From NCBI GenBank assembly GCA_029820295.1, contig JALGVA010000027.1, positions 1-47,404 of the forward strand: a stretch of 47,404 nucleotides of DNA, in the 5' to 3' direction. This DNA is from Candidatus Zipacnadia bacterium. GTDB lineage: Bacteria > Armatimonadota > Zipacnadia > Zipacnadales > UBA5352. The position numbers were made by a program, and so were the translations under genes. Positions within the stretch are counted from its first letter, which is position 1, and each line of letters starts with the position of its first letter. This document shows, piece by piece, positions 1-47,404 of this stretch. Below the pieces are notes generated by a model, which saw only the letters and a list, made by a program, of their open reading frames with translations, had not been told where the DNA came from and did not search any database.

Positions 1-99
1 ACCCTCATCGTACGAGGCGTAGAAGCTCGGCTGCGGCAGTGCGCAGGCGAGCCGGGCGGTTGCCGACAGGATGATCGCGACCGACGCGATGCGCTTCAC
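1..99 (-). CDS. N-terminus of a secreted protein (partial)
   Basis: Only the first 33 codons are inside the window; the gene runs off the left edge. It starts with GTG at 99-97, preceded by an AGGTGAGG ribosome-binding site six bases upstream. The peptide begins with a Lys-Arg pair followed by a hydrophobic stretch (ASVAIILSATARLACA) and then LPQPSFYASYDEG, which is the form of a Sec signal peptide with cleavage near the A-L boundary at residues 20-21. The product is therefore probably exported. The YASYDEG segment after the signal is common at the start of secreted LamG or glycosidase-like proteins, but too little is visible to name a family. Confidence 0.55.
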   Translation of the reverse strand, partial: MKRIASVAIILSATARLACALPQPSFYASYDEG

Positions 100-363
100 G
101 TCGCCTCACCTCACAGCGCTGGGTTCTGCAGCGGCACGTCGAACGAGTCAGCAACCACCGCCACCGGGCGCCGCCATCCCGGGCCACCCGACGGCTGCGA
201 GGCGCAGCCGAGCGAGGACTATCATGGGTGCCGGCGCGATGGCGCGCATCGACGGACCCTCCCTTCGCCCGACAGACCGGGATAGCAGGCTTCGCCACGA
301 GCAGCCCGCGACCTTCGAGAGCGGTAACGACAGCGGCCGGGACAACAGCGACGGCAACGGCTT

Positions 364-402
364 CCGGGGGAGGGCTTCTTCCTGGAAGAAGCCCTCCCCC
401 GG
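364..402. repeat. perfect 19-bp inverted repeat (hairpin)
   Basis: Bases 364-382 (CCGGGGGAGGGCTTCTTCC) are the exact reverse complement of 384-402, with a single T between them. As RNA this would form a very stable hairpin on either strand, but there is no T-run on either side. It lies between divergent genes, so it is not an obvious terminator. It could be a REP-like element or a trace of a mobile element end. Confidence 0.8.
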
Positions 403-528
403 GCCCCTCCCGCGGAGAGCTTCATCTTGCGGGCGTGCGCTCCCTGGTGACGCGAGCACGCCCCTCGCTCACGGTTTCGCGCGCAACCCGCCGCGCGGCG
501 CGGTCGTGCCGTCGCCGGCCGCTGGTGG

Positions 529-546
529 CTGATAGCTGATAGCTGA
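529..546. repeat. short tandem repeat, CTGATAG x 2.5
   Basis: Two exact heptamers CTGATAG (529-535, 536-542) are followed by a partial third copy CTGA. The repeat is about 75 bases upstream of the gene at 622. It is too short to assign a role; chance expansion is possible. Confidence 0.6.
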
Positions 547-621
547 CAACCGGCAGTTCACCATCCGAGGCGCACGCAGGACCTGGCCCGACTGCGTCGA
601 AGATGCCTCGGGTGATTGCTC

Positions 622-1902
622 ATGACGCACGCGCAGTCGGTGCAGGGACTCGTGCTGATGATCCTGCTGATACTTGCTGAAAGCTCGCTCGCCCTGGCCC
701 GAACGAGCCCGGCGGTCGCCTACATCGATCGCCTGCTGGCCTCGAACCAGGCGGCGGCCGCCGACCTGGGCCACTGCTGCCGGACCGCCGACATCGCCGC
801 TCGGGAGTTGGTGCGCGATCCTGACGGCCCCGGGCCGTCGCTGTGGTTGGCGGGCAACGAAGGCTTCGTGCTCGAAGGCTACAACCGCGCCGGCGGCCTG
901 ATGATCGCCAGGCGTCTGTCCGGCCCGGAGCAGATCGCGGTTGGCGACGTGGTGCTGGCCGGGTCGCTTTACGGAGACGATGAGCCGACCCAGGCGCTGG
1001 TCGCGGAGTGCGCTGCGCGCGGGGCACTGGTGATCGTGTTTGCGCCCCATGCCCCCCTCCCCGTGGCTGTGTCACCGGAGTTGCTGGCGATGCTCCCCAC
1101 GCAGGGGCGGGGCATGGTGGAGGCCGCCGGCTTCCTGTTCCTCGACGCGCACGCCGATCCGCCCGGCGGCGATCTGCTCCCGACCGCTTCGCCTGCGACC
1201 GCGCAGAGCCTGTGGGCCTTCACCGGGGAGCTGGTGACCGCGATGATGCGGCGCGCCGACCGCATGCCGCCGATCTTCCTGAGCGTGCACGTGCCCGACG
1301 GCCGTGAGCGCAACGCCGAGCGCCGCGGGCTGCGCTGGGACGTCGAGATGCCTGGGGCGCTGCCGGCCGGGCTGGCCGCGCGCCGGTATCTGGCGCGGCT
1401 GGCGAACGACATGCGCGAGTTGCGTGCGACGCAGGCCGACCTCTTCGCGCAGGCGGGTGACCTCGCGGCCCGCACCATCGCCGGCGGGCACACCGTGTGG
1501 CTGTCGCAGGTGGGCCACATGCTGCCGCAGCAGCCCGCGCAGGTGCCTGAAGGCGAGCTGCCCTTCGCCCCCCTCGAAGGCCTGCAGCCGGACAGAGTGC
1601 CGGAGCTGGTGAAGCCTGGCGACCTGGTGCTCTACATCGGCTACTACGAGCCCTTCGGCCCGTGGGTCGAGACGGTGCATGAGGCGGGGGCGAGGATCGT
1701 GACCGTGGTGTCGGGGACGCCTGAGCGCAGGGCCGCGGACATGGGCGCGGACATCAACATCTGCGGCTGCTGGCCGTTCGGCGACGCGCTCATCGACTTC
1801 TACCCTCCGGCCACCGACATCACCATGCTCCCGCCCTCGGGCGTGATCCAGTCGGCGGCGTTCTGGATGCTGCTGGCCGAAACGCGGGCGGCGATGCGAT
1901 GA
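622..1902 (+). CDS. secreted protein with two SIS-like halves
   Basis: The 426-residue product starts with a hydrophobic segment (LVLMILLILAESSLALA) that looks like a signal peptide, so the protein is probably exported. Two stretches resemble the phosphosugar-binding SIS fold: a first half around residues 70-140 (GDVVLAGSLYG followed by ARGALVIVF) and a second around 285-385 (GHTVWLSQVGHM, then GDLVLYIGYYEPF and EAGARIVTVVSG). This alternation of a G-D-x-V-L strand and an A-x-G-A-x-I-V strand is the usual SIS pattern. An exported SIS-like protein is unusual because these domains normally bind sugar phosphates in the cytoplasm. ATG at 622 is preferred to the TTG at 616. No substrate can be named. 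Confidence 0.65.
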   Translation: MTHAQSVQGLVLMILLILAESSLALARTSPAVAYIDRLLASNQAAAADLGHCCRTADIAARELVRDPDGPGPSLWLAGNEGFVLEGYNRAGGLMIARRLSGPEQIAVGDVVLAGSLYGDDEPTQALVAECAARGALVIVFAPHAPLPVAVSPELLAMLPTQGRGMVEAAGFLFLDAHADPPGGDLLPTASPATAQSLWAFTGELVTAMMRRADRMPPIFLSVHVPDGRERNAERRGLRWDVEMPGALPAGLAARRYLARLANDMRELRATQADLFAQAGDLAARTIAGGHTVWLSQVGHMLPQQPAQVPEGELPFAPLEGLQPDRVPELVKPGDLVLYIGYYEPFGPWVETVHEAGARIVTVVSGTPERRAADMGADINICGCWPFGDALIDFYPPATDITMLPPSGVIQSAAFWMLLAETRAAMR

Positions 1903-1959
1903 CTGTCGGCGGCCTGACGCGGCGGTCACGGGCCGCCGGAGTCGGCAATGCACTTCCGA

Positions 1960-1988
1960 TTGTGCGCCGATTCGGCGTGTGGTATACT
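1960..1988 (+). promoter_or_regulatory. sigma-70-like promoter of the lipoprotein gene
   Basis: A -35-like TTGTGC (1960-1965) is separated by 17 bases from a -10-like TATACT (1983-1988). The predicted start of transcription is near 1995, only about nine bases before the ATG at 2004, which has no visible Shine-Dalgarno sequence. The transcript may be almost leaderless. Confidence 0.55.
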
Positions 1989-2003
1989 CCCGCGCGAACC
2001 GCC

Positions 2004-2471
2004 ATGGCTACTGTCTGGACGCGCTCATGGCCGAGCCTGGCCGCGGTGCTGATGGTGGCAGCCGCGGCCTTGCTGGTTGCGGGCTGCCCGGGCCCGAAGG
2101 GGTCGCTCGAGCAGATCTCCGTGGTGCAGTACCGCTACAACGTGGACGAAGACAGCGATGTCGTGCGCGTGCTCGGGCAGGTGCGCAACGGCGGGGCGAA
2201 GCGCACCCCGGCGGGTGAGGTCGTGGTTACGCTGCGCAGCCGCACCGGGTCGTCGCGCGGCTCCAACCGCACCGAGCTGCCGCCACTGGAGCCCGCAGAG
2301 GAGCACCAGTTCGCCCTCGCCATCACCAGCCACGGCAAGGTGGAGACCGTGGACATCGCCATCGTGCCGCCCGGTAGTAACGAGGGCGGCGAGGACGCCG
2401 GTGAGGTGGACGGCGACGGGGAGGACGCGCAGGGAAGTGCGTCGAACGGCGCGGCCGAGGAGGGTGCATGA
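2004..2471 (+). CDS. lipoprotein with FxLYD-like domain
   Basis: The 155-residue product has a positively charged N-terminus, a hydrophobic helix and a clear lipobox LVAGC with Cys28, so it should be lipidated and anchored on the outer face of a membrane. The middle (about residues 40-110) reads VVRVLGQVRNGG then EVVVTLRSRTG, resembling the FxLYD beta-sandwich found in many bacterial lipoproteins. The tail is a low-complexity, acidic, Gly/Asp/Glu-rich stretch. The frame stays open upstream to 1899, but the promoter at 1960-1988 and the lipoprotein signal favour the ATG at 2004. It overlaps the next gene by four bases, so the two are probably co-translated. Function unknown. Confidence 0.65.
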   Translation: MATVWTRSWPSLAAVLMVAAAALLVAGCPGPKGSLEQISVVQYRYNVDEDSDVVRVLGQVRNGGAKRTPAGEVVVTLRSRTGSSRGSNRTELPPLEPAEEHQFALAITSHGKVETVDIAIVPPGSNEGGEDAGEVDGDGEDAQGSASNGAAEEGA

Positions 2472-3451
2472 TCATGGCGCAGAGGCTCAGGGCGGCGGTC
2501 ATCGGCGCGTCGGGGATCGGCAAGCACCACGCCAAGTGGCTGAGCCGACTCGGCTGTGATGTGGCCGGCTTCGCGGGGACGTCGGCGGCCAGCGTCGAGG
2601 CGACGGCCGGCAAGCTCCGGGACCTGTTCGGGTTCGACGGCATCGGCTACCCGTCGGTGGCGGAACTGCTGGCGGCGGGACCGTGGGACATCATCAATAT
2701 CTGCTCGCCCGAGGAGTTGCACCACGAGCACTTCATGGCGGCCATCGACCACGGCGCGCACGTGATGTGCGAGAAAGCGCTGGTCTACGACTCCTCGCTC
2801 TCGGACGATGAGATGCTCGCCCAGGGGCGCGAGATGGTCGAGGCGGCGGCCGCCGCCGGGCGGGTGGCGGCCATCAACACCCAGTATGTCGCAGCCGTCG
2901 AGGCCTACCACGGCTTCATGGCCGACCGCGGCGTCGAGGCTGGCGCGCCCGCGAGCTTCTTCATGCAGATGGAGTCGCGCGGCGGCGCCGAGGGCACCGA
3001 CCGCGAGCAGATCTTCATCGATCTGGGCCCGCATCCGCTGAGCGTGCTCATGGGCTTCTGCGGCCCCGGCGCGATGGACGAGGCCGGCGCCTCGTGCACG
3101 GTCGAGCAGAAGGTCGTTGACGCGCAGTTCGACTACGTGATGGACGGCGGCGGGGTGTGCCGCGCGCACATCGTCTGCCGCAACCGGCCCGAGGGCGACC
3201 TGGTGCGGCGCTTCGGCATCAACGACCTGCTGGTTGACTACGAGGGCCGCAACGATGACGAGGGCGTCTACCGCGCCTGGCTCTCCCGCGACGGCGACGA
3301 AATCTGCGCTCAGGACTTCGTGGAGGCATCGATCGAGCGCTTCGTCGAGGCGGTGCGGGGGGACCGCGAGCGACCCCTGGCGACGGCGGCCGAGGGACTG
3401 CAGAACCTGCACATGCAGCTTCGCCTGCTGGCGCTGGCCGAGCAGCGCTAG
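2468..3451 (+). CDS. Gfo/Idh/MocA-family oxidoreductase
   Basis: The 327-residue protein has the N-terminal NAD(P)-binding motif GASGIG (residues 13-18) and the C-terminal alpha/beta dimerisation domain of glucose-fructose oxidoreductase and inositol dehydrogenase relatives. These cytoplasmic enzymes oxidise or reduce sugars, cyclitols or related alcohols with a bound nicotinamide cofactor. The conserved EKP motif reads EKA here (CEKALVYD, about residues 101-108). The later D-x-x-x-H pair is present in DLGPHPLS (about residue 185-192). The start follows GAGGAGGGTGC; a second ATG at 2474 is an alternative. It overlaps the preceding lipoprotein stop and is 33 bases before the glutamate dehydrogenase genes. 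Substrate cannot be inferred. Confidence 0.85.
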   Translation: MIMAQRLRAAVIGASGIGKHHAKWLSRLGCDVAGFAGTSAASVEATAGKLRDLFGFDGIGYPSVAELLAAGPWDIINICSPEELHHEHFMAAIDHGAHVMCEKALVYDSSLSDDEMLAQGREMVEAAAAAGRVAAINTQYVAAVEAYHGFMADRGVEAGAPASFFMQMESRGGAEGTDREQIFIDLGPHPLSVLMGFCGPGAMDEAGASCTVEQKVVDAQFDYVMDGGGVCRAHIVCRNRPEGDLVRRFGINDLLVDYEGRNDDEGVYRAWLSRDGDEICAQDFVEASIERFVEAVRGDRERPLATAAEGLQNLHMQLRLLALAEQR

Positions 3452-3484
3452 CCGGCGGCAGCGCGACCGAGGAGGGACGTTCAC

Positions 3485-4759
3485 ATGGCGATGGAAGAGA
3501 TCCTGTCTGATGCCGCACTCGACGGACCGCTGCACGCGGCACTCACTCAGCTCGATGATGCCGCGAAGCTCATCGGGCTGGACGACGCGATTCATCACAA
3601 GCTGCGCAAGCCCAAGCGCGTGATGATGGTGTCGATCCCGACGGCGATGGACGACGGCAGCACGCAGGTATTCACCGGCTACCGCGCGCAGCATAGCATG
3701 GAGCGCGGTCCGTGCAAGGGCGGCATCCGCTATCACCCCGACGTGACCATCGAAGAGGTCATCGCGCTGGCGATGTGGATGACCTGGAAGTGTGCGGTGG
3801 TGAACATCCCCTACGGCGGCGCCAAGGGCGGCGTGGTGTGCAACCCCAAGGAGATGTCGGTGGGCGAACTGGAGCGCATGACCCGGCGCTTCACCACCGA
3901 GCTGGTCGAGGTCATCGGCCCCGAGAAGGACATCCCCGCGCCCGACGTCTACACCGACGCGCAGACCATGGCCTGGATCATGGATACGTACTCAATGCAG
4001 AAGGGCTACTCGGTGCCGGCGGTGGTGACCGGCAAGCCGATCGCGCTGGGCGGCTCGCTCGGGCGCGAGGCGGCCACCGGCCGCGGCTGCGTCTTCTGCA
4101 TCCGCGAGGCCATGCGACGCCTGGAGATCCCCATGGACGGCGCGAAGTTCGCCGTGCAGGGCTTCGGCAATGTGGGCGCGTGGGCCGCGCGGCTGCTCGA
4201 GCCGCTGGGCCCCAAGATGATGGCCGCCTCCGACTCGCGCGGCGGCGTCTACAATCCCGACGGCATCCCGGTCCTCGACCTGGTCAAACACAAGGAGGAG
4301 ACCGGCCGCGTCGGCGGCTTCCCGGGCGCGGATGACATCAGCAACGAGGAGCTGCTCGAACTCGAGTGCGACGTGCTGATCCCCGCCGCGCTCGAGAACG
4401 CCATCCATGAGGGCAACGCCGGTAACATCAAGGCTACGATGGTCGCTGAGGGCGCCAACGGGCCGACCACGCCCGACGCCCAGGACATACTCAACGACAA
4501 CGGCGTCTTCGTGATCCCCGACATCCTGGCCAACTCGGGCGGCGTGACCGTCTCTTACTTCGAGTGGGTCCAGGGCCTGCAGGCCTACTTCTGGACCGAG
4601 GACGAGGTGAACGAGCGCCTCGAGCGCATCATGGTGCGCGCCTTCGACGAGGTCTACGCCGAGTCGCAGAAGCGCAGCGTGGACATGCGCGCGGCGGCGA
4701 TGGCGGTTGCCGTCGGGCGCGTCGCCGAGGCACAGGCGATGCGCGGGATCTATCCGTAG
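3485..4759 (+). CDS. gdhA: glutamate dehydrogenase, first of two tandem copies
   Basis: This 424-residue cytoplasmic enzyme belongs to the Glu/Leu/Phe/Val dehydrogenase family and should interconvert glutamate and 2-oxoglutarate plus ammonia with NAD(P). The substrate-binding and catalytic motifs are intact: GPCKGGIRYHP (about 75-85), GGAKGG (about 110-115) with the catalytic lysine, and PAPDV (about 152-156) with the proton-relay aspartate. The dinucleotide motif is GFGNVG (about 226-231), and GGVTVSYFEW near the C-terminus is the form seen in glutamate rather than leucine enzymes. The ATG follows GAGGAGGGAC. A strong terminator-like hairpin (4782-4818) lies between this gene and its paralogue, so the two may be expressed at different levels. 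Confidence 0.93.
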   Translation: MAMEEILSDAALDGPLHAALTQLDDAAKLIGLDDAIHHKLRKPKRVMMVSIPTAMDDGSTQVFTGYRAQHSMERGPCKGGIRYHPDVTIEEVIALAMWMTWKCAVVNIPYGGAKGGVVCNPKEMSVGELERMTRRFTTELVEVIGPEKDIPAPDVYTDAQTMAWIMDTYSMQKGYSVPAVVTGKPIALGGSLGREAATGRGCVFCIREAMRRLEIPMDGAKFAVQGFGNVGAWAARLLEPLGPKMMAASDSRGGVYNPDGIPVLDLVKHKEETGRVGGFPGADDISNEELLELECDVLIPAALENAIHEGNAGNIKATMVAEGANGPTTPDAQDILNDNGVFVIPDILANSGGVTVSYFEWVQGLQAYFWTEDEVNERLERIMVRAFDEVYAESQKRSVDMRAAAMAVAVGRVAEAQAMRGIYP

Positions 4760-4781
4760 TCGGCACACACCAGGAGCTGCC

Positions 4782-4818
4782 GCGGCGCGCGCCCGGCTCG
4801 CTGGGGGGCGCGCGCCGC
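4782..4818 (+). terminator. intrinsic terminator-like hairpin between the gdh copies
   Basis: A perfect 13-bp stem (4782-4794 with 4806-4818) with an 11-base loop is followed by CTTGCCTTTTGCC. It lies 22 bases after the first glutamate dehydrogenase stop and 46 bases before the second start. Partial termination here would set the ratio of the two subunits. Confidence 0.7.
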
Positions 4819-4864
4819 TTGCCTTTTGCCCCGAATCGACCGGTTGCGATGAGGAGACCGCGCC

Positions 4865-6130
4865 ATGGTGGCCGCGCACCTGACCTGCCCGACCAACGTG
4901 CTGGAGAGCGCCGTGCAGCAGCTCGATGATGCGGCCGCGATGATCGATCTCGATCCGGCCATCCACGCCAAGCTCCGCCGGCCCAGACGAGCACTGATCG
5001 TCTCGGTGCCCACGCACATGGACGATGGCCGCTTCGAGGTCTTCCTGGGCTACCGCGTGCAGCACAACATGGACCGCGGGCCCTGTAAGGGCGGTATCCG
5101 CTACCACCCGTGTGTCACCCTCGACGAGGTCACCGCGCTGGCCATGTGGATGACGTGGAAGTGCGCCGTAGTCAACATCCCCTACGGCGGCGGCAAGGGC
5201 GGCGTGATCTGCGACCCCGCATGCATGTCGATGGATGAGCTGGAGCGCCTTACGCGGCGCTTCACCGCCGAGCTGATCGAGGTGATCGGCCCCGAGGAGG
5301 ACATCCCCGCCCCCGACGTCAACACCAGCGATCGCATCATGGGCTGGCTGATGGACACCTACTCGATGCAGGTGGGCCACTCGGTGCCCGCGGTGGTCAC
5401 CGGCAAGCCCATCGCCATCGGCGGGTCGCTGGGGCGCGCGCAGGCCACCGGGCGCGGCATCGTCTTCGTGGCGCGCGAGGCGCTGCGCACCCGCGGCATG
5501 AGCGTGGCGGGCGCCACCGCCGCCGTCCAGGGCTTCGGCAAGGTCGGCGGGGCCTTCGCCGAGCTGTTCGCGGAGATGGGAGCGAAGGTCATCGCCGTCT
5601 CCGATGTCAGCGGCGGCGTCATCAACCAGGCCGGCCTCGACGTGGCGGCGCTGACGCGGCATGTCATTGACACCGGCCGCGTGGCTGGCTTCGCCGGCGG
5701 AGACGCCATCACCAACGACGAGCTGCTCGCGCTTGAGTGCGATGTGCTGGTGCCGGCGGCGCTGGAGAACGTGTTCACGGCCGACAACGCCGCGTCGGTG
5801 CGAGCGAAGATGATCGTGGAGGGTGCCAACGGCCCGACCACCCCCGAGGCGCACAGCATCTTCACCGAGCGCGACGTCTTCGTGGTGCCCGACATCCTCG
5901 CCAACGCCGGCGGGGTGACCGTCTCCTACTTCGAGTGGTGTCAGGGCCTGCAGCACCTGTTCTGGACCGAGGACGAGGTGAACCGCCGGCTGGAGAGCGT
6001 GATGGTCAACGCCTACAATGAGGTTTACGCGTGCGCCTGTGAGCGTAGAATAGACATGCGTAGCGCCGCCATGGCGGTCGCGGTCGGGCGCGTGGCCGAG
6101 GCCATCAGGCTGCGCGGCATCTACCCGTAG
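4865..6130 (+). CDS. glutamate dehydrogenase, second tandem copy
   Basis: The 421-residue product is a clear paralogue of the gene just upstream; long blocks are nearly identical, for example GEGANGPTTP-type and NAGGVTVSYFEW segments. The catalytic motifs GPCKGGIRYHP (about 74-84), GGGKGG (about 110-115) and PAPDV are all present, so it is not obviously dead. A difference is seen in the dinucleotide-binding loop, GFGKVG instead of GFGNVG. The start ATG follows GATGAGGAGACC. Tandem glutamate dehydrogenases are known in Thermus, where GdhA and GdhB form a hetero-hexamer with one regulatory subunit. Here both look catalytically competent, so differing cofactor use or allosteric control are also possible. 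Confidence 0.92.
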   Translation: MVAAHLTCPTNVLESAVQQLDDAAAMIDLDPAIHAKLRRPRRALIVSVPTHMDDGRFEVFLGYRVQHNMDRGPCKGGIRYHPCVTLDEVTALAMWMTWKCAVVNIPYGGGKGGVICDPACMSMDELERLTRRFTAELIEVIGPEEDIPAPDVNTSDRIMGWLMDTYSMQVGHSVPAVVTGKPIAIGGSLGRAQATGRGIVFVAREALRTRGMSVAGATAAVQGFGKVGGAFAELFAEMGAKVIAVSDVSGGVINQAGLDVAALTRHVIDTGRVAGFAGGDAITNDELLALECDVLVPAALENVFTADNAASVRAKMIVEGANGPTTPEAHSIFTERDVFVVPDILANAGGVTVSYFEWCQGLQHLFWTEDEVNRRLESVMVNAYNEVYACACERRIDMRSAAMAVAVGRVAEAIRLRGIYP

Positions 6131-6241
6131 GCCGGGGGGCGGTGGATGGCGGGGGAGATTGTGGGAGTGCGCCATCGCGGCCGGGGAGGTGCCCACGGGG
6201 GGACGGGGAAGGTGTGCGGGGCAGGCAACATGGGTGTGGAC

Positions 6242-6270
6242 TTGACCGGTCTTTGGCGGGCGAGTATGAT
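6242..6270 (+). promoter_or_regulatory. sigma-70 promoter of the PEP-CTERM gene
   Basis: TTGACC (6242-6247) and TATGAT (6265-6270) are spaced by exactly 17 bases. Transcription should begin near 6277, giving a leader of about 50 bases that contains the hairpin at 6297-6314. Confidence 0.72.
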
Positions 6271-6296
6271 AGGCGTAATCTGTGCCAACGTGCCAC

Positions 6297-6314
6297 GACC
6301 GCGGCTACGCGGTC
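6297..6314 (+). promoter_or_regulatory. leader hairpin abutting the ribosome-binding site
   Basis: GACCGCG (6297-6303) pairs perfectly with CGCGGTC (6308-6314) around a GCTA loop. The Shine-Dalgarno AGAGGTGA starts at the very next base (6315). The stem could stack against or limit access to the ribosome-binding site, or protect the 5' end of the message. Confidence 0.55.
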
Positions 6315-6327
6315 AGAGGTGAAGAGA

Positions 6328-6897
6328 ATGCGCGGGTCCCTTCGGTGCGCCGGTGCTGCCGTCGTGACGGTCATCGCCCTCCTGGCGCTCGCTACGTTCG
6401 CCCTCGCGGATGTCACGATCACGTACCAGGGCGAGACCTCGGACATGACCAGCTATACCGGCAGCAACGCCAGCGACCTCAAGTGGGACTACGTCTACGA
6501 CCTCGGCGGCTGGACCATGACCGAGGGGCCGTTCTACTGGGGCATCTACACCTCCTACCAGATCACCGGCGCGGACATCTTCGCCCCGACCGGCTGGAGC
6601 GGCACGTGGGACAGCAGCATCACCTCGGGGGAGTACGGCGGTGCCTTCGCCGGGACGGAACTCGAAGGTCGGCAGGGCCTGGTGTGGACCGTCGAGAACC
6701 TGTTCAGCAACTCCCGGACCGGCTTCCACTTCCGCAGCACCGTCGGCCCCTATGAGCGCTGGTGGGCCGCGGGCGGCGACGGCAATACCGGGGAAGGGTT
6801 CGAGTACACGGCCGCTCCCGAGCCCACCTCACTCGCCCTCACCTCACTGGGCATCGTTGGCCTGGCCGCGTGGTGGCGGCGCAGGACGGCGAGCTGA
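6328..6897 (+). CDS. PEP-CTERM sorting-domain protein
   Basis: The 189-residue product has a Sec signal peptide (about residues 1-27, ending ATFALA) and a classic C-terminal PEP-CTERM signal: PEP at about 164-166, a hydrophobic helix (LALTSLGIVGLAAWW) and a final RRR cluster. Such proteins are exported and then processed by an exosortase, usually in exopolysaccharide-forming bacteria; the exosortase is not in this window. The central region is rich in Gly, Ser, Thr, Trp and Tyr, with no domain I can name. The ATG at 6328 is chosen because AGAGGTGA lies just upstream. It has its own promoter and is followed by the prepilin-like gene. Confidence 0.8.
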   Translation: MRGSLRCAGAAVVTVIALLALATFALADVTITYQGETSDMTSYTGSNASDLKWDYVYDLGGWTMTEGPFYWGIYTSYQITGADIFAPTGWSGTWDSSITSGEYGGAFAGTELEGRQGLVWTVENLFSNSRTGFHFRSTVGPYERWWAAGGDGNTGEGFEYTAAPEPTSLALTSLGIVGLAAWWRRRTAS

Positions 6898-6981
6898 GAT
6901 CCCGGACGTGATCGCGCGAGGGAGCCCATCTCGCGCCGCATGGCCGCAGTGACAACCCCGCGGAAGGAGGTCGCACGTACC

Positions 6982-7662
6982 ATGACACCCCGACGCAAAG
7001 TCGGTTTCACCCTGATCGAGCTGCTCGTCGTGATCGCGATCATCGCCATCCTGGCCGCGATTCTGTTCCCCGTATTCGCACGCGCGCGCGCCAAGGCCCG
7101 TCAGGCCGCGTGCATGTCGAACCTCAAGCAGCTTGGGCTGGCCTTCCAGATGTACGCGACCGACTATGACGACTTGCTGCCCGTATTCGCCCCCAGCCAG
7201 TTCAACTGGACCTACGGCTGGTACGTCTCGCCCGGCCATCAGGCCGCCATGGCGCAGCTTTACGCCACCCTCAACCCCTACGTCAAGAACGGTGGTATCT
7301 GGTTCTGCGGAGATGATGTGCGCCGGTCGTACGCGCAGGCCAACGGCGGCTGGGGGACCGCCTCGGACGCCGCCGCGGGCCGCATCAGCTACGCGTTCTG
7401 CACGCAGTGGAACACCTACGGGCCGGCGCCGGGCTATGACCCGATCTGCCCGGACCCCACCTCGCCCACCGACATCATCGGCACCGAGCCGGCGCGGCAG
7501 AACCTGATGTGCGACAACGGCCTGTACAACGATCCCGCCCCCTACGACGAGCCGCCGCACAGCGGCGGCTCGAACTTCCTGTTCCTCGACGGTCACGTCA
7601 AGTTCGTGCCCAAGGGCATGTGGAGTGAGCTGCACCCGCCCATGATGCCCTACACGCCGTAG
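6982..7662 (+). CDS. type II secretion/pilin-like protein with H-X9-DG tail
   Basis: The 226-residue protein carries a prepilin signal: [15 protein letters not shown], with cleavage expected after Gly8 and Glu at position +5 of the mature protein. It is followed by a hydrophobic helix ([17 protein letters not shown]). The next segment, [20 protein letters not shown], and the tail [12 protein letters not shown] (His, nine residues, Asp-Gly) define the DUF1559-like pseudopilin family, very abundant in Planctomycetota and Armatimonadota. The wording is closest to Armatimonadota as I recall. Such proteins are anchored in the membrane and processed by a prepilin peptidase, but their role is unknown. 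AAGGAGG at 6964-6970 fixes the start at 6982. Confidence 0.85.
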
Positions 7663-7684
7663 CCGCGCCACACCCGCAATGGAC

Positions 7685-7712
7685 GAGCGCCCGCCTGCAC
7701 AGGCGGGCGCTC
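7685..7712. terminator. bidirectional terminator hairpin
   Basis: A perfect 13-bp inverted repeat (7685-7697 with 7700-7712) sits between the convergent prepilin-like gene and the SGNH gene. It can end transcription from both sides; the T-tracts are weak. Confidence 0.72.
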
Positions 7713-7741
7713 TCGCGTCTATGGCTGCGATTGCCGCGGGC

Positions 7742-8968
7742 CTACTGCGCGGCCAGGCGGCCCTTGAGCCAGGCGTAGATGGCGTCGCCGATCTGGTAGT
7801 AGCCTGCGGTCGCCGGGTGGACACCGTTGGTCATGCGTGAAATCTCAACGTCGGTGTACGCGTTGGCCGGGACCATCGCGCGCGGGAAGCCGTAGACGGT
7901 GTCCAGGTTCACGAACGCCGGCACCAGGAACAGGCCCTCCGCCTCGCGTCCACCATAGGTCTCGTACTCGCGCTCGACGACGCGATGCTGGTTGCGCCGG
8001 TACTGCCAGCGCGTCTGGGTGGTCGTGTAGTTCGCGCCGAAGGCGTCCTGGCTCGCCGCCGGCGGCACCAGCAGCAGCAGGCCGATCTCGGTGTGCGGCG
8101 CCGCCGCGCGGAAGGCCGCGAGCAGTTGGTCCGCGTAAGCGAAGGCCGCATCGATGCGCTCCTCGATGGTGCTCTCATCCGCCGAGAAGGTGTCGTTGCA
8201 GCCCAGCAGGATCGTGATGAAGTCCGGTGGCTGCCCGCCGTTGTTGGCGTCGAGGTAGCGCTGGAAGTCAAGCTGCGGCTCGCCGTTCACTTCGAAGAGG
8301 AACGGGCTGCGTCCCCGGCGCATGCGCCCGTTGACCTCGACCCGGTCCTGCCCGTCGGCCCAGTTCTCTACGAAGCGGCTGAAGGTCCAGCCGCCGTAGC
8401 CCTCGTGGCGGTTGCCGGTGTCGCCGCCCGGGCCGCTCTCGCCGATGAGCGTCGCGTTCACCGCCTCGTCTTCGGCGAACAGGGTCACCAGACGCGCGGT
8501 GTATCCCGAAGCGGCGGTCAGGCTGTCGCCCACGCACAGCAGCGTGATCTCGCGGCCCGCGCCCGCCGCCGGATCGATGACATGCACGGTCGAGGTCATC
8601 TCCAGCACCGGCTGCACCTCGGGCGTGACGATGCGCACCGTCAGCGGCCAGTCGCCCACCTGCTCGGGCGTGGGGACGGCGGTCCAGCGTTCTGTCTGCT
8701 GGCGGCCGATGGGGCAGTCCACGTCCCAGAGCATGTCTTCGGTGTCGGGCGCAAGCACGATGTTGTCGAAGTACACGTTCGCCTCGACGCCCGGGACGGC
8801 GTAGATCTCCGGCGGCATGATGGGGCGCAGGCCGGGCCTGTCCACCGCCGCGAGCCGCTCGACGGGCGGCAATCCCTCCCCTACGAGTGCGTCCTGGGCC
8901 TGGGTCCGGCAGCTTGCGAGACTCAACGCGCAGATGATCGGCAGGGCGATGGTCCGGTGTACGCGCAT
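7742..8968 (-). CDS. SGNH/GDSL hydrolase lipoprotein
   Basis: The 408-residue product begins with a lipoprotein signal ending in SLASC (Cys20), so it is probably surface anchored. After an N-terminal beta-rich region of about 140 residues comes the esterase domain: block I is CVGDSLTA with the nucleophile serine, block III is LLGCNDTF and block V is TNGVHPATAGY. In block V the position usually occupied by the catalytic aspartate (D-x-x-H) is Asn. The enzyme may still work with a Ser-His dyad. Relatives remove acetyl or other ester groups from polysaccharides. The ATG overlaps the stop of the sulfatase (TGATG), so the genes are translationally coupled; GTG at 8971 is an alternative start. Confidence 0.82.
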   Translation of the reverse strand: MRVHRTIALPIICALSLASCRTQAQDALVGEGLPPVERLAAVDRPGLRPIMPPEIYAVPGVEANVYFDNIVLAPDTEDMLWDVDCPIGRQQTERWTAVPTPEQVGDWPLTVRIVTPEVQPVLEMTSTVHVIDPAAGAGREITLLCVGDSLTAASGYTARLVTLFAEDEAVNATLIGESGPGGDTGNRHEGYGGWTFSRFVENWADGQDRVEVNGRMRRGRSPFLFEVNGEPQLDFQRYLDANNGGQPPDFITILLGCNDTFSADESTIEERIDAAFAYADQLLAAFRAAAPHTEIGLLLLVPPAASQDAFGANYTTTQTRWQYRRNQHRVVEREYETYGGREAEGLFLVPAFVNLDTVYGFPRAMVPANAYTDVEISRMTNGVHPATAGYYQIGDAIYAWLKGRLAAQ

Positions 8969-10446
8969 CACGGATACCTCCCCCAGGCGGGATGCCGCAC
9001 GTGCTCCGGCAGCTTGCCCAGGTAGGATGTGTAGGCCGGCTCCATTGAGTGCAGCAAGCGGTGCATGAGCACCTCGGTCAGCTCGCGGCGGACGCTCGCG
9101 TGGGCCGGGTCATCCCACAGATTGACGGTCTCGCCCGGGTCGTCCTGCAGGTCATACAGCTCGCCGATGGTGTCGGCACCCCAGTAGCCGAGCTTGTAGC
9201 GCCCGGTGGTCAGCAGCGCGCCGGCGCGCCCGCGGTTGTTGTCCACGTACTCGGTCAGGGCGTGGTCGCGCGCATGCTCGCCGCCCTCGAGTACCGGCCG
9301 CAGGCTGGGTGCGGCCATCTCCGGCGGCGCATCGATGCCCGCGTAATCAAGCGCAGTCGCAGCGACCGAGAAGGTCTCCGTGACGCCGTCGTAGCGGCCG
9401 GGGCGCGCGCCGCTCTGCCGGCGCTCGGGCAGGCTGACGATCAGCGGCAGGTGCACGACCTGCTCGAGGAACACGCCCTTGCCCCAGCGGCGCCAGTCGC
9501 CCAGCATCTCGCCATGATCGCTCGTGATCATGGTGATGGTGTCATCGGCGAAGCCGAGGCGCGCCAACTCCTCGTTGATGCGCCCGATCATGTCATCGAT
9601 CAGCGTCATCATCGCGTAGTAGTAGGCCACGCGCGTCTGCACCAGCCGCCGCTCCTCCGGCGTCGCCTGCTTCGCTGGCCGGTTCATGAACTCCGGGCGG
9701 CCCGCCAGCTCCATCTCCCAGGTCTCGGGGAAGGGCATCTCGTTCGGATCGTACATCTCGGCATAGCGGCGCGGCGGATCGAACGGTCCGTGCGGCCCGC
9801 AGAACCCCACCCACAGCATCCACGGCCGGTCGGCGCTCTGCGCGCGTAGGAACTCGATCGCCATGTCGGCGATCCACCAGTCGACGTACTCGTCCTCGTC
9901 GAGCACGTTGATGAGCGTGCCGTCATCGTAGTCGGCGGTCTGGCGCTGATCGTAGATCTCGCGGTAGCGCCCGGGACGCCGCTCTTCCAGCCAGCGCGCG
10001 TAGTCCTGCCCCAGCGGCGCGGCGCCCACCTTCTCGCCCCACTCCTTCCGCCAGCGCCCGCCCTTGCCGCCGGTGAGCTGCGTCCAGTCGTAGCCCTTGG
10101 GCTGCATCATGTGGATCTTGCCGCACGCGCCGGTGTAGTAGCCCGCGCCCTGCAGCCGCTCCATGAAGGTGGTCTCCCACGGCGGCAGGACCGGCGTGGT
10201 GTCGATCTCGCTCTCCATGTACTGCACGCCGTGCTGGTGCGTGTAGCGTCCGGTGTGCAGGCACGCGCGCGCGGGAATGCACACGGTGTTCTGCGTGTAG
10301 CAGCGGGTGAACAGCGTGCCACCCTCGGCCATGGCGTCCATGTTCGGCGTCCGGCAGATGTCGTTACCGGTCACGCCCAGCGTGTCGTAGCGCTGCTGGT
10401 CGGTGGTCACGACGATGATGTTGGGGCGCCCGCAGCGATCGGGCAT
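8968..10446 (-). CDS. sulfatase (formylglycine type)
   Basis: The 492-residue protein is a type I sulfatase or close AlkP-fold hydrolase. Near the start it shows the metal-binding strand NIIVVTTDQQR with Asp16. The sulfatase signature CIPAR at residues 56-60 (C-x-P-x-R, followed by ACLHTGRYTHQHG) marks Cys56 for conversion to formylglycine. Further on, TSDHGEMLGDW (about residue 305) supplies the second metal-binding Asp-His pair. No signal peptide is visible, so it may act in the cytoplasm. A formylglycine-generating enzyme is not in the window. It starts five bases after the metallophosphoesterase stop and overlaps the SGNH gene, suggesting joint processing of a substituted glycan. Confidence 0.9.
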   Translation of the reverse strand: MPDRCGRPNIIVVTTDQQRYDTLGVTGNDICRTPNMDAMAEGGTLFTRCYTQNTVCIPARACLHTGRYTHQHGVQYMESEIDTTPVLPPWETTFMERLQGAGYYTGACGKIHMMQPKGYDWTQLTGGKGGRWRKEWGEKVGAAPLGQDYARWLEERRPGRYREIYDQRQTADYDDGTLINVLDEDEYVDWWIADMAIEFLRAQSADRPWMLWVGFCGPHGPFDPPRRYAEMYDPNEMPFPETWEMELAGRPEFMNRPAKQATPEERRLVQTRVAYYYAMMTLIDDMIGRINEELARLGFADDTITMITSDHGEMLGDWRRWGKGVFLEQVVHLPLIVSLPERRQSGARPGRYDGVTETFSVAATALDYAGIDAPPEMAAPSLRPVLEGGEHARDHALTEYVDNNRGRAGALLTTGRYKLGYWGADTIGELYDLQDDPGETVNLWDDPAHASVRRELTEVLMHRLLHSMEPAYTSYLGKLPEHVRHPAWGRYP

Positions 10447-10450
10447 GATC

Positions 10451-12433
10451 TCATCTCCCTGGCCGATGGCTGGACTGGCGGCTGAGCGGGACCTCGCCGG
10501 TCAGATCGCCGGGGCCGGTCGAGATCATCCACGACTGGGCTTTCTCGGGCACAAACGCCTCGCGGATCATGCCGCGGTTGCCCACCTGTCTGAGTTCCCA
10601 CTCCATGTGGTCGTCGTAGACACGGAAGACGCGGTAGGCATTGGGCCATTCGGCGAACGCCGGGTTCTGCACGTGCCTGATACCCGCCAGCGAGTTGACC
10701 TGGTTCCAGTGGCTGTGGCCGCTCAGGGTCGCGATCACGTTCGGGGCTTCCTCCAGCATCTCGAGGACGTCCGCGGAGCTGGCGCACGTGCTCGCACGCA
10801 TTCGGTGGCCGCAGGAGCTGTCGCCGGGACGGTCGTAGAAGCCGTAGTGCCACACGACCACCGTCGGCGTGCTGGTATCGGCGGCCAGGGTGTCGCGCAG
10901 CCACTGCATCTGCTCCGGCCTGAGCCCGATTTTGACCGAGCTTCCGGCATCGTAGTGATCTGTGCTCTCCCCGTCCCCGGTGCGCCACCAGGAGGCGTCC
11001 ATCACGATGAAGCGCAGCGGGTCGCGCGCAAGCACGTAGTCGAAAGAGCCCCCGGGGAACAGCTCGGGTGCCAGTTCGAGCAGGTCTGCCCTCGACGACG
11101 ACAGGTAGGAGTCATGGTTGCCGACGCAGCCGTAGACCGGCAGCTCGGTGGCGTCGAGCACGCCTGCGAGCAGCTCGAACTCAGAGCGTGTGGCGCGGTT
11201 CACCATGTCGCCCGCCAGCAGCGCGAAGTCGACCCCTTCGGCGCGCAGCGACTCCAGCTCCGCCGGCAGCGTCGCGGCCGCGCCCTCATGCATGATCACG
11301 TTCATCCACGCGCCACGCCCCGGCGACAGGTGAGTGTCCGCGATGACAGCGAAGGACAGCACCGGCGCTCGCACCGCACGTCCCGTCGGCCGCAGGCGCA
11401 GTTCCAGGAACTCGCCCGCCGGCCGGAAGTGTGGTCCGGCAACGGTCAGGTAGTGCCTCCCCTCGGGCAGCAGCCACTCGGCCAGCTCGACGCGCTCCGG
11501 CGGCGGCTCGCCCTGGATGTCCGGGACGGCATCGCGGACGGGGAGCGGCCCCCAGCTCGGCGCGACCACCATGGGCGCGCCGACCAGGGTCGAGTCGCTG
11601 AGAACGTACGCACGCAGTCCCGGTCGCAGATCCTCGTCCGGTCTGAGGGCGACGCTCCCGGTCAGGTACAGCGGCTCAGGCACGTCGACCGCGAAGCTCA
11701 GCAGCCCGTCTGCGCGTATGTGCACGCCGGGAGTATCCGGCAGGACGACTTCCGGCCGTGCCAGATCGGCGGCCAGAGCACCGTCCGTGCCATCCACGCG
11801 AAGCTCTCGCCCGGGCTCGATGGTGACCGCGCGAGCATCCGCCTGGCTGCGCAGCAACGCCTGCAGGCGCGGATAGACCTCGATCGGTGGGTCGGGCACA
11901 ACCGTCGCGACCAGACGAACGTCATCGAACCAGCTCGGTGCACCGGCGACCATGGCCAGCATCACGTCGCGGTCGGTCTCGCGCCACTCCTCGGCCCGCA
12001 GCGTCCCCGTCAGTTGCACCCACTCACCGGCCCGGCCTCCGGTGACGGTCGCCTTGGTGTAGCGCCGCTCGCCGTCGCTGGCGGAGATGTACAACTGGAC
12101 GCCGCCATCGATCCCGGCGTAAACCCAGGCGGAGAACTCGCAGTCTCTCTCACGGTCCAGCAGCGCGTCCAGCCGGAAGTAGGCGCCACCACTGTCGCCG
12201 TCGGGAGTCACGAGCAGCGAGCGCGCGCCGGAATGAGCATGCGCGTCGTCTCCGGCATAAGCGGCCTGGTAGGTGTGCAGGTCGGGGATCTCCCGCTCGA
12301 AGCCCTCCTCGAGCATCACGACGTCCTCTTCCTGCGCCAGTGCCGGGGAAGCCGGCCGGCACAGCGCAAGCACTGCGCCGAAACACAGCACGGCGCCGCA
12401 CCGAAGCACCTGTACAAGGCCATCCTGGATCAT
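10451..12433 (-). CDS. secreted metallophosphoesterase
   Basis: The 660-residue product has a signal peptide (residues 1 to about 36, ending PALAQ). The first 340 residues are beta-rich, including a carbohydrate-binding-like jelly roll (EEGFERE then SGARSLLV). The calcineurin-like phosphoesterase domain follows with all motifs in order: D-x-H in VIADTHLS (about 363), GD in LLAGDMV (about 406), GNHD (about 435), WHYGF (about 529) and GHSH (about 570). It should use two metal ions to cleave phosphate esters outside the cell. AAGGACC and the spacing of one base to the upstream stop (TGAGATG) fix the start; an open frame extends further upstream but overlaps the radical SAM gene. Confidence 0.87.
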   Translation of the reverse strand: MIQDGLVQVLRCGAVLCFGAVLALCRPASPALAQEEDVVMLEEGFEREIPDLHTYQAAYAGDDAHAHSGARSLLVTPDGDSGGAYFRLDALLDRERDCEFSAWVYAGIDGGVQLYISASDGERRYTKATVTGGRAGEWVQLTGTLRAEEWRETDRDVMLAMVAGAPSWFDDVRLVATVVPDPPIEVYPRLQALLRSQADARAVTIEPGRELRVDGTDGALAADLARPEVVLPDTPGVHIRADGLLSFAVDVPEPLYLTGSVALRPDEDLRPGLRAYVLSDSTLVGAPMVVAPSWGPLPVRDAVPDIQGEPPPERVELAEWLLPEGRHYLTVAGPHFRPAGEFLELRLRPTGRAVRAPVLSFAVIADTHLSPGRGAWMNVIMHEGAAATLPAELESLRAEGVDFALLAGDMVNRATRSEFELLAGVLDATELPVYGCVGNHDSYLSSSRADLLELAPELFPGGSFDYVLARDPLRFIVMDASWWRTGDGESTDHYDAGSSVKIGLRPEQMQWLRDTLAADTSTPTVVVWHYGFYDRPGDSSCGHRMRASTCASSADVLEMLEEAPNVIATLSGHSHWNQVNSLAGIRHVQNPAFAEWPNAYRVFRVYDDHMEWELRQVGNRGMIREAFVPEKAQSWMISTGPGDLTGEVPLSRQSSHRPGR

Positions 12434-12434
12434 C

Positions 12435-13778
12435 TCACTGGTCCTTCGCCGAGCCATCACCGCCGGGCTCTTCTTCCAGCCGCCTGTAGGTCGAGTGTGG
12501 ACACTCTTTTGAGAGTGCCAGCCTGCGGCCCGGCAGCGACACCGAGCTGCAGCCGCATACGTAGTACTCCGGCCGCTGGCCCAGCGTCTCCGCCATCTCG
12601 GCCCACATCTCACGCGACTCGGTGCTGATGTAGAGCGGCACTTCCGTGTCCCAGCGCCGCACCTGAGCGGCCAGGTAGCGGTAGATCTCCGCGCGCACCT
12701 CGTGCGGGAAGGGCCCGGTGATCACGCCCTCCATCTCCTCGGCCGCGTCGCGGGCCGCGCCCACGAACTCCTCGTCCAGCAGATCGAGACTGAACTTCGC
12801 CGCCAGCGACTCGACGGTGTTCCACATGATCACGCAGAAGCCGATCGACTCGGGCGTCGTCAGCCGGCACATGGCCTCGATGGCCTCCGCGTACTCCTCG
12901 CGCCAGTTCTTGACCGGGATCATCGGCTTGAACTTGAAGCGCACCGGGATGCCCATCGCCTGGCACTTCGCGGCGGCCTCGACGCGCTCGACGGCGCTGC
13001 CCGTGCCCGGCTCGATGTCGCGTGCCACCGCCTCACAGGTGGCGCTCCACACGCCGATGAGGCGGTCTTTGCACTCCAGGTCGGCCATCCACTCCACATT
13101 CGGGGAGGTGGAGTGGAAGTAGCCCCAGCGGTCATGGGCCGCCAGCGTACGCGTGTAGAGGTCGATGCAGCCATACTCGGGCTCGAAGGCGATGTGATCC
13201 GCTCCCCAGCCGATCATGCGGAAGCACTTCTGCCACTGGTTCTCGGCGATCACGCGTGGGACGACGTTCTCCATGAACTCCTCGAGGTTCACGCCGATGG
13301 CGACCCACGGTCCGGACTTGCCGGTGCCGCAGTACTGGCAGCCGTGCGGGCAGCCGGACATCGTGCCGAAGTCGTTGGTGGGCCAGCAGACGTAGTTCTT
13401 CTGCCAGTCATCCTCACGCTCGTGGTACTTGCGCACCGGGTCGATCCAGCCGAGCAGGTCGCATACGTGACTCGCATTGGTCCCCTCGGGCAGGCCGGCC
13501 AGCAGGTCCTCGGCCTCGGGACGCTCGCCATCGAGCTGGAGCATGGTGAAGACCAGTGGACGCGTGTACGGGCCGCGCTCGGGGTCGAGCACCGCCTCGG
13601 GCGACCACACCTGGTACGCATGGGACATCACCGACGCGAGGTCGTCCGCGGAGTACTCGATGACGTCCGCGCGCGGAAAGCCGATGGCGCCCAGCATGCG
13701 CTCCATGCGTCGCACGGCGCGTTCATCGCGTGTGACCTCGTCGAACATGTAGACGGCCGCGGGTCGCAGTGCGTACAT
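12435..13778 (-). CDS. radical SAM protein resembling spore photoproduct lyase
   Basis: The 447-residue cytoplasmic protein has a radical SAM CX3CX2C motif, GCPHGCQYCG, with Cys143, Cys147 and Cys150 to bind a 4Fe-4S cluster. The segment from about 240 to 300 (IGVWSATCEAVARD, IEPGTGSAVERVEAAAK, GIPVRFKFKPMIPVKNW) follows the spore photoproduct lyase pattern of S-N-x-x-x-V-x-x-x-E-P-G-T and a later P-I/M-I-x-x-x-x-W. In SPL a cysteine in the F-E-A-A-C-T-S-D-P segment donates hydrogen; here the comparable stretch FRMIGWGADH (187-196) has no cysteine. A Cys-rich end (YVCGCSS, KECPHS) is present. It is not an anaerobic sulfatase-maturing enzyme by its motifs. Reaction unknown. Confidence 0.75.
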   Translation of the reverse strand: MYALRPAAVYMFDEVTRDERAVRRMERMLGAIGFPRADVIEYSADDLASVMSHAYQVWSPEAVLDPERGPYTRPLVFTMLQLDGERPEAEDLLAGLPEGTNASHVCDLLGWIDPVRKYHEREDDWQKNYVCWPTNDFGTMSGCPHGCQYCGTGKSGPWVAIGVNLEEFMENVVPRVIAENQWQKCFRMIGWGADHIAFEPEYGCIDLYTRTLAAHDRWGYFHSTSPNVEWMADLECKDRLIGVWSATCEAVARDIEPGTGSAVERVEAAAKCQAMGIPVRFKFKPMIPVKNWREEYAEAIEAMCRLTTPESIGFCVIMWNTVESLAAKFSLDLLDEEFVGAARDAAEEMEGVITGPFPHEVRAEIYRYLAAQVRRWDTEVPLYISTESREMWAEMAETLGQRPEYYVCGCSSVSLPGRRLALSKECPHSTYRRLEEEPGGDGSAKDQ

Positions 13779-13829
13779 CGATGCGCCTCCTCAACTTCGC
13801 ACGTCGGTCGTCGTCGTTGCCATTCCGAG

Positions 13830-13851
13830 GGGCGGGTCGCCTGACCCGCCC
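13830..13851 (-). terminator. hairpin downstream of the second Gfo/Idh gene
   Basis: A 9-bp stem (13830-13838 with 13843-13851) with a four-base loop lies just after the Gfo/Idh stop and before the radical SAM start. No T-run follows, so it may only attenuate read-through. Confidence 0.45.
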
Positions 13852-13858
13852 GGTCGTT

Positions 13859-14794
13859 CTATCGGCGCAGGGACCGGATCTGCTCCGCCAGGCGATGGCT
13901 GGCAAGGGCGTCGCGCGCGGGCACGTGCGGCTGCCCGTCGCCGCGCACGCAGGCGAAGAAGTGGTCGAGCTGCGCCGCGAATCCCCAGCGCTGGGGCTCG
14001 GGCATCTGCCAGCGGTCCTGGTCCGGGCACCACGCCACCCGCTGCCCGTCGGCGATGGTCTCGACCGCGTGCGGGGCGTCGATGATCGCCGTGCGTCCAC
14101 CACCGTGCAGGACCATGCGCTCGATCCAGCGCCCGGCGGCACGCGACATGATGTAGCTGCCCAGCGCCCCGCCCACAAAGCGCATCGACACCGACGCGCC
14201 CAGGTCGATCTCGCCCTCGGACACGCACCAGCCCCTGACCTCGGCCACCTCGCCGCACAGCCAGCGCACCGCGTCCAGCAGGTGGAGGGAGTTCGTGATC
14301 GGCTCGCGGTAGATCCCACCCGAGCCGCTCTTCTCCGCCGCGCACATCTCGATGGTGTGGCCGGCGAAGTGTTCGTACGCACGGCGGTAGACCGGGGCGA
14401 AGCGGCGGTTCACGCTCATCATCAGCAGCGTGCCGGACGCCTCGGCCGTCGCCACCATCTCCTGCGCGCGCGCGAAATCCGCCGACAGCGGCTTCTCGCA
14501 CAGCGTGGGCACGCCCGCGCGCATCAGGGCCAGCACCGGCTCGTAGTGCGCGTCAATGCTCTCGCGCACCGGCGTGAGCACCAGTGCGCAGTCGCAGGCG
14601 TCGGCGTCGATCTCGTCGGCGGAGGCCAGATGTGTGGCGTTCGGGAAGCGCGCGCACATGCGCTCGCGCACGGTCTCGGAGGCGTCCACGCACGCGCAGA
14701 CGGTCGCGCCGTCGTGCACATCCAGCAGCGGCAGGTAGATGTCGCGCGCGATGCCGCCGCAGCCGATCACGGCGACGCGCAGTGGGTCGGTCAT
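13859..14794 (-). CDS. Gfo/Idh/MocA-family oxidoreductase
   Basis: The 311-residue protein has the Rossmann motif VAVIGCGGIARD (about 7-18) and an intact EKP motif (CEKPLS, about 101-106), followed by the alpha/beta substrate domain containing NRRFAPVYRRA and EPITNSLHLLD. These enzymes oxidise or reduce a sugar or cyclitol with NAD(P). It directly follows a DegT-type aminotransferase. Pairs of Gfo/Idh dehydrogenase and DegT aminotransferase are typical of amino-sugar or amino-cyclitol synthesis, where the dehydrogenase makes a ketone and the transaminase converts it to an amine. The ATG at 14794 follows GGGGAGACC; an in-frame ATG 30 bases further upstream lacks such a site. Confidence 0.87.
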   Translation of the reverse strand: MTDPLRVAVIGCGGIARDIYLPLLDVHDGATVCACVDASETVRERMCARFPNATHLASADEIDADACDCALVLTPVRESIDAHYEPVLALMRAGVPTLCEKPLSADFARAQEMVATAEASGTLLMMSVNRRFAPVYRRAYEHFAGHTIEMCAAEKSGSGGIYREPITNSLHLLDAVRWLCGEVAEVRGWCVSEGEIDLGASVSMRFVGGALGSYIMSRAAGRWIERMVLHGGGRTAIIDAPHAVETIADGQRVAWCPDQDRWQMPEPQRWGFAAQLDHFFACVRGDGQPHVPARDALASHRLAEQIRSLRR

Positions 14795-14827
14795 CGTCGG
14801 TCTCCCCGAAGCCGCGCCCGTCACGGT

Positions 14828-14855
14828 CGGGGCCGGAGCCTTCGCCCCGGCCCCG
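14828..14855 (-). terminator. hairpin after the DegT aminotransferase gene
   Basis: A 9-bp perfect stem (14828-14836 with 14847-14855) with a ten-base loop lies in the 80-base gap between the DegT stop and the Gfo/Idh start. It lacks a T-run and may act as an attenuator. Confidence 0.45.
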
Positions 14856-14874
14856 TGGTCGTCCGCAGGTGCGC

Positions 14875-16116
14875 TCAGCGCAACTCATCCACGTTGTCGC
14901 GGATCTTCTGGATCGCCTCGAGCATCAGGTCCATGTCGTCGGTGCCGCCGAGGAAGAGCCTGTGCGTGAGACTGACGCCCTCCTCCTTGTGGATGCGCTC
15001 GCACTCGGGCGTGGGCATGCCGGCGTAGTCGGGCGGCTCGTTATCGCCGAAGCAGGCGGGCCCCCAGTTGCGCTCGGTGAACAGCGGATTGTGCTGGATC
15101 GGGTGCAGGTGGCCGAGGCCGCAGCTCAGGCCCTCGGCGTTGAGCGCCTCCATGAAGCGGTCGCGGGTGATGCCGCCGAACGCCTCGGAGTGGAACTTGA
15201 AGTGATAGAAGTAGAAGTTCCAGCGTGTGACCCACGGGTCGCGCTCGATGGGGGAGACGCCCTCGATCGCGCGCAGGCCGTCCTCAAGGTAGCGGGCGTT
15301 GGCATCGCGGGTCTCGGCCTGCTCCGCGAGGCGCGACAGGCCGCCGAGCAGCACCGCGGCCTGCCACTCGGTCATGCGCAGGTTGCTGGCGACGAGGTGG
15401 TGTTCGTAGAACGGCCGGCCCTCGAAGCGGCCGATGTGGTGGAAGCTGTAGAGCATCGCGGCGAGGTCCTCGTCGTTGGTGAGGCAGATGCCGCCCTCGC
15501 CCGCGGTGAGGGTCTTGCCCATCTGCAGCGAGAAGCAGCCGATGTCGCCCAGCGAGCCGCAGCCGCGGCCATTCCAGGTGGAGCCGTGCGCGTGCGCGGA
15601 GTCCTCGATGATCCACAGCCCGTGGCGGTCGGCGATGGCGCGCAGTGCGTCCATGTCCGCGGGATAGCCGCCGTAGTGCACGGGCATGATGCCGACGGTG
15701 CGCTCGCCGATGGCGGCCTCGACCGCCGCGGGCGAGATCTGGTAGTTGCCGGGGTCGATGTCCACGACGATGGGGATGGCGTTCACCAGGATGCAGGCGG
15801 TGGCGGAGGCGACGAAGGTGGCGGCGGGGACGATCACCTCGTCGCCGGGCCGGATGCCGATGGCCTTGAGCGCGCACTCGATGGCCTGCGTGCCGTTGGT
15901 GATGGCCACGCCGAATTGCGCGTCCTGGAACGCCGCGAACTGCTCCTCGAACTGGGTGACCTTCGAGGTGTCCGACGGGCCGCTGCCGCGCCACCATCGG
16001 CCGGACTCGAGCACCTGCATGAGGTTCTCGCGCTCGATGTCACCGAAGATGGGCCAGTCCTTGCCGAGTTGCCGGTCGATGACCTTGGGGCCGCCGTTGA
16101 TCGCCAGCTTGGCCAC
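14875..16116 (-). CDS. DegT/DnrJ/EryC1/StrS aminotransferase
   Basis: The 413-residue protein is a pyridoxal-phosphate aminotransferase of the sugar aminotransferase family. Recognisable motifs are the substrate loop ITNGTQAIECALKAIGI, the strand GDEVIVPAATFVASA, the cofactor-binding EDSAHAHG (about 172-179) and the Schiff-base lysine in GKTLTAGEGG (about 200). These enzymes transfer an amino group from glutamate or glutamine to a keto-sugar or keto-cyclitol. The true start is GTG at 16116, preceded by GGAGGCATTACC; the frame runs further upstream but only into low-complexity sequence. It is followed by Gfo/Idh, radical SAM, phosphoesterase, sulfatase and esterase genes on the same strand. 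Confidence 0.9.
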   Translation of the reverse strand: MAKLAINGGPKVIDRQLGKDWPIFGDIERENLMQVLESGRWWRGSGPSDTSKVTQFEEQFAAFQDAQFGVAITNGTQAIECALKAIGIRPGDEVIVPAATFVASATACILVNAIPIVVDIDPGNYQISPAAVEAAIGERTVGIMPVHYGGYPADMDALRAIADRHGLWIIEDSAHAHGSTWNGRGCGSLGDIGCFSLQMGKTLTAGEGGICLTNDEDLAAMLYSFHHIGRFEGRPFYEHHLVASNLRMTEWQAAVLLGGLSRLAEQAETRDANARYLEDGLRAIEGVSPIERDPWVTRWNFYFYHFKFHSEAFGGITRDRFMEALNAEGLSCGLGHLHPIQHNPLFTERNWGPACFGDNEPPDYAGMPTPECERIHKEEGVSLTHRLFLGGTDDMDLMLEAIQKIRDNVDELR

Positions 16117-16237
16117 GGTAATGCCTCCGGGTTGAGGGGCGCCCCTCGGGCGCCACCGCGATCGTACATCGGGAGGCAGGTTCGACGCCCGCCCCGGCGC
16201 TCCTGCATCGAACCGAAAAGGGGGAAGGCTCCGCGCC

Positions 16238-16633
16238 TCAGAAGGCGGCGGCGCGACTGAGGGCGGCGTTGAGCGATGCGGGCAGGGACATGAGGCTGAA
16301 GGGCTTCTGCACGAAGTGCTTCGTGCGTTCACCGATGATCTCTGCGATCCGGTGCGCCTCCATGCCGCTGGCGATCACAATCGGGACCGAGTCATCGATC
16401 GCGGCCATACGGTCAAGCAGCTCCTGGCCGGAGATGCCGGGCAGGATAAGGTCGAGGACCACCACGTCGAGGCTATCGTGCTGCTCCTCGAAGATCTCCA
16501 GCGCCTGCGCGCCATTGTGCGCCGGGATCAGCTCCCAGCCCGCCCGTTCCAGCGCGAAGCGGGCCAGGGCCACAAGTGAGACCTCATCATCGACGAACAG
16601 GACCCTTGGACGGTCAGTGTTCCCTCGGTTCAT
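16238..16633 (-). CDS. single-domain response regulator (receiver only)
   Basis: The 131-residue protein is a lone receiver domain. It has the acidic pair Asp15-Asp16, the phosphate-accepting Asp61 in VVVLDLILPG, and Lys110 in VQKPF. There is no output domain, so it must act by protein-protein contact or as a phosphate relay; no histidine kinase is nearby. It has its own consensus promoter (16693-16720). The gap of 121 bases to the DegT gene leaves open whether the downstream cluster is read from the same promoter. Confidence 0.87.
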   Translation of the reverse strand: MNRGNTDRPRVLFVDDEVSLVALARFALERAGWELIPAHNGAQALEIFEEQHDSLDVVVLDLILPGISGQELLDRMAAIDDSVPIVIASGMEAHRIAEIIGERTKHFVQKPFSLMSLPASLNAALSRAAAF

Positions 16634-16692
16634 GTCACCAGCCCCGCTTCGTCCGGCTCTTGAGCAGATTGTGAAGTTAGGTCTCGCGCACT

Positions 16693-16720
16693 ATTATCGC
16701 ATTTCGAGGTGAATTGTCAA
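16693..16720 (-). promoter_or_regulatory. sigma-70 promoter of the receiver gene
   Basis: On the minus strand TTGACA (16715-16720) is followed after 16 bases by GATAAT (16693-16698). It lies in an unusually AT-rich patch (about 16680-16760) between divergent genes. The plus strand there has only a weak match (TTGTCA near 16714, ATATGT near 16737) for the opposite gene. Confidence 0.72.
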
Positions 16721-16904
16721 GAGGGGGCGCGAATGAATATGTCAAAAATATGTTTTACTCAGCGTTCACTCAAGCGAATCGCCGTGGCTGAGAGCCGGCC
16801 GCGCTGTGCGGAAGGCTGGCCGCCGGACGCGCAGGGACAACCCGGACGCGTGGGGAACTGCCCTGCGGCATGGCGCAGCGACATCCGGAGGGAGCTGGGC
16901 AACA

Positions 16905-18101
16905 ATGGACGACACACAGGTCGGCGGCCTGTTCACCCGCAGGCACCAGCAAGCGCGGGCGGTGACAAAGGGCCCGGGCTACCACTGGTTCGGCTACTAC
17001 GACAAGTGTCCGTGGAGCGCCGATGGGGCGCTGATGCTGGCCATGGAGATCGACTTCATGGACCGCATTCCCACGGGCGAGGAGAGCATCCGCGTAGGTA
17101 TCGTCGATCTGGAGGGCGGCGGAGAGTTCCACGCGCTCGACGAGACGCGCGCGTGGTGCTGGCAGCAGGGGACGATGCTGCAGTGGCTCGGGACCGATCC
17201 GAACCGGCTGATCATCTACAACTCGATTGAGGACGGGCGGTACGTCTCGATCATCCGCGACATCCACTCCGGGGAAACGCGCACGATCCCGCGGCCGGTC
17301 TACGCGGTCAGCCCGGACGGCACGCAGGCGGTGAGCCTGAACTTCGCGCGCACCGGGCGCTGCCGGCCCGGCTACGGCTACCGCGCGCTGCCCGACCCGA
17401 CGCAGGGCGTGATGCACCCGGACGATGATGGCATCTGGCACGTGGACCTGCAGACGGGCGAGACGACGCTGATCGTGACCATCGACCAGATCGTGCAGAT
17501 CGCGTACCGCCGCAGCCTGGAGAACGAGAGCTGGTTCAACCACATGCAGTTCTGCACCGACGGCAGCCGCTTCCTGTGGCTGCACCGGTGGTACAAGCAC
17601 GGCAGCGAGCGCTGGTTCACGCGCCTGTTCACCGCGAACCCCGACGGCTCGGACATCTACCTCGTGGCCGATGACGACATGATCTCGCACTTCGACTGGC
17701 GCGACCGGCGCCACATCCTGGCCTGGGCGACGCACCACCAGGTGGGCAACAAGTACTACCTGTTCCGCGATCAGAGCCCGTGGTTCGAGACCGTCGGCGA
17801 ACACGTCTTCACCTGCGACGGGCACTGCTCGTACTCGCCCGACCCGCACCGCCGCTACATCCTGACCGACACCTACCCGGACGCGCAGTCCAAGCGCTGG
17901 CTGATCCTCTACGACACGCAGACCGGGCAGCGCGCGGACATCGGCCGCTTCCTCTCGCCGCGGCGCTACTCCGGCGAGATCCGCTGCGACCTGCACCCGC
18001 GCTGGAACCGCGACGGCACGCAAGTGTGCTTCGACTCGCTGCACGAGGGCGAGCGGCAGCTCTACATCATCGACATCAGCGACATCGTTGAGTTCTCGTA
18101 G
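16905..18101 (+). CDS. cytoplasmic TolB-like beta-propeller protein
   Basis: The 398-residue protein lacks a signal peptide and consists of repeated beta-propeller blades: PDGTQAVSLNF, DGSRFLWLH, NPDGSDIYLV, DPHRRYILTDTYP and NRDGTQVCFDS are blade motifs like those of TolB and oligogalacturonide lyase. The N-terminal KGPGYHWFGYYDKCPW and the HMQFCTDG and CSYSPDPHRR blocks recall the lyase-like propellers, where conserved His residues bind metal. I cannot assign a reaction. GGAGG at 16888-16892 supports ATG 16905. It is nine bases upstream of the amidotransferase gene, so the two are one transcription unit. Confidence 0.75.
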   Translation: MDDTQVGGLFTRRHQQARAVTKGPGYHWFGYYDKCPWSADGALMLAMEIDFMDRIPTGEESIRVGIVDLEGGGEFHALDETRAWCWQQGTMLQWLGTDPNRLIIYNSIEDGRYVSIIRDIHSGETRTIPRPVYAVSPDGTQAVSLNFARTGRCRPGYGYRALPDPTQGVMHPDDDGIWHVDLQTGETTLIVTIDQIVQIAYRRSLENESWFNHMQFCTDGSRFLWLHRWYKHGSERWFTRLFTANPDGSDIYLVADDDMISHFDWRDRRHILAWATHHQVGNKYYLFRDQSPWFETVGEHVFTCDGHCSYSPDPHRRYILTDTYPDAQSKRWLILYDTQTGQRADIGRFLSPRRYSGEIRCDLHPRWNRDGTQVCFDSLHEGERQLYIIDISDIVEFS

Positions 18102-18110
18102 GAGGCGCCC

Positions 18111-18776
18111 GTGATCTGCTACGTCGTCACCGAGACGCGCGCGAAGTACGACGAGATGGACTGCCACGCGATCAAGCACGATCTCGAGCGGCTCAGCGGC
18201 GACCTGTGCCTGGTGATGCACTACGCGCAGGTCAAGCGCGCCTTCATCAACGAGGTGCGCCCCTGGGCGCTGTGCCACTCGGGCGGGGCCACGCCGCACA
18301 ATGAGTACGACGTGCTCGAGCGCGAGGACTACCGCTGGCTGATCTGCGAGTCGGGCATCCCGCAGATCGGCTTTTGCGGCGGGCATCAGCTCATCGCCGA
18401 GATGTTTGGCGGCGAGGTGGCGCCGATGCGCCCGCTGGCGCGCGACGAGGCCGACCTCGCCCCACAGTACCACCAGGGCGCCTTCAAGGAGTGGGGGGTC
18501 TGGCCGGTGCGCATCGTCGAGGACCACGCGCTCTTTGCCGGGCTGGAGAGTCCACTGCGGGTGTGGGAGATGCACCGCAGCGAGATCAAGAGGCTGCCGG
18601 ACGAGTTCCGCGTGCTGGCCTCCAGTGGCGACTGCCGCGTGCAGGCGATGGCGCACCGGGAGCTGCCGCTGTTCGGCACGCAGTTCCACCCGGAGAAGCG
18701 CCAGGAGGGCTACTCGGACGGCCACGCGCTGGTGGCGAACTTCTTCGCCATCGCCCGCGAGGTGGCGGGGCGCTGA
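18111..18776 (+). CDS. class I glutamine amidotransferase-like protein
   Basis: The 221-residue protein shows the triad of class I glutamine amidotransferases: nucleophile Cys89 in GFCGGHQ and the His193/Glu195 pair in TQFHPEK. Such domains release ammonia from glutamine for a partner enzyme, or hydrolyse gamma-glutamyl bonds as in the PuuD-type enzymes. Stand-alone copies of this size fit either role. No synthetase domain is adjacent, so a hydrolase of a gamma-glutamyl compound is a reasonable alternative. The start is GTG, with AGGAGG seven bases upstream. It lies between the propeller gene and the MttB-like methyltransferase, 56 bases before the latter. Confidence 0.85.
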   Translation: MICYVVTETRAKYDEMDCHAIKHDLERLSGDLCLVMHYAQVKRAFINEVRPWALCHSGGATPHNEYDVLEREDYRWLICESGIPQIGFCGGHQLIAEMFGGEVAPMRPLARDEADLAPQYHQGAFKEWGVWPVRIVEDHALFAGLESPLRVWEMHRSEIKRLPDEFRVLASSGDCRVQAMAHRELPLFGTQFHPEKRQEGYSDGHALVANFFAIAREVAGR

Positions 18777-18832
18777 GGTCGCTGCGCAGGTGCGGCCGCG
18801 CGCTACTTCGACGAAAGCTGAGCTGAAGGCCG

Positions 18833-20233
18833 ATGCGGTTCCTCGAGGACCATGAGCTGGAGCGCATCAATGCGCGCAGTCTTGACCTGCTGGAGCAGGT
18901 GGGGGTGCGCATCGATCATGAGGAGATCACGCGCAGGCTGCTGGCGGCGGGCTGTCGCGAGCTGCCCTCGGGCATGATCGCCTTCCCGCGCGAGCTGGTT
19001 GCCGAGTGCGTGGCACTGGCGCCGTCGACGGTGCAGCTTGCCGGCGTCGGCGGCGAGATCATGGAGATCGGCCCGGGCGGCGCCACCGTGTTCTGGACGG
19101 GCAACGCGATCAACATCGTTGAGGGGCGCGAGTGCCGACCCATCCGCGAGCCCGACTTCATCGCGCTCACGCGCCTGGCCGATGCGCTCGATCGCGTCCA
19201 CGCTGCGGTCGGGCCGAACCTGAGCGAGATCCCGGCGCAGTTCCGCGACTTCGTGGCCTGCCGGCTGCTGGCCCAGCACACGAGCAAGCACCTGCGCCCG
19301 TGCATATACACGCCGCGCGGCGGGCGGGCGATCTGCGAGATGGGGGAGGTGCTGGCGGCCCCGCACAGCCTGCGCGAACGGCCGGTGGTGAGCTTCGGGT
19401 ACACCATCGTCAGCCCGCTGCACTGGACCGAGCCGGGGCTGGAGATGTTCGCGCAGACCTCGGGCTTCGGCGTGCCCATGATGATCAACGCCGAGCCCAC
19501 CGCGGGCGCGACCTCGCCGGTGACGCTCGGGGGCACGCTCATGCTCGCCAACGCCGAGGCGCTCTCGGGCGTGGTGATCGTGCAGACCCTCGAGCCCGGG
19601 CGCCCGTGCGTATTCAACCTCGGCTTCGCGCACGCGATGGACATGCGCGAGGGCATTACGCGCACCGGCGCGCCCGAGAACGGGCTGATGGGGGCGGCCG
19701 GCGCGGAGCTGGCGCGACTCCACGGCCTGCCCGGCGCCTCCTGGATGAGCACCGAGTCCATGGTCGCCGACGAGCAGGCGGCCTACGAGAAGATGACCGT
19801 TGGGCTGATGCACGCGCTGGCGGGAGTCAACATCATCTGGGGGGTCGGCCAGCTCGAGTCGCAGCGGACGCTCTGTCCGGAGATGATGGTGATCGACGAC
19901 GAGATCGCCGCAGTGGCGCTGCGTGCGGCGCGCGGCGTACCGGTCGATGACGAATCGCTGGCCTACGAGGCGGTCGCGGAGATGGGCGCGGAGCCGGACT
20001 ACCTCGCCCACCCGCACACGCTGGCGCGCTTCCGCGAGGAGGTCTTCCTGCCGGCGCTGGGCTTCGTCGGCCGGCGCGAGCGCTGGCAGGACGCCGGCGC
20101 GCCGACCACCGTCGAGAGGGCACGCGAGCGAGTGCGTGCCATCCTCGCCGAGCCCGAGCCGCCGCGCCTTGAGGCCGACGTCGAGCGCGAGTTGATGGCG
20201 ATCGAGACGCGCTGGTGCGAGGAGCTGGCGTAA
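18833..20233 (+). CDS. MttB-family (trimethylamine methyltransferase-like) protein
   Basis: The 466-residue protein belongs to the MttB superfamily, whose members move a methyl group from a quaternary or tertiary amine to a cobalamin-binding protein. The family block NAEPTAGATSPVTLGGTLM (from about residue 218) and the later MGAAGAELARLHGLP are present. The reading frame is complete without an in-frame amber codon, so it is a non-pyrrolysine homologue such as the glycine betaine enzyme MtgB, or one of the many uncharacterised relatives. No corrinoid protein or reductive activase lies nearby, although the family normally needs them. It is the last gene of a three-gene unit with a propeller protein and an amidotransferase. 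Confidence 0.85.
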   Translation: MRFLEDHELERINARSLDLLEQVGVRIDHEEITRRLLAAGCRELPSGMIAFPRELVAECVALAPSTVQLAGVGGEIMEIGPGGATVFWTGNAINIVEGRECRPIREPDFIALTRLADALDRVHAAVGPNLSEIPAQFRDFVACRLLAQHTSKHLRPCIYTPRGGRAICEMGEVLAAPHSLRERPVVSFGYTIVSPLHWTEPGLEMFAQTSGFGVPMMINAEPTAGATSPVTLGGTLMLANAEALSGVVIVQTLEPGRPCVFNLGFAHAMDMREGITRTGAPENGLMGAAGAELARLHGLPGASWMSTESMVADEQAAYEKMTVGLMHALAGVNIIWGVGQLESQRTLCPEMMVIDDEIAAVALRAARGVPVDDESLAYEAVAEMGAEPDYLAHPHTLARFREEVFLPALGFVGRRERWQDAGAPTTVERARERVRAILAEPEPPRLEADVERELMAIETRWCEELA

Positions 20234-20338
20234 GCCACGGAAACGACGACGCCAACGGCCGGCTCGCGCGCTCCGCCCGCTCCTTCGGAGCGATCTCCAC
20301 GCGCGTCGCCGGTGGGCAGTGCTGCGCGCTGCACGCGC

Positions 20339-20366
20339 CGTCGCCACTCACGTCTGGCGACGTGAG
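20339..20366 (+). other. two mutually exclusive hairpins
   Basis: CGTCGCCA (20339-20346) can pair with TGGCGACG (20355-20362), or CTCACGTC (20347-20354) can pair with GACGTGAG (20359-20366). The two stems share bases and cannot coexist. The element is about 105 bases after the MttB-like stop and 85 bases before the next start. It may be the terminator of the upstream unit. Confidence 0.5.
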
Positions 20367-20450
20367 GCGGCTCCTGCGCCCGCGGGTGTGGGGCGGCGGC
20401 GCGGAGGATCGTTGCGGGCGCGTACACGATCATCGGTGGGAGGAGCTGGC

Positions 20451-20939
20451 ATGACTGAGGCGCTGCATGTTGAGCGGCAGCAGGTCGCGGCCTGGGTGCA
20501 CGTGGTGGTAGTATTGTGCGTGGGCGGCGCGCTGGTGAGCGTGGTGGCGACGTGGTCGGACGAGGGGCACTGGTGGGCCATCATCCCGGCCGCAGTCATC
20601 GTGGCCATCTACGCCATGTTCAGCCCGATGACGGTGCGCGTGGGGGTGGAGGAGATGCGGGTGGACTTCGGGCACTTGGGCTGGCCGCGCTGGCGCTTCC
20701 CGATTGCGGACATCCGCCACGCGCGCGCCGTGGAGTTCTCCCCGCTGCGCGACTACGGCGGCTGGGGGATTCGTGTCGGGCGCGACTCGATGTGCCTGAA
20801 CCAGCGCGGCAGGCGGGGCGTACGCTTCGGCTTCCTGGGCCGGGAGTATGTAGTCGGCAGCGACGATCCGGCGCGGCTCCTCGCGGCACTGCGCACCGCC
20901 GGGGCCGACGTAGCCGACGACCGTCCGGATCAGAGGTAG
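20451..20939 (+). CDS. small membrane protein with PH-like domain
   Basis: The 162-residue protein has two adjacent membrane helices (about residues 15-32 and 41-58), followed by a soluble part of about 100 residues. The soluble part has the strand pattern of bacterial PH-like domains (bPH2 type): MTVRVGVEEMRVDFG, then FPIADIRHARAVEF, and a closing YVVGSDDPARLLAALR. This last segment is the usual helix capping the fold. Function is unknown. The ATG follows GGGAGGAGCTGGC. The last ten bases overlap the end of the convergent phosphodiesterase gene, an unusually tight tail-to-tail arrangement. Confidence 0.72.
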   Translation: MTEALHVERQQVAAWVHVVVVLCVGGALVSVVATWSDEGHWWAIIPAAVIVAIYAMFSPMTVRVGVEEMRVDFGHLGWPRWRFPIADIRHARAVEFSPLRDYGGWGIRVGRDSMCLNQRGRRGVRFGFLGREYVVGSDDPARLLAALRTAGADVADDRPDQR

Positions 20940-21997
20940 CCGAGCGCGCGCAGCCGCTCCTCGATGGTGCTCTCGGCCGACTCGCTGCCGCTGGACCGCG
21001 CCTGTTCGGCGGGCGCCGGGCGGGTGGCCTGACGCAACGCCGCGTAGTCCTCGCCCAGCAGACCCAGCACCGCCGGGCAGACGTCGCGGTTGTAGCACTG
21101 CTCCAGACGCCGGTCGGCAGGCACCGGCCCGCTGTGCGCGTTGCCACGGATGATGAGCACGCCGTCGTGGCTGTGCCATGCCCCGAAGAGCTTGCCGTCG
21201 TGGGTGTAGGGCTCGGTCGCTTGCGCCGGCCAGCCGTGGTCGGAGGTGATGACCAGCAGGTCGTAGTCGGTCCCGACGTCCAGCAGGTCCGCAAGCTGCC
21301 CGTCCAGCCAGTCGTACAGCTCCAGCAGCGGCTCGTAGGACCAGCCCTGGCCGTCGTGGACGCGCAGGTACTGGTTGAGGAGGTGGCCGATGCGGTCGAG
21401 CATCGAGTACTGCACGAACAGGCAGTCCACGGGGTGAGTGCGCACCAGGATGCGCGTGGCCTCGGCCTTCCAGCGCACCATCGCCTTCATGATGTCGATG
21501 CTCTGCTCGAGCGTGTAGTTGCGGTACCAGGTGTTGTCCAGGATGCGGTCGCGCGGCGTGAGGCGGATGAGGTCGCTGAGGTCGCGCCCCTGCATGAGCG
21601 GCATCAGCTCGGCGGCCACGCCCGCGTGCTCCAGCTCGTTGGGGAAGCCGGAGATGAGGTAGCCGTCCACGCGTCGGCTGCAGGTGGTCATGGGCATGTG
21701 CACCACGCCGGTGGTCATGCCCACGTGGTTAAGCATCTCCCACATGACCGGATCGCGCAGCGTGTCGTAGCTCTCTGAGCCCTCGACGTTACGCCCCCAC
21801 AGGTCGGTGACGCCGTGCTCCTGGGCGCTGACGCCGGTGTAGATGCTGGTCCAGGAGGGGCCGGTGTAGGGGTAGTCGTCCTCGGCCATGCACGGCCGGT
21901 AGGTGCTCTCAGCCAGCAGTTTGCGGGTGTTGGGCAGGTCGCGCTCGAACATGATCTGCGCCGACGCGCCATCGAGGCCGAGGAAGAAGAGCTTCAT
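20930..21997 (-). CDS. AlkP-superfamily phosphodiesterase/nucleotide pyrophosphatase-like
   Basis: The 355-residue protein belongs to the alkaline phosphatase superfamily, type I phosphodiesterase branch. It starts with the metal-binding strand LFFLGLDGASAQ (Asp9), has the nucleophile region YTGPSWTSIYTG (44-55; the exact Ser or Thr is not certain), and later a Ser-Asp-His motif TSDHGW. The C-terminal ERLRALGYL is a tail often seen in this group. No signal peptide is seen, so a cytoplasmic role is likely. GGAGTGTCC precedes ATG 21997; the frame extends upstream but without a site. It should hydrolyse phosphodiester or pyrophosphate bonds; substrate unknown. Confidence 0.8.
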   Translation of the reverse strand: MKLFFLGLDGASAQIMFERDLPNTRKLLAESTYRPCMAEDDYPYTGPSWTSIYTGVSAQEHGVTDLWGRNVEGSESYDTLRDPVMWEMLNHVGMTTGVVHMPMTTCSRRVDGYLISGFPNELEHAGVAAELMPLMQGRDLSDLIRLTPRDRILDNTWYRNYTLEQSIDIMKAMVRWKAEATRILVRTHPVDCLFVQYSMLDRIGHLLNQYLRVHDGQGWSYEPLLELYDWLDGQLADLLDVGTDYDLLVITSDHGWPAQATEPYTHDGKLFGAWHSHDGVLIIRGNAHSGPVPADRRLEQCYNRDVCPAVLGLLGEDYAALRQATRPAPAEQARSSGSESAESTIEERLRALGYL

Positions 21998-22163
21998 GGC
22001 CGGACACTCCTTGCAGGCAATCGGCCGGCTGGGGAGCGGTACGGCTCCGCGAGGCCGGAGGGTGATGCTTCGAACGCAGCGATTGGGCGGCCCGGTCATG
22101 ATAGCAGACTCAGCGGAGGGGGGCAAGAGGCCGGCGGGGGTCATGAGGAGGAGCAGACCTGCA

Positions 22164-22190
22164 GCGGGCGGCCCTCCGAGGGCCGCCCGC
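22164..22190 (-). terminator. terminator hairpin downstream of groEL
   Basis: A perfect 12-bp stem (22164-22175 with 22179-22190) with a three-base loop begins about 40 bases beyond the groEL stop on the minus strand. No long T-run follows. Confidence 0.65.
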
Positions 22191-22231
22191 CTGCTGTTCG
22201 GTCGATGGGCAGGTGATGGTCAGGATCGGCG

Positions 22232-24191
<1,960 letters not shown>

Positions 24192-24286
24192 CTTGACAGA
24201 CACCACCTTACTGCAGTGATCGTGTGAGAGACCCGATTCGGGGTCAGGCGGCCTGTACGGGCCAAGCCTGGCCCTTCATCGACCCG

Positions 24287-24313
24287 TTAGCACTCTCTAC
24301 CCGAGAGTGCTAA
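24287..24313. promoter_or_regulatory. CIRCE operator (HrcA-binding site)
   Basis: TTAGCACTC (24287-24295), nine bases, then GAGTGCTAA (24305-24313) is the exact CIRCE consensus. It lies just downstream of the groES -10 box, around the start of transcription. In other bacteria the repressor HrcA binds here until heat or misfolded protein occupies GroEL. Confidence 0.97.
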
Positions 24314-24321
24314 CGGACACG

Positions 24322-24349
24322 ATTATACACACCTGAGACATCCTGTCAA
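24322..24349 (-). promoter_or_regulatory. consensus sigma-70 promoter of groES-groEL
   Basis: On the minus strand TTGACA (24344-24349) and TATAAT (24322-24327) are both perfect and spaced by 16 bases. The CIRCE operator begins nine bases downstream. This is a strong vegetative promoter under HrcA-type repression. Confidence 0.9.
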
Positions 24350-24366
24350 GTCGGGATTCTCCCGAC
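24350..24366. promoter_or_regulatory. palindrome touching the groES -35 box
   Basis: GTCGGGA (24350-24356), TTC, TCCCGAC (24360-24366) is a perfect 7-3-7 inverted repeat whose edge is the base next to the groES -35 hexamer. It may be an operator for a second regulator, or a terminator-like relic. Nothing in the sequence identifies a protein that binds it. Confidence 0.5.
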
Positions 24367-24449
24367 AAGGGGCGCGGAGATGCCGCGAGACTACGGGCGC
24401 CGGGCGCGACGCGGGCACTCGTGGGCAGTGCACGGCGGATCATGCGGCC

Positions 24450-24478
24450 TTCCCCGTCGGGCGGCGCGGGTGTATAAT
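24450..24478 (+). promoter_or_regulatory. promoter of the PKD-like lipoprotein gene
   Basis: A perfect -10 box TATAAT (24473-24478) lies 17 bases after a poor -35 element TTCCCC (24450-24455). The leader to the ATG at 24569 would be about 85 bases. The weak -35 suggests activation or low basal use. Confidence 0.55.
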
Positions 24479-24568
24479 GCTCTGGCGCAAGACGGGGGCC
24501 CGACCGGGAACATCTGCGGGCGTCGGCCGTCTAACCTGCGGACAGCACCTGATGACAGGGGTGACACC

Positions 24569-25219
24569 ATGAGCACGCGCACAACCGTGGTGGTAGCAGC
24601 GCTCCTATCCATGCCGGCGTTCGTGGGCCTCGCCGGGTGTGGGGGAGGCGGTGGGGGCGGCGGCGGTGGAGGCGGCAACGCCGCCCCGGTCATCAACTCA
24701 CTGGCCGCCGCGGCACAGGCGGTCTTCCAGGGCGGGACCACGGTGCTGACCGCGAGTGCGCAGGACAGCGACGGCGATCCGCTGACGTACTCGTGGACGT
24801 CAAACGGCGGCAGCTTCACCGGCTCTGGCAGCCAGGTGAGCTACAACGCGCCCATCTCGGGCGGGACTTTCCGCGTCACTCTGACCGTGACCGACGGGCG
24901 CGGCGGCCAGGACGTGGCCACCATCGACATCACGGTGGGCGCCACGGTGCAGGGCACCGTCAACGACGTCGCCACCGGACAGCCGGCCGCGGGTGTCGAT
25001 GTCATCATTGACGGCCTCTCGGACACCACCGACGCCCAGGGCGCCTTCAACATCGTCGGCGTGGGGCAGGGGCAACACGACGTGCTTCTCGGCGGCGACT
25101 GGGTGGTCACCGGTCCCGGAGTGTCGGTCAATGTTACCACGCCTGGGCAGGTCGTGACGCTGCCAGCGCCGGTGCCCGGCTCCGACATCGGCGGCGGCCC
25201 GCCCCCGCCTCCGTTCTAG
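24569..25219 (+). CDS. lipoprotein with PKD-like and carboxypeptidase-regulatory-like domains
   Basis: The 216-residue product has a lipoprotein signal with lipobox GLAGC (Cys24). Cys24 is followed directly by twelve glycines, a flexible tether written with mixed synonymous codons. A PKD/cadherin-type beta-sandwich follows (about 40-128: SAQDSDGDPLTYSWTSNGG, VTLTVTDGRGGQDVATIDI). Then comes a carboxypeptidase-regulatory-like fold (about 129-190: VQGTVNDVATGQPAAGVDVI, TTDAQGAFNIVGVGQGQHDV). The C-terminus is Pro-rich. Both domains are common in surface adhesion or scaffold proteins; no enzymatic motif is seen. Its ATG follows GGGGTGACACC, and a strong hairpin terminates the gene. Confidence 0.82.
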   Translation: MSTRTTVVVAALLSMPAFVGLAGCGGGGGGGGGGGGNAAPVINSLAAAAQAVFQGGTTVLTASAQDSDGDPLTYSWTSNGGSFTGSGSQVSYNAPISGGTFRVTLTVTDGRGGQDVATIDITVGATVQGTVNDVATGQPAAGVDVIIDGLSDTTDAQGAFNIVGVGQGQHDVLLGGDWVVTGPGVSVNVTTPGQVVTLPAPVPGSDIGGGPPPPPF

Positions 25220-25242
25220 CGATCATCGACCGCGGAGGTGCG

Positions 25243-25269
25243 CGAGCCCGGGAGATGCTCCCGGGCTCG
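25243..25269 (+). terminator. terminator hairpin
   Basis: A perfect 12-bp stem (25243-25254 with 25258-25269) with an ATG loop lies 23 bases after the lipoprotein stop and 22 bases before the convergent trmO stop. It can serve both genes. Confidence 0.72.
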
Positions 25270-25291
25270 TGCTCGCGTACGCCGGGCGCCA

Positions 25292-25764
25292 TCAGGCGAA
25301 GCGGTCGTCGTCGGCGGTGCGGTCCTGCGACTGCTCCAGCCAGCCGGCGCGGCAGCCCTCGCGCCGGTCGAAGCGCGGGACGTAGGGCTTGATGTCCAGC
25401 ACGGGGGGGCCGTCGAGGAAGTCCACCTCGGCCACGTGCAGCACGCTCCCCTCCCGCCCCAGCAGGCGCACGATGCTCAGGCCGATCTGGTTGGGGCGGC
25501 TGGGGCGCGTGTGGCAAACACGCCGCGTGGCGTGTCATCGCGAAAGGCCCGGACCTTCGACCGCCAGGCCTCGCTGTGGTCGAAGACGTAGATCAGATAG
25601 ACGTGGCTGAAGCCGTCGAGGTCGTCGAGACCGTCCGCGAACTCGTCGAAGACCTCGACCGTGCCCGTGGCGTCAGGCGCGAAGGCGCCCTGGATGGGTG
25701 TGCCTGCACGCTCGGTGAACGGGCTGTACAGTACGCCGATGGGACAGACGGTCAGCTCAGCCAC
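25292..25764 (-). pseudogene. trmO: TrmO/TsaA-type tRNA methyltransferase, frameshifted
   Basis: TrmO methylates N6 of t6A37 in tRNA-Thr using S-adenosylmethionine. The first part, from GTG 25764, reads CPIGVLYSPF, GTPIQGAFAPDATGTVEVF, GFSHVYLIYVF and RGVFATRAP. The expected continuation, RPNQIGLSIVRLLG, FLDGPPVLDIKPYVPRFD and a final DDDRFA, is in another frame down to the stop at 25292. The break lies in a run of four G on the plus strand (25502-25505); one extra base there restores the whole protein of about 157 residues. As written the protein stops at 25477. It may be an assembly error or a genuine recent mutation. The GTG start overlaps the stop of the Cys-rich gene by eight bases; ATG 25797 is an alternative. 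Confidence 0.8.
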
Positions 25765-25951
25765 CGCGGTCGGCTGCCTTGCTGCCGCAGATGTCATGCG
25801 CCCTGAGCGCGCAGCCCTCATCGCCCGCGTAGGGGCATTGCGGCGCGTTCTCGCACGCGCAGCCGCCTCCGCGGGCTCGTGCCACCAGGTTGCGCACCAG
25901 CCACACGAGCGCCGCCACGACGACCGGGCCGACGATGATCTCCTGGACCAC
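25757..25951 (-). CDS. FeoB-associated Cys-rich membrane protein
   Basis: The 64-residue protein has one N-terminal membrane helix (IIVGPVVVAALVWLVRNLV) followed by a Cys-rich tail: CACENAPQCPYAGDEGC and a further DICGS, five cysteines in all. This is the layout of FeoB-associated Cys-rich proteins, which are found just after feoB and are thought to assist ferrous iron transport, perhaps by handling iron at the membrane. It follows the feoB stop by 12 bases. GTG at 25951 is preferred because AGGAGG lies eight bases upstream; GTG at 25960 lies inside that site. Confidence 0.82.
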   Translation of the reverse strand: MVQEIIVGPVVVAALVWLVRNLVARARGGGCACENAPQCPYAGDEGCALRAHDICGSKAADRGG

Positions 25952-25963
25952 GCACGCCACCTC

Positions 25964-28051
25964 CTATCCCCAGCCCAGCAGGCGTCCTCCCTGGTAGATG
26001 ATGAAGCTGACCAGCCAGGCCAGTGAGGTGGTGTACGCCACCGCGATGGCCAGGCACTTTGATGAGCCTGACTCGCGCCACAGGACCGCCATGGCCGCGA
26101 TGCAGGGCGGGTAGATCAGGATGAAGGCCATCAGCGCGATCGCCACCAGCGGGCTGAAGGTCGGGTCGGCGCGCAGCGCCTCGGTGAGGGCGGCTGTGCT
26201 GCCCTCGGCCGACTCCTCGAGCGAGTACGTGGTCGCCAGGGTCGCGACCACGACCTCCTTGGCGGCCAGACCGGCGACCAGGCTGATGCCGACCTTCCAG
26301 TTGAAGCCCAGCGGGCGGAGCACCGGCTCGAGGCCGCGGCCGATGTGCCCGGCGGCGGTGTGGGCAATGGCGGGAAGCCCGTCGGCGGGAGCATGCGCGG
26401 GCGGCTCGGGCCAGCTCAGCAGCGCCCACATGACCACCGACGCGGCGAGGATCACGGTGCCGGCCTTGCGCACGTAGCACCAGCCGCGCTCCCACATGTG
26501 CAGAAGCGTGCCGGGCAGCGTGGGCATGCGGTAAGGGGGCAACTCCATGACGAAGGGCGCCATCGGGCCCTTGAGCAGTGTGGAGCGGAAGACGCGCGCC
26601 ATCAGCGCCGCGAGCAGCACGCCCAGAAGGTAGATGCCGAAGATGACCTTGCCCGCAAGGTACGGCGGGAAGAACGCGCCGGCGAGCAGCACATAGACCG
26701 GCAGCCGCGCGCCGCAGCTCATCAGGGGCGCCACCAGCATGGTTGTCAGCCGGTCGCGCCGGCTTTCCAGCGTGCGCGTGGCCATGATCGCGGGCACCGT
26801 GCAACCGAAGCCGATGAGCATGGGGATGAAGCTCTTGCCGTGCAGGCCCACGTAGTGCATGGCGCGATCGACCACGAAGGCAGCGCGCGACATGTAGCCG
26901 CTGTCCTCGAGCAGCGAGATGGCCAGGAAGAGCAGCAGGATCTGCGGGACGAAGATCAGCACGCCGCCGACCCCGCCGATGACGCCATCGACCAGCAGCG
27001 ACTGCAGCGGGCCATCGGGCAGCCAGAAGGCCAGGTGTGCGGCCAGCCAGCCGAAGGCGCTCTCCAGCCACCTCATGGGCGGCGCGCCCAGTCGGAAGAC
27101 CATCTCGAACATCCCCCACATGAGCGCAAGGAAGATGGGGATGCCCAGCACGCGGTGGGTCACGACGTTGTCGATGGCCTCCGACCAGTCGATGCGCTGC
27201 GCCCGCGAGGTCGTGGTAGCCTCGGCGCAGGCGCCGTTGATGAAGCCGTAGCGGCGGTCGGCGAGCGCCATCTCGGCGTCATCGCCGATGACGGCCTCCA
27301 GATGCGCGCGGGTGCGCTCGACCCTCCGGAGCAGGTCGCCACCGTCATCGAGGCGCTCGGCGACGAGGTCGCGCACCTCGTCATCGTCCTCGAGCAGCTT
27401 GATCGCCAGCCAGCGCGCCGGCAGCCCGGCCAGTGCCTCCTCGTGCTCCAGCGACTGCGTGATCTCCGCGATGTGCTCCTCGAGTTCCCGCCCGTAGCGC
27501 ACCTCGCGCCCCGGCACGCGGTGGGCGCGCGCGGTCTCGACCATCACCGCGACCAGGTCCTCGATGCCCCCGCCACGGCTGGCAACGGTGGGCACGATGG
27601 GCACGCCCAGCAGCTCGCTGAGCAGCTCGACGTCGATGTCGCGCCCGCGCGCCTCGGCGGCGTCCATCATGTTGAGCGCGATGACCACGGGCACGCCCAG
27701 CTCGATGAACTGCGTGGTGAGGTAGAGGTTGCGCTCCAGGTTCGAGGCGTCCACGACATCCACGACCACGTCGGGGCACTCGTTGATGACGAAGTTGCGC
27801 GCCACCACCTCCTCGAGGGAGTACGCCGTCAGGGAGTAGGTGCCGGGCAGGTCAACTACGTGGACGATGGTGTCGTCGACCCGGCGTTGGCCCTCCTTCT
27901 TCTCGACCGTCACTCCCGGGTAGTTGCCCACGTGCTGGCGGGCGCCGGTGATGGCGTTGAAGACCGTGGTCTTGCCAGAGTTGGGGTTGCCGGCCAGGGC
28001 CACGACCACGTCGCCTTCGGTTGCGGTGGTCACCTGCTGCGTCTGCGTCAC
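25964..28051 (-). CDS. feoB: ferrous iron transporter FeoB
   Basis: The 695-residue inner-membrane protein imports Fe(II). Its N-terminal G domain has all motifs: GNPNSGKTT (21-29), VGNYPGVTVE (41-50, G2), DLPGTY (67-72) and NMMD (about 128-131). A helical spacer domain follows. The membrane part has about ten helices, including two Gate-like repeats with the conserved GFGCTVPAIMATRTL and LMSCGARLPVYVLLAGAFF blocks and a core GISLVAGLAAKEVVVATLATTY. The start is GTG at 28051, with GAGGAG eight bases upstream. It is preceded by feoA and followed by the Cys-rich partner, all under the DtxR-type regulator at the head of the operon. Confidence 0.96.
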   Translation of the reverse strand: MTQTQQVTTATEGDVVVALAGNPNSGKTTVFNAITGARQHVGNYPGVTVEKKEGQRRVDDTIVHVVDLPGTYSLTAYSLEEVVARNFVINECPDVVVDVVDASNLERNLYLTTQFIELGVPVVIALNMMDAAEARGRDIDVELLSELLGVPIVPTVASRGGGIEDLVAVMVETARAHRVPGREVRYGRELEEHIAEITQSLEHEEALAGLPARWLAIKLLEDDDEVRDLVAERLDDGGDLLRRVERTRAHLEAVIGDDAEMALADRRYGFINGACAEATTTSRAQRIDWSEAIDNVVTHRVLGIPIFLALMWGMFEMVFRLGAPPMRWLESAFGWLAAHLAFWLPDGPLQSLLVDGVIGGVGGVLIFVPQILLLFLAISLLEDSGYMSRAAFVVDRAMHYVGLHGKSFIPMLIGFGCTVPAIMATRTLESRRDRLTTMLVAPLMSCGARLPVYVLLAGAFFPPYLAGKVIFGIYLLGVLLAALMARVFRSTLLKGPMAPFVMELPPYRMPTLPGTLLHMWERGWCYVRKAGTVILAASVVMWALLSWPEPPAHAPADGLPAIAHTAAGHIGRGLEPVLRPLGFNWKVGISLVAGLAAKEVVVATLATTYSLEESAEGSTAALTEALRADPTFSPLVAIALMAFILIYPPCIAAMAVLWRESGSSKCLAIAVAYTTSLAWLVSFIIYQGGRLLGWG

Positions 28052-28088
28052 GGCATTGCTCCTCGGCGCTGCGGGCACGTCGGACGGC

Positions 28089-28301
28089 TCAGACCGGCCG
28101 GACCAGGACGTGCCGGGCCATGCCGCGCCCCAGCCCGAGTCTCCCGGTGCCCACGCCGACCATCATCGGCCCGGCTCCACGCGTGTTGCTTAGCACAGTC
28201 AGTCCGGCGCCCGGCACGATGCCCATCTCGGTCAGGCGGCGCACCATGCCACGGCCGCCCCGCACATCAACGACCTCGCAGCGCTCGCCTGGGGACATCA
28301 T
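28089..28301 (-). CDS. feoA: FeoA-type SH3-like protein
   Basis: The product of about 70 residues is a FeoA domain: MMSPGERCEVVDVRGG, then MVRRLTEMGIVPGAGLTVL and LGLGRGMARHVLV, the usual small SH3-like barrel. FeoA proteins bind the cytoplasmic side of FeoB and support iron uptake. The start is uncertain. By family alignment the domain begins a few residues before the ATG at 28301 (ALRLDMM), so a CTG or the TTG at 28349 could be the true start, but none has a convincing ribosome-binding site. The gene lies between the regulator and feoB. Confidence 0.82.
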   Translation of the reverse strand: MMSPGERCEVVDVRGGRGMVRRLTEMGIVPGAGLTVLSNTRGAGPMMVGVGTGRLGLGRGMARHVLVRPV

Positions 28302-28335
28302 GTCGAGCCGCAGCGCCGGCCCGGCCGCGTATCGC

Positions 28336-29091
28336 TCAGATCGGTTCAACGACAATCTGTGCCGCCTCCCGCTTGCGCAGCGACAGGTGGTAGCCGCGCA
28401 CCTCGATCTCGATCGGGTCGCCCAGCGGCGCCAGGCGCTCGACCTCGATCTCCGCACCAGGCGTCACACCCATGTCCATGATGCGCCGGCGGATTGAGGC
28501 GTTCCCCGACAGGCGCAGCACGCGGCCGCGATGGCCCGGCGTGATGCGATCCAGCGTCGTGGCGTCATCGCCTTCGGAGCGCGCCGAGAACGGGTTGCGT
28601 TCCGGCGGCTCGATGGCGGCGATGCATGCCCTGCACTCCTGCGTGCAGGGCGTGTTGCCCCAGTGGTCGGAGAGGTGGCGCAGCCACTCCTCACCGCCGC
28701 GTGGACAGCGCTCCACGAAATCCACGAAGGTCAGCAGGCGAGTGAGCGTCAGCGGGCTGAGCGCATGCTCGATGCCGCACGCCTCGGCCTCGGCCTGCTC
28801 GGCTTCGAGGCCCAGGATGTCGTGCAGGAAGGCGGTGAGCGTGTGGTGCCGGCGCATCAGGAACTCGGCGGTGCGCCGGCCCTCGTCGGTGAGCGCCACC
28901 GCTCCGTAGGGCTCGTGCGTCACCAGGTGGCGCTCTGTGAGCGACTGCACAGCGGCGCTTGCCGACGGCATGCTCACGCCTGCGAAGTCTGCGACATCCT
29001 TGACGCGCACGGCGTCCTGTGCGCGCTGCAACTCGTAGATGACCTCAAGGTAGTCTTCGAGTGACTCTGTCAGTTCGGCGATTTGAGTCAT
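28336..29091 (-). CDS. DtxR/MntR-family metal-dependent repressor with FeoA-like tail
   Basis: The 251-residue protein has an N-terminal winged helix (LEDYLEVIYELQ, VRVKDVADFAGVSMPSASAA) and the DtxR dimerisation and metal-binding domain (GLEAEQAEAEACGIEHALSP with the Glu-x-x-Cys-x-x-Glu-His set). After a Cys-containing linker comes a C-terminal FeoA/SH3-like domain (ITPGHRGRVLRLSG, IMDMGVTPGAEIEV). When loaded with Fe(II) or Mn(II) it should bind palindromic operators and switch off uptake genes. It is the first gene of the feo operon, and a matching palindrome overlaps its own promoter, so autoregulation together with feoAB is likely. ATG 29091 follows GAGGACGCGGC. Confidence 0.9.
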   Translation of the reverse strand: MTQIAELTESLEDYLEVIYELQRAQDAVRVKDVADFAGVSMPSASAAVQSLTERHLVTHEPYGAVALTDEGRRTAEFLMRRHHTLTAFLHDILGLEAEQAEAEACGIEHALSPLTLTRLLTFVDFVERCPRGGEEWLRHLSDHWGNTPCTQECRACIAAIEPPERNPFSARSEGDDATTLDRITPGHRGRVLRLSGNASIRRRIMDMGVTPGAEIEVERLAPLGDPIEIEVRGYHLSLRKREAAQIVVEPI

Positions 29092-29136
29092 GCCGCGTCC
29101 TCGCTGTGCCGCCGAGCCGGGTGTCCTACAAAGGTA

Positions 29137-29156
29137 AAGTTAGCATGGCCTAACTT
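29137..29156. promoter_or_regulatory. probable DtxR-type operator
   Basis: AAGTTAG (29137-29143), six bases, CTAACTT (29150-29156) is a perfect inverted repeat. It contains the TTAG...CTAA core typical of DtxR/IdeR/MntR sites and covers the -10 box and part of the spacer of the feo operon promoter. Bound repressor would block RNA polymerase. Confidence 0.75.
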
Positions 29157-29165
29157 CTGTGTCAA
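29137..29165 (-). promoter_or_regulatory. promoter of the dtxR-feoAB operon
   Basis: On the minus strand a perfect TTGACA (29160-29165) is followed after 17 bases by TAACTT (29137-29142). The -10 is imperfect because it is shared with the operator palindrome. The leader to ATG 29091 is about 40 bases. Confidence 0.72.
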
Positions 29166-29299
29166 GAGATCTGCTGCGCATCTGCGCCCCACTTACCGGC
29201 GCGGTGCGCGCGTGCGTGCCCGGGAAGGTCTTGCGACGGGCACGCCGAAGTACGGGCACGCTCGACGCGCGACGACGCGCATCCCGGAGGGCCGATGAC

Positions 29300-30184
29300 A
29301 TGAGCGGCCGCAAGGTGAAGTGGGAGGAGATGTTCCCCGACGAGATGGCGCAGGCCATCGAGGAGCATCCGCTGCTCTACCTCCCGTACGGAATGTGTGA
29401 GCCGCACGGCCATCACAACGCGCTCGGCCTCGACGGCATCAAGTGCTACGAGATCTGCGTGCGCGCCGCGCAGGAGGGCGGCGGCGTGGTGGCGCCGCTG
29501 AACATGTGGCACATCGGCGAGCAGGGCGTGGGCATCCCGTGGCTGGCGCGCCAGAATGCCCCGCAGCCCTACATCACCGCACTGGGCTACGAGCTGTTCG
29601 CGCAGTCGATGGTCTGGCACCTGCGCGCGGCGGTGGCGCGCGGCTTTCGGGCGGTCATCGCCATGACCGGCCACTACGGCGGCACCGAGTGCGACATGCG
29701 CTCGGTCGCGTCGGTCTTCAACGACTACGTGCCGCTGCCCGTCTGGGCGCTGGCCGACTGGGAGTGCATCGGCTACAGGCAGTACAAGGGCGACCACGCG
29801 GGGCCGTGCGAGACCTCGCAGCTCTGGGCGCTCCGACCCGACCTGGTGGACGTCTCGCGCATTCCGCCGCACGAGGACGGCGAGCGCATCTTCGCCTCCG
29901 ACCTCCAGCCCGGCCAGGCCTCACGCCTCGAGGGCGAGCGCATCGTGCGCTCGCAGACCGACAACCTGATCGACGGCGGCAATCGCCTGCTGGAGCGTGC
30001 CCCGGCCGAGTTGGTGGACCCGGGCCCCGAAGGCGCGCGGGCGATCTGCGCCGACCTGATGTCGCGCGACATCGAGTGGGTCTACCAGATGGACCCCGCG
30101 CGCCACCGCGAGTACTGGTCGGCCGAGGGCGAGGGTGGGAAGCACCGGCAGGGCACGATTGAGCGGAACGGACGGATGGGTTAG
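29300..30184 (+). CDS. creatininase-family amidohydrolase
   Basis: The 294-residue protein belongs to the creatininase family of metal-dependent hydrolases. The family blocks are visible: LPYGMCEPHGHHNALGLD (about 27-44), carrying the metal-binding Glu, His and Asp; the strand RAVIAMTGHYGGTECDM, where the usual GHGGN is changed to GHYGGTE; and DHAGPCETS, equivalent to the HAGExETS motif. Members cleave cyclic amides or formamides in creatinine, riboflavin or cofactor pathways, so the substrate here is open. It is encoded divergently from the iron operon and lacks a signal peptide. GGAGGGCCGATGAC gives ATG 29300. Confidence 0.87.
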   Translation: MSGRKVKWEEMFPDEMAQAIEEHPLLYLPYGMCEPHGHHNALGLDGIKCYEICVRAAQEGGGVVAPLNMWHIGEQGVGIPWLARQNAPQPYITALGYELFAQSMVWHLRAAVARGFRAVIAMTGHYGGTECDMRSVASVFNDYVPLPVWALADWECIGYRQYKGDHAGPCETSQLWALRPDLVDVSRIPPHEDGERIFASDLQPGQASRLEGERIVRSQTDNLIDGGNRLLERAPAELVDPGPEGARAICADLMSRDIEWVYQMDPARHREYWSAEGEGGKHRQGTIERNGRMG

Positions 30185-30253
30185 GCCGGGAACCGGCAAA
30201 CGGCAAGCGACAACCGGGGAACGGCGACGGCACCCGGCGACGACGGGAACTCG

Positions 30254-30259
30254 TATGAT
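30254..30259 (+). promoter_or_regulatory. possible -10 box of the large secreted protein gene
   Basis: TATGAT lies 54 bases before the ATG at 30313 and matches the -10 box used at 6265. No acceptable -35 hexamer is found 16-18 bases upstream, so this is only a suggestion. The flanking sequence has short ACGGC/ACCGG repeats (30188-30228). Confidence 0.3.
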
Positions 30260-30312
30260 CGGGCGGGCTTGCAGCTCGTCATGTGCAGCGGACGCACGTG
30301 AAGGCGGTCACC

Positions 30313-33300
30313 ATGAACGCACGGCACAGCGTCGCATTCCTCTGCGCCGCGGGAGCGGTTGTGTTCGCGTGTGGCGCGTTCGCACAGCCGGTCGAGCTGA
30401 CGAATGAACTGATGACCATCCGCTTCGATCCCGATGACGGCTACGCCATCTCGGGCATCGAGAACCGCGCGTCGGGCGTCGAGTTCATCCGGCCGCGCCC
30501 TGAGGGCGTCGAGCAGGACCGTTCGCCCTGGCTGCTGCTGATGCGCGGCCCGCAGGTCAACCACGAGCTGACCGCCGCCAACGCGCAGCAGGCCGCGCAC
30601 GCGCTCGACGGCGATACGCTGACCATCACCTGGTCGGGCATCAGCAGCGAGGTCGTGCCCGGCGACCTGACCGTGACCGCGACCATCCGCCTGCCCGCGG
30701 GCTCGCCCAGGGCCTACCTGCACGCCGAGGTCTCCGGCGACGCGCAGGCCTACCTGTGGCGGCTCGACTTCCCGCGCGTCTTCGGCATCCGCGACTTCGC
30801 TACCGCGCAGATGTCGCTGCCCTACTACTGGGGCCGGCTGGTGCGCCGGCCCATGCAACTCGGGCGCGCCGCTTCGCTGGTCTATCCCGAGCCCGCCTCG
30901 ATGCAGTGGTTCGCCTACTGGGGCGTCGATGACGGGCGCGACCCGCCGCTGGCCGAGGAGGAGGGCCGCAACTCCGAGAGCGGCTGGTCGCCCGACTACT
31001 CCGACGCGGCGGGTCTCTACTGGGCCGCGGAGGACGGCGAGGTGTACATGAAGCGCTTCGCCTGGGACCCCACCGGCGAGGGCGAGCAACTTGCGTGGTC
31101 GATCCAGAACATCCCGGGCCTCCCCACCTGGCCGATGCCGGTCCCCGACGCGTCTGCCCCGGTGGAGTACGCGATGCCTTACGAGACCGCCATCGGCGTC
31201 TTCACCGGCGACTGGCACGAGGCGGGGGAGATGTACGCGCAGTGGGCGGGCGAGCAGGTGTGGACGCAGCGCGGGACGGTGGACGAGTGGCCGGAGGAGA
31301 TGCCGGCGGCGGGCAGCGAGGAGCTGGCGCGCTGGACGCCGCCATGGTTCCGCGACATCGGCTTCTGGGCGAAGTTCTACCACGAGCCGGCGAAGATCCT
31401 GCCCGAGTGGGCTGCGTACCGCAAGTGGCTGGGCGTGCCGGTGGCGTCGCACTGGTATCGCTACAACATCGCGAGCTTCAACGACAACGACCCCGAGCAC
31501 CTGCCCCCCGATCCCTACGTCCTCGACGGCGTGCGCGCCGCGCGCGAGCTGGGCGTCCAGCCCATGCCCTACGTGCTCTCCACCATCTGGGACACCGACA
31601 CGCAGTCCTGGATTCGCGAGAACGGGCTGCAGAGCGCGGTGAAGACCGAGGCGGGGGGCATTGTCCCATGGGAGATCGGCAACAACACCTTCGCGTGGAT
31701 GTGCCCGTCCACCGAGCAGTGGCGGGCCAAGATGCGCGAGATCTGCGCGCAGCTCATCTGGGAGCACGGGATGAGCGGGGTCTACCTGGACGTGCTGGCC
31801 GCGGGCGCCGCGAGGCCCTGCTACGACCCGACGCACGGGCACCCGGTGCACGGCGGCAACTACTGGGGCCAGGGCAACCGCAGGCTGATGCTCGATCTGC
31901 GCGCGTACATCCGCCGGCTCGACCCGGATGCGTGCTTCTTCACCGAGGAGATCGGCGAGCACCTCATCGACGTGATGGACGGCTACCTGACGCTGGACCT
32001 TACGCGCAACTACACGCCCGGCGGCGAGCAGGTGTGGCCCATCCTCGCGGCGGTCTACCACCCCTACACCATCGTGTTCGGCAGCGACGCGTCGCTGGCG
32101 ATGGAGCCCGAGCAGTTCGCGGTCATCTATGGCCGCCAGCTCGTGTGGGGCAGTCAGCCGCTGCACTCGGTGATCGCGCCGCCGATGCCCGAGCCGGGGG
32201 ACCCGACCGCCGAGATGTTCCGCGACTACACGCGCGCCTACTGGGTGGCGGGCGAGCCCTTCCTGATGGGCGGGCGGCTGCTGCGCATGGCGGTGCGACC
32301 GAAGGGCGCGCGCGAGGGACAGTGCGGGCTGGAGCTGGCCGCCGACGAGCACACGGTGGCCTACGACAACAACCCCGATCGCCTGAAGCTCTGGACCGGG
32401 CCGGCGGTGCTGGCGTCGGCGTGGGAGCGCTTCGGCGACATCGGCATCGTGATGTGCAACCTCACCGGCGAGTCGCAGAGCGTTGACCTGACGGTGCGCG
32501 CGCAGGCGCTGGGCATCAGCGAGGGCGCGCAGATGGTGCGCCTGTGGCCGATGGACCCCGAGACGCTCGGCCCGGCCGCGGGCGAGCGCACGCTGACGCT
32601 CGAGCCGTGGCGCGCGGCCGTCTACTGCATCACCGACGATCCACAGAGCGCTATCGGCCGTCTGAACGCGCTCGAGGAGACGCCGTGGGAGCTGGAGGTC
32701 GTGCAGAGCGGGCCGATCCCGTCCGCCAGCGGCCCCGAGAACGCGCTGTTCGCGTGCAGCGACGGCCCGGTGCTCAACGAGGCGGACGAGGACGGCACGG
32801 TCGCGACGGCCTACCTGGTCAACTCCAGCGGCGATCTCGAGCGGCGCACGGGCATGCAGGCCGAGGTGACCGGCGCGCAGGCTGAAGGCCACGGTCTGCC
32901 GCGCGACCTCGACGAGCGGCCCTTCGCGCTGCTGCGCCGGCTGCCGCACACGGCGACGGTCGCGGAGCCGGGCGTGATGGTGCTCTCAGGCGACGAGAGC
33001 CACCTGCTGGCGGTGATGCCCGGTGGCGCCGAGTTGAACCTGTCCGAGCCGGGCCTGCTCGTGATCCGCAACGCTGTCACCGGCGAGATCGTACGGCCCA
33101 TCTCCTCGGCGCCGACCAACTTCGACGTCCTGCCCGAGGGTGAGGCGTTCTTCGTGGGCTGGGCGCGACTCGACGCCGCCGAGATCGACGAGATGCTGCG
33201 CTTTGGCGACGAGGAGCTGCGCGCGCGGGTCGAGCCGTTTGCCGTGCGCCTGCGCGCGCTCGCCGCCGCGGATGGTGATGCGCGCGTGGCGGCGCTGGCG

Positions 33301-34734
33301 GAGGCGAGCCGCAGCTTCGTGGAGATGGCGCGCAGGCTCGACGACATCCCCGGCATGCTCTCGCCGGTCAGCCCGGTAACGCGCCTGTGGGAGCGCATGA
33401 ACGGCCTGCTGAGCGCGCAGCTCGGCATGCAGGTGAGCGCGCAGGCCGAGCATCGCTGGCTGGCGGCGGGCATCCCCAAGTCGCTGCAGGCGCTGGTCGC
33501 CGGCGGCGAAGCGACTGCGGTGGAGCTGCTGCCGCTGGGCGACTGGCGCGAGGGCGGCCTGACCATCGAGCCCACCGCCGAGGGCCCGGCCTCGCGCGGC
33601 GTGACGGCGTACGGCTACTCGCTGCGCCTCGATGACGGCCGCTACGTCCGGCGCGTGGTGCCGATCATCGCCTCGGCCTCGGTCGAGCGCGACGGCGCGA
33701 TGTGGGCGCTGACCGACATCCTGCGCCTGGAGGCGAACTGGCCCTTCCAGCTCATCCGCGCGAAGCAGGCGGTCACGAGCGTCGCCGGCCGGCCGCGCAC
33801 CGTCGAGATCACCGCGCGCAACTGGTCGCCCATCGACCTGCACCTGCAACTGAGCGGCTCCGGGCCGGAGGGCTGGACGGTGACGCCGGCGATGCGCAGC
33901 ATCGACGCCCCCGCTCTGCAGGACGCGCGCTTCGAGGCCACGATCACGCCGCCGGCGGGCGCCGAGCGCGGGACCTACACGGTGCGCGTGGTGGCCAACC
34001 AGGCGGTGGCCGAGGACACCGCCTTCATCGCGGAGCTGCAGGTCAACGTCCTCGACGCGCTCGTGCCGATGATGCCCGGCGAGGTGGCGTGGCGGCCGCC
34101 TCCGGAGGAGAACCGCGCGCGCATCCGCCAGGCCTCGACCTTCGCGGTCTACGCCGACGAGGGCGAGGAGATCGCGATCACCATCAGCAACGTGCGCGTC
34201 ACGCACTACGTGGACACGCTGAGCTGGCGGCTGCTCGGCCCGACCATGGAGGTGGTAGACGAGGGCACCATCCCGGTCGATGAGAGCGCCGAGATCACGC
34301 ACACCGCGGAGGTCGCGGGCACGCACTACCTCGACGTAGTGCCCAAGCAGGGCTCGGCCGACGTGGTGTTCGCCAACCGGCCGGTGGCCGAGGTGGCGAC
34401 GGAGCAGTCGCCGCTGCAGCTCTTCACCAGCCCGATCACGCGCTGGTTCTACGTGCCGGAGGGCTCACAGGGCTTCCGGCTGGGGGCGCGCGACGGCGGG
34501 CCGGCCGAGGGCGCGCACTTCGTCATCACCTCGCCGAGCGGTAGAGTTGCGTTCGAGGCCGACGGTAACTACAATGGTGCGGAGTTCGAGGTCGGGGTCG
34601 AGCCCGAAGAGGCCGGGAAGCCGTGGACCATCCGCGTTGAGCCGCTGCAGGACCTGGCGTTGTGGCTCGCCGGGGATGTGCTGCCCTACCTGTCCGGCGC
34701 GCCGGAGCGCGTGCTGGTGCAGGCCGAGGAGTGA
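30313..34734 (+). CDS. very large secreted glycosidase-like protein (DUF6259-like)
   Basis: The 1473-residue product has a signal peptide ending in GAFAQ and then a galactose-mutarotase-like beta domain (NELMTIRFDPDDGYAISGIENR). The central part (about 330-620) looks like a TIM barrel of the GH36/GH101 kind: WLGVPVASHWYRYNIASFND, GVQPMPYVLST, MSGVYLDVLAAGAARPCYDP (Asp near 489, possible nucleophile) and CFFTEEIGEH (Glu near 542). Around 1149-1236 a NEW3-like domain (SVAGRPRTVEITARN, GTYTVRVVAN) follows, and the C-terminus is another beta domain. I recall this architecture as DUF6259. It probably acts on a polysaccharide outside the cytoplasm, but the reaction is unknown. The large membrane protein gene follows after 67 bases. 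Confidence 0.75.
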   Translation: MNARHSVAFLCAAGAVVFACGAFAQPVELTNELMTIRFDPDDGYAISGIENRASGVEFIRPRPEGVEQDRSPWLLLMRGPQVNHELTAANAQQAAHALDGDTLTITWSGISSEVVPGDLTVTATIRLPAGSPRAYLHAEVSGDAQAYLWRLDFPRVFGIRDFATAQMSLPYYWGRLVRRPMQLGRAASLVYPEPASMQWFAYWGVDDGRDPPLAEEEGRNSESGWSPDYSDAAGLYWAAEDGEVYMKRFAWDPTGEGEQLAWSIQNIPGLPTWPMPVPDASAPVEYAMPYETAIGVFTGDWHEAGEMYAQWAGEQVWTQRGTVDEWPEEMPAAGSEELARWTPPWFRDIGFWAKFYHEPAKILPEWAAYRKWLGVPVASHWYRYNIASFNDNDPEHLPPDPYVLDGVRAARELGVQPMPYVLSTIWDTDTQSWIRENGLQSAVKTEAGGIVPWEIGNNTFAWMCPSTEQWRAKMREICAQLIWEHGMSGVYLDVLAAGAARPCYDPTHGHPVHGGNYWGQGNRRLMLDLRAYIRRLDPDACFFTEEIGEHLIDVMDGYLTLDLTRNYTPGGEQVWPILAAVYHPYTIVFGSDASLAMEPEQFAVIYGRQLVWGSQPLHSVIAPPMPEPGDPTAEMFRDYTRAYWVAGEPFLMGGRLLRMAVRPKGAREGQCGLELAADEHTVAYDNNPDRLKLWTGPAVLASAWERFGDIGIVMCNLTGESQSVDLTVRAQALGISEGAQMVRLWPMDPETLGPAAGERTLTLEPWRAAVYCITDDPQSAIGRLNALEETPWELEVVQSGPIPSASGPENALFACSDGPVLNEADEDGTVATAYLVNSSGDLERRTGMQAEVTGAQAEGHGLPRDLDERPFALLRRLPHTATVAEPGVMVLSGDESHLLAVMPGGAELNLSEPGLLVIRNAVTGEIVRPISSAPTNFDVLPEGEAFFVGWARLDAAEIDEMLRFGDEELRARVEPFAVRLRALAAADGDARVAALAEASRSFVEMARRLDDIPGMLSPVSPVTRLWERMNGLLSAQLGMQVSAQAEHRWLAAGIPKSLQALVAGGEATAVELLPLGDWREGGLTIEPTAEGPASRGVTAYGYSLRLDDGRYVRRVVPIIASASVERDGAMWALTDILRLEANWPFQLIRAKQAVTSVAGRPRTVEITARNWSPIDLHLQLSGSGPEGWTVTPAMRSIDAPALQDARFEATITPPAGAERGTYTVRVVANQAVAEDTAFIAELQVNVLDALVPMMPGEVAWRPPPEENRARIRQASTFAVYADEGEEIAITISNVRVTHYVDTLSWRLLGPTMEVVDEGTIPVDESAEITHTAEVAGTHYLDVVPKQGSADVVFANRPVAEVATEQSPLQLFTSPITRWFYVPEGSQGFRLGARDGGPAEGAHFVITSPSGRVAFEADGNYNGAEFEVGVEPEEAGKPWTIRVEPLQDLALWLAGDVLPYLSGAPERVLVQAEE

Positions 34735-34801
34735 ATACCCGGCCGCTCGGCGGCTGTCCGAGCCGGACGGATGTCACGTGACACCGACGGGGAGTTGACC
34801 G

Positions 34802-36799
34802 ATGTCGGCGGAACAGCAGCCGGCGCAGACGACGCGGCACGAACAGACGGCGGCGGCGCAGTACGCCGGCTTCACCTGGCGCGCGCTGATCATCGCCATC
34901 GTGGCGACGGTGCTGGCCAGCTACTGGATCGACAAGACCGAGGTGATCATGCTCTTCACGCAGATCACCGAGTCGGTCCCGCCGATCCCGGCCGTGGGCT
35001 TCCTGGTGCTGCTCGTGCTGCTGGCGCCGGCGATGAAGCGCGTGTCGCGCTACCTCACGCTGAGCCGGCGCGAGATCATCGTGGTCTACGTCTTCCTCAC
35101 CGTCTCCACCTCGATGGCGGGGCCGGCCATCATCCGCTTCCTCATCAACATCATCCCGATCCTGTTCTACCTCGCGACCCCCACCAACGGCTTCGCCGAG
35201 TACCAGCAGTACATGCCCGAGTGGATGGTGCCGCACGACACCGAGGTGCTGCGCACGCTCTACGAAGGCTCCGATGCGGGACGTATCCCGTGGGGCGCGT
35301 GGGCGACACCCCTGGTGGCGTGGGGCATCTTCTTCCTGGCGTTCTGGCTGATCCTGATGGGGGCGATGGCGGTCCTGCGACGCCAGTGGTCGGAGAAGGA
35401 GAAGCTGACCTACCCGCTGGAGTACCTGCCGCTGGAGATGACCCGGGGCCTGGACACGGGCAGGCTGCTGTCGGACTTCTTCCGCAACCCGATCATGTGG
35501 ACGGGCTTCGCGGTGGCCTTCGTCTACAACCTCACCAACATCATCAATGCCTACATCCCGTCGGTGCAGGCGCTGGGCAAGTACTACGATATCGGCGCGC
35601 TGTTCACCGAACGGCCGTGGAGCGCCATCAGACCCCTGACGTTCCATTACCGCCCGGCGGTGATCGGCTTCGGCTACCTGATGAGCACCGAGGTGGCGTT
35701 GAGCACCTGGGTGTTCTACGTGCTGGTGCGCCTGGTGGCGGTCGCCGGCGCCGTCGTGGGCTACGAGCCCGCGGGCTTCCCGTTCCTGAAGGAACAGAGC
35801 ATGGGCGCGTATGTCGTGCTGGGGCTGGCGTTGCTGTGGGTGGGCCGCCATCACATCGCGGAGGCCCTGCGCACTGCGGTGGGCCGCCTGCCCGCCGACC
35901 GCACCGCCAACGAGCCCATGAGCTACCGTCTGGCCTTCATCATCTTCGGGCTGGGGTTAGCCTGCTGGATCGGCTGGGTAATGTACGCAGGGATGAATCT
36001 GCGCACCACCGTCGTGTATCTGACGCTGGTGTTGCTGTCCGCAATCGTGTATGCTCGTATCCGCGCCGAGACCGGAGTGCCGATGATCTGGGCCTTCCCG
36101 TACGGGGCGCATCACAAGGCGGTCACGCAGATCTTCGGCACCAGGTGGCTGCACCCGACCGACTCGTGGGCCAACGCGACCATCTTCTCGACGCTGCTGT
36201 TCATGTCGCGCGGCTACTTCCCGTCGCTGGTCGGCTATCAGGTGGAGGGCTGGCGGCTGGCCGAGTCGGTGAAGATGCGCCGCAGCGCCATGAGCTGGGT
36301 GCTGATCTTCGCGCTGCTCGTGGGGTTCTTCGTGGGCATGTGGCTTCACCTGCGCTCCTACTACCAGTGGGGCGCGGGTGGGCTGAACGCTCTGTCGGGC
36401 TGGGGGGCGGGTGAGGCTGAGCAGCAGTACGTGACGCTGGTGAGCTACGCCAAGGCCGATGCACCGCCCGACGTGGCGCGCAGCATCGGTATCGCCAGCG
36501 GTGGCGTCGTGGCCCTGGCGCTGGTGGTGCTGCGCAGCGTGTTCCTGCGCTTCCCGCTGCATCCGCTGGCCTATGGCATGGCCACATCGTTCGGACACAA
36601 ACTGTGGGCGCCGCTGTTCGTCGTCTGGCTGGTGAAGACACTGATCTTCCGGCTCAGCGGCATGGCGACCTACCGGGCGCTGATACCGGGCTTCATCGGC
36701 CTGGCGCTCGGTCACTTCTTCACGGCGGGCGTACTGTACGGGCTGGTAGGCACCTTCGGCGGGGAACAGTTCCAGCGCTACGGCGTCTGGTTCGGGTAA
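34802..36799 (+). CDS. large multi-pass membrane protein (DUF6785/DUF6784-like)
   Basis: The 665-residue protein has about a dozen hydrophobic helices and a charged N-terminus, so it sits in the inner membrane. Conserved-looking loops include WSEKEKLTYPLEYLPLEM (about 195-212) and RIRAETGVPMIWAFPYGAHH (about 420-440), which resemble the loops of oligopeptide transporter (OPT) superfamily proteins. From memory this arrangement is called DUF6785 followed by DUF6784 and is frequent in Armatimonadota and Planctomycetota. It has no ATPase domain. Its position directly after a giant secreted glycosidase-like protein suggests transport of a breakdown product or peptide, which is inference. The start follows GGGGAGTTGACCG. 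Confidence 0.72.
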   Translation: MSAEQQPAQTTRHEQTAAAQYAGFTWRALIIAIVATVLASYWIDKTEVIMLFTQITESVPPIPAVGFLVLLVLLAPAMKRVSRYLTLSRREIIVVYVFLTVSTSMAGPAIIRFLINIIPILFYLATPTNGFAEYQQYMPEWMVPHDTEVLRTLYEGSDAGRIPWGAWATPLVAWGIFFLAFWLILMGAMAVLRRQWSEKEKLTYPLEYLPLEMTRGLDTGRLLSDFFRNPIMWTGFAVAFVYNLTNIINAYIPSVQALGKYYDIGALFTERPWSAIRPLTFHYRPAVIGFGYLMSTEVALSTWVFYVLVRLVAVAGAVVGYEPAGFPFLKEQSMGAYVVLGLALLWVGRHHIAEALRTAVGRLPADRTANEPMSYRLAFIIFGLGLACWIGWVMYAGMNLRTTVVYLTLVLLSAIVYARIRAETGVPMIWAFPYGAHHKAVTQIFGTRWLHPTDSWANATIFSTLLFMSRGYFPSLVGYQVEGWRLAESVKMRRSAMSWVLIFALLVGFFVGMWLHLRSYYQWGAGGLNALSGWGAGEAEQQYVTLVSYAKADAPPDVARSIGIASGGVVALALVVLRSVFLRFPLHPLAYGMATSFGHKLWAPLFVVWLVKTLIFRLSGMATYRALIPGFIGLALGHFFTAGVLYGLVGTFGGEQFQRYGVWFG

Positions 36800-36865
36800 T
36801 CGGGGGCGCGTGGGCTTGCAGGGGGAACGAACGCATCTGATTGTTGCCGATCGGGAGCGAATTGC

Positions 36866-37543
36866 ATGGCACCCATGGTTCTGGTCGTCGATGATGACGC
36901 CGCGACCCGCAAGATGATCGACACCGCGCTCGCCGCCGCCGGCTACGACGTCGCCTGCGCGGGCACGGCGGCGGAGGCCGTCGAGGCCATCAATCGGGAG
37001 GACCCGGACATCGTGCTGCTCGACCTTATCCTGCCGGATGGCGACGGCGTGGAGGTCTGCCGGCAGGTGCGCACCTCGTCCGACGTGAGCATCATCATGG
37101 TCACCGCCAAGCGGGACCTGACCGACCGCCTGGCGGGGTTGGACGCGGGAGCCGACGACTACGTGACCAAGCCGCTGTCGATGGGGGAGCTGGTGGCACG
37201 CGTGCAGGCGCTGCTGCGTCGGCGGCGGATGCGCGAGGAGGACCAGGCGGCCGATACGCGCTTCGGCGCCATCACGCTGCAGCCCTCGAAGCGCGTGGCG
37301 AGGGTCGGCGGGCGCGAGGTGCGCCTGAGCGAGGCCGAAGCCGGTGTGCTGGCGGCGCTGATCGAGGCCGAGGGCCGGCCGCTGACGCCGCGCCAGCTCG
37401 CGGGCAAGATCTGGGGCGAGGGCGAGAGCGACCCGATGGTGCTGGCGACGCACATCACCAACCTGCGCCACAAGCTCGAGGACGATCCCGCGCGGCCGCG
37501 GCACATCCTGACCGACCCCGACGGCGCCTACCGCGTGGAGTAG
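36866..37543 (+). CDS. OmpR/PhoB-family response regulator
   Basis: The 225-residue protein has a receiver domain (acidic cluster Asp9-Asp11, phosphorylation site Asp53 in IVLLDLILPDGD, Thr80, Lys102 in VTKPL) and a C-terminal winged helix of the OmpR/PhoB type (residues about 130-225: FGAITLQPSKRVARVGGREV, LSEAEAGVLAAL, LATHITNLRHKLEDDP, GAYRV). It should bind DNA after phosphorylation. No sensor kinase is next to it, so it is an orphan in this window. The ATG follows GGGAGCGAATTGC. A terminator-like hairpin follows the gene. Confidence 0.92.
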   Translation: MAPMVLVVDDDAATRKMIDTALAAAGYDVACAGTAAEAVEAINREDPDIVLLDLILPDGDGVEVCRQVRTSSDVSIIMVTAKRDLTDRLAGLDAGADDYVTKPLSMGELVARVQALLRRRRMREEDQAADTRFGAITLQPSKRVARVGGREVRLSEAEAGVLAALIEAEGRPLTPRQLAGKIWGEGESDPMVLATHITNLRHKLEDDPARPRHILTDPDGAYRVE

Positions 37544-37566
37544 GCGCGCCGACGGCGAACACCGAC

Positions 37567-37593
37567 GCGGCCCGCGTGGTGTGCGCGGGCCGC
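37567..37593 (+). terminator. terminator hairpin of the OmpR-type gene
   Basis: A perfect 10-bp GC stem (37567-37576 with 37584-37593) with a seven-base loop starts 24 bases after the stop. No T-run is present. Confidence 0.6.
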
Positions 37594-37686
37594 ACGCACG
37601 TACGGGGGGCGATCGGGAGCAGGTGGGCGGGCGGAGGCGCGGAAGTGGGCGGCAGCGGGTACATATCGGGCAGGGAGGTCGGCATC

Positions 37687-38478
37687 ATGGCAGGCAGGTT
37701 CCGGATCGCGCTGCACCTGATCACCTGGCGCGGCGAGCAGCACGAACAGCTCGAGAAGTGCTTGCGCGTGGCCGCCGAGTGCGGCTACGACGGCGTCGAG
37801 GGCGTCGCGGCGGCCAGCGCCGATGAGCTGGTGGCGAAGGCCGCGCTGGCGGCGAAATGGGGGCTGCGCATGGTGAATGTGGGCGGCCCTGACCCGGAGG
37901 CGCGCGTGCTGTACAACTGCGCGCTGGGCAACGAGGCCGCGGAGGTCGGGTCGGCGCGCAAGGCCGAGTACGGCGAACGCGAGATGGGCCCCGAGGACTT
38001 CGCCCGCGCCGCGGCGGACCTCGAGCACCTCATCGAGCTGGCGGTAAGCCTGGGCATGGCACCCTTCCACCACGCCCACCGGGGCACGGTGATCGAGACC
38101 GGCGAGGACGCCGACGCGATGCTGGCGGCGGCGCCGCGCCTCCAACTGCTGCTCGACACCGGCCACCTGCTGTGCTGCGGCGCCGATCCCCTCGTGGTGC
38201 TGCGCCGGCACACCGGCCGCATCGGGCACGTGCACCTCAAGGACTTCGTGGCCCGCGACCCCGCCACCTGGAACAACTGGCAGAGCACCTGGGGCGAGGA
38301 TGGTGAGTTCGAGGAGCTGGGCCGGGGCAACTTCGGCTTCGACGTCGGGCAGTTCATGAAGGAGCTGGATCAGTCCGGCTACCGTGGCTGGGTGAGCGTC
38401 GAGCAGGACACCTCCCGGCGCGCACCGGAGCTGAGCGCGAAGGCCAACCGCGACCTGCTGCGCTCGCTGGGGTATTGA
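37687..38478 (+). CDS. sugar phosphate isomerase/epimerase-like TIM barrel
   Basis: The 263-residue protein is a xylose-isomerase-like TIM barrel (AP endonuclease 2 fold). Metal-binding blocks are spread in the usual order: YDGVEG near the start, FHHAHRGTVIET (about 126-137), LLLDTGHLLC (about 156-165), HVHLKDF (about 180-186) and VSVEQDTS (about 237-244). Members isomerise or epimerise sugars, often inositol or keto-sugar derivatives, in the cytoplasm. GGGAGG nine bases upstream fixes ATG 37687; the frame continues upstream without a site. It stands alone, with terminators on both sides. Confidence 0.87.
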   Translation: MAGRFRIALHLITWRGEQHEQLEKCLRVAAECGYDGVEGVAAASADELVAKAALAAKWGLRMVNVGGPDPEARVLYNCALGNEAAEVGSARKAEYGEREMGPEDFARAAADLEHLIELAVSLGMAPFHHAHRGTVIETGEDADAMLAAAPRLQLLLDTGHLLCCGADPLVVLRRHTGRIGHVHLKDFVARDPATWNNWQSTWGEDGEFEELGRGNFGFDVGQFMKELDQSGYRGWVSVEQDTSRRAPELSAKANRDLLRSLGY

Positions 38479-38507
38479 GGGGCGGCGCGGCTCCGCGCGG
38501 AATCGCA

Positions 38508-38536
38508 GGCGGCCGGGCCATCATGGCCCGGCCGCC
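38508..38536. terminator. bidirectional terminator hairpin
   Basis: A perfect 13-bp stem (38508-38520 with 38524-38536) with a TCA loop lies between two convergent genes. It can end both transcripts. Confidence 0.75.
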
Positions 38537-38557
38537 GTTGGCGTGCGTCGATGTCCG

Positions 38558-40012
38558 TCAGGGGCCGCCCGCAGTGGTGTCGGACGAGGTCTCGGTCTGC
38601 GGGAAGTCCCCCTCCAGCTCCTCGTCGTACTCGGTGCTCTTCAGCGCCTCGATGTCCTCGGGCAGATCGCCCATAAGGAACTGCGAGATCTCCACGACCT
38701 GCGGGCTCTCGCTGGTCTTGCAGTAGTAGTTGCCCTCGGGAGTCTCGTCGCCGATGAGCACCTTCACCGGCTCGGCGCCCCGCAGGTGAATGGTGATCGC
38801 GGTCTGCGGCACCGCCAGCCCGTACTCGCGCAGCTTGGCCTGATCGGCCGACTCGGTGACGAACTTGACCGCGCTCAGGTCCTCGAGGTCCCACAGGATG
38901 TCGTCGATCTTGCTCTGGCGGGCCTCGAACGACTGCGGCTTCTCGACAAACCACCCATCGGGGCGGCGGGCGACGGTGAAGCTCAGGCCCCTGCTGCGCT
39001 CCACCGTGAAGCGCTGCACATCCGCGCGATCGAAGCGCAGCACGCTCTTGTCGCGCAGGTCGAAGGCGCTCTTGCGCACCTTGTCGAGCACCTCAGCCTT
39101 GACCAGCAGCACCTCATCGCGCTGCGAGGTGCGCGTGTAGACGATGTTCGTGCTGGTGGCCGGGTCGCCGATCTCCACGTCGGCGGTCCTGCCGAAGCTG
39201 ACGGTCAGCGTGCTGCCGTCGTCCATGGTCAGGGTCACGCGCGCCTGTGGACTGTCCAGCCCCAGCTCGGCGTCGGTCTTCGCCTCCGACAGGAAGTCCT
39301 CGGCGCGCAGGTCACGGAGGGCGTCGATGACCGACTTGGTGTTCCACTCATCGGCCACGGTCTCCAGCGGCGCGGTCATGCGCCACTTGGCGTCCTCGTC
39401 GCCGGTGGCTCTGACCACGGCGATCTGCTGGTCGCCGTGCGACAGCTCGATCGCGTTGACGTCTTCGCTCTCAAAGCGCGCGACCTTCTTGTCGCGCAAT
39501 TGCCCGGGGTCCTTCCACAGCGTGGTGCGCAGGATCGAGGAGACCACGTAGAGCCTGTCGTCGCCGCCGCGCCGGCGCGCCCCGGAAACCTTGGCATAGC
39601 GCTCGTTGCCCAGCGGGGTCTCATCGCCCACGCTGACCTGCACCTGGCGGCCGTCCGTGGTAGTCAGGGTGGCGGTGAGCGGCGCCTCGACCAGGCCGAA
39701 GTCCTCGGAACTCAGGTCAACGTCCTCGCGGCTGCTCAGGGGCTTGAGTTCGACGACAGCCTTGATGAGCCGGTCGGCCTCATCGGGATCGGCCAGTCCC
39801 TGGAAGGGCTCGGTGATCACCCAGCCGTTATCCTGCTTCTCGAGGACTATGGTGGGCTCGTCGGCGCGCTCGATGCGCAGGCTCTGCGCCACTGCGGCAT
39901 CGAGGCCGAAGACCTCTTCCTCCTCGGGAACGCGGCGCCTCTCCTGGGTGAGGACCCACGCCAGAAGGGCCGCGAAGACGAGCGCGGCGGCGATAGTGGA
40001 CCTCCACCTCAT
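38558..40012 (-). CDS. DUF4340 family protein of the ABC cluster
   Basis: The 484-residue protein has one N-terminal membrane helix (STIAAALVFAALLAWVL) and a large periplasmic or extracellular part made of repeated beta-rich DUF4340 units: LVEAPLTATLTTTDGRQVQVSVGDETPLGNERYAKV near 110-150, LGLDSPQARVTLTMDDGSTLTVSFG near 240-265, and YGLAVPQTAITIHLRGAEPVKVLIGDETPEGNYYCK near 400-435. The repeated GDETP-type turn is typical. It is the last gene after an ABC ATPase, a permease and a GldG-like protein, an arrangement also found in gliding and surface export systems. Its exact job is unknown. Confidence 0.87.
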   Translation of the reverse strand: MRWRSTIAAALVFAALLAWVLTQERRRVPEEEEVFGLDAAVAQSLRIERADEPTIVLEKQDNGWVITEPFQGLADPDEADRLIKAVVELKPLSSREDVDLSSEDFGLVEAPLTATLTTTDGRQVQVSVGDETPLGNERYAKVSGARRRGGDDRLYVVSSILRTTLWKDPGQLRDKKVARFESEDVNAIELSHGDQQIAVVRATGDEDAKWRMTAPLETVADEWNTKSVIDALRDLRAEDFLSEAKTDAELGLDSPQARVTLTMDDGSTLTVSFGRTADVEIGDPATSTNIVYTRTSQRDEVLLVKAEVLDKVRKSAFDLRDKSVLRFDRADVQRFTVERSRGLSFTVARRPDGWFVEKPQSFEARQSKIDDILWDLEDLSAVKFVTESADQAKLREYGLAVPQTAITIHLRGAEPVKVLIGDETPEGNYYCKTSESPQVVEISQFLMGDLPEDIEALKSTEYDEELEGDFPQTETSSDTTAGGP

Positions 40013-40064
40013 GGTGCATGATGCTCCCCAACGTGAATATGAGTACGACGCTTCCGCGGCGCCG

Positions 40065-41767
40065 TCAGCGGCGGCGCCACCACACGAACACCCCCGCCGC
40101 GGCGATGAGCAGCGGCACGATCCCGACCACGAACGCCCACACGAACTTGAGCTGGCGGTCGTTCATGGTCAGGTAGTGGGGCATGTCGGTCTTGGGGGGG
40201 ATGGATACGAGCTTCTCGTTGGCGACCAGCCAGTTGAGCGAGTTCAGCGTGAAGTACAGGTTGCCGTAGACGCCGTAGGATAGCACCTCGTCGGTCATCA
40301 TGTCCGCGTCGCCGACGATCACCATGCGCGTGCCGCTGTCGTCCGTCTCCGGGGGCGTCATGCCGTAGGGATCCGGCTCGACCATGCCCGCGTCATAGAG
40401 CACGGCGACATTCAGCGAGCCGGAGGTCTCGCCCGGGTCCCGGCTGGCGGCCATGCCGGGCGTGCTCTCGACCCACGCGTTCGGGCTGGTCTTGAGCAGC
40501 GGCCGCGCGCGCATGTTCTGGCCGGGTGGCATGTCCGGGGCCATCGGGTCCTGATCCATCATCGGATCTACGACCTCGAAGGCACGCGTGGTGGCGAAGG
40601 CCACGCCGATCTCCGCCAGCCGCTGGGTGATCTGGTGCTCGGTGTAGTCCGCTATCACCGGGAAGTCGGCATTGCCGAAGAAGCCGCGCTCGGGATCGTA
40701 GACGGTCCCCGGCAGCGGCTCGATGCCGTAGGGCTCGAGCAGGTCGCCCAGGTCGGGCCCGGTGGGCTCGAGGGCCACGAACAGGCTGCCGCCCTGTCCC
40801 GCGTAGGCCTCGATGGCGTCCAGCTCCTTCTCGCGGATGGGCTCGGACGGGCCGGCGATGACCAGCACCGCGCAGTCGCCGGGCACCTGCGGCTCGGACT
40901 GGGTCGCGAGATTGAGTTCCTCCACCTCGTACTGCTGGTTCTCCAGCGAGGCCTTGATGTTGCCCAGGCCGCGCGGGCCGGTGTCGGTGATGCTGCGCTC
41001 ACCGTGACCGGTAAGGAAGCAGATGCGCGTCTTCTCCCCGGTGGAGACGGCCAGGATCGCGCTGGTGATCTGCTCCTCGCCGCCGCCGATGACCCTTTCC
41101 TCGCGCTCGCCCGACTTGATGATCAGCGTGTCGTGCGACATCACATTGTACTCTTCGACCTTGGAGCGGTCGGTCACCGGGTCGTAGGTCTCGAGCTTGA
41201 GCCGCGGGCTGAGCATGTTGTACTCGCGCAGGCGGTCGGTGAGTTCCGGCGATGAGCGCTGGGGATCGATGAAGGCGATGATGGTCACATCCTCCTCGAG
41301 CCCCCGCACCACGTTGCGGGTCTGATCGGACAGCGAGAAGCGCTTGCTCTCGGTGAGGTCGTGGCGCCAGTTGTGGCGCGCCGCGACGTAGTTGACCATG
41401 ATCAGGATGCCCAGCACCAGCAGCACGAAGGCCACGGAGTGGGTGCCCAGGCGCGCGCCCCGGCCGCGAGTGGCGGCCACGATGCTCGACCAGTGCTGCA
41501 CGCCCCAGAACACCGCCAGCACCACGGTCGCGCCCAGGAGGATCTTGGGCCCGAGGCCGAAGGAGCGCGTGATGGCCATCCAGAACAGCAGCACCACCAG
41601 TGCCAGGGCCGCGGCCCCAGCAGCACCACCAGTGCCAGGGCCGCGGCCCAGCCGGACCACAGACCGGCGATCTCCATGGTTGTGAGCGTGCGCTGCTCGG
41701 GCTGCAGCCGGGGATCGGCCATCGGCTGGCGCGGGCCCTCGTCCTGCTGCCTGCTCTCGTCCGACAT
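40065..41767 (-). CDS. gldG: GldG-family ABC accessory protein, frameshifted by a 32-bp duplication
   Basis: The true N-terminus starts at ATG 41767 (MSDESRQQDEGPRQP, after AGGTGACACGC) and leads to a membrane helix WAAALALVVLL. In the sequence as given this frame then fails, and the rest (FWMAITRSFGLGP onward) continues in another frame. The cause is a perfect tandem duplication of 32 bases (41586-41649). Removing one copy joins the halves exactly. The restored protein of about 556 residues has four membrane helices (three N-terminal, one C-terminal) around a soluble GldG domain (DLTESKRFSLSDQT, EDVTIIAFIDPQ, FLTGHGERS, VLVIAGPSEPI). GldG-type proteins work with the adjacent ATPase and permease. 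As written, a shorter product starting inside the frame could still be made. Confidence 0.85.
41586..41649. repeat. perfect tandem duplication, 2 x 32 bp
   Basis: Bases 41586-41617 and 41618-41649 are identical and adjacent. The unit encodes part of the first membrane helix of the GldG-like protein. Since 32 is not a multiple of three, the extra copy shifts the reading frame. Loss of one copy by slippage would restore the gene. Confidence 0.97.
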
Positions 41768-41837
41768 GCGTGTCACCTGCCCAATGGCGTTGCTGATGCG
41801 GTCCGCGGCGCGCCCCCGCCGCAACGGCGCGGGGCAC

Positions 41838-42551
41838 TCAGACCGTGCGCCGATTCTCGAGCGTGCGCACCGTCAGCATCAGCGCGAAGAAGATCAGCGA
41901 TGCGAAGAAGATGATCGGCCGGCTGTCGAGTATGCCTTTGGCGAAGTCCTGGAAGTTCTCGTAGATGCTCAGGTACTTCACGACGTTGCCCAATTGGTCG
42001 CTGACGGAGAATGCCAGCCAGCCGATCAGCCAGAAGAACAGCAGCATGAGCGTCGCCAGCACCGCCGAGGCGATCTGGTTGGCCGTGAGCGCGCTGGCGA
42101 ACATGCCGACGGCGATGAAGGCCATGCCCGCGAGGAGCACGCCCAGGTAGCCGGCGGCGATGGCGCCCCAGTCGGGGTCGCCGAAGCGCTCCATGATCAG
42201 CGGGAACTCGAGGCTGCCGATCAGCACCAGCACGAACAGCCCCAGCGCGGCCAGGTACTTGCCCAGCACGACCTCGATGTCGCGCACCGGGTTGGTCATG
42301 AGCAGCTCAATGCTGCCCGTGGCCTGCTCCTGGGACAGCAGCCCCATGGTCAGGATCGGGGCCATCATGAGCGCGACGAAGATCATGGTGTGGAACATCC
42401 CGGCCATCTCGGCCTGGGCCTGGGGGGCACCCACGGTAAGGGCGAAGATCAGGCCGCACACGCCCAGGTAGAAGCCCAGGATGACGTAGGCCATGGGGGA
42501 GACGAAGTAGGAGCGCAGCTCCTTGCCCGCGATGGTCAGCACCTTGCGCAT
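41838..42551 (-). CDS. ABC-2 type permease (GldF-like)
   Basis: The 237-residue protein has about six membrane helices and the ABC-2 permease features: an N-terminal KELRSYFVSPMAYVILGFYL segment, a cytoplasmic loop LLSQEQATGSIELLMTNPV with the E-x-x-x-G-T/S-x-E-L-L-x-T coupling motif, and a C-terminal helix pair. It should form the membrane channel for the ATPase encoded three bases upstream. The length is at the short end of the family, typical of GldF-like permeases. What is exported is unknown; related sets are needed for gliding in Flavobacterium. Confidence 0.9.
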   Translation of the reverse strand: MRKVLTIAGKELRSYFVSPMAYVILGFYLGVCGLIFALTVGAPQAQAEMAGMFHTMIFVALMMAPILTMGLLSQEQATGSIELLMTNPVRDIEVVLGKYLAALGLFVLVLIGSLEFPLIMERFGDPDWGAIAAGYLGVLLAGMAFIAVGMFASALTANQIASAVLATLMLLFFWLIGWLAFSVSDQLGNVVKYLSIYENFQDFAKGILDSRPIIFFASLIFFALMLTVRTLENRRTV

Positions 42552-42554
42552 CGG

Positions 42555-43487
42555 TTACTCAACACCCTCTTCTTCGGTGGTGAGCTGGCGGAAGACGTCC
42601 TCAAGTGTCATCTCCAGCGGCCGCAGTTCGAGCAGCCCCAGCCCGCGGCCCACGAGCAGCTCAGCGATCTCCGCCCGCTTGTCCGAGCCGACCGCGGTGT
42701 CCACGTGATAGGTCCCGCCACCCAGCGACCGCACGCCCACCACCTCGGGCATGTCGAGCAGCATGCCGCGCACGTTGCTCTCGTCCTTCGCCACCGTCAC
42801 CGAGACGGTCTCGGACTTGCGGATCTGGGCGGTGAGCGCCTCCGGCGTGTCCTCGGCGATGATGCGCCCGTGGTTGATGATGATGACCCGCTGACAGGTC
42901 ATCTGCGCCTCGGGCAGGATGTGCGTGGAGAGCATCACAGTGTGGTTGTCGGCGAGGTTCTTGATCAGGTTGCGGACCTCGATGATCTGGTTGGGGTCCA
43001 GGCCCACGGTGGGCTCGTCGAGGATCAGCACCGGCGGGTTGTGCAGCAGCGCCTGGGCGAGCCCGACGCGCTGGCGGTAGCCCAGTGACAGTGTGCCGAT
43101 GATGCTGTCGGCGCGCTCGGTCAGGCCGCAGATTCCCAGCACGTAGTCGATGCGCTCGCGCGTCTCGACCCCGCCCATGCCGCGCAGCCCGGCGCAGTAG
43201 CGCAGGAATTCGCGCACGCGCATGTCGCGGTAGAGCGCGGAGGTCTCGGGCAGGTAGCCGATGGCGCGGCGCGACTCGAGCGAGTCATCAACTACGTCGT
43301 GGCCGGCGACCGTGGCGCTGCCGCCGCTGGGCGGGATGAACGAGGTGAGGATGCGCATCGTGGTGGTCTTCCCCGCCGCGTTGGGCCCGAGGAAGCCCAC
43401 GATCTCGCCCTCGGCAACGTTGAGCGACACGTCCGCGATGGCCTGGTGGTTGCCGTAGAACTTCGTCAGTCCTTCGCAGCGTATCAT
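42555..43487 (-). CDS. ABC transporter ATPase (GldA-like)
   Basis: The 310-residue cytoplasmic ATPase has Walker A GPNAAGKT (34-41), signature LSLGYRQR (near 135), Walker B LILDEPTVGLD (near 155) and the switch histidine in LSTHIL. A C-terminal domain of about 90 residues (SVTVAKDESNV, LGLLELRPLEMTLEDVF) is typical of ABC-2 exporters of the GldA/CcmA/NatA type. It pairs with the permease three bases downstream. ATG 43487 follows GGGAGGATC; upstream in-frame sequence is leader, not protein. Expression probably starts at the palindrome-rich promoter at 43654-43683, leaving a leader of about 160 bases. Confidence 0.94.
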   Translation of the reverse strand: MIRCEGLTKFYGNHQAIADVSLNVAEGEIVGFLGPNAAGKTTTMRILTSFIPPSGGSATVAGHDVVDDSLESRRAIGYLPETSALYRDMRVREFLRYCAGLRGMGGVETRERIDYVLGICGLTERADSIIGTLSLGYRQRVGLAQALLHNPPVLILDEPTVGLDPNQIIEVRNLIKNLADNHTVMLSTHILPEAQMTCQRVIIINHGRIIAEDTPEALTAQIRKSETVSVTVAKDESNVRGMLLDMPEVVGVRSLGGGTYHVDTAVGSDKRAEIAELLVGRGLGLLELRPLEMTLEDVFRQLTTEEEGVE

Positions 43488-43551
43488 CCGGCGATCCTCC
43501 CGGGGATTGATCTGTGACCTGGGGCCGTCCCGAGGCCCGACAATATATGAC

Positions 43552-43595
43552 GGCTCAGCTCCACCACGCAACAAGCTTCGTGGTGGAATTGAGCC
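43552..43595 (-). promoter_or_regulatory. long leader hairpin of the ABC cluster
   Basis: GGCTCA (43552-43557) pairs with TGAGCC (43590-43595), and TCCACCACG (43560-43568) with CGTGGTGGA (43579-43587). The two stems, 15 bp in total, are separated by a 2x2 internal loop and capped by a ten-base loop. The element lies about 65 bases before the ATPase start in the predicted leader. No T-run follows on either strand, so a simple terminator is unlikely; an RNA control or stability element is possible. Confidence 0.6.
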
Positions 43596-43638
43596 GGTGC
43601 CTGCCACCGTCGAGGGCGTCCACCGGAGCGCCCCCACT

Positions 43639-43655
43639 CTCTGAACGTTTCAGAG
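43639..43655. promoter_or_regulatory. operator-like palindrome over the ABC transcription start
   Basis: CTCTGAA (43639-43645), three bases, TTCAGAG (43649-43655) is a perfect inverted repeat. It overlaps the downstream end of the -10 box and the expected start of transcription. Confidence 0.6.
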
Positions 43656-43683
43656 CATAGCAGAGTTCCCGGAACTCAGTCAA
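43654..43683 (-). promoter_or_regulatory. promoter of the ABC/GldG cluster
   Basis: On the minus strand TTGACT (43678-43683) and TATGCT (43654-43659) are separated by 18 bases. A perfect palindrome fills most of the spacer and another lies at the start point, as expected of a tightly controlled promoter. Confidence 0.68.
43663..43677. promoter_or_regulatory. operator-like palindrome in the -35/-10 spacer
   Basis: GAGTTCC, one C, GGAACTC (43663-43677) is a perfect inverted repeat exactly filling the space next to the -35 box. A dimeric repressor or a MerR-type activator acting on the long 18-base spacer could bind here. Confidence 0.62.
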
Positions 43684-43839
43684 TGCGCGGAAGAAGGTGC
43701 GCGCAAACTTCGGCGGCGAGGAGGGGAGGTATGTGGTATCGATGAAGCTAACATGCCATTGGCCTGGCAGATGCGGGTCTTGAGCAGCATCGCCCGCGGG
43801 ATGGAGGAAGAGACCGTCACGGGAAAAGGTGGGAGCACG

Positions 43840-45918
43840 ATGCGGATATTGCGGATATTCCTCTCATACCACTTCGAACGGGCTGACGAGCTGTTCGCGC
43901 AGCGGCTAAACTACTACCTGCGCTCACAGCCCAAGATCGAGACGTTCTTCTGGCCGGAACAGGTGTGCGTCGATGACTGGCAGAAGCGACTTTGTGACGG
44001 GATTACACAGACCGATGCGATGGTTTTCGTACTCGGGCGAAGTCTGGGCGATACACAGGTGGCTGAAGCGAAGGCGGCCGCAGACGCGGTGGAGAAGCGG
44101 CTCCCGTACCCCTTCGTTCTTGTCCGCTGGAGTGGGAGGGACATGAGCAGCGCTGTTCCCGAGACCATGCCCCGGGGGACAGAGGTGTTCGTGGCCGGGG
44201 ACTGGGCGGAGGAGGACGCGGACCTCGATCGACTCGCGCACTCTGCCGCAATGGGGGTAGTGAGCCGTCTTTCACTTGACTGGTCCGATCCCTACGAGAT
44301 CCCGATAGGCTACCCGTTCGACTATGAGAAGGACATCATCGATGACTACGTGAGCGGAGAGGGAGCGGCGTCGCGCGAGAAGCGGGTGCACGGAGCGCCC
44401 CCCAGATGGCCGTCCTTGGAGAGGGTGGGCGAGACGATGTCGCAGGAACCCAATGCCGACGACCTGCAGCGGGAGGTCGGTCGGTACCGCGCGGACAATG
44501 AGCGGATCGCTGTGGACGCGCGCCTGAGCTATCTGAAGGAGACCGCGGATGACGAATGCCGTGGTGGCGGTGTGGTGAGATGCGGTCTTGACTTCGCTGA
44601 GGCAGGGCCGCGGCAGTTCCACGTGTACCCCAGAGGCGGACAGGGCAGTGTGGATGTTGGGATCATAGTCTCAGGCGGAATCGCGCCAGGCATCAACGCC
44701 GTGATCAGAGGCATACTGGAACGGCACCAGCTCTATGCGCGCAGGAACAACTACGCGCTCAATGTTTCGGGATGTGTGGGCGGGCTGCAGGAACTCCTCT
44801 CCGACGGGTCCTCGTTCAGGTGTCTCTTCACTCGACGCGCCAACGGCGAGGAACCACCAGTCCTCGGCCTCAGTCCACAGGTGTTGGATGATAGCGCGCT
44901 CGCCGGAGGCAGCATTCTGCCTACGTCGCGGGCTGACGACCTGTTGGACGTGGCGACAAGACAGGAGCGCGTGCAGCAGATCGTTGCGGCGCTCTCTGCA
45001 GCGGGCATGAACATTGTCTACGTCATCGGGGGAGACGGCAGCATGAGAGCGGCGCACTGCATCTGGCGAGAGGCACAGCAACAGGGCCGCGACATTTCAG
45101 TCGTGGCGGTACCCAAGACAACGGACAACGACATCCTGTGGGTCTGGCAATCATTCGGCTTCCTGTCCGGCGTGGAGAAGGCGAGGGAGGAGATTCTGAA
45201 TCTCCACACAGAGGCCCGCTCGAACCCCAGACTGGGCGTGATCCAGCTTTTCGGTTCGGACTCGGGGTATGTGGTGAGCCACGCTGCTCTCGCGAGCGGC
45301 GTCTGTGACCTTGCGTTGATCCCAGAAGTCCCATTCTCCATGGAGCGCGTCTGCGCGTACATCAGGCAGGTACTGGATAGTCGGTACAGCAATGTCCCCG
45401 GCGATCACACACTTCCCTGGGGAATCGTTGTGATGGCCGAAACCGCGATACCTGAGGACGTCCAGAAGTACGTTGATCAGGAGTACGTGGGGTTGACGTC
45501 CGACGAGAAGGACGCAATCAGTAGGTTCGTGGAAGGCGGCAGGCGCGTGCAAGGGCAGACACCTGATGAGCTTAGGTCCGGAGGGCTCAAAGTAGTATCA
45601 CGCGTGCTGGAGCATGAGATCCAGAACGGGGGCGGGGACTTTTGGCCGCGGTTCCGCATCTTCACCAATGAGCCGCGACACCTGCTGCGTTCGATTGCTC
45701 CAAGCCTTCAGGACTTGATCTTCGGTCAGCGGCTTGGCATGCTCGCTGTAGACAACGCACTAGCCGGGTATACGGACTTCATGATCTCCCAGTGGCTCAC
45801 CGAGTACGTACTCGTGCCCTTGCGATTGGTCATCCTCGGCCGCAAGCGCGTCCCTCCCGAAGGTATCTTCTGGAAGTCGGTGCTCGCCGCCACGGGACAG
45901 CCCGCGGACCTGACCTGA
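43840..45918 (+). CDS. TIR domain-phosphofructokinase fusion protein
   Basis: The 692-residue protein joins two domains. Residues 1 to about 140 look like a TIR domain: RIFLSYHFERADELF (FLSY 7-10), DDWQKRLCDGITQTDAMVFVL and a helix with Glu76 that could be the NADase glutamate. After a charged linker (about 170-265), residues 270-690 match plant-type ATP-phosphofructokinase: VSGGIAPGINAVIRG (277-291), GGSILPTSR, GGDGS (397-401), PKTTDNDI (425-432, catalytic Asp429), IPEVPF (494-499), the arginine of HLLRS (617) and ALAGYT (640-645). The fructose-6-phosphate motif MGR reads FGS (471-473), so sugar binding may be altered or lost. ATG 43840 follows GGTGGGAG. Codon use differs from neighbours, suggesting transfer. 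A sensor-effector role, perhaps in defence, is inference. Confidence 0.82.
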   Translation: MRILRIFLSYHFERADELFAQRLNYYLRSQPKIETFFWPEQVCVDDWQKRLCDGITQTDAMVFVLGRSLGDTQVAEAKAAADAVEKRLPYPFVLVRWSGRDMSSAVPETMPRGTEVFVAGDWAEEDADLDRLAHSAAMGVVSRLSLDWSDPYEIPIGYPFDYEKDIIDDYVSGEGAASREKRVHGAPPRWPSLERVGETMSQEPNADDLQREVGRYRADNERIAVDARLSYLKETADDECRGGGVVRCGLDFAEAGPRQFHVYPRGGQGSVDVGIIVSGGIAPGINAVIRGILERHQLYARRNNYALNVSGCVGGLQELLSDGSSFRCLFTRRANGEEPPVLGLSPQVLDDSALAGGSILPTSRADDLLDVATRQERVQQIVAALSAAGMNIVYVIGGDGSMRAAHCIWREAQQQGRDISVVAVPKTTDNDILWVWQSFGFLSGVEKAREEILNLHTEARSNPRLGVIQLFGSDSGYVVSHAALASGVCDLALIPEVPFSMERVCAYIRQVLDSRYSNVPGDHTLPWGIVVMAETAIPEDVQKYVDQEYVGLTSDEKDAISRFVEGGRRVQGQTPDELRSGGLKVVSRVLEHEIQNGGGDFWPRFRIFTNEPRHLLRSIAPSLQDLIFGQRLGMLAVDNALAGYTDFMISQWLTEYVLVPLRLVILGRKRVPPEGIFWKSVLAATGQPADLT

Positions 45919-45993
45919 CTGGTCCCAACTGCACGTGGGGGCTCGGCGCGCTGGGGATCAGGACACGGATTCCAGGCCCCCGGAGGTGGCATG

Positions 45994-47404
45994 ATGGCGC
46001 ATTCGGCGATAGTCGTTCTGCTGCTGCTCGTCGCCCTGGACGCACACGCGGTCGAGCTGGTCGAGACCTTCGACGGCCCGGAGCCGCCGGCGGGCTGGCA
46101 GACCGACGGCGACACCTGGCGCATCGACGACGGTGCGCTGCGCCAGCCGCGCGCGGGCCTGCACCACGCCTACGCGTTCTGGCCGCGCCGCTTCGGGGAC
46201 GTGACCATCGAGGTGCGCTTCATGATCCATCCCGGCGGCGACGGCGTGCAGGCGCCGGGGATCATCTACCGCGCCGTCGATGAGCATACCTACTACTACA
46301 TCCACTTCGACCGCAAGAACAGCCAGGTCGTGTTCGTGCGCAGCCAGCTCGGGAACGAGTGGACCGACGCGCGGCGCCACCGGCCGTTCGAGCTGCGCGA
46401 GGGGCAGTGGCACACCGCACGCGTCGAGGCCGAGGGGGCTGAGCATCGCGTCTACCTTGATGGTAAGCTGCTCTTCACTGAGCAGGACGACACCATCGCG
46501 GAGGGCGTCATCGGCCTGCGCACCGGCCAGGGCGACATCAGCTTCGACGACCTGCGCGTCACCGGCGAGCCGGGCGACCCCGATCCCGACTTCAGCGTGA
46601 CGCGCGTGTCCTACGTGACGGTGTGCGCGGACGCAGGTGGTCCGGGCGCCTACGAGGCCTTCCCGGACGTGTGCATGACCCGCGAGGGCGAGCTGCTGTG
46701 CGTGTTCTACGCCGGCTACGGGCATGTCTCGTTCCCGAAGGACGACCTGCCTGACGGCGGTCGCGTGAGCATGGTGCGCTCGAGCGATTTCGGTCGCACC
46801 TGGAGCGAGGCCGAGATCGTGGTGGACACGCCCATCGACGACCGCGACCCGTCGATCACGCAGCTCAGCAACGGCGACCTGCTGGTGACCTACATGTCTT
46901 ACGTGAAGGAGCGCGCGCCCACGCACGAGGTGTTCACCGTGCGCTCGACCGACAACGGCGCGACCTGGGGCGAGCCGCGGCGGGTCGAGCTGCCGTGGAA
47001 CGGTGCCCAGGCCGTCTCCGAGCCGGTCACCGAGCTTGCCGACGGGACGCTGCTGCTGCCCGTCTACGGCTACCAGCGAACCGAGGAGGGCGTGCGCGGC
47101 CCGTGCGCGGTGCTGCGCTCACATGACATGGGGGAGACGTGGCCGGAGATGACCGTGCTCGAACCGGTGGACGAGGGGCGCTTCGAGGAGCCGACCATCG
47201 AGCCACTCAGCGACGGGCGTATCCTGATGCTGATCCGGCCGAAGATGTACTGGTCGGAGTCCACCGACGGCGGCGTCACCTGGACGCCGCCCCAGCCGAT
47301 GGCCTTCCCCGGTCACGCGGCCTACCAGTTGCTGACCTCGCGCGGGGTGCTGGTCGCGGGCTTCCGCAGCCCGGTGACATGGAGCACTTCGGTCGCCTGG
47401 AGCA
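45994..47404 (+). CDS. secreted sialidase-like BNR protein (partial)
   Basis: The gene runs off the right edge after 470 codons. The product starts with a signal peptide (AIVVLLLLVALDAHA) followed by a concanavalin/DUF1080-like beta-sandwich (about 20-185: VELVETFDG, IIYRAVDEHTYYYIHFD, YLDGKLLFTEQDD, SFDDLRV). Then comes a six-bladed sialidase-type propeller. Asp-box repeats S-x-D-x-G-x-T-W are visible as SSDFGRTW, STDNGATW, SHDMGETW and STDGGVTW. The family includes exo-sialidases and related glycosidases acting outside the cell; the catalytic Tyr-Glu pair cannot be judged from this fragment. The tandem ATG codons at 45991 and 45994 both follow GGAGG; the second has better spacing. Confidence 0.82.
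   Translation, partial: MAHSAIVVLLLLVALDAHAVELVETFDGPEPPAGWQTDGDTWRIDDGALRQPRAGLHHAYAFWPRRFGDVTIEVRFMIHPGGDGVQAPGIIYRAVDEHTYYYIHFDRKNSQVVFVRSQLGNEWTDARRHRPFELREGQWHTARVEAEGAEHRVYLDGKLLFTEQDDTIAEGVIGLRTGQGDISFDDLRVTGEPGDPDPDFSVTRVSYVTVCADAGGPGAYEAFPDVCMTREGELLCVFYAGYGHVSFPKDDLPDGGRVSMVRSSDFGRTWSEAEIVVDTPIDDRDPSITQLSNGDLLVTYMSYVKERAPTHEVFTVRSTDNGATWGEPRRVELPWNGAQAVSEPVTELADGTLLLPVYGYQRTEEGVRGPCAVLRSHDMGETWPEMTVLEPVDEGRFEEPTIEPLSDGRILMLIRPKMYWSESTDGGVTWTPPQPMAFPGHAAYQLLTSRGVLVAGFRSPVTWSTSVAWS

Follow-up and report, generated by a model that had tools for sequence, protein, structure and literature searches.

A multicopy clade in the spore photoproduct lyase branch of radical SAM enzymes, without the Bacillus-type hydrogen-return relay and with three additional invariant cysteines

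The window (the whole 47,404-nucleotide stretch of Candidatus Zipacnadia bacterium DNA that we analyzed) encodes a radical SAM protein that, as judged from alignments and profile searches, is a relative of spore photoproduct lyase (SPL) and not SPL itself. It belongs to a multicopy and so far undescribed clade within the SPL branch of the radical SAM superfamily. Because it is without the Cys and Tyr of the SPL relay and three other Cys (C131, C408 and C410) do not vary in the family, a different radical reaction on a small molecule is probable. Our leading reading, which we hold tentatively, is that these three Cys ligate an auxiliary Fe-S cluster for a reaction whose substrate resembles a sugar or cyclitol.

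Results

Relationship to spore photoproduct lyase

12435..13778, (-) strand: radical SAM enzyme of the SPL superfamily (447 aa, ATG start; open reading frame list and profile matches)
13329..13352, (-) strand: radical SAM cluster motif CX3CX2C, CPHGCQYC (C143, C147, C150), invariant in all family members

The motif and residue coordinates of the window protein were confirmed codon by codon. An initial annotation of this DNA had described the reading frame as SPL-like in layout, quoting the CX3CX2C motif, EPGTGSAVERVEAAAK and FRMIGWGADH; all of these are present as quoted, and the layout was supported by profile matches. As a single sequence, the window protein matched Pfam PF20903 (SPL) over residues 141-304 with E = 3.7e-9, above the gathering score, and TIGR04070 (SPL equivalog) with E = 2e-11, although at 43.4 bits against a cut-off of 400. 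A phmmer comparison with solved SPL gave E = 0.012, a family profile of 35 relatives gave E = 1.2e-20, and profile-profile alignment of the family with SPL (hhalign) covered residues 134-383 with E = 2e-27. The six best Foldseek matches to a predicted model, built from four sequences with a mean pLDDT of 65, were all SPL structures (top E = 3.8e-11). Taken together, these matches place the resemblance to SPL far above chance.

No other characterized family claimed the protein, as every match in the NCBIfam scan fell far under its cut-off; TIGR03942, the anSME model, was absent from these matches. Neither the Pfam nor the NCBIfam scan gave a SPASM/twitch match, and a whole-length match to DUF1848 was not reached (21.7 bits against a cut-off of 30.5, over 30 residues).

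Distribution of the family

We searched for the family in 291 genomes of the phylum and obtained matches in 38, the weakest of which may be SPLs or other relatives because genomes with true SPLs (G016 and G017) also appear among them. Ten genomes had 3-6 matches each in the profile search, a few belonging to the SPL-like group that we call CNC, and the window's genome holds two further family copies on other contigs. Named relatives came from Candidatus Zipacnadia, candidate division WS1 and Armatimonadetes genomes, and a scan of genome contigs for close relatives retrieved three Armatimonadota/WS1 loci. In a tree of 82 sequences (a quick search with no bootstrap, in which two long CNC branches meet), the 68 family members formed one clade (SH-aLRT 99) with the CNC group as its sister; true SPL (SH-aLRT 95) and TIGR03886 (SH-aLRT 100) fell on the other side.

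A plasmid search returned ordinary SPL-family matches only, none spanning most of the query, and a viral scan with the family profile returned only distant phage proteins resembling PA0069/Rv2578c. Among the papers searched, none described an SPL-like group with an auxiliary cluster.

Hydrogen-return relay

13197..13223, (-) strand: FRMIGWGAD, aligned with SPL FEASCTSD/FEASCYTD in several alignments; no donor Cys
13224..13226, (-) strand: C185, directly before F186; Cys in 23/68 family members

SPL is known chiefly as a DNA repair enzyme that returns the radical to SAM via a Cys and a Tyr. The roles of Cys141 and Tyr99 in this relay have been described (PMC5368176; PMC3742179). In the clan alignment, the donor column (Bs Cys141, Gt Cys140) holds Cys in 1/68 family members versus 7/7 true SPLs; the family has mostly D, W, N or V there, and all five CNC members have Lys. 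The sole family member with Cys in this column, L039 (FNSCLTD), is an isolated case. In the window protein, the column of Bs C141 falls on W191 (MAFFT) or G190 (hhalign), neither alignment places a Cys there, and the nearest Cys lies more than three columns away. C185 is 5-6 residues off the donor column and is kept mainly in the window's own subclade, with T, V or L otherwise.

The relay Tyr99 (Bs), which follows the third cluster Cys, is found in 0/68 family members; the counterpart of Tyr97 (Bs), between the second and third cluster Cys, is present in 68/68 (Y149 in the window protein). By sequence, the window protein is without both residues of the Bacillus-type hydrogen-return relay, Cys141 and then Tyr99. 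The initial annotation had described the enzyme as being without the hydrogen-donor Cys, and this stands for the Bacillus-type C141 column. The statement is safe for that position only, because some SPLs are known to use a Cys elsewhere as the donor (S76C in the Geobacillus mutant, C74 in Clostridium SPL). The proposal in the same annotation that C248 is a substitute donor did not survive comparison, as only 14 of 23 close relatives have Cys there and the other 47 have mostly S, T, G or A.

These losses bear on whether the protein could be a DNA-repair variant of SPL with spore photoproduct or some other thymine lesion as its substrate. SPL models are the best curated matches, yet the donor Cys, Tyr99 and the basic C-terminal segment of SPL, which contacts DNA (RRYKWGRYGIGKYIY in Bacillus), are missing in the alignment, and several diverged paralogues occur per genome. 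The non-sporulation context noted earlier also held up, with SASP in 0/11 and Spo0A above cut-off in 0/11 of the genomes searched, and no full-length SPL was found in the window's genome. We regard a repair function as extremely improbable. The suggestion of an SPL-related chemistry other than DNA repair is, with no donor Cys and in this context, probably correct.

Invariant cysteines outside the cluster motif

13386..13388, (-) strand: C131, invariant, 12 residues ahead of the first cluster Cys (68/68 family, 5/5 CNC, 0/9 SPL)
12549..12557, (-) strand: C408-G-C410, invariant CxC (68/68 family, 5/5 CNC, 0/9 SPL)
12438..12629, (-) strand: C-terminal extension past the SPL end (true SPLs stop at the aligned position)
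12618..12620, (-) strand: E387, invariant, in the C-terminal extension (68/68 family, 5/5 CNC)
12603..12605, (-) strand: W392, invariant, in the C-terminal extension (68/68 family, 5/5 CNC)
13176..13184, (-) strand: E199-P200-E201, invariant motif specific to the family (68/68)

Six Cys are invariant in the family: the C143/C147/C150 triad, C131, C408 and C410. The "Cys-rich C-terminus" of the initial annotation is therefore correct for C408 and C410, but C426 is not conserved; C131, the loss of the relay Tyr, the family-wide scale and the alternative donor position had been overlooked. Lack of conservation led us to drop C248, C272, C426 and C185 as candidates for a function common to the whole family. 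The predicted model is silent on whether C131, C408 and C410 lie close together, since both the cluster loop (residues 114-155) and the C-terminus (402-447) have pLDDT below 50.

Because the trio consists of only three Cys, it could bind Zn or consist of free thiols in place of holding an Fe-S cluster. On the Zn reading, the three Cys would bind Zn (or another mononuclear metal) in a structural role, and the enzyme would carry out ordinary radical SAM catalysis without a further redox site. A trio of invariant Cys that includes a CxC suits Zn as well as Fe-S; however, the invariant residues listed for the family include neither a fourth Cys outside the cluster motif nor a His, and a Cys at -12 recurs in radical SAM groups of no close kinship. 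We consider a Zn site improbable.

The main rival to an auxiliary cluster is a thiol role, in which C131 would donate a hydrogen atom to a substrate radical from the position used in Clostridium SPL and the C-terminal CxC tail would re-reduce it. Redox-active tails re-reduce thiols in this way in ribonucleotide reductase, and the CNC proteins mostly stop almost straight after the CxC. Two alignments (phmmer and hmmsearch) place C131 opposite residue 76 (position 103 of the chain) in 4rh0, a Geobacillus SPL mutant whose PDB title gives C140A/S76C; the alternative donor site may therefore be close to C131. In Clostridium acetobutylicum SPL the conserved Cys is C74, on the opposite side of the pocket (PMC5368176), and a rewired H-atom pathway of SPL is the subject of a 2014 paper as cited there. 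However, the match between C131 and residue 76 spans a two-residue gap (C131 at -12, S76 at -14) and was aided by the engineered Cys, alignments with natural SPL begin at 134-135 or place Pro opposite C131, and the equivalence of Clostridium C74 with Gt S76 is itself presumed. The relay Tyr is also absent from the family. A thiol role is unlikely in our view, although it leads the alternatives.

Gene neighborhood

14875..16116, (-) strand: DegT/DnrJ/EryC1 aminotransferase, upstream (Pfam PF01041, E = 7e-94); conserved neighbor within the bacterial family
13859..14794, (-) strand: Gfo/Idh/MocA oxidoreductase (nearest NCBIfam model inositol 2-dehydrogenase, below cut-off)
10451..12433, (-) strand: calcineurin-like phosphoesterase with a weak carbohydrate-binding-module match (Pfam)
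8968..10446, (-) strand: sulfatase, Cys type (CIPAR at residue 56; Pfam and sequence)
7742..8968, (-) strand: GDSL/SGNH hydrolase (Pfam), conserved in the operon

The aminotransferase, dehydrogenase, phosphoesterase and sulfatase named earlier as neighbors were recovered as DegT, Gfo/Idh, calcineurin-like and Cys-type proteins by Pfam, and the phosphoesterase start lies 1 base from the radical SAM stop codon. Several genera of the window's bacterial family retain parts of one gene order, with gaps: DegT, Gfo/Idh, (cupin), radical SAM, (phosphoesterase), sulfatase, GDSL. The cupin gene is missing in the window. Outside this bacterial family the neighbors of the radical SAM gene differ, so the proposed substrate class derives from one subclade. 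The window's genome contains 104 Gfo/Idh genes; for this reason a Gfo/Idh neighbor carries little weight by itself, and we set it aside as proof of substrate. In one paralogue subclade, which includes the contig C94 copy of the window's genome, the gene adjoins an alpha-L-fucosidase-type gene. Overall, the gene neighborhoods point to carbohydrate metabolism and name no particular substrate.

At five paralogue loci, spread over three subclades, a QueG-like 4Fe-4S protein is encoded 1-3 genes upstream on the same strand. The QueG-like name was assigned by reading, Pfam giving a weak 4Fe-4S dicluster match only, and such proteins have 6-12 matches per genome. Perhaps this protein is an electron donor.

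Sulfatase-cluster genes at 14 loci, the nearby Cys-type sulfatase (CIPAR) and the lack of an FGE match in the window's genome would suit an alternative sulfatase maturase that forms formylglycine in the neighboring sulfatase. However, the window's genome encodes a standard anSME (414 bits, above cut-off), which makes such a role needless, and most paralogue loci have no sulfatase; we dropped this candidate function, which is very improbable. Among 16 genomes searched, 14 had an FGE-type match, and the window's genome (G000) and its congener, both drafts, had none.

Peptides or proteins are the substrates of many radical SAM enzymes that carry auxiliary clusters, and pseudopilin-like genes lie near some family loci, so RiPP-like or other protein maturation was also considered. 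Set against this are the lack of a SPASM/twitch match and of a conserved small-peptide gene adjoining the family loci (among called genes of at least 80 aa). We judge modification of a peptide or protein to be quite improbable, slightly more so than a Zn site.

Several other genes in the window were also recorded. A 398-aa protein with no Pfam match (16905-18101, (+) strand) lies beside a class-I glutamine amidotransferase-like gene (18102-18776), and the pair is kept divergent from the operon in several relatives. An MttB-type trimethylamine methyltransferase relative (18833-20233, (+) strand) scored 303 versus 525 bits, below the pyrrolysine-MttB cut-off, and has no internal stop. An unusual fusion at 43771-45918, (+) strand, joins an N-terminal TIR_2 domain (E = 3e-7) to a phosphofructokinase domain (E = 5e-42), and 3485-4759 and 4865-6130, (+) strand, are adjoining Glu/Leu dehydrogenase-like paralogues by reading alone.

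Discussion

Proposed mechanism

Under our preferred reading of an auxiliary Fe-S cluster, the [4Fe-4S] cluster predicted from the CX3CX2C motif would cleave SAM to a 5'-deoxyadenosyl radical, which would take a hydrogen atom from the substrate. C131, in the loop before strand 1, would meet C408 and C410 of the C-terminal extension, and together they may coordinate a second [4Fe-4S] cluster that leaves one site free. This cluster could then accept an electron from the substrate radical or anchor the substrate. From the operon, the substrate might be a polar sugar, amino sugar or cyclitol shared with the DegT aminotransferase and the Gfo/Idh dehydrogenase, with the sulfatase, phosphoesterase and GDSL hydrolase possibly acting alongside in its handling. 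The fuller picture, in which an SPL-type barrel without the relay carries a substrate-facing second Fe-S cluster (Cys at -12 plus C-terminal CxC) that is independent of SPASM/twitch domains and serves sugar-type chemistry, is possible but doubtful as a whole.

A large clade that has kept the SPL core, lost the relay and gained three Cys offers a natural experiment on which SPL elements determine the reaction, and it may represent another route to an auxiliary cluster. Annotation errors are also likely here: family genes pass the Pfam SPL cut-off and may be labelled DNA repair enzymes.

Comparison with known systems

The family shares with SPL (TIGR04070, PF20903; PDB 4FHC, 4RH0) the radical SAM core, N164, the D194 column, E256, R265, W292 and the Tyr97 column. 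In contrast to SPL, it is without Cys141, Tyr99 and the basic C-terminal segment, and it alone of the two has C131 and the C-terminal CxC with E387 and W392. TIGR03886 (SPL family protein) has the superfamily core and likewise no Cys in the donor column (2 sequences), but it lacks the Cys at -12 and the CxC and forms a separate branch of the tree. The CNC group (L105-L107, L109, L113) is closer, sharing the Cys at -12, E387, W392 and the CxC (profile E = 3e-45), although it keeps a Tyr after the third cluster Cys, has Lys in the donor column and mostly ends almost directly after the CxC.

A Cys at -12 is also found farther away. In DUF1848 (PF08902; L124 and L125) the printed sequence reads CGC-x11-CX3CX2C, a spacing that puts a Cys at -12, but the cluster motif is near the protein C-terminus and the similarity covers about 30 residues, below cut-off. 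In L124 and L125 the CX3CX2C follows all other parts of the protein, an arrangement suggestive of circular permutation of the radical SAM fold; a literature search found nothing on DUF1848. In the phage radical SAM group related to PA0069/Rv2578c (L117, L119, L126-L144), hhalign aligned a Cys at -12 with C131 (L117, L126-L144), and a downstream E and an invariant CC are also shared; these proteins are nonetheless distant, about 340 aa long, with another C-terminus and an additional N-terminal CxC. The phage-contig proteins L126-L147 are 68-100% alike and have the N-terminal CxC, the Cys at -12 and the downstream CC. Recurrence of this Cys in DUF1848 and the phage group fits ligands for a second metal site common to these proteins, and we infer that it would mark such a site near strand 1.

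In MoaA and SPASM/twitch enzymes, a second cluster is held by three Cys and has a free site for substrate. The window protein differs from these in matching no SPASM/twitch model and in placing its cysteines elsewhere, but the proposed working principle, three Cys holding a second cluster with a free site, would be the same.
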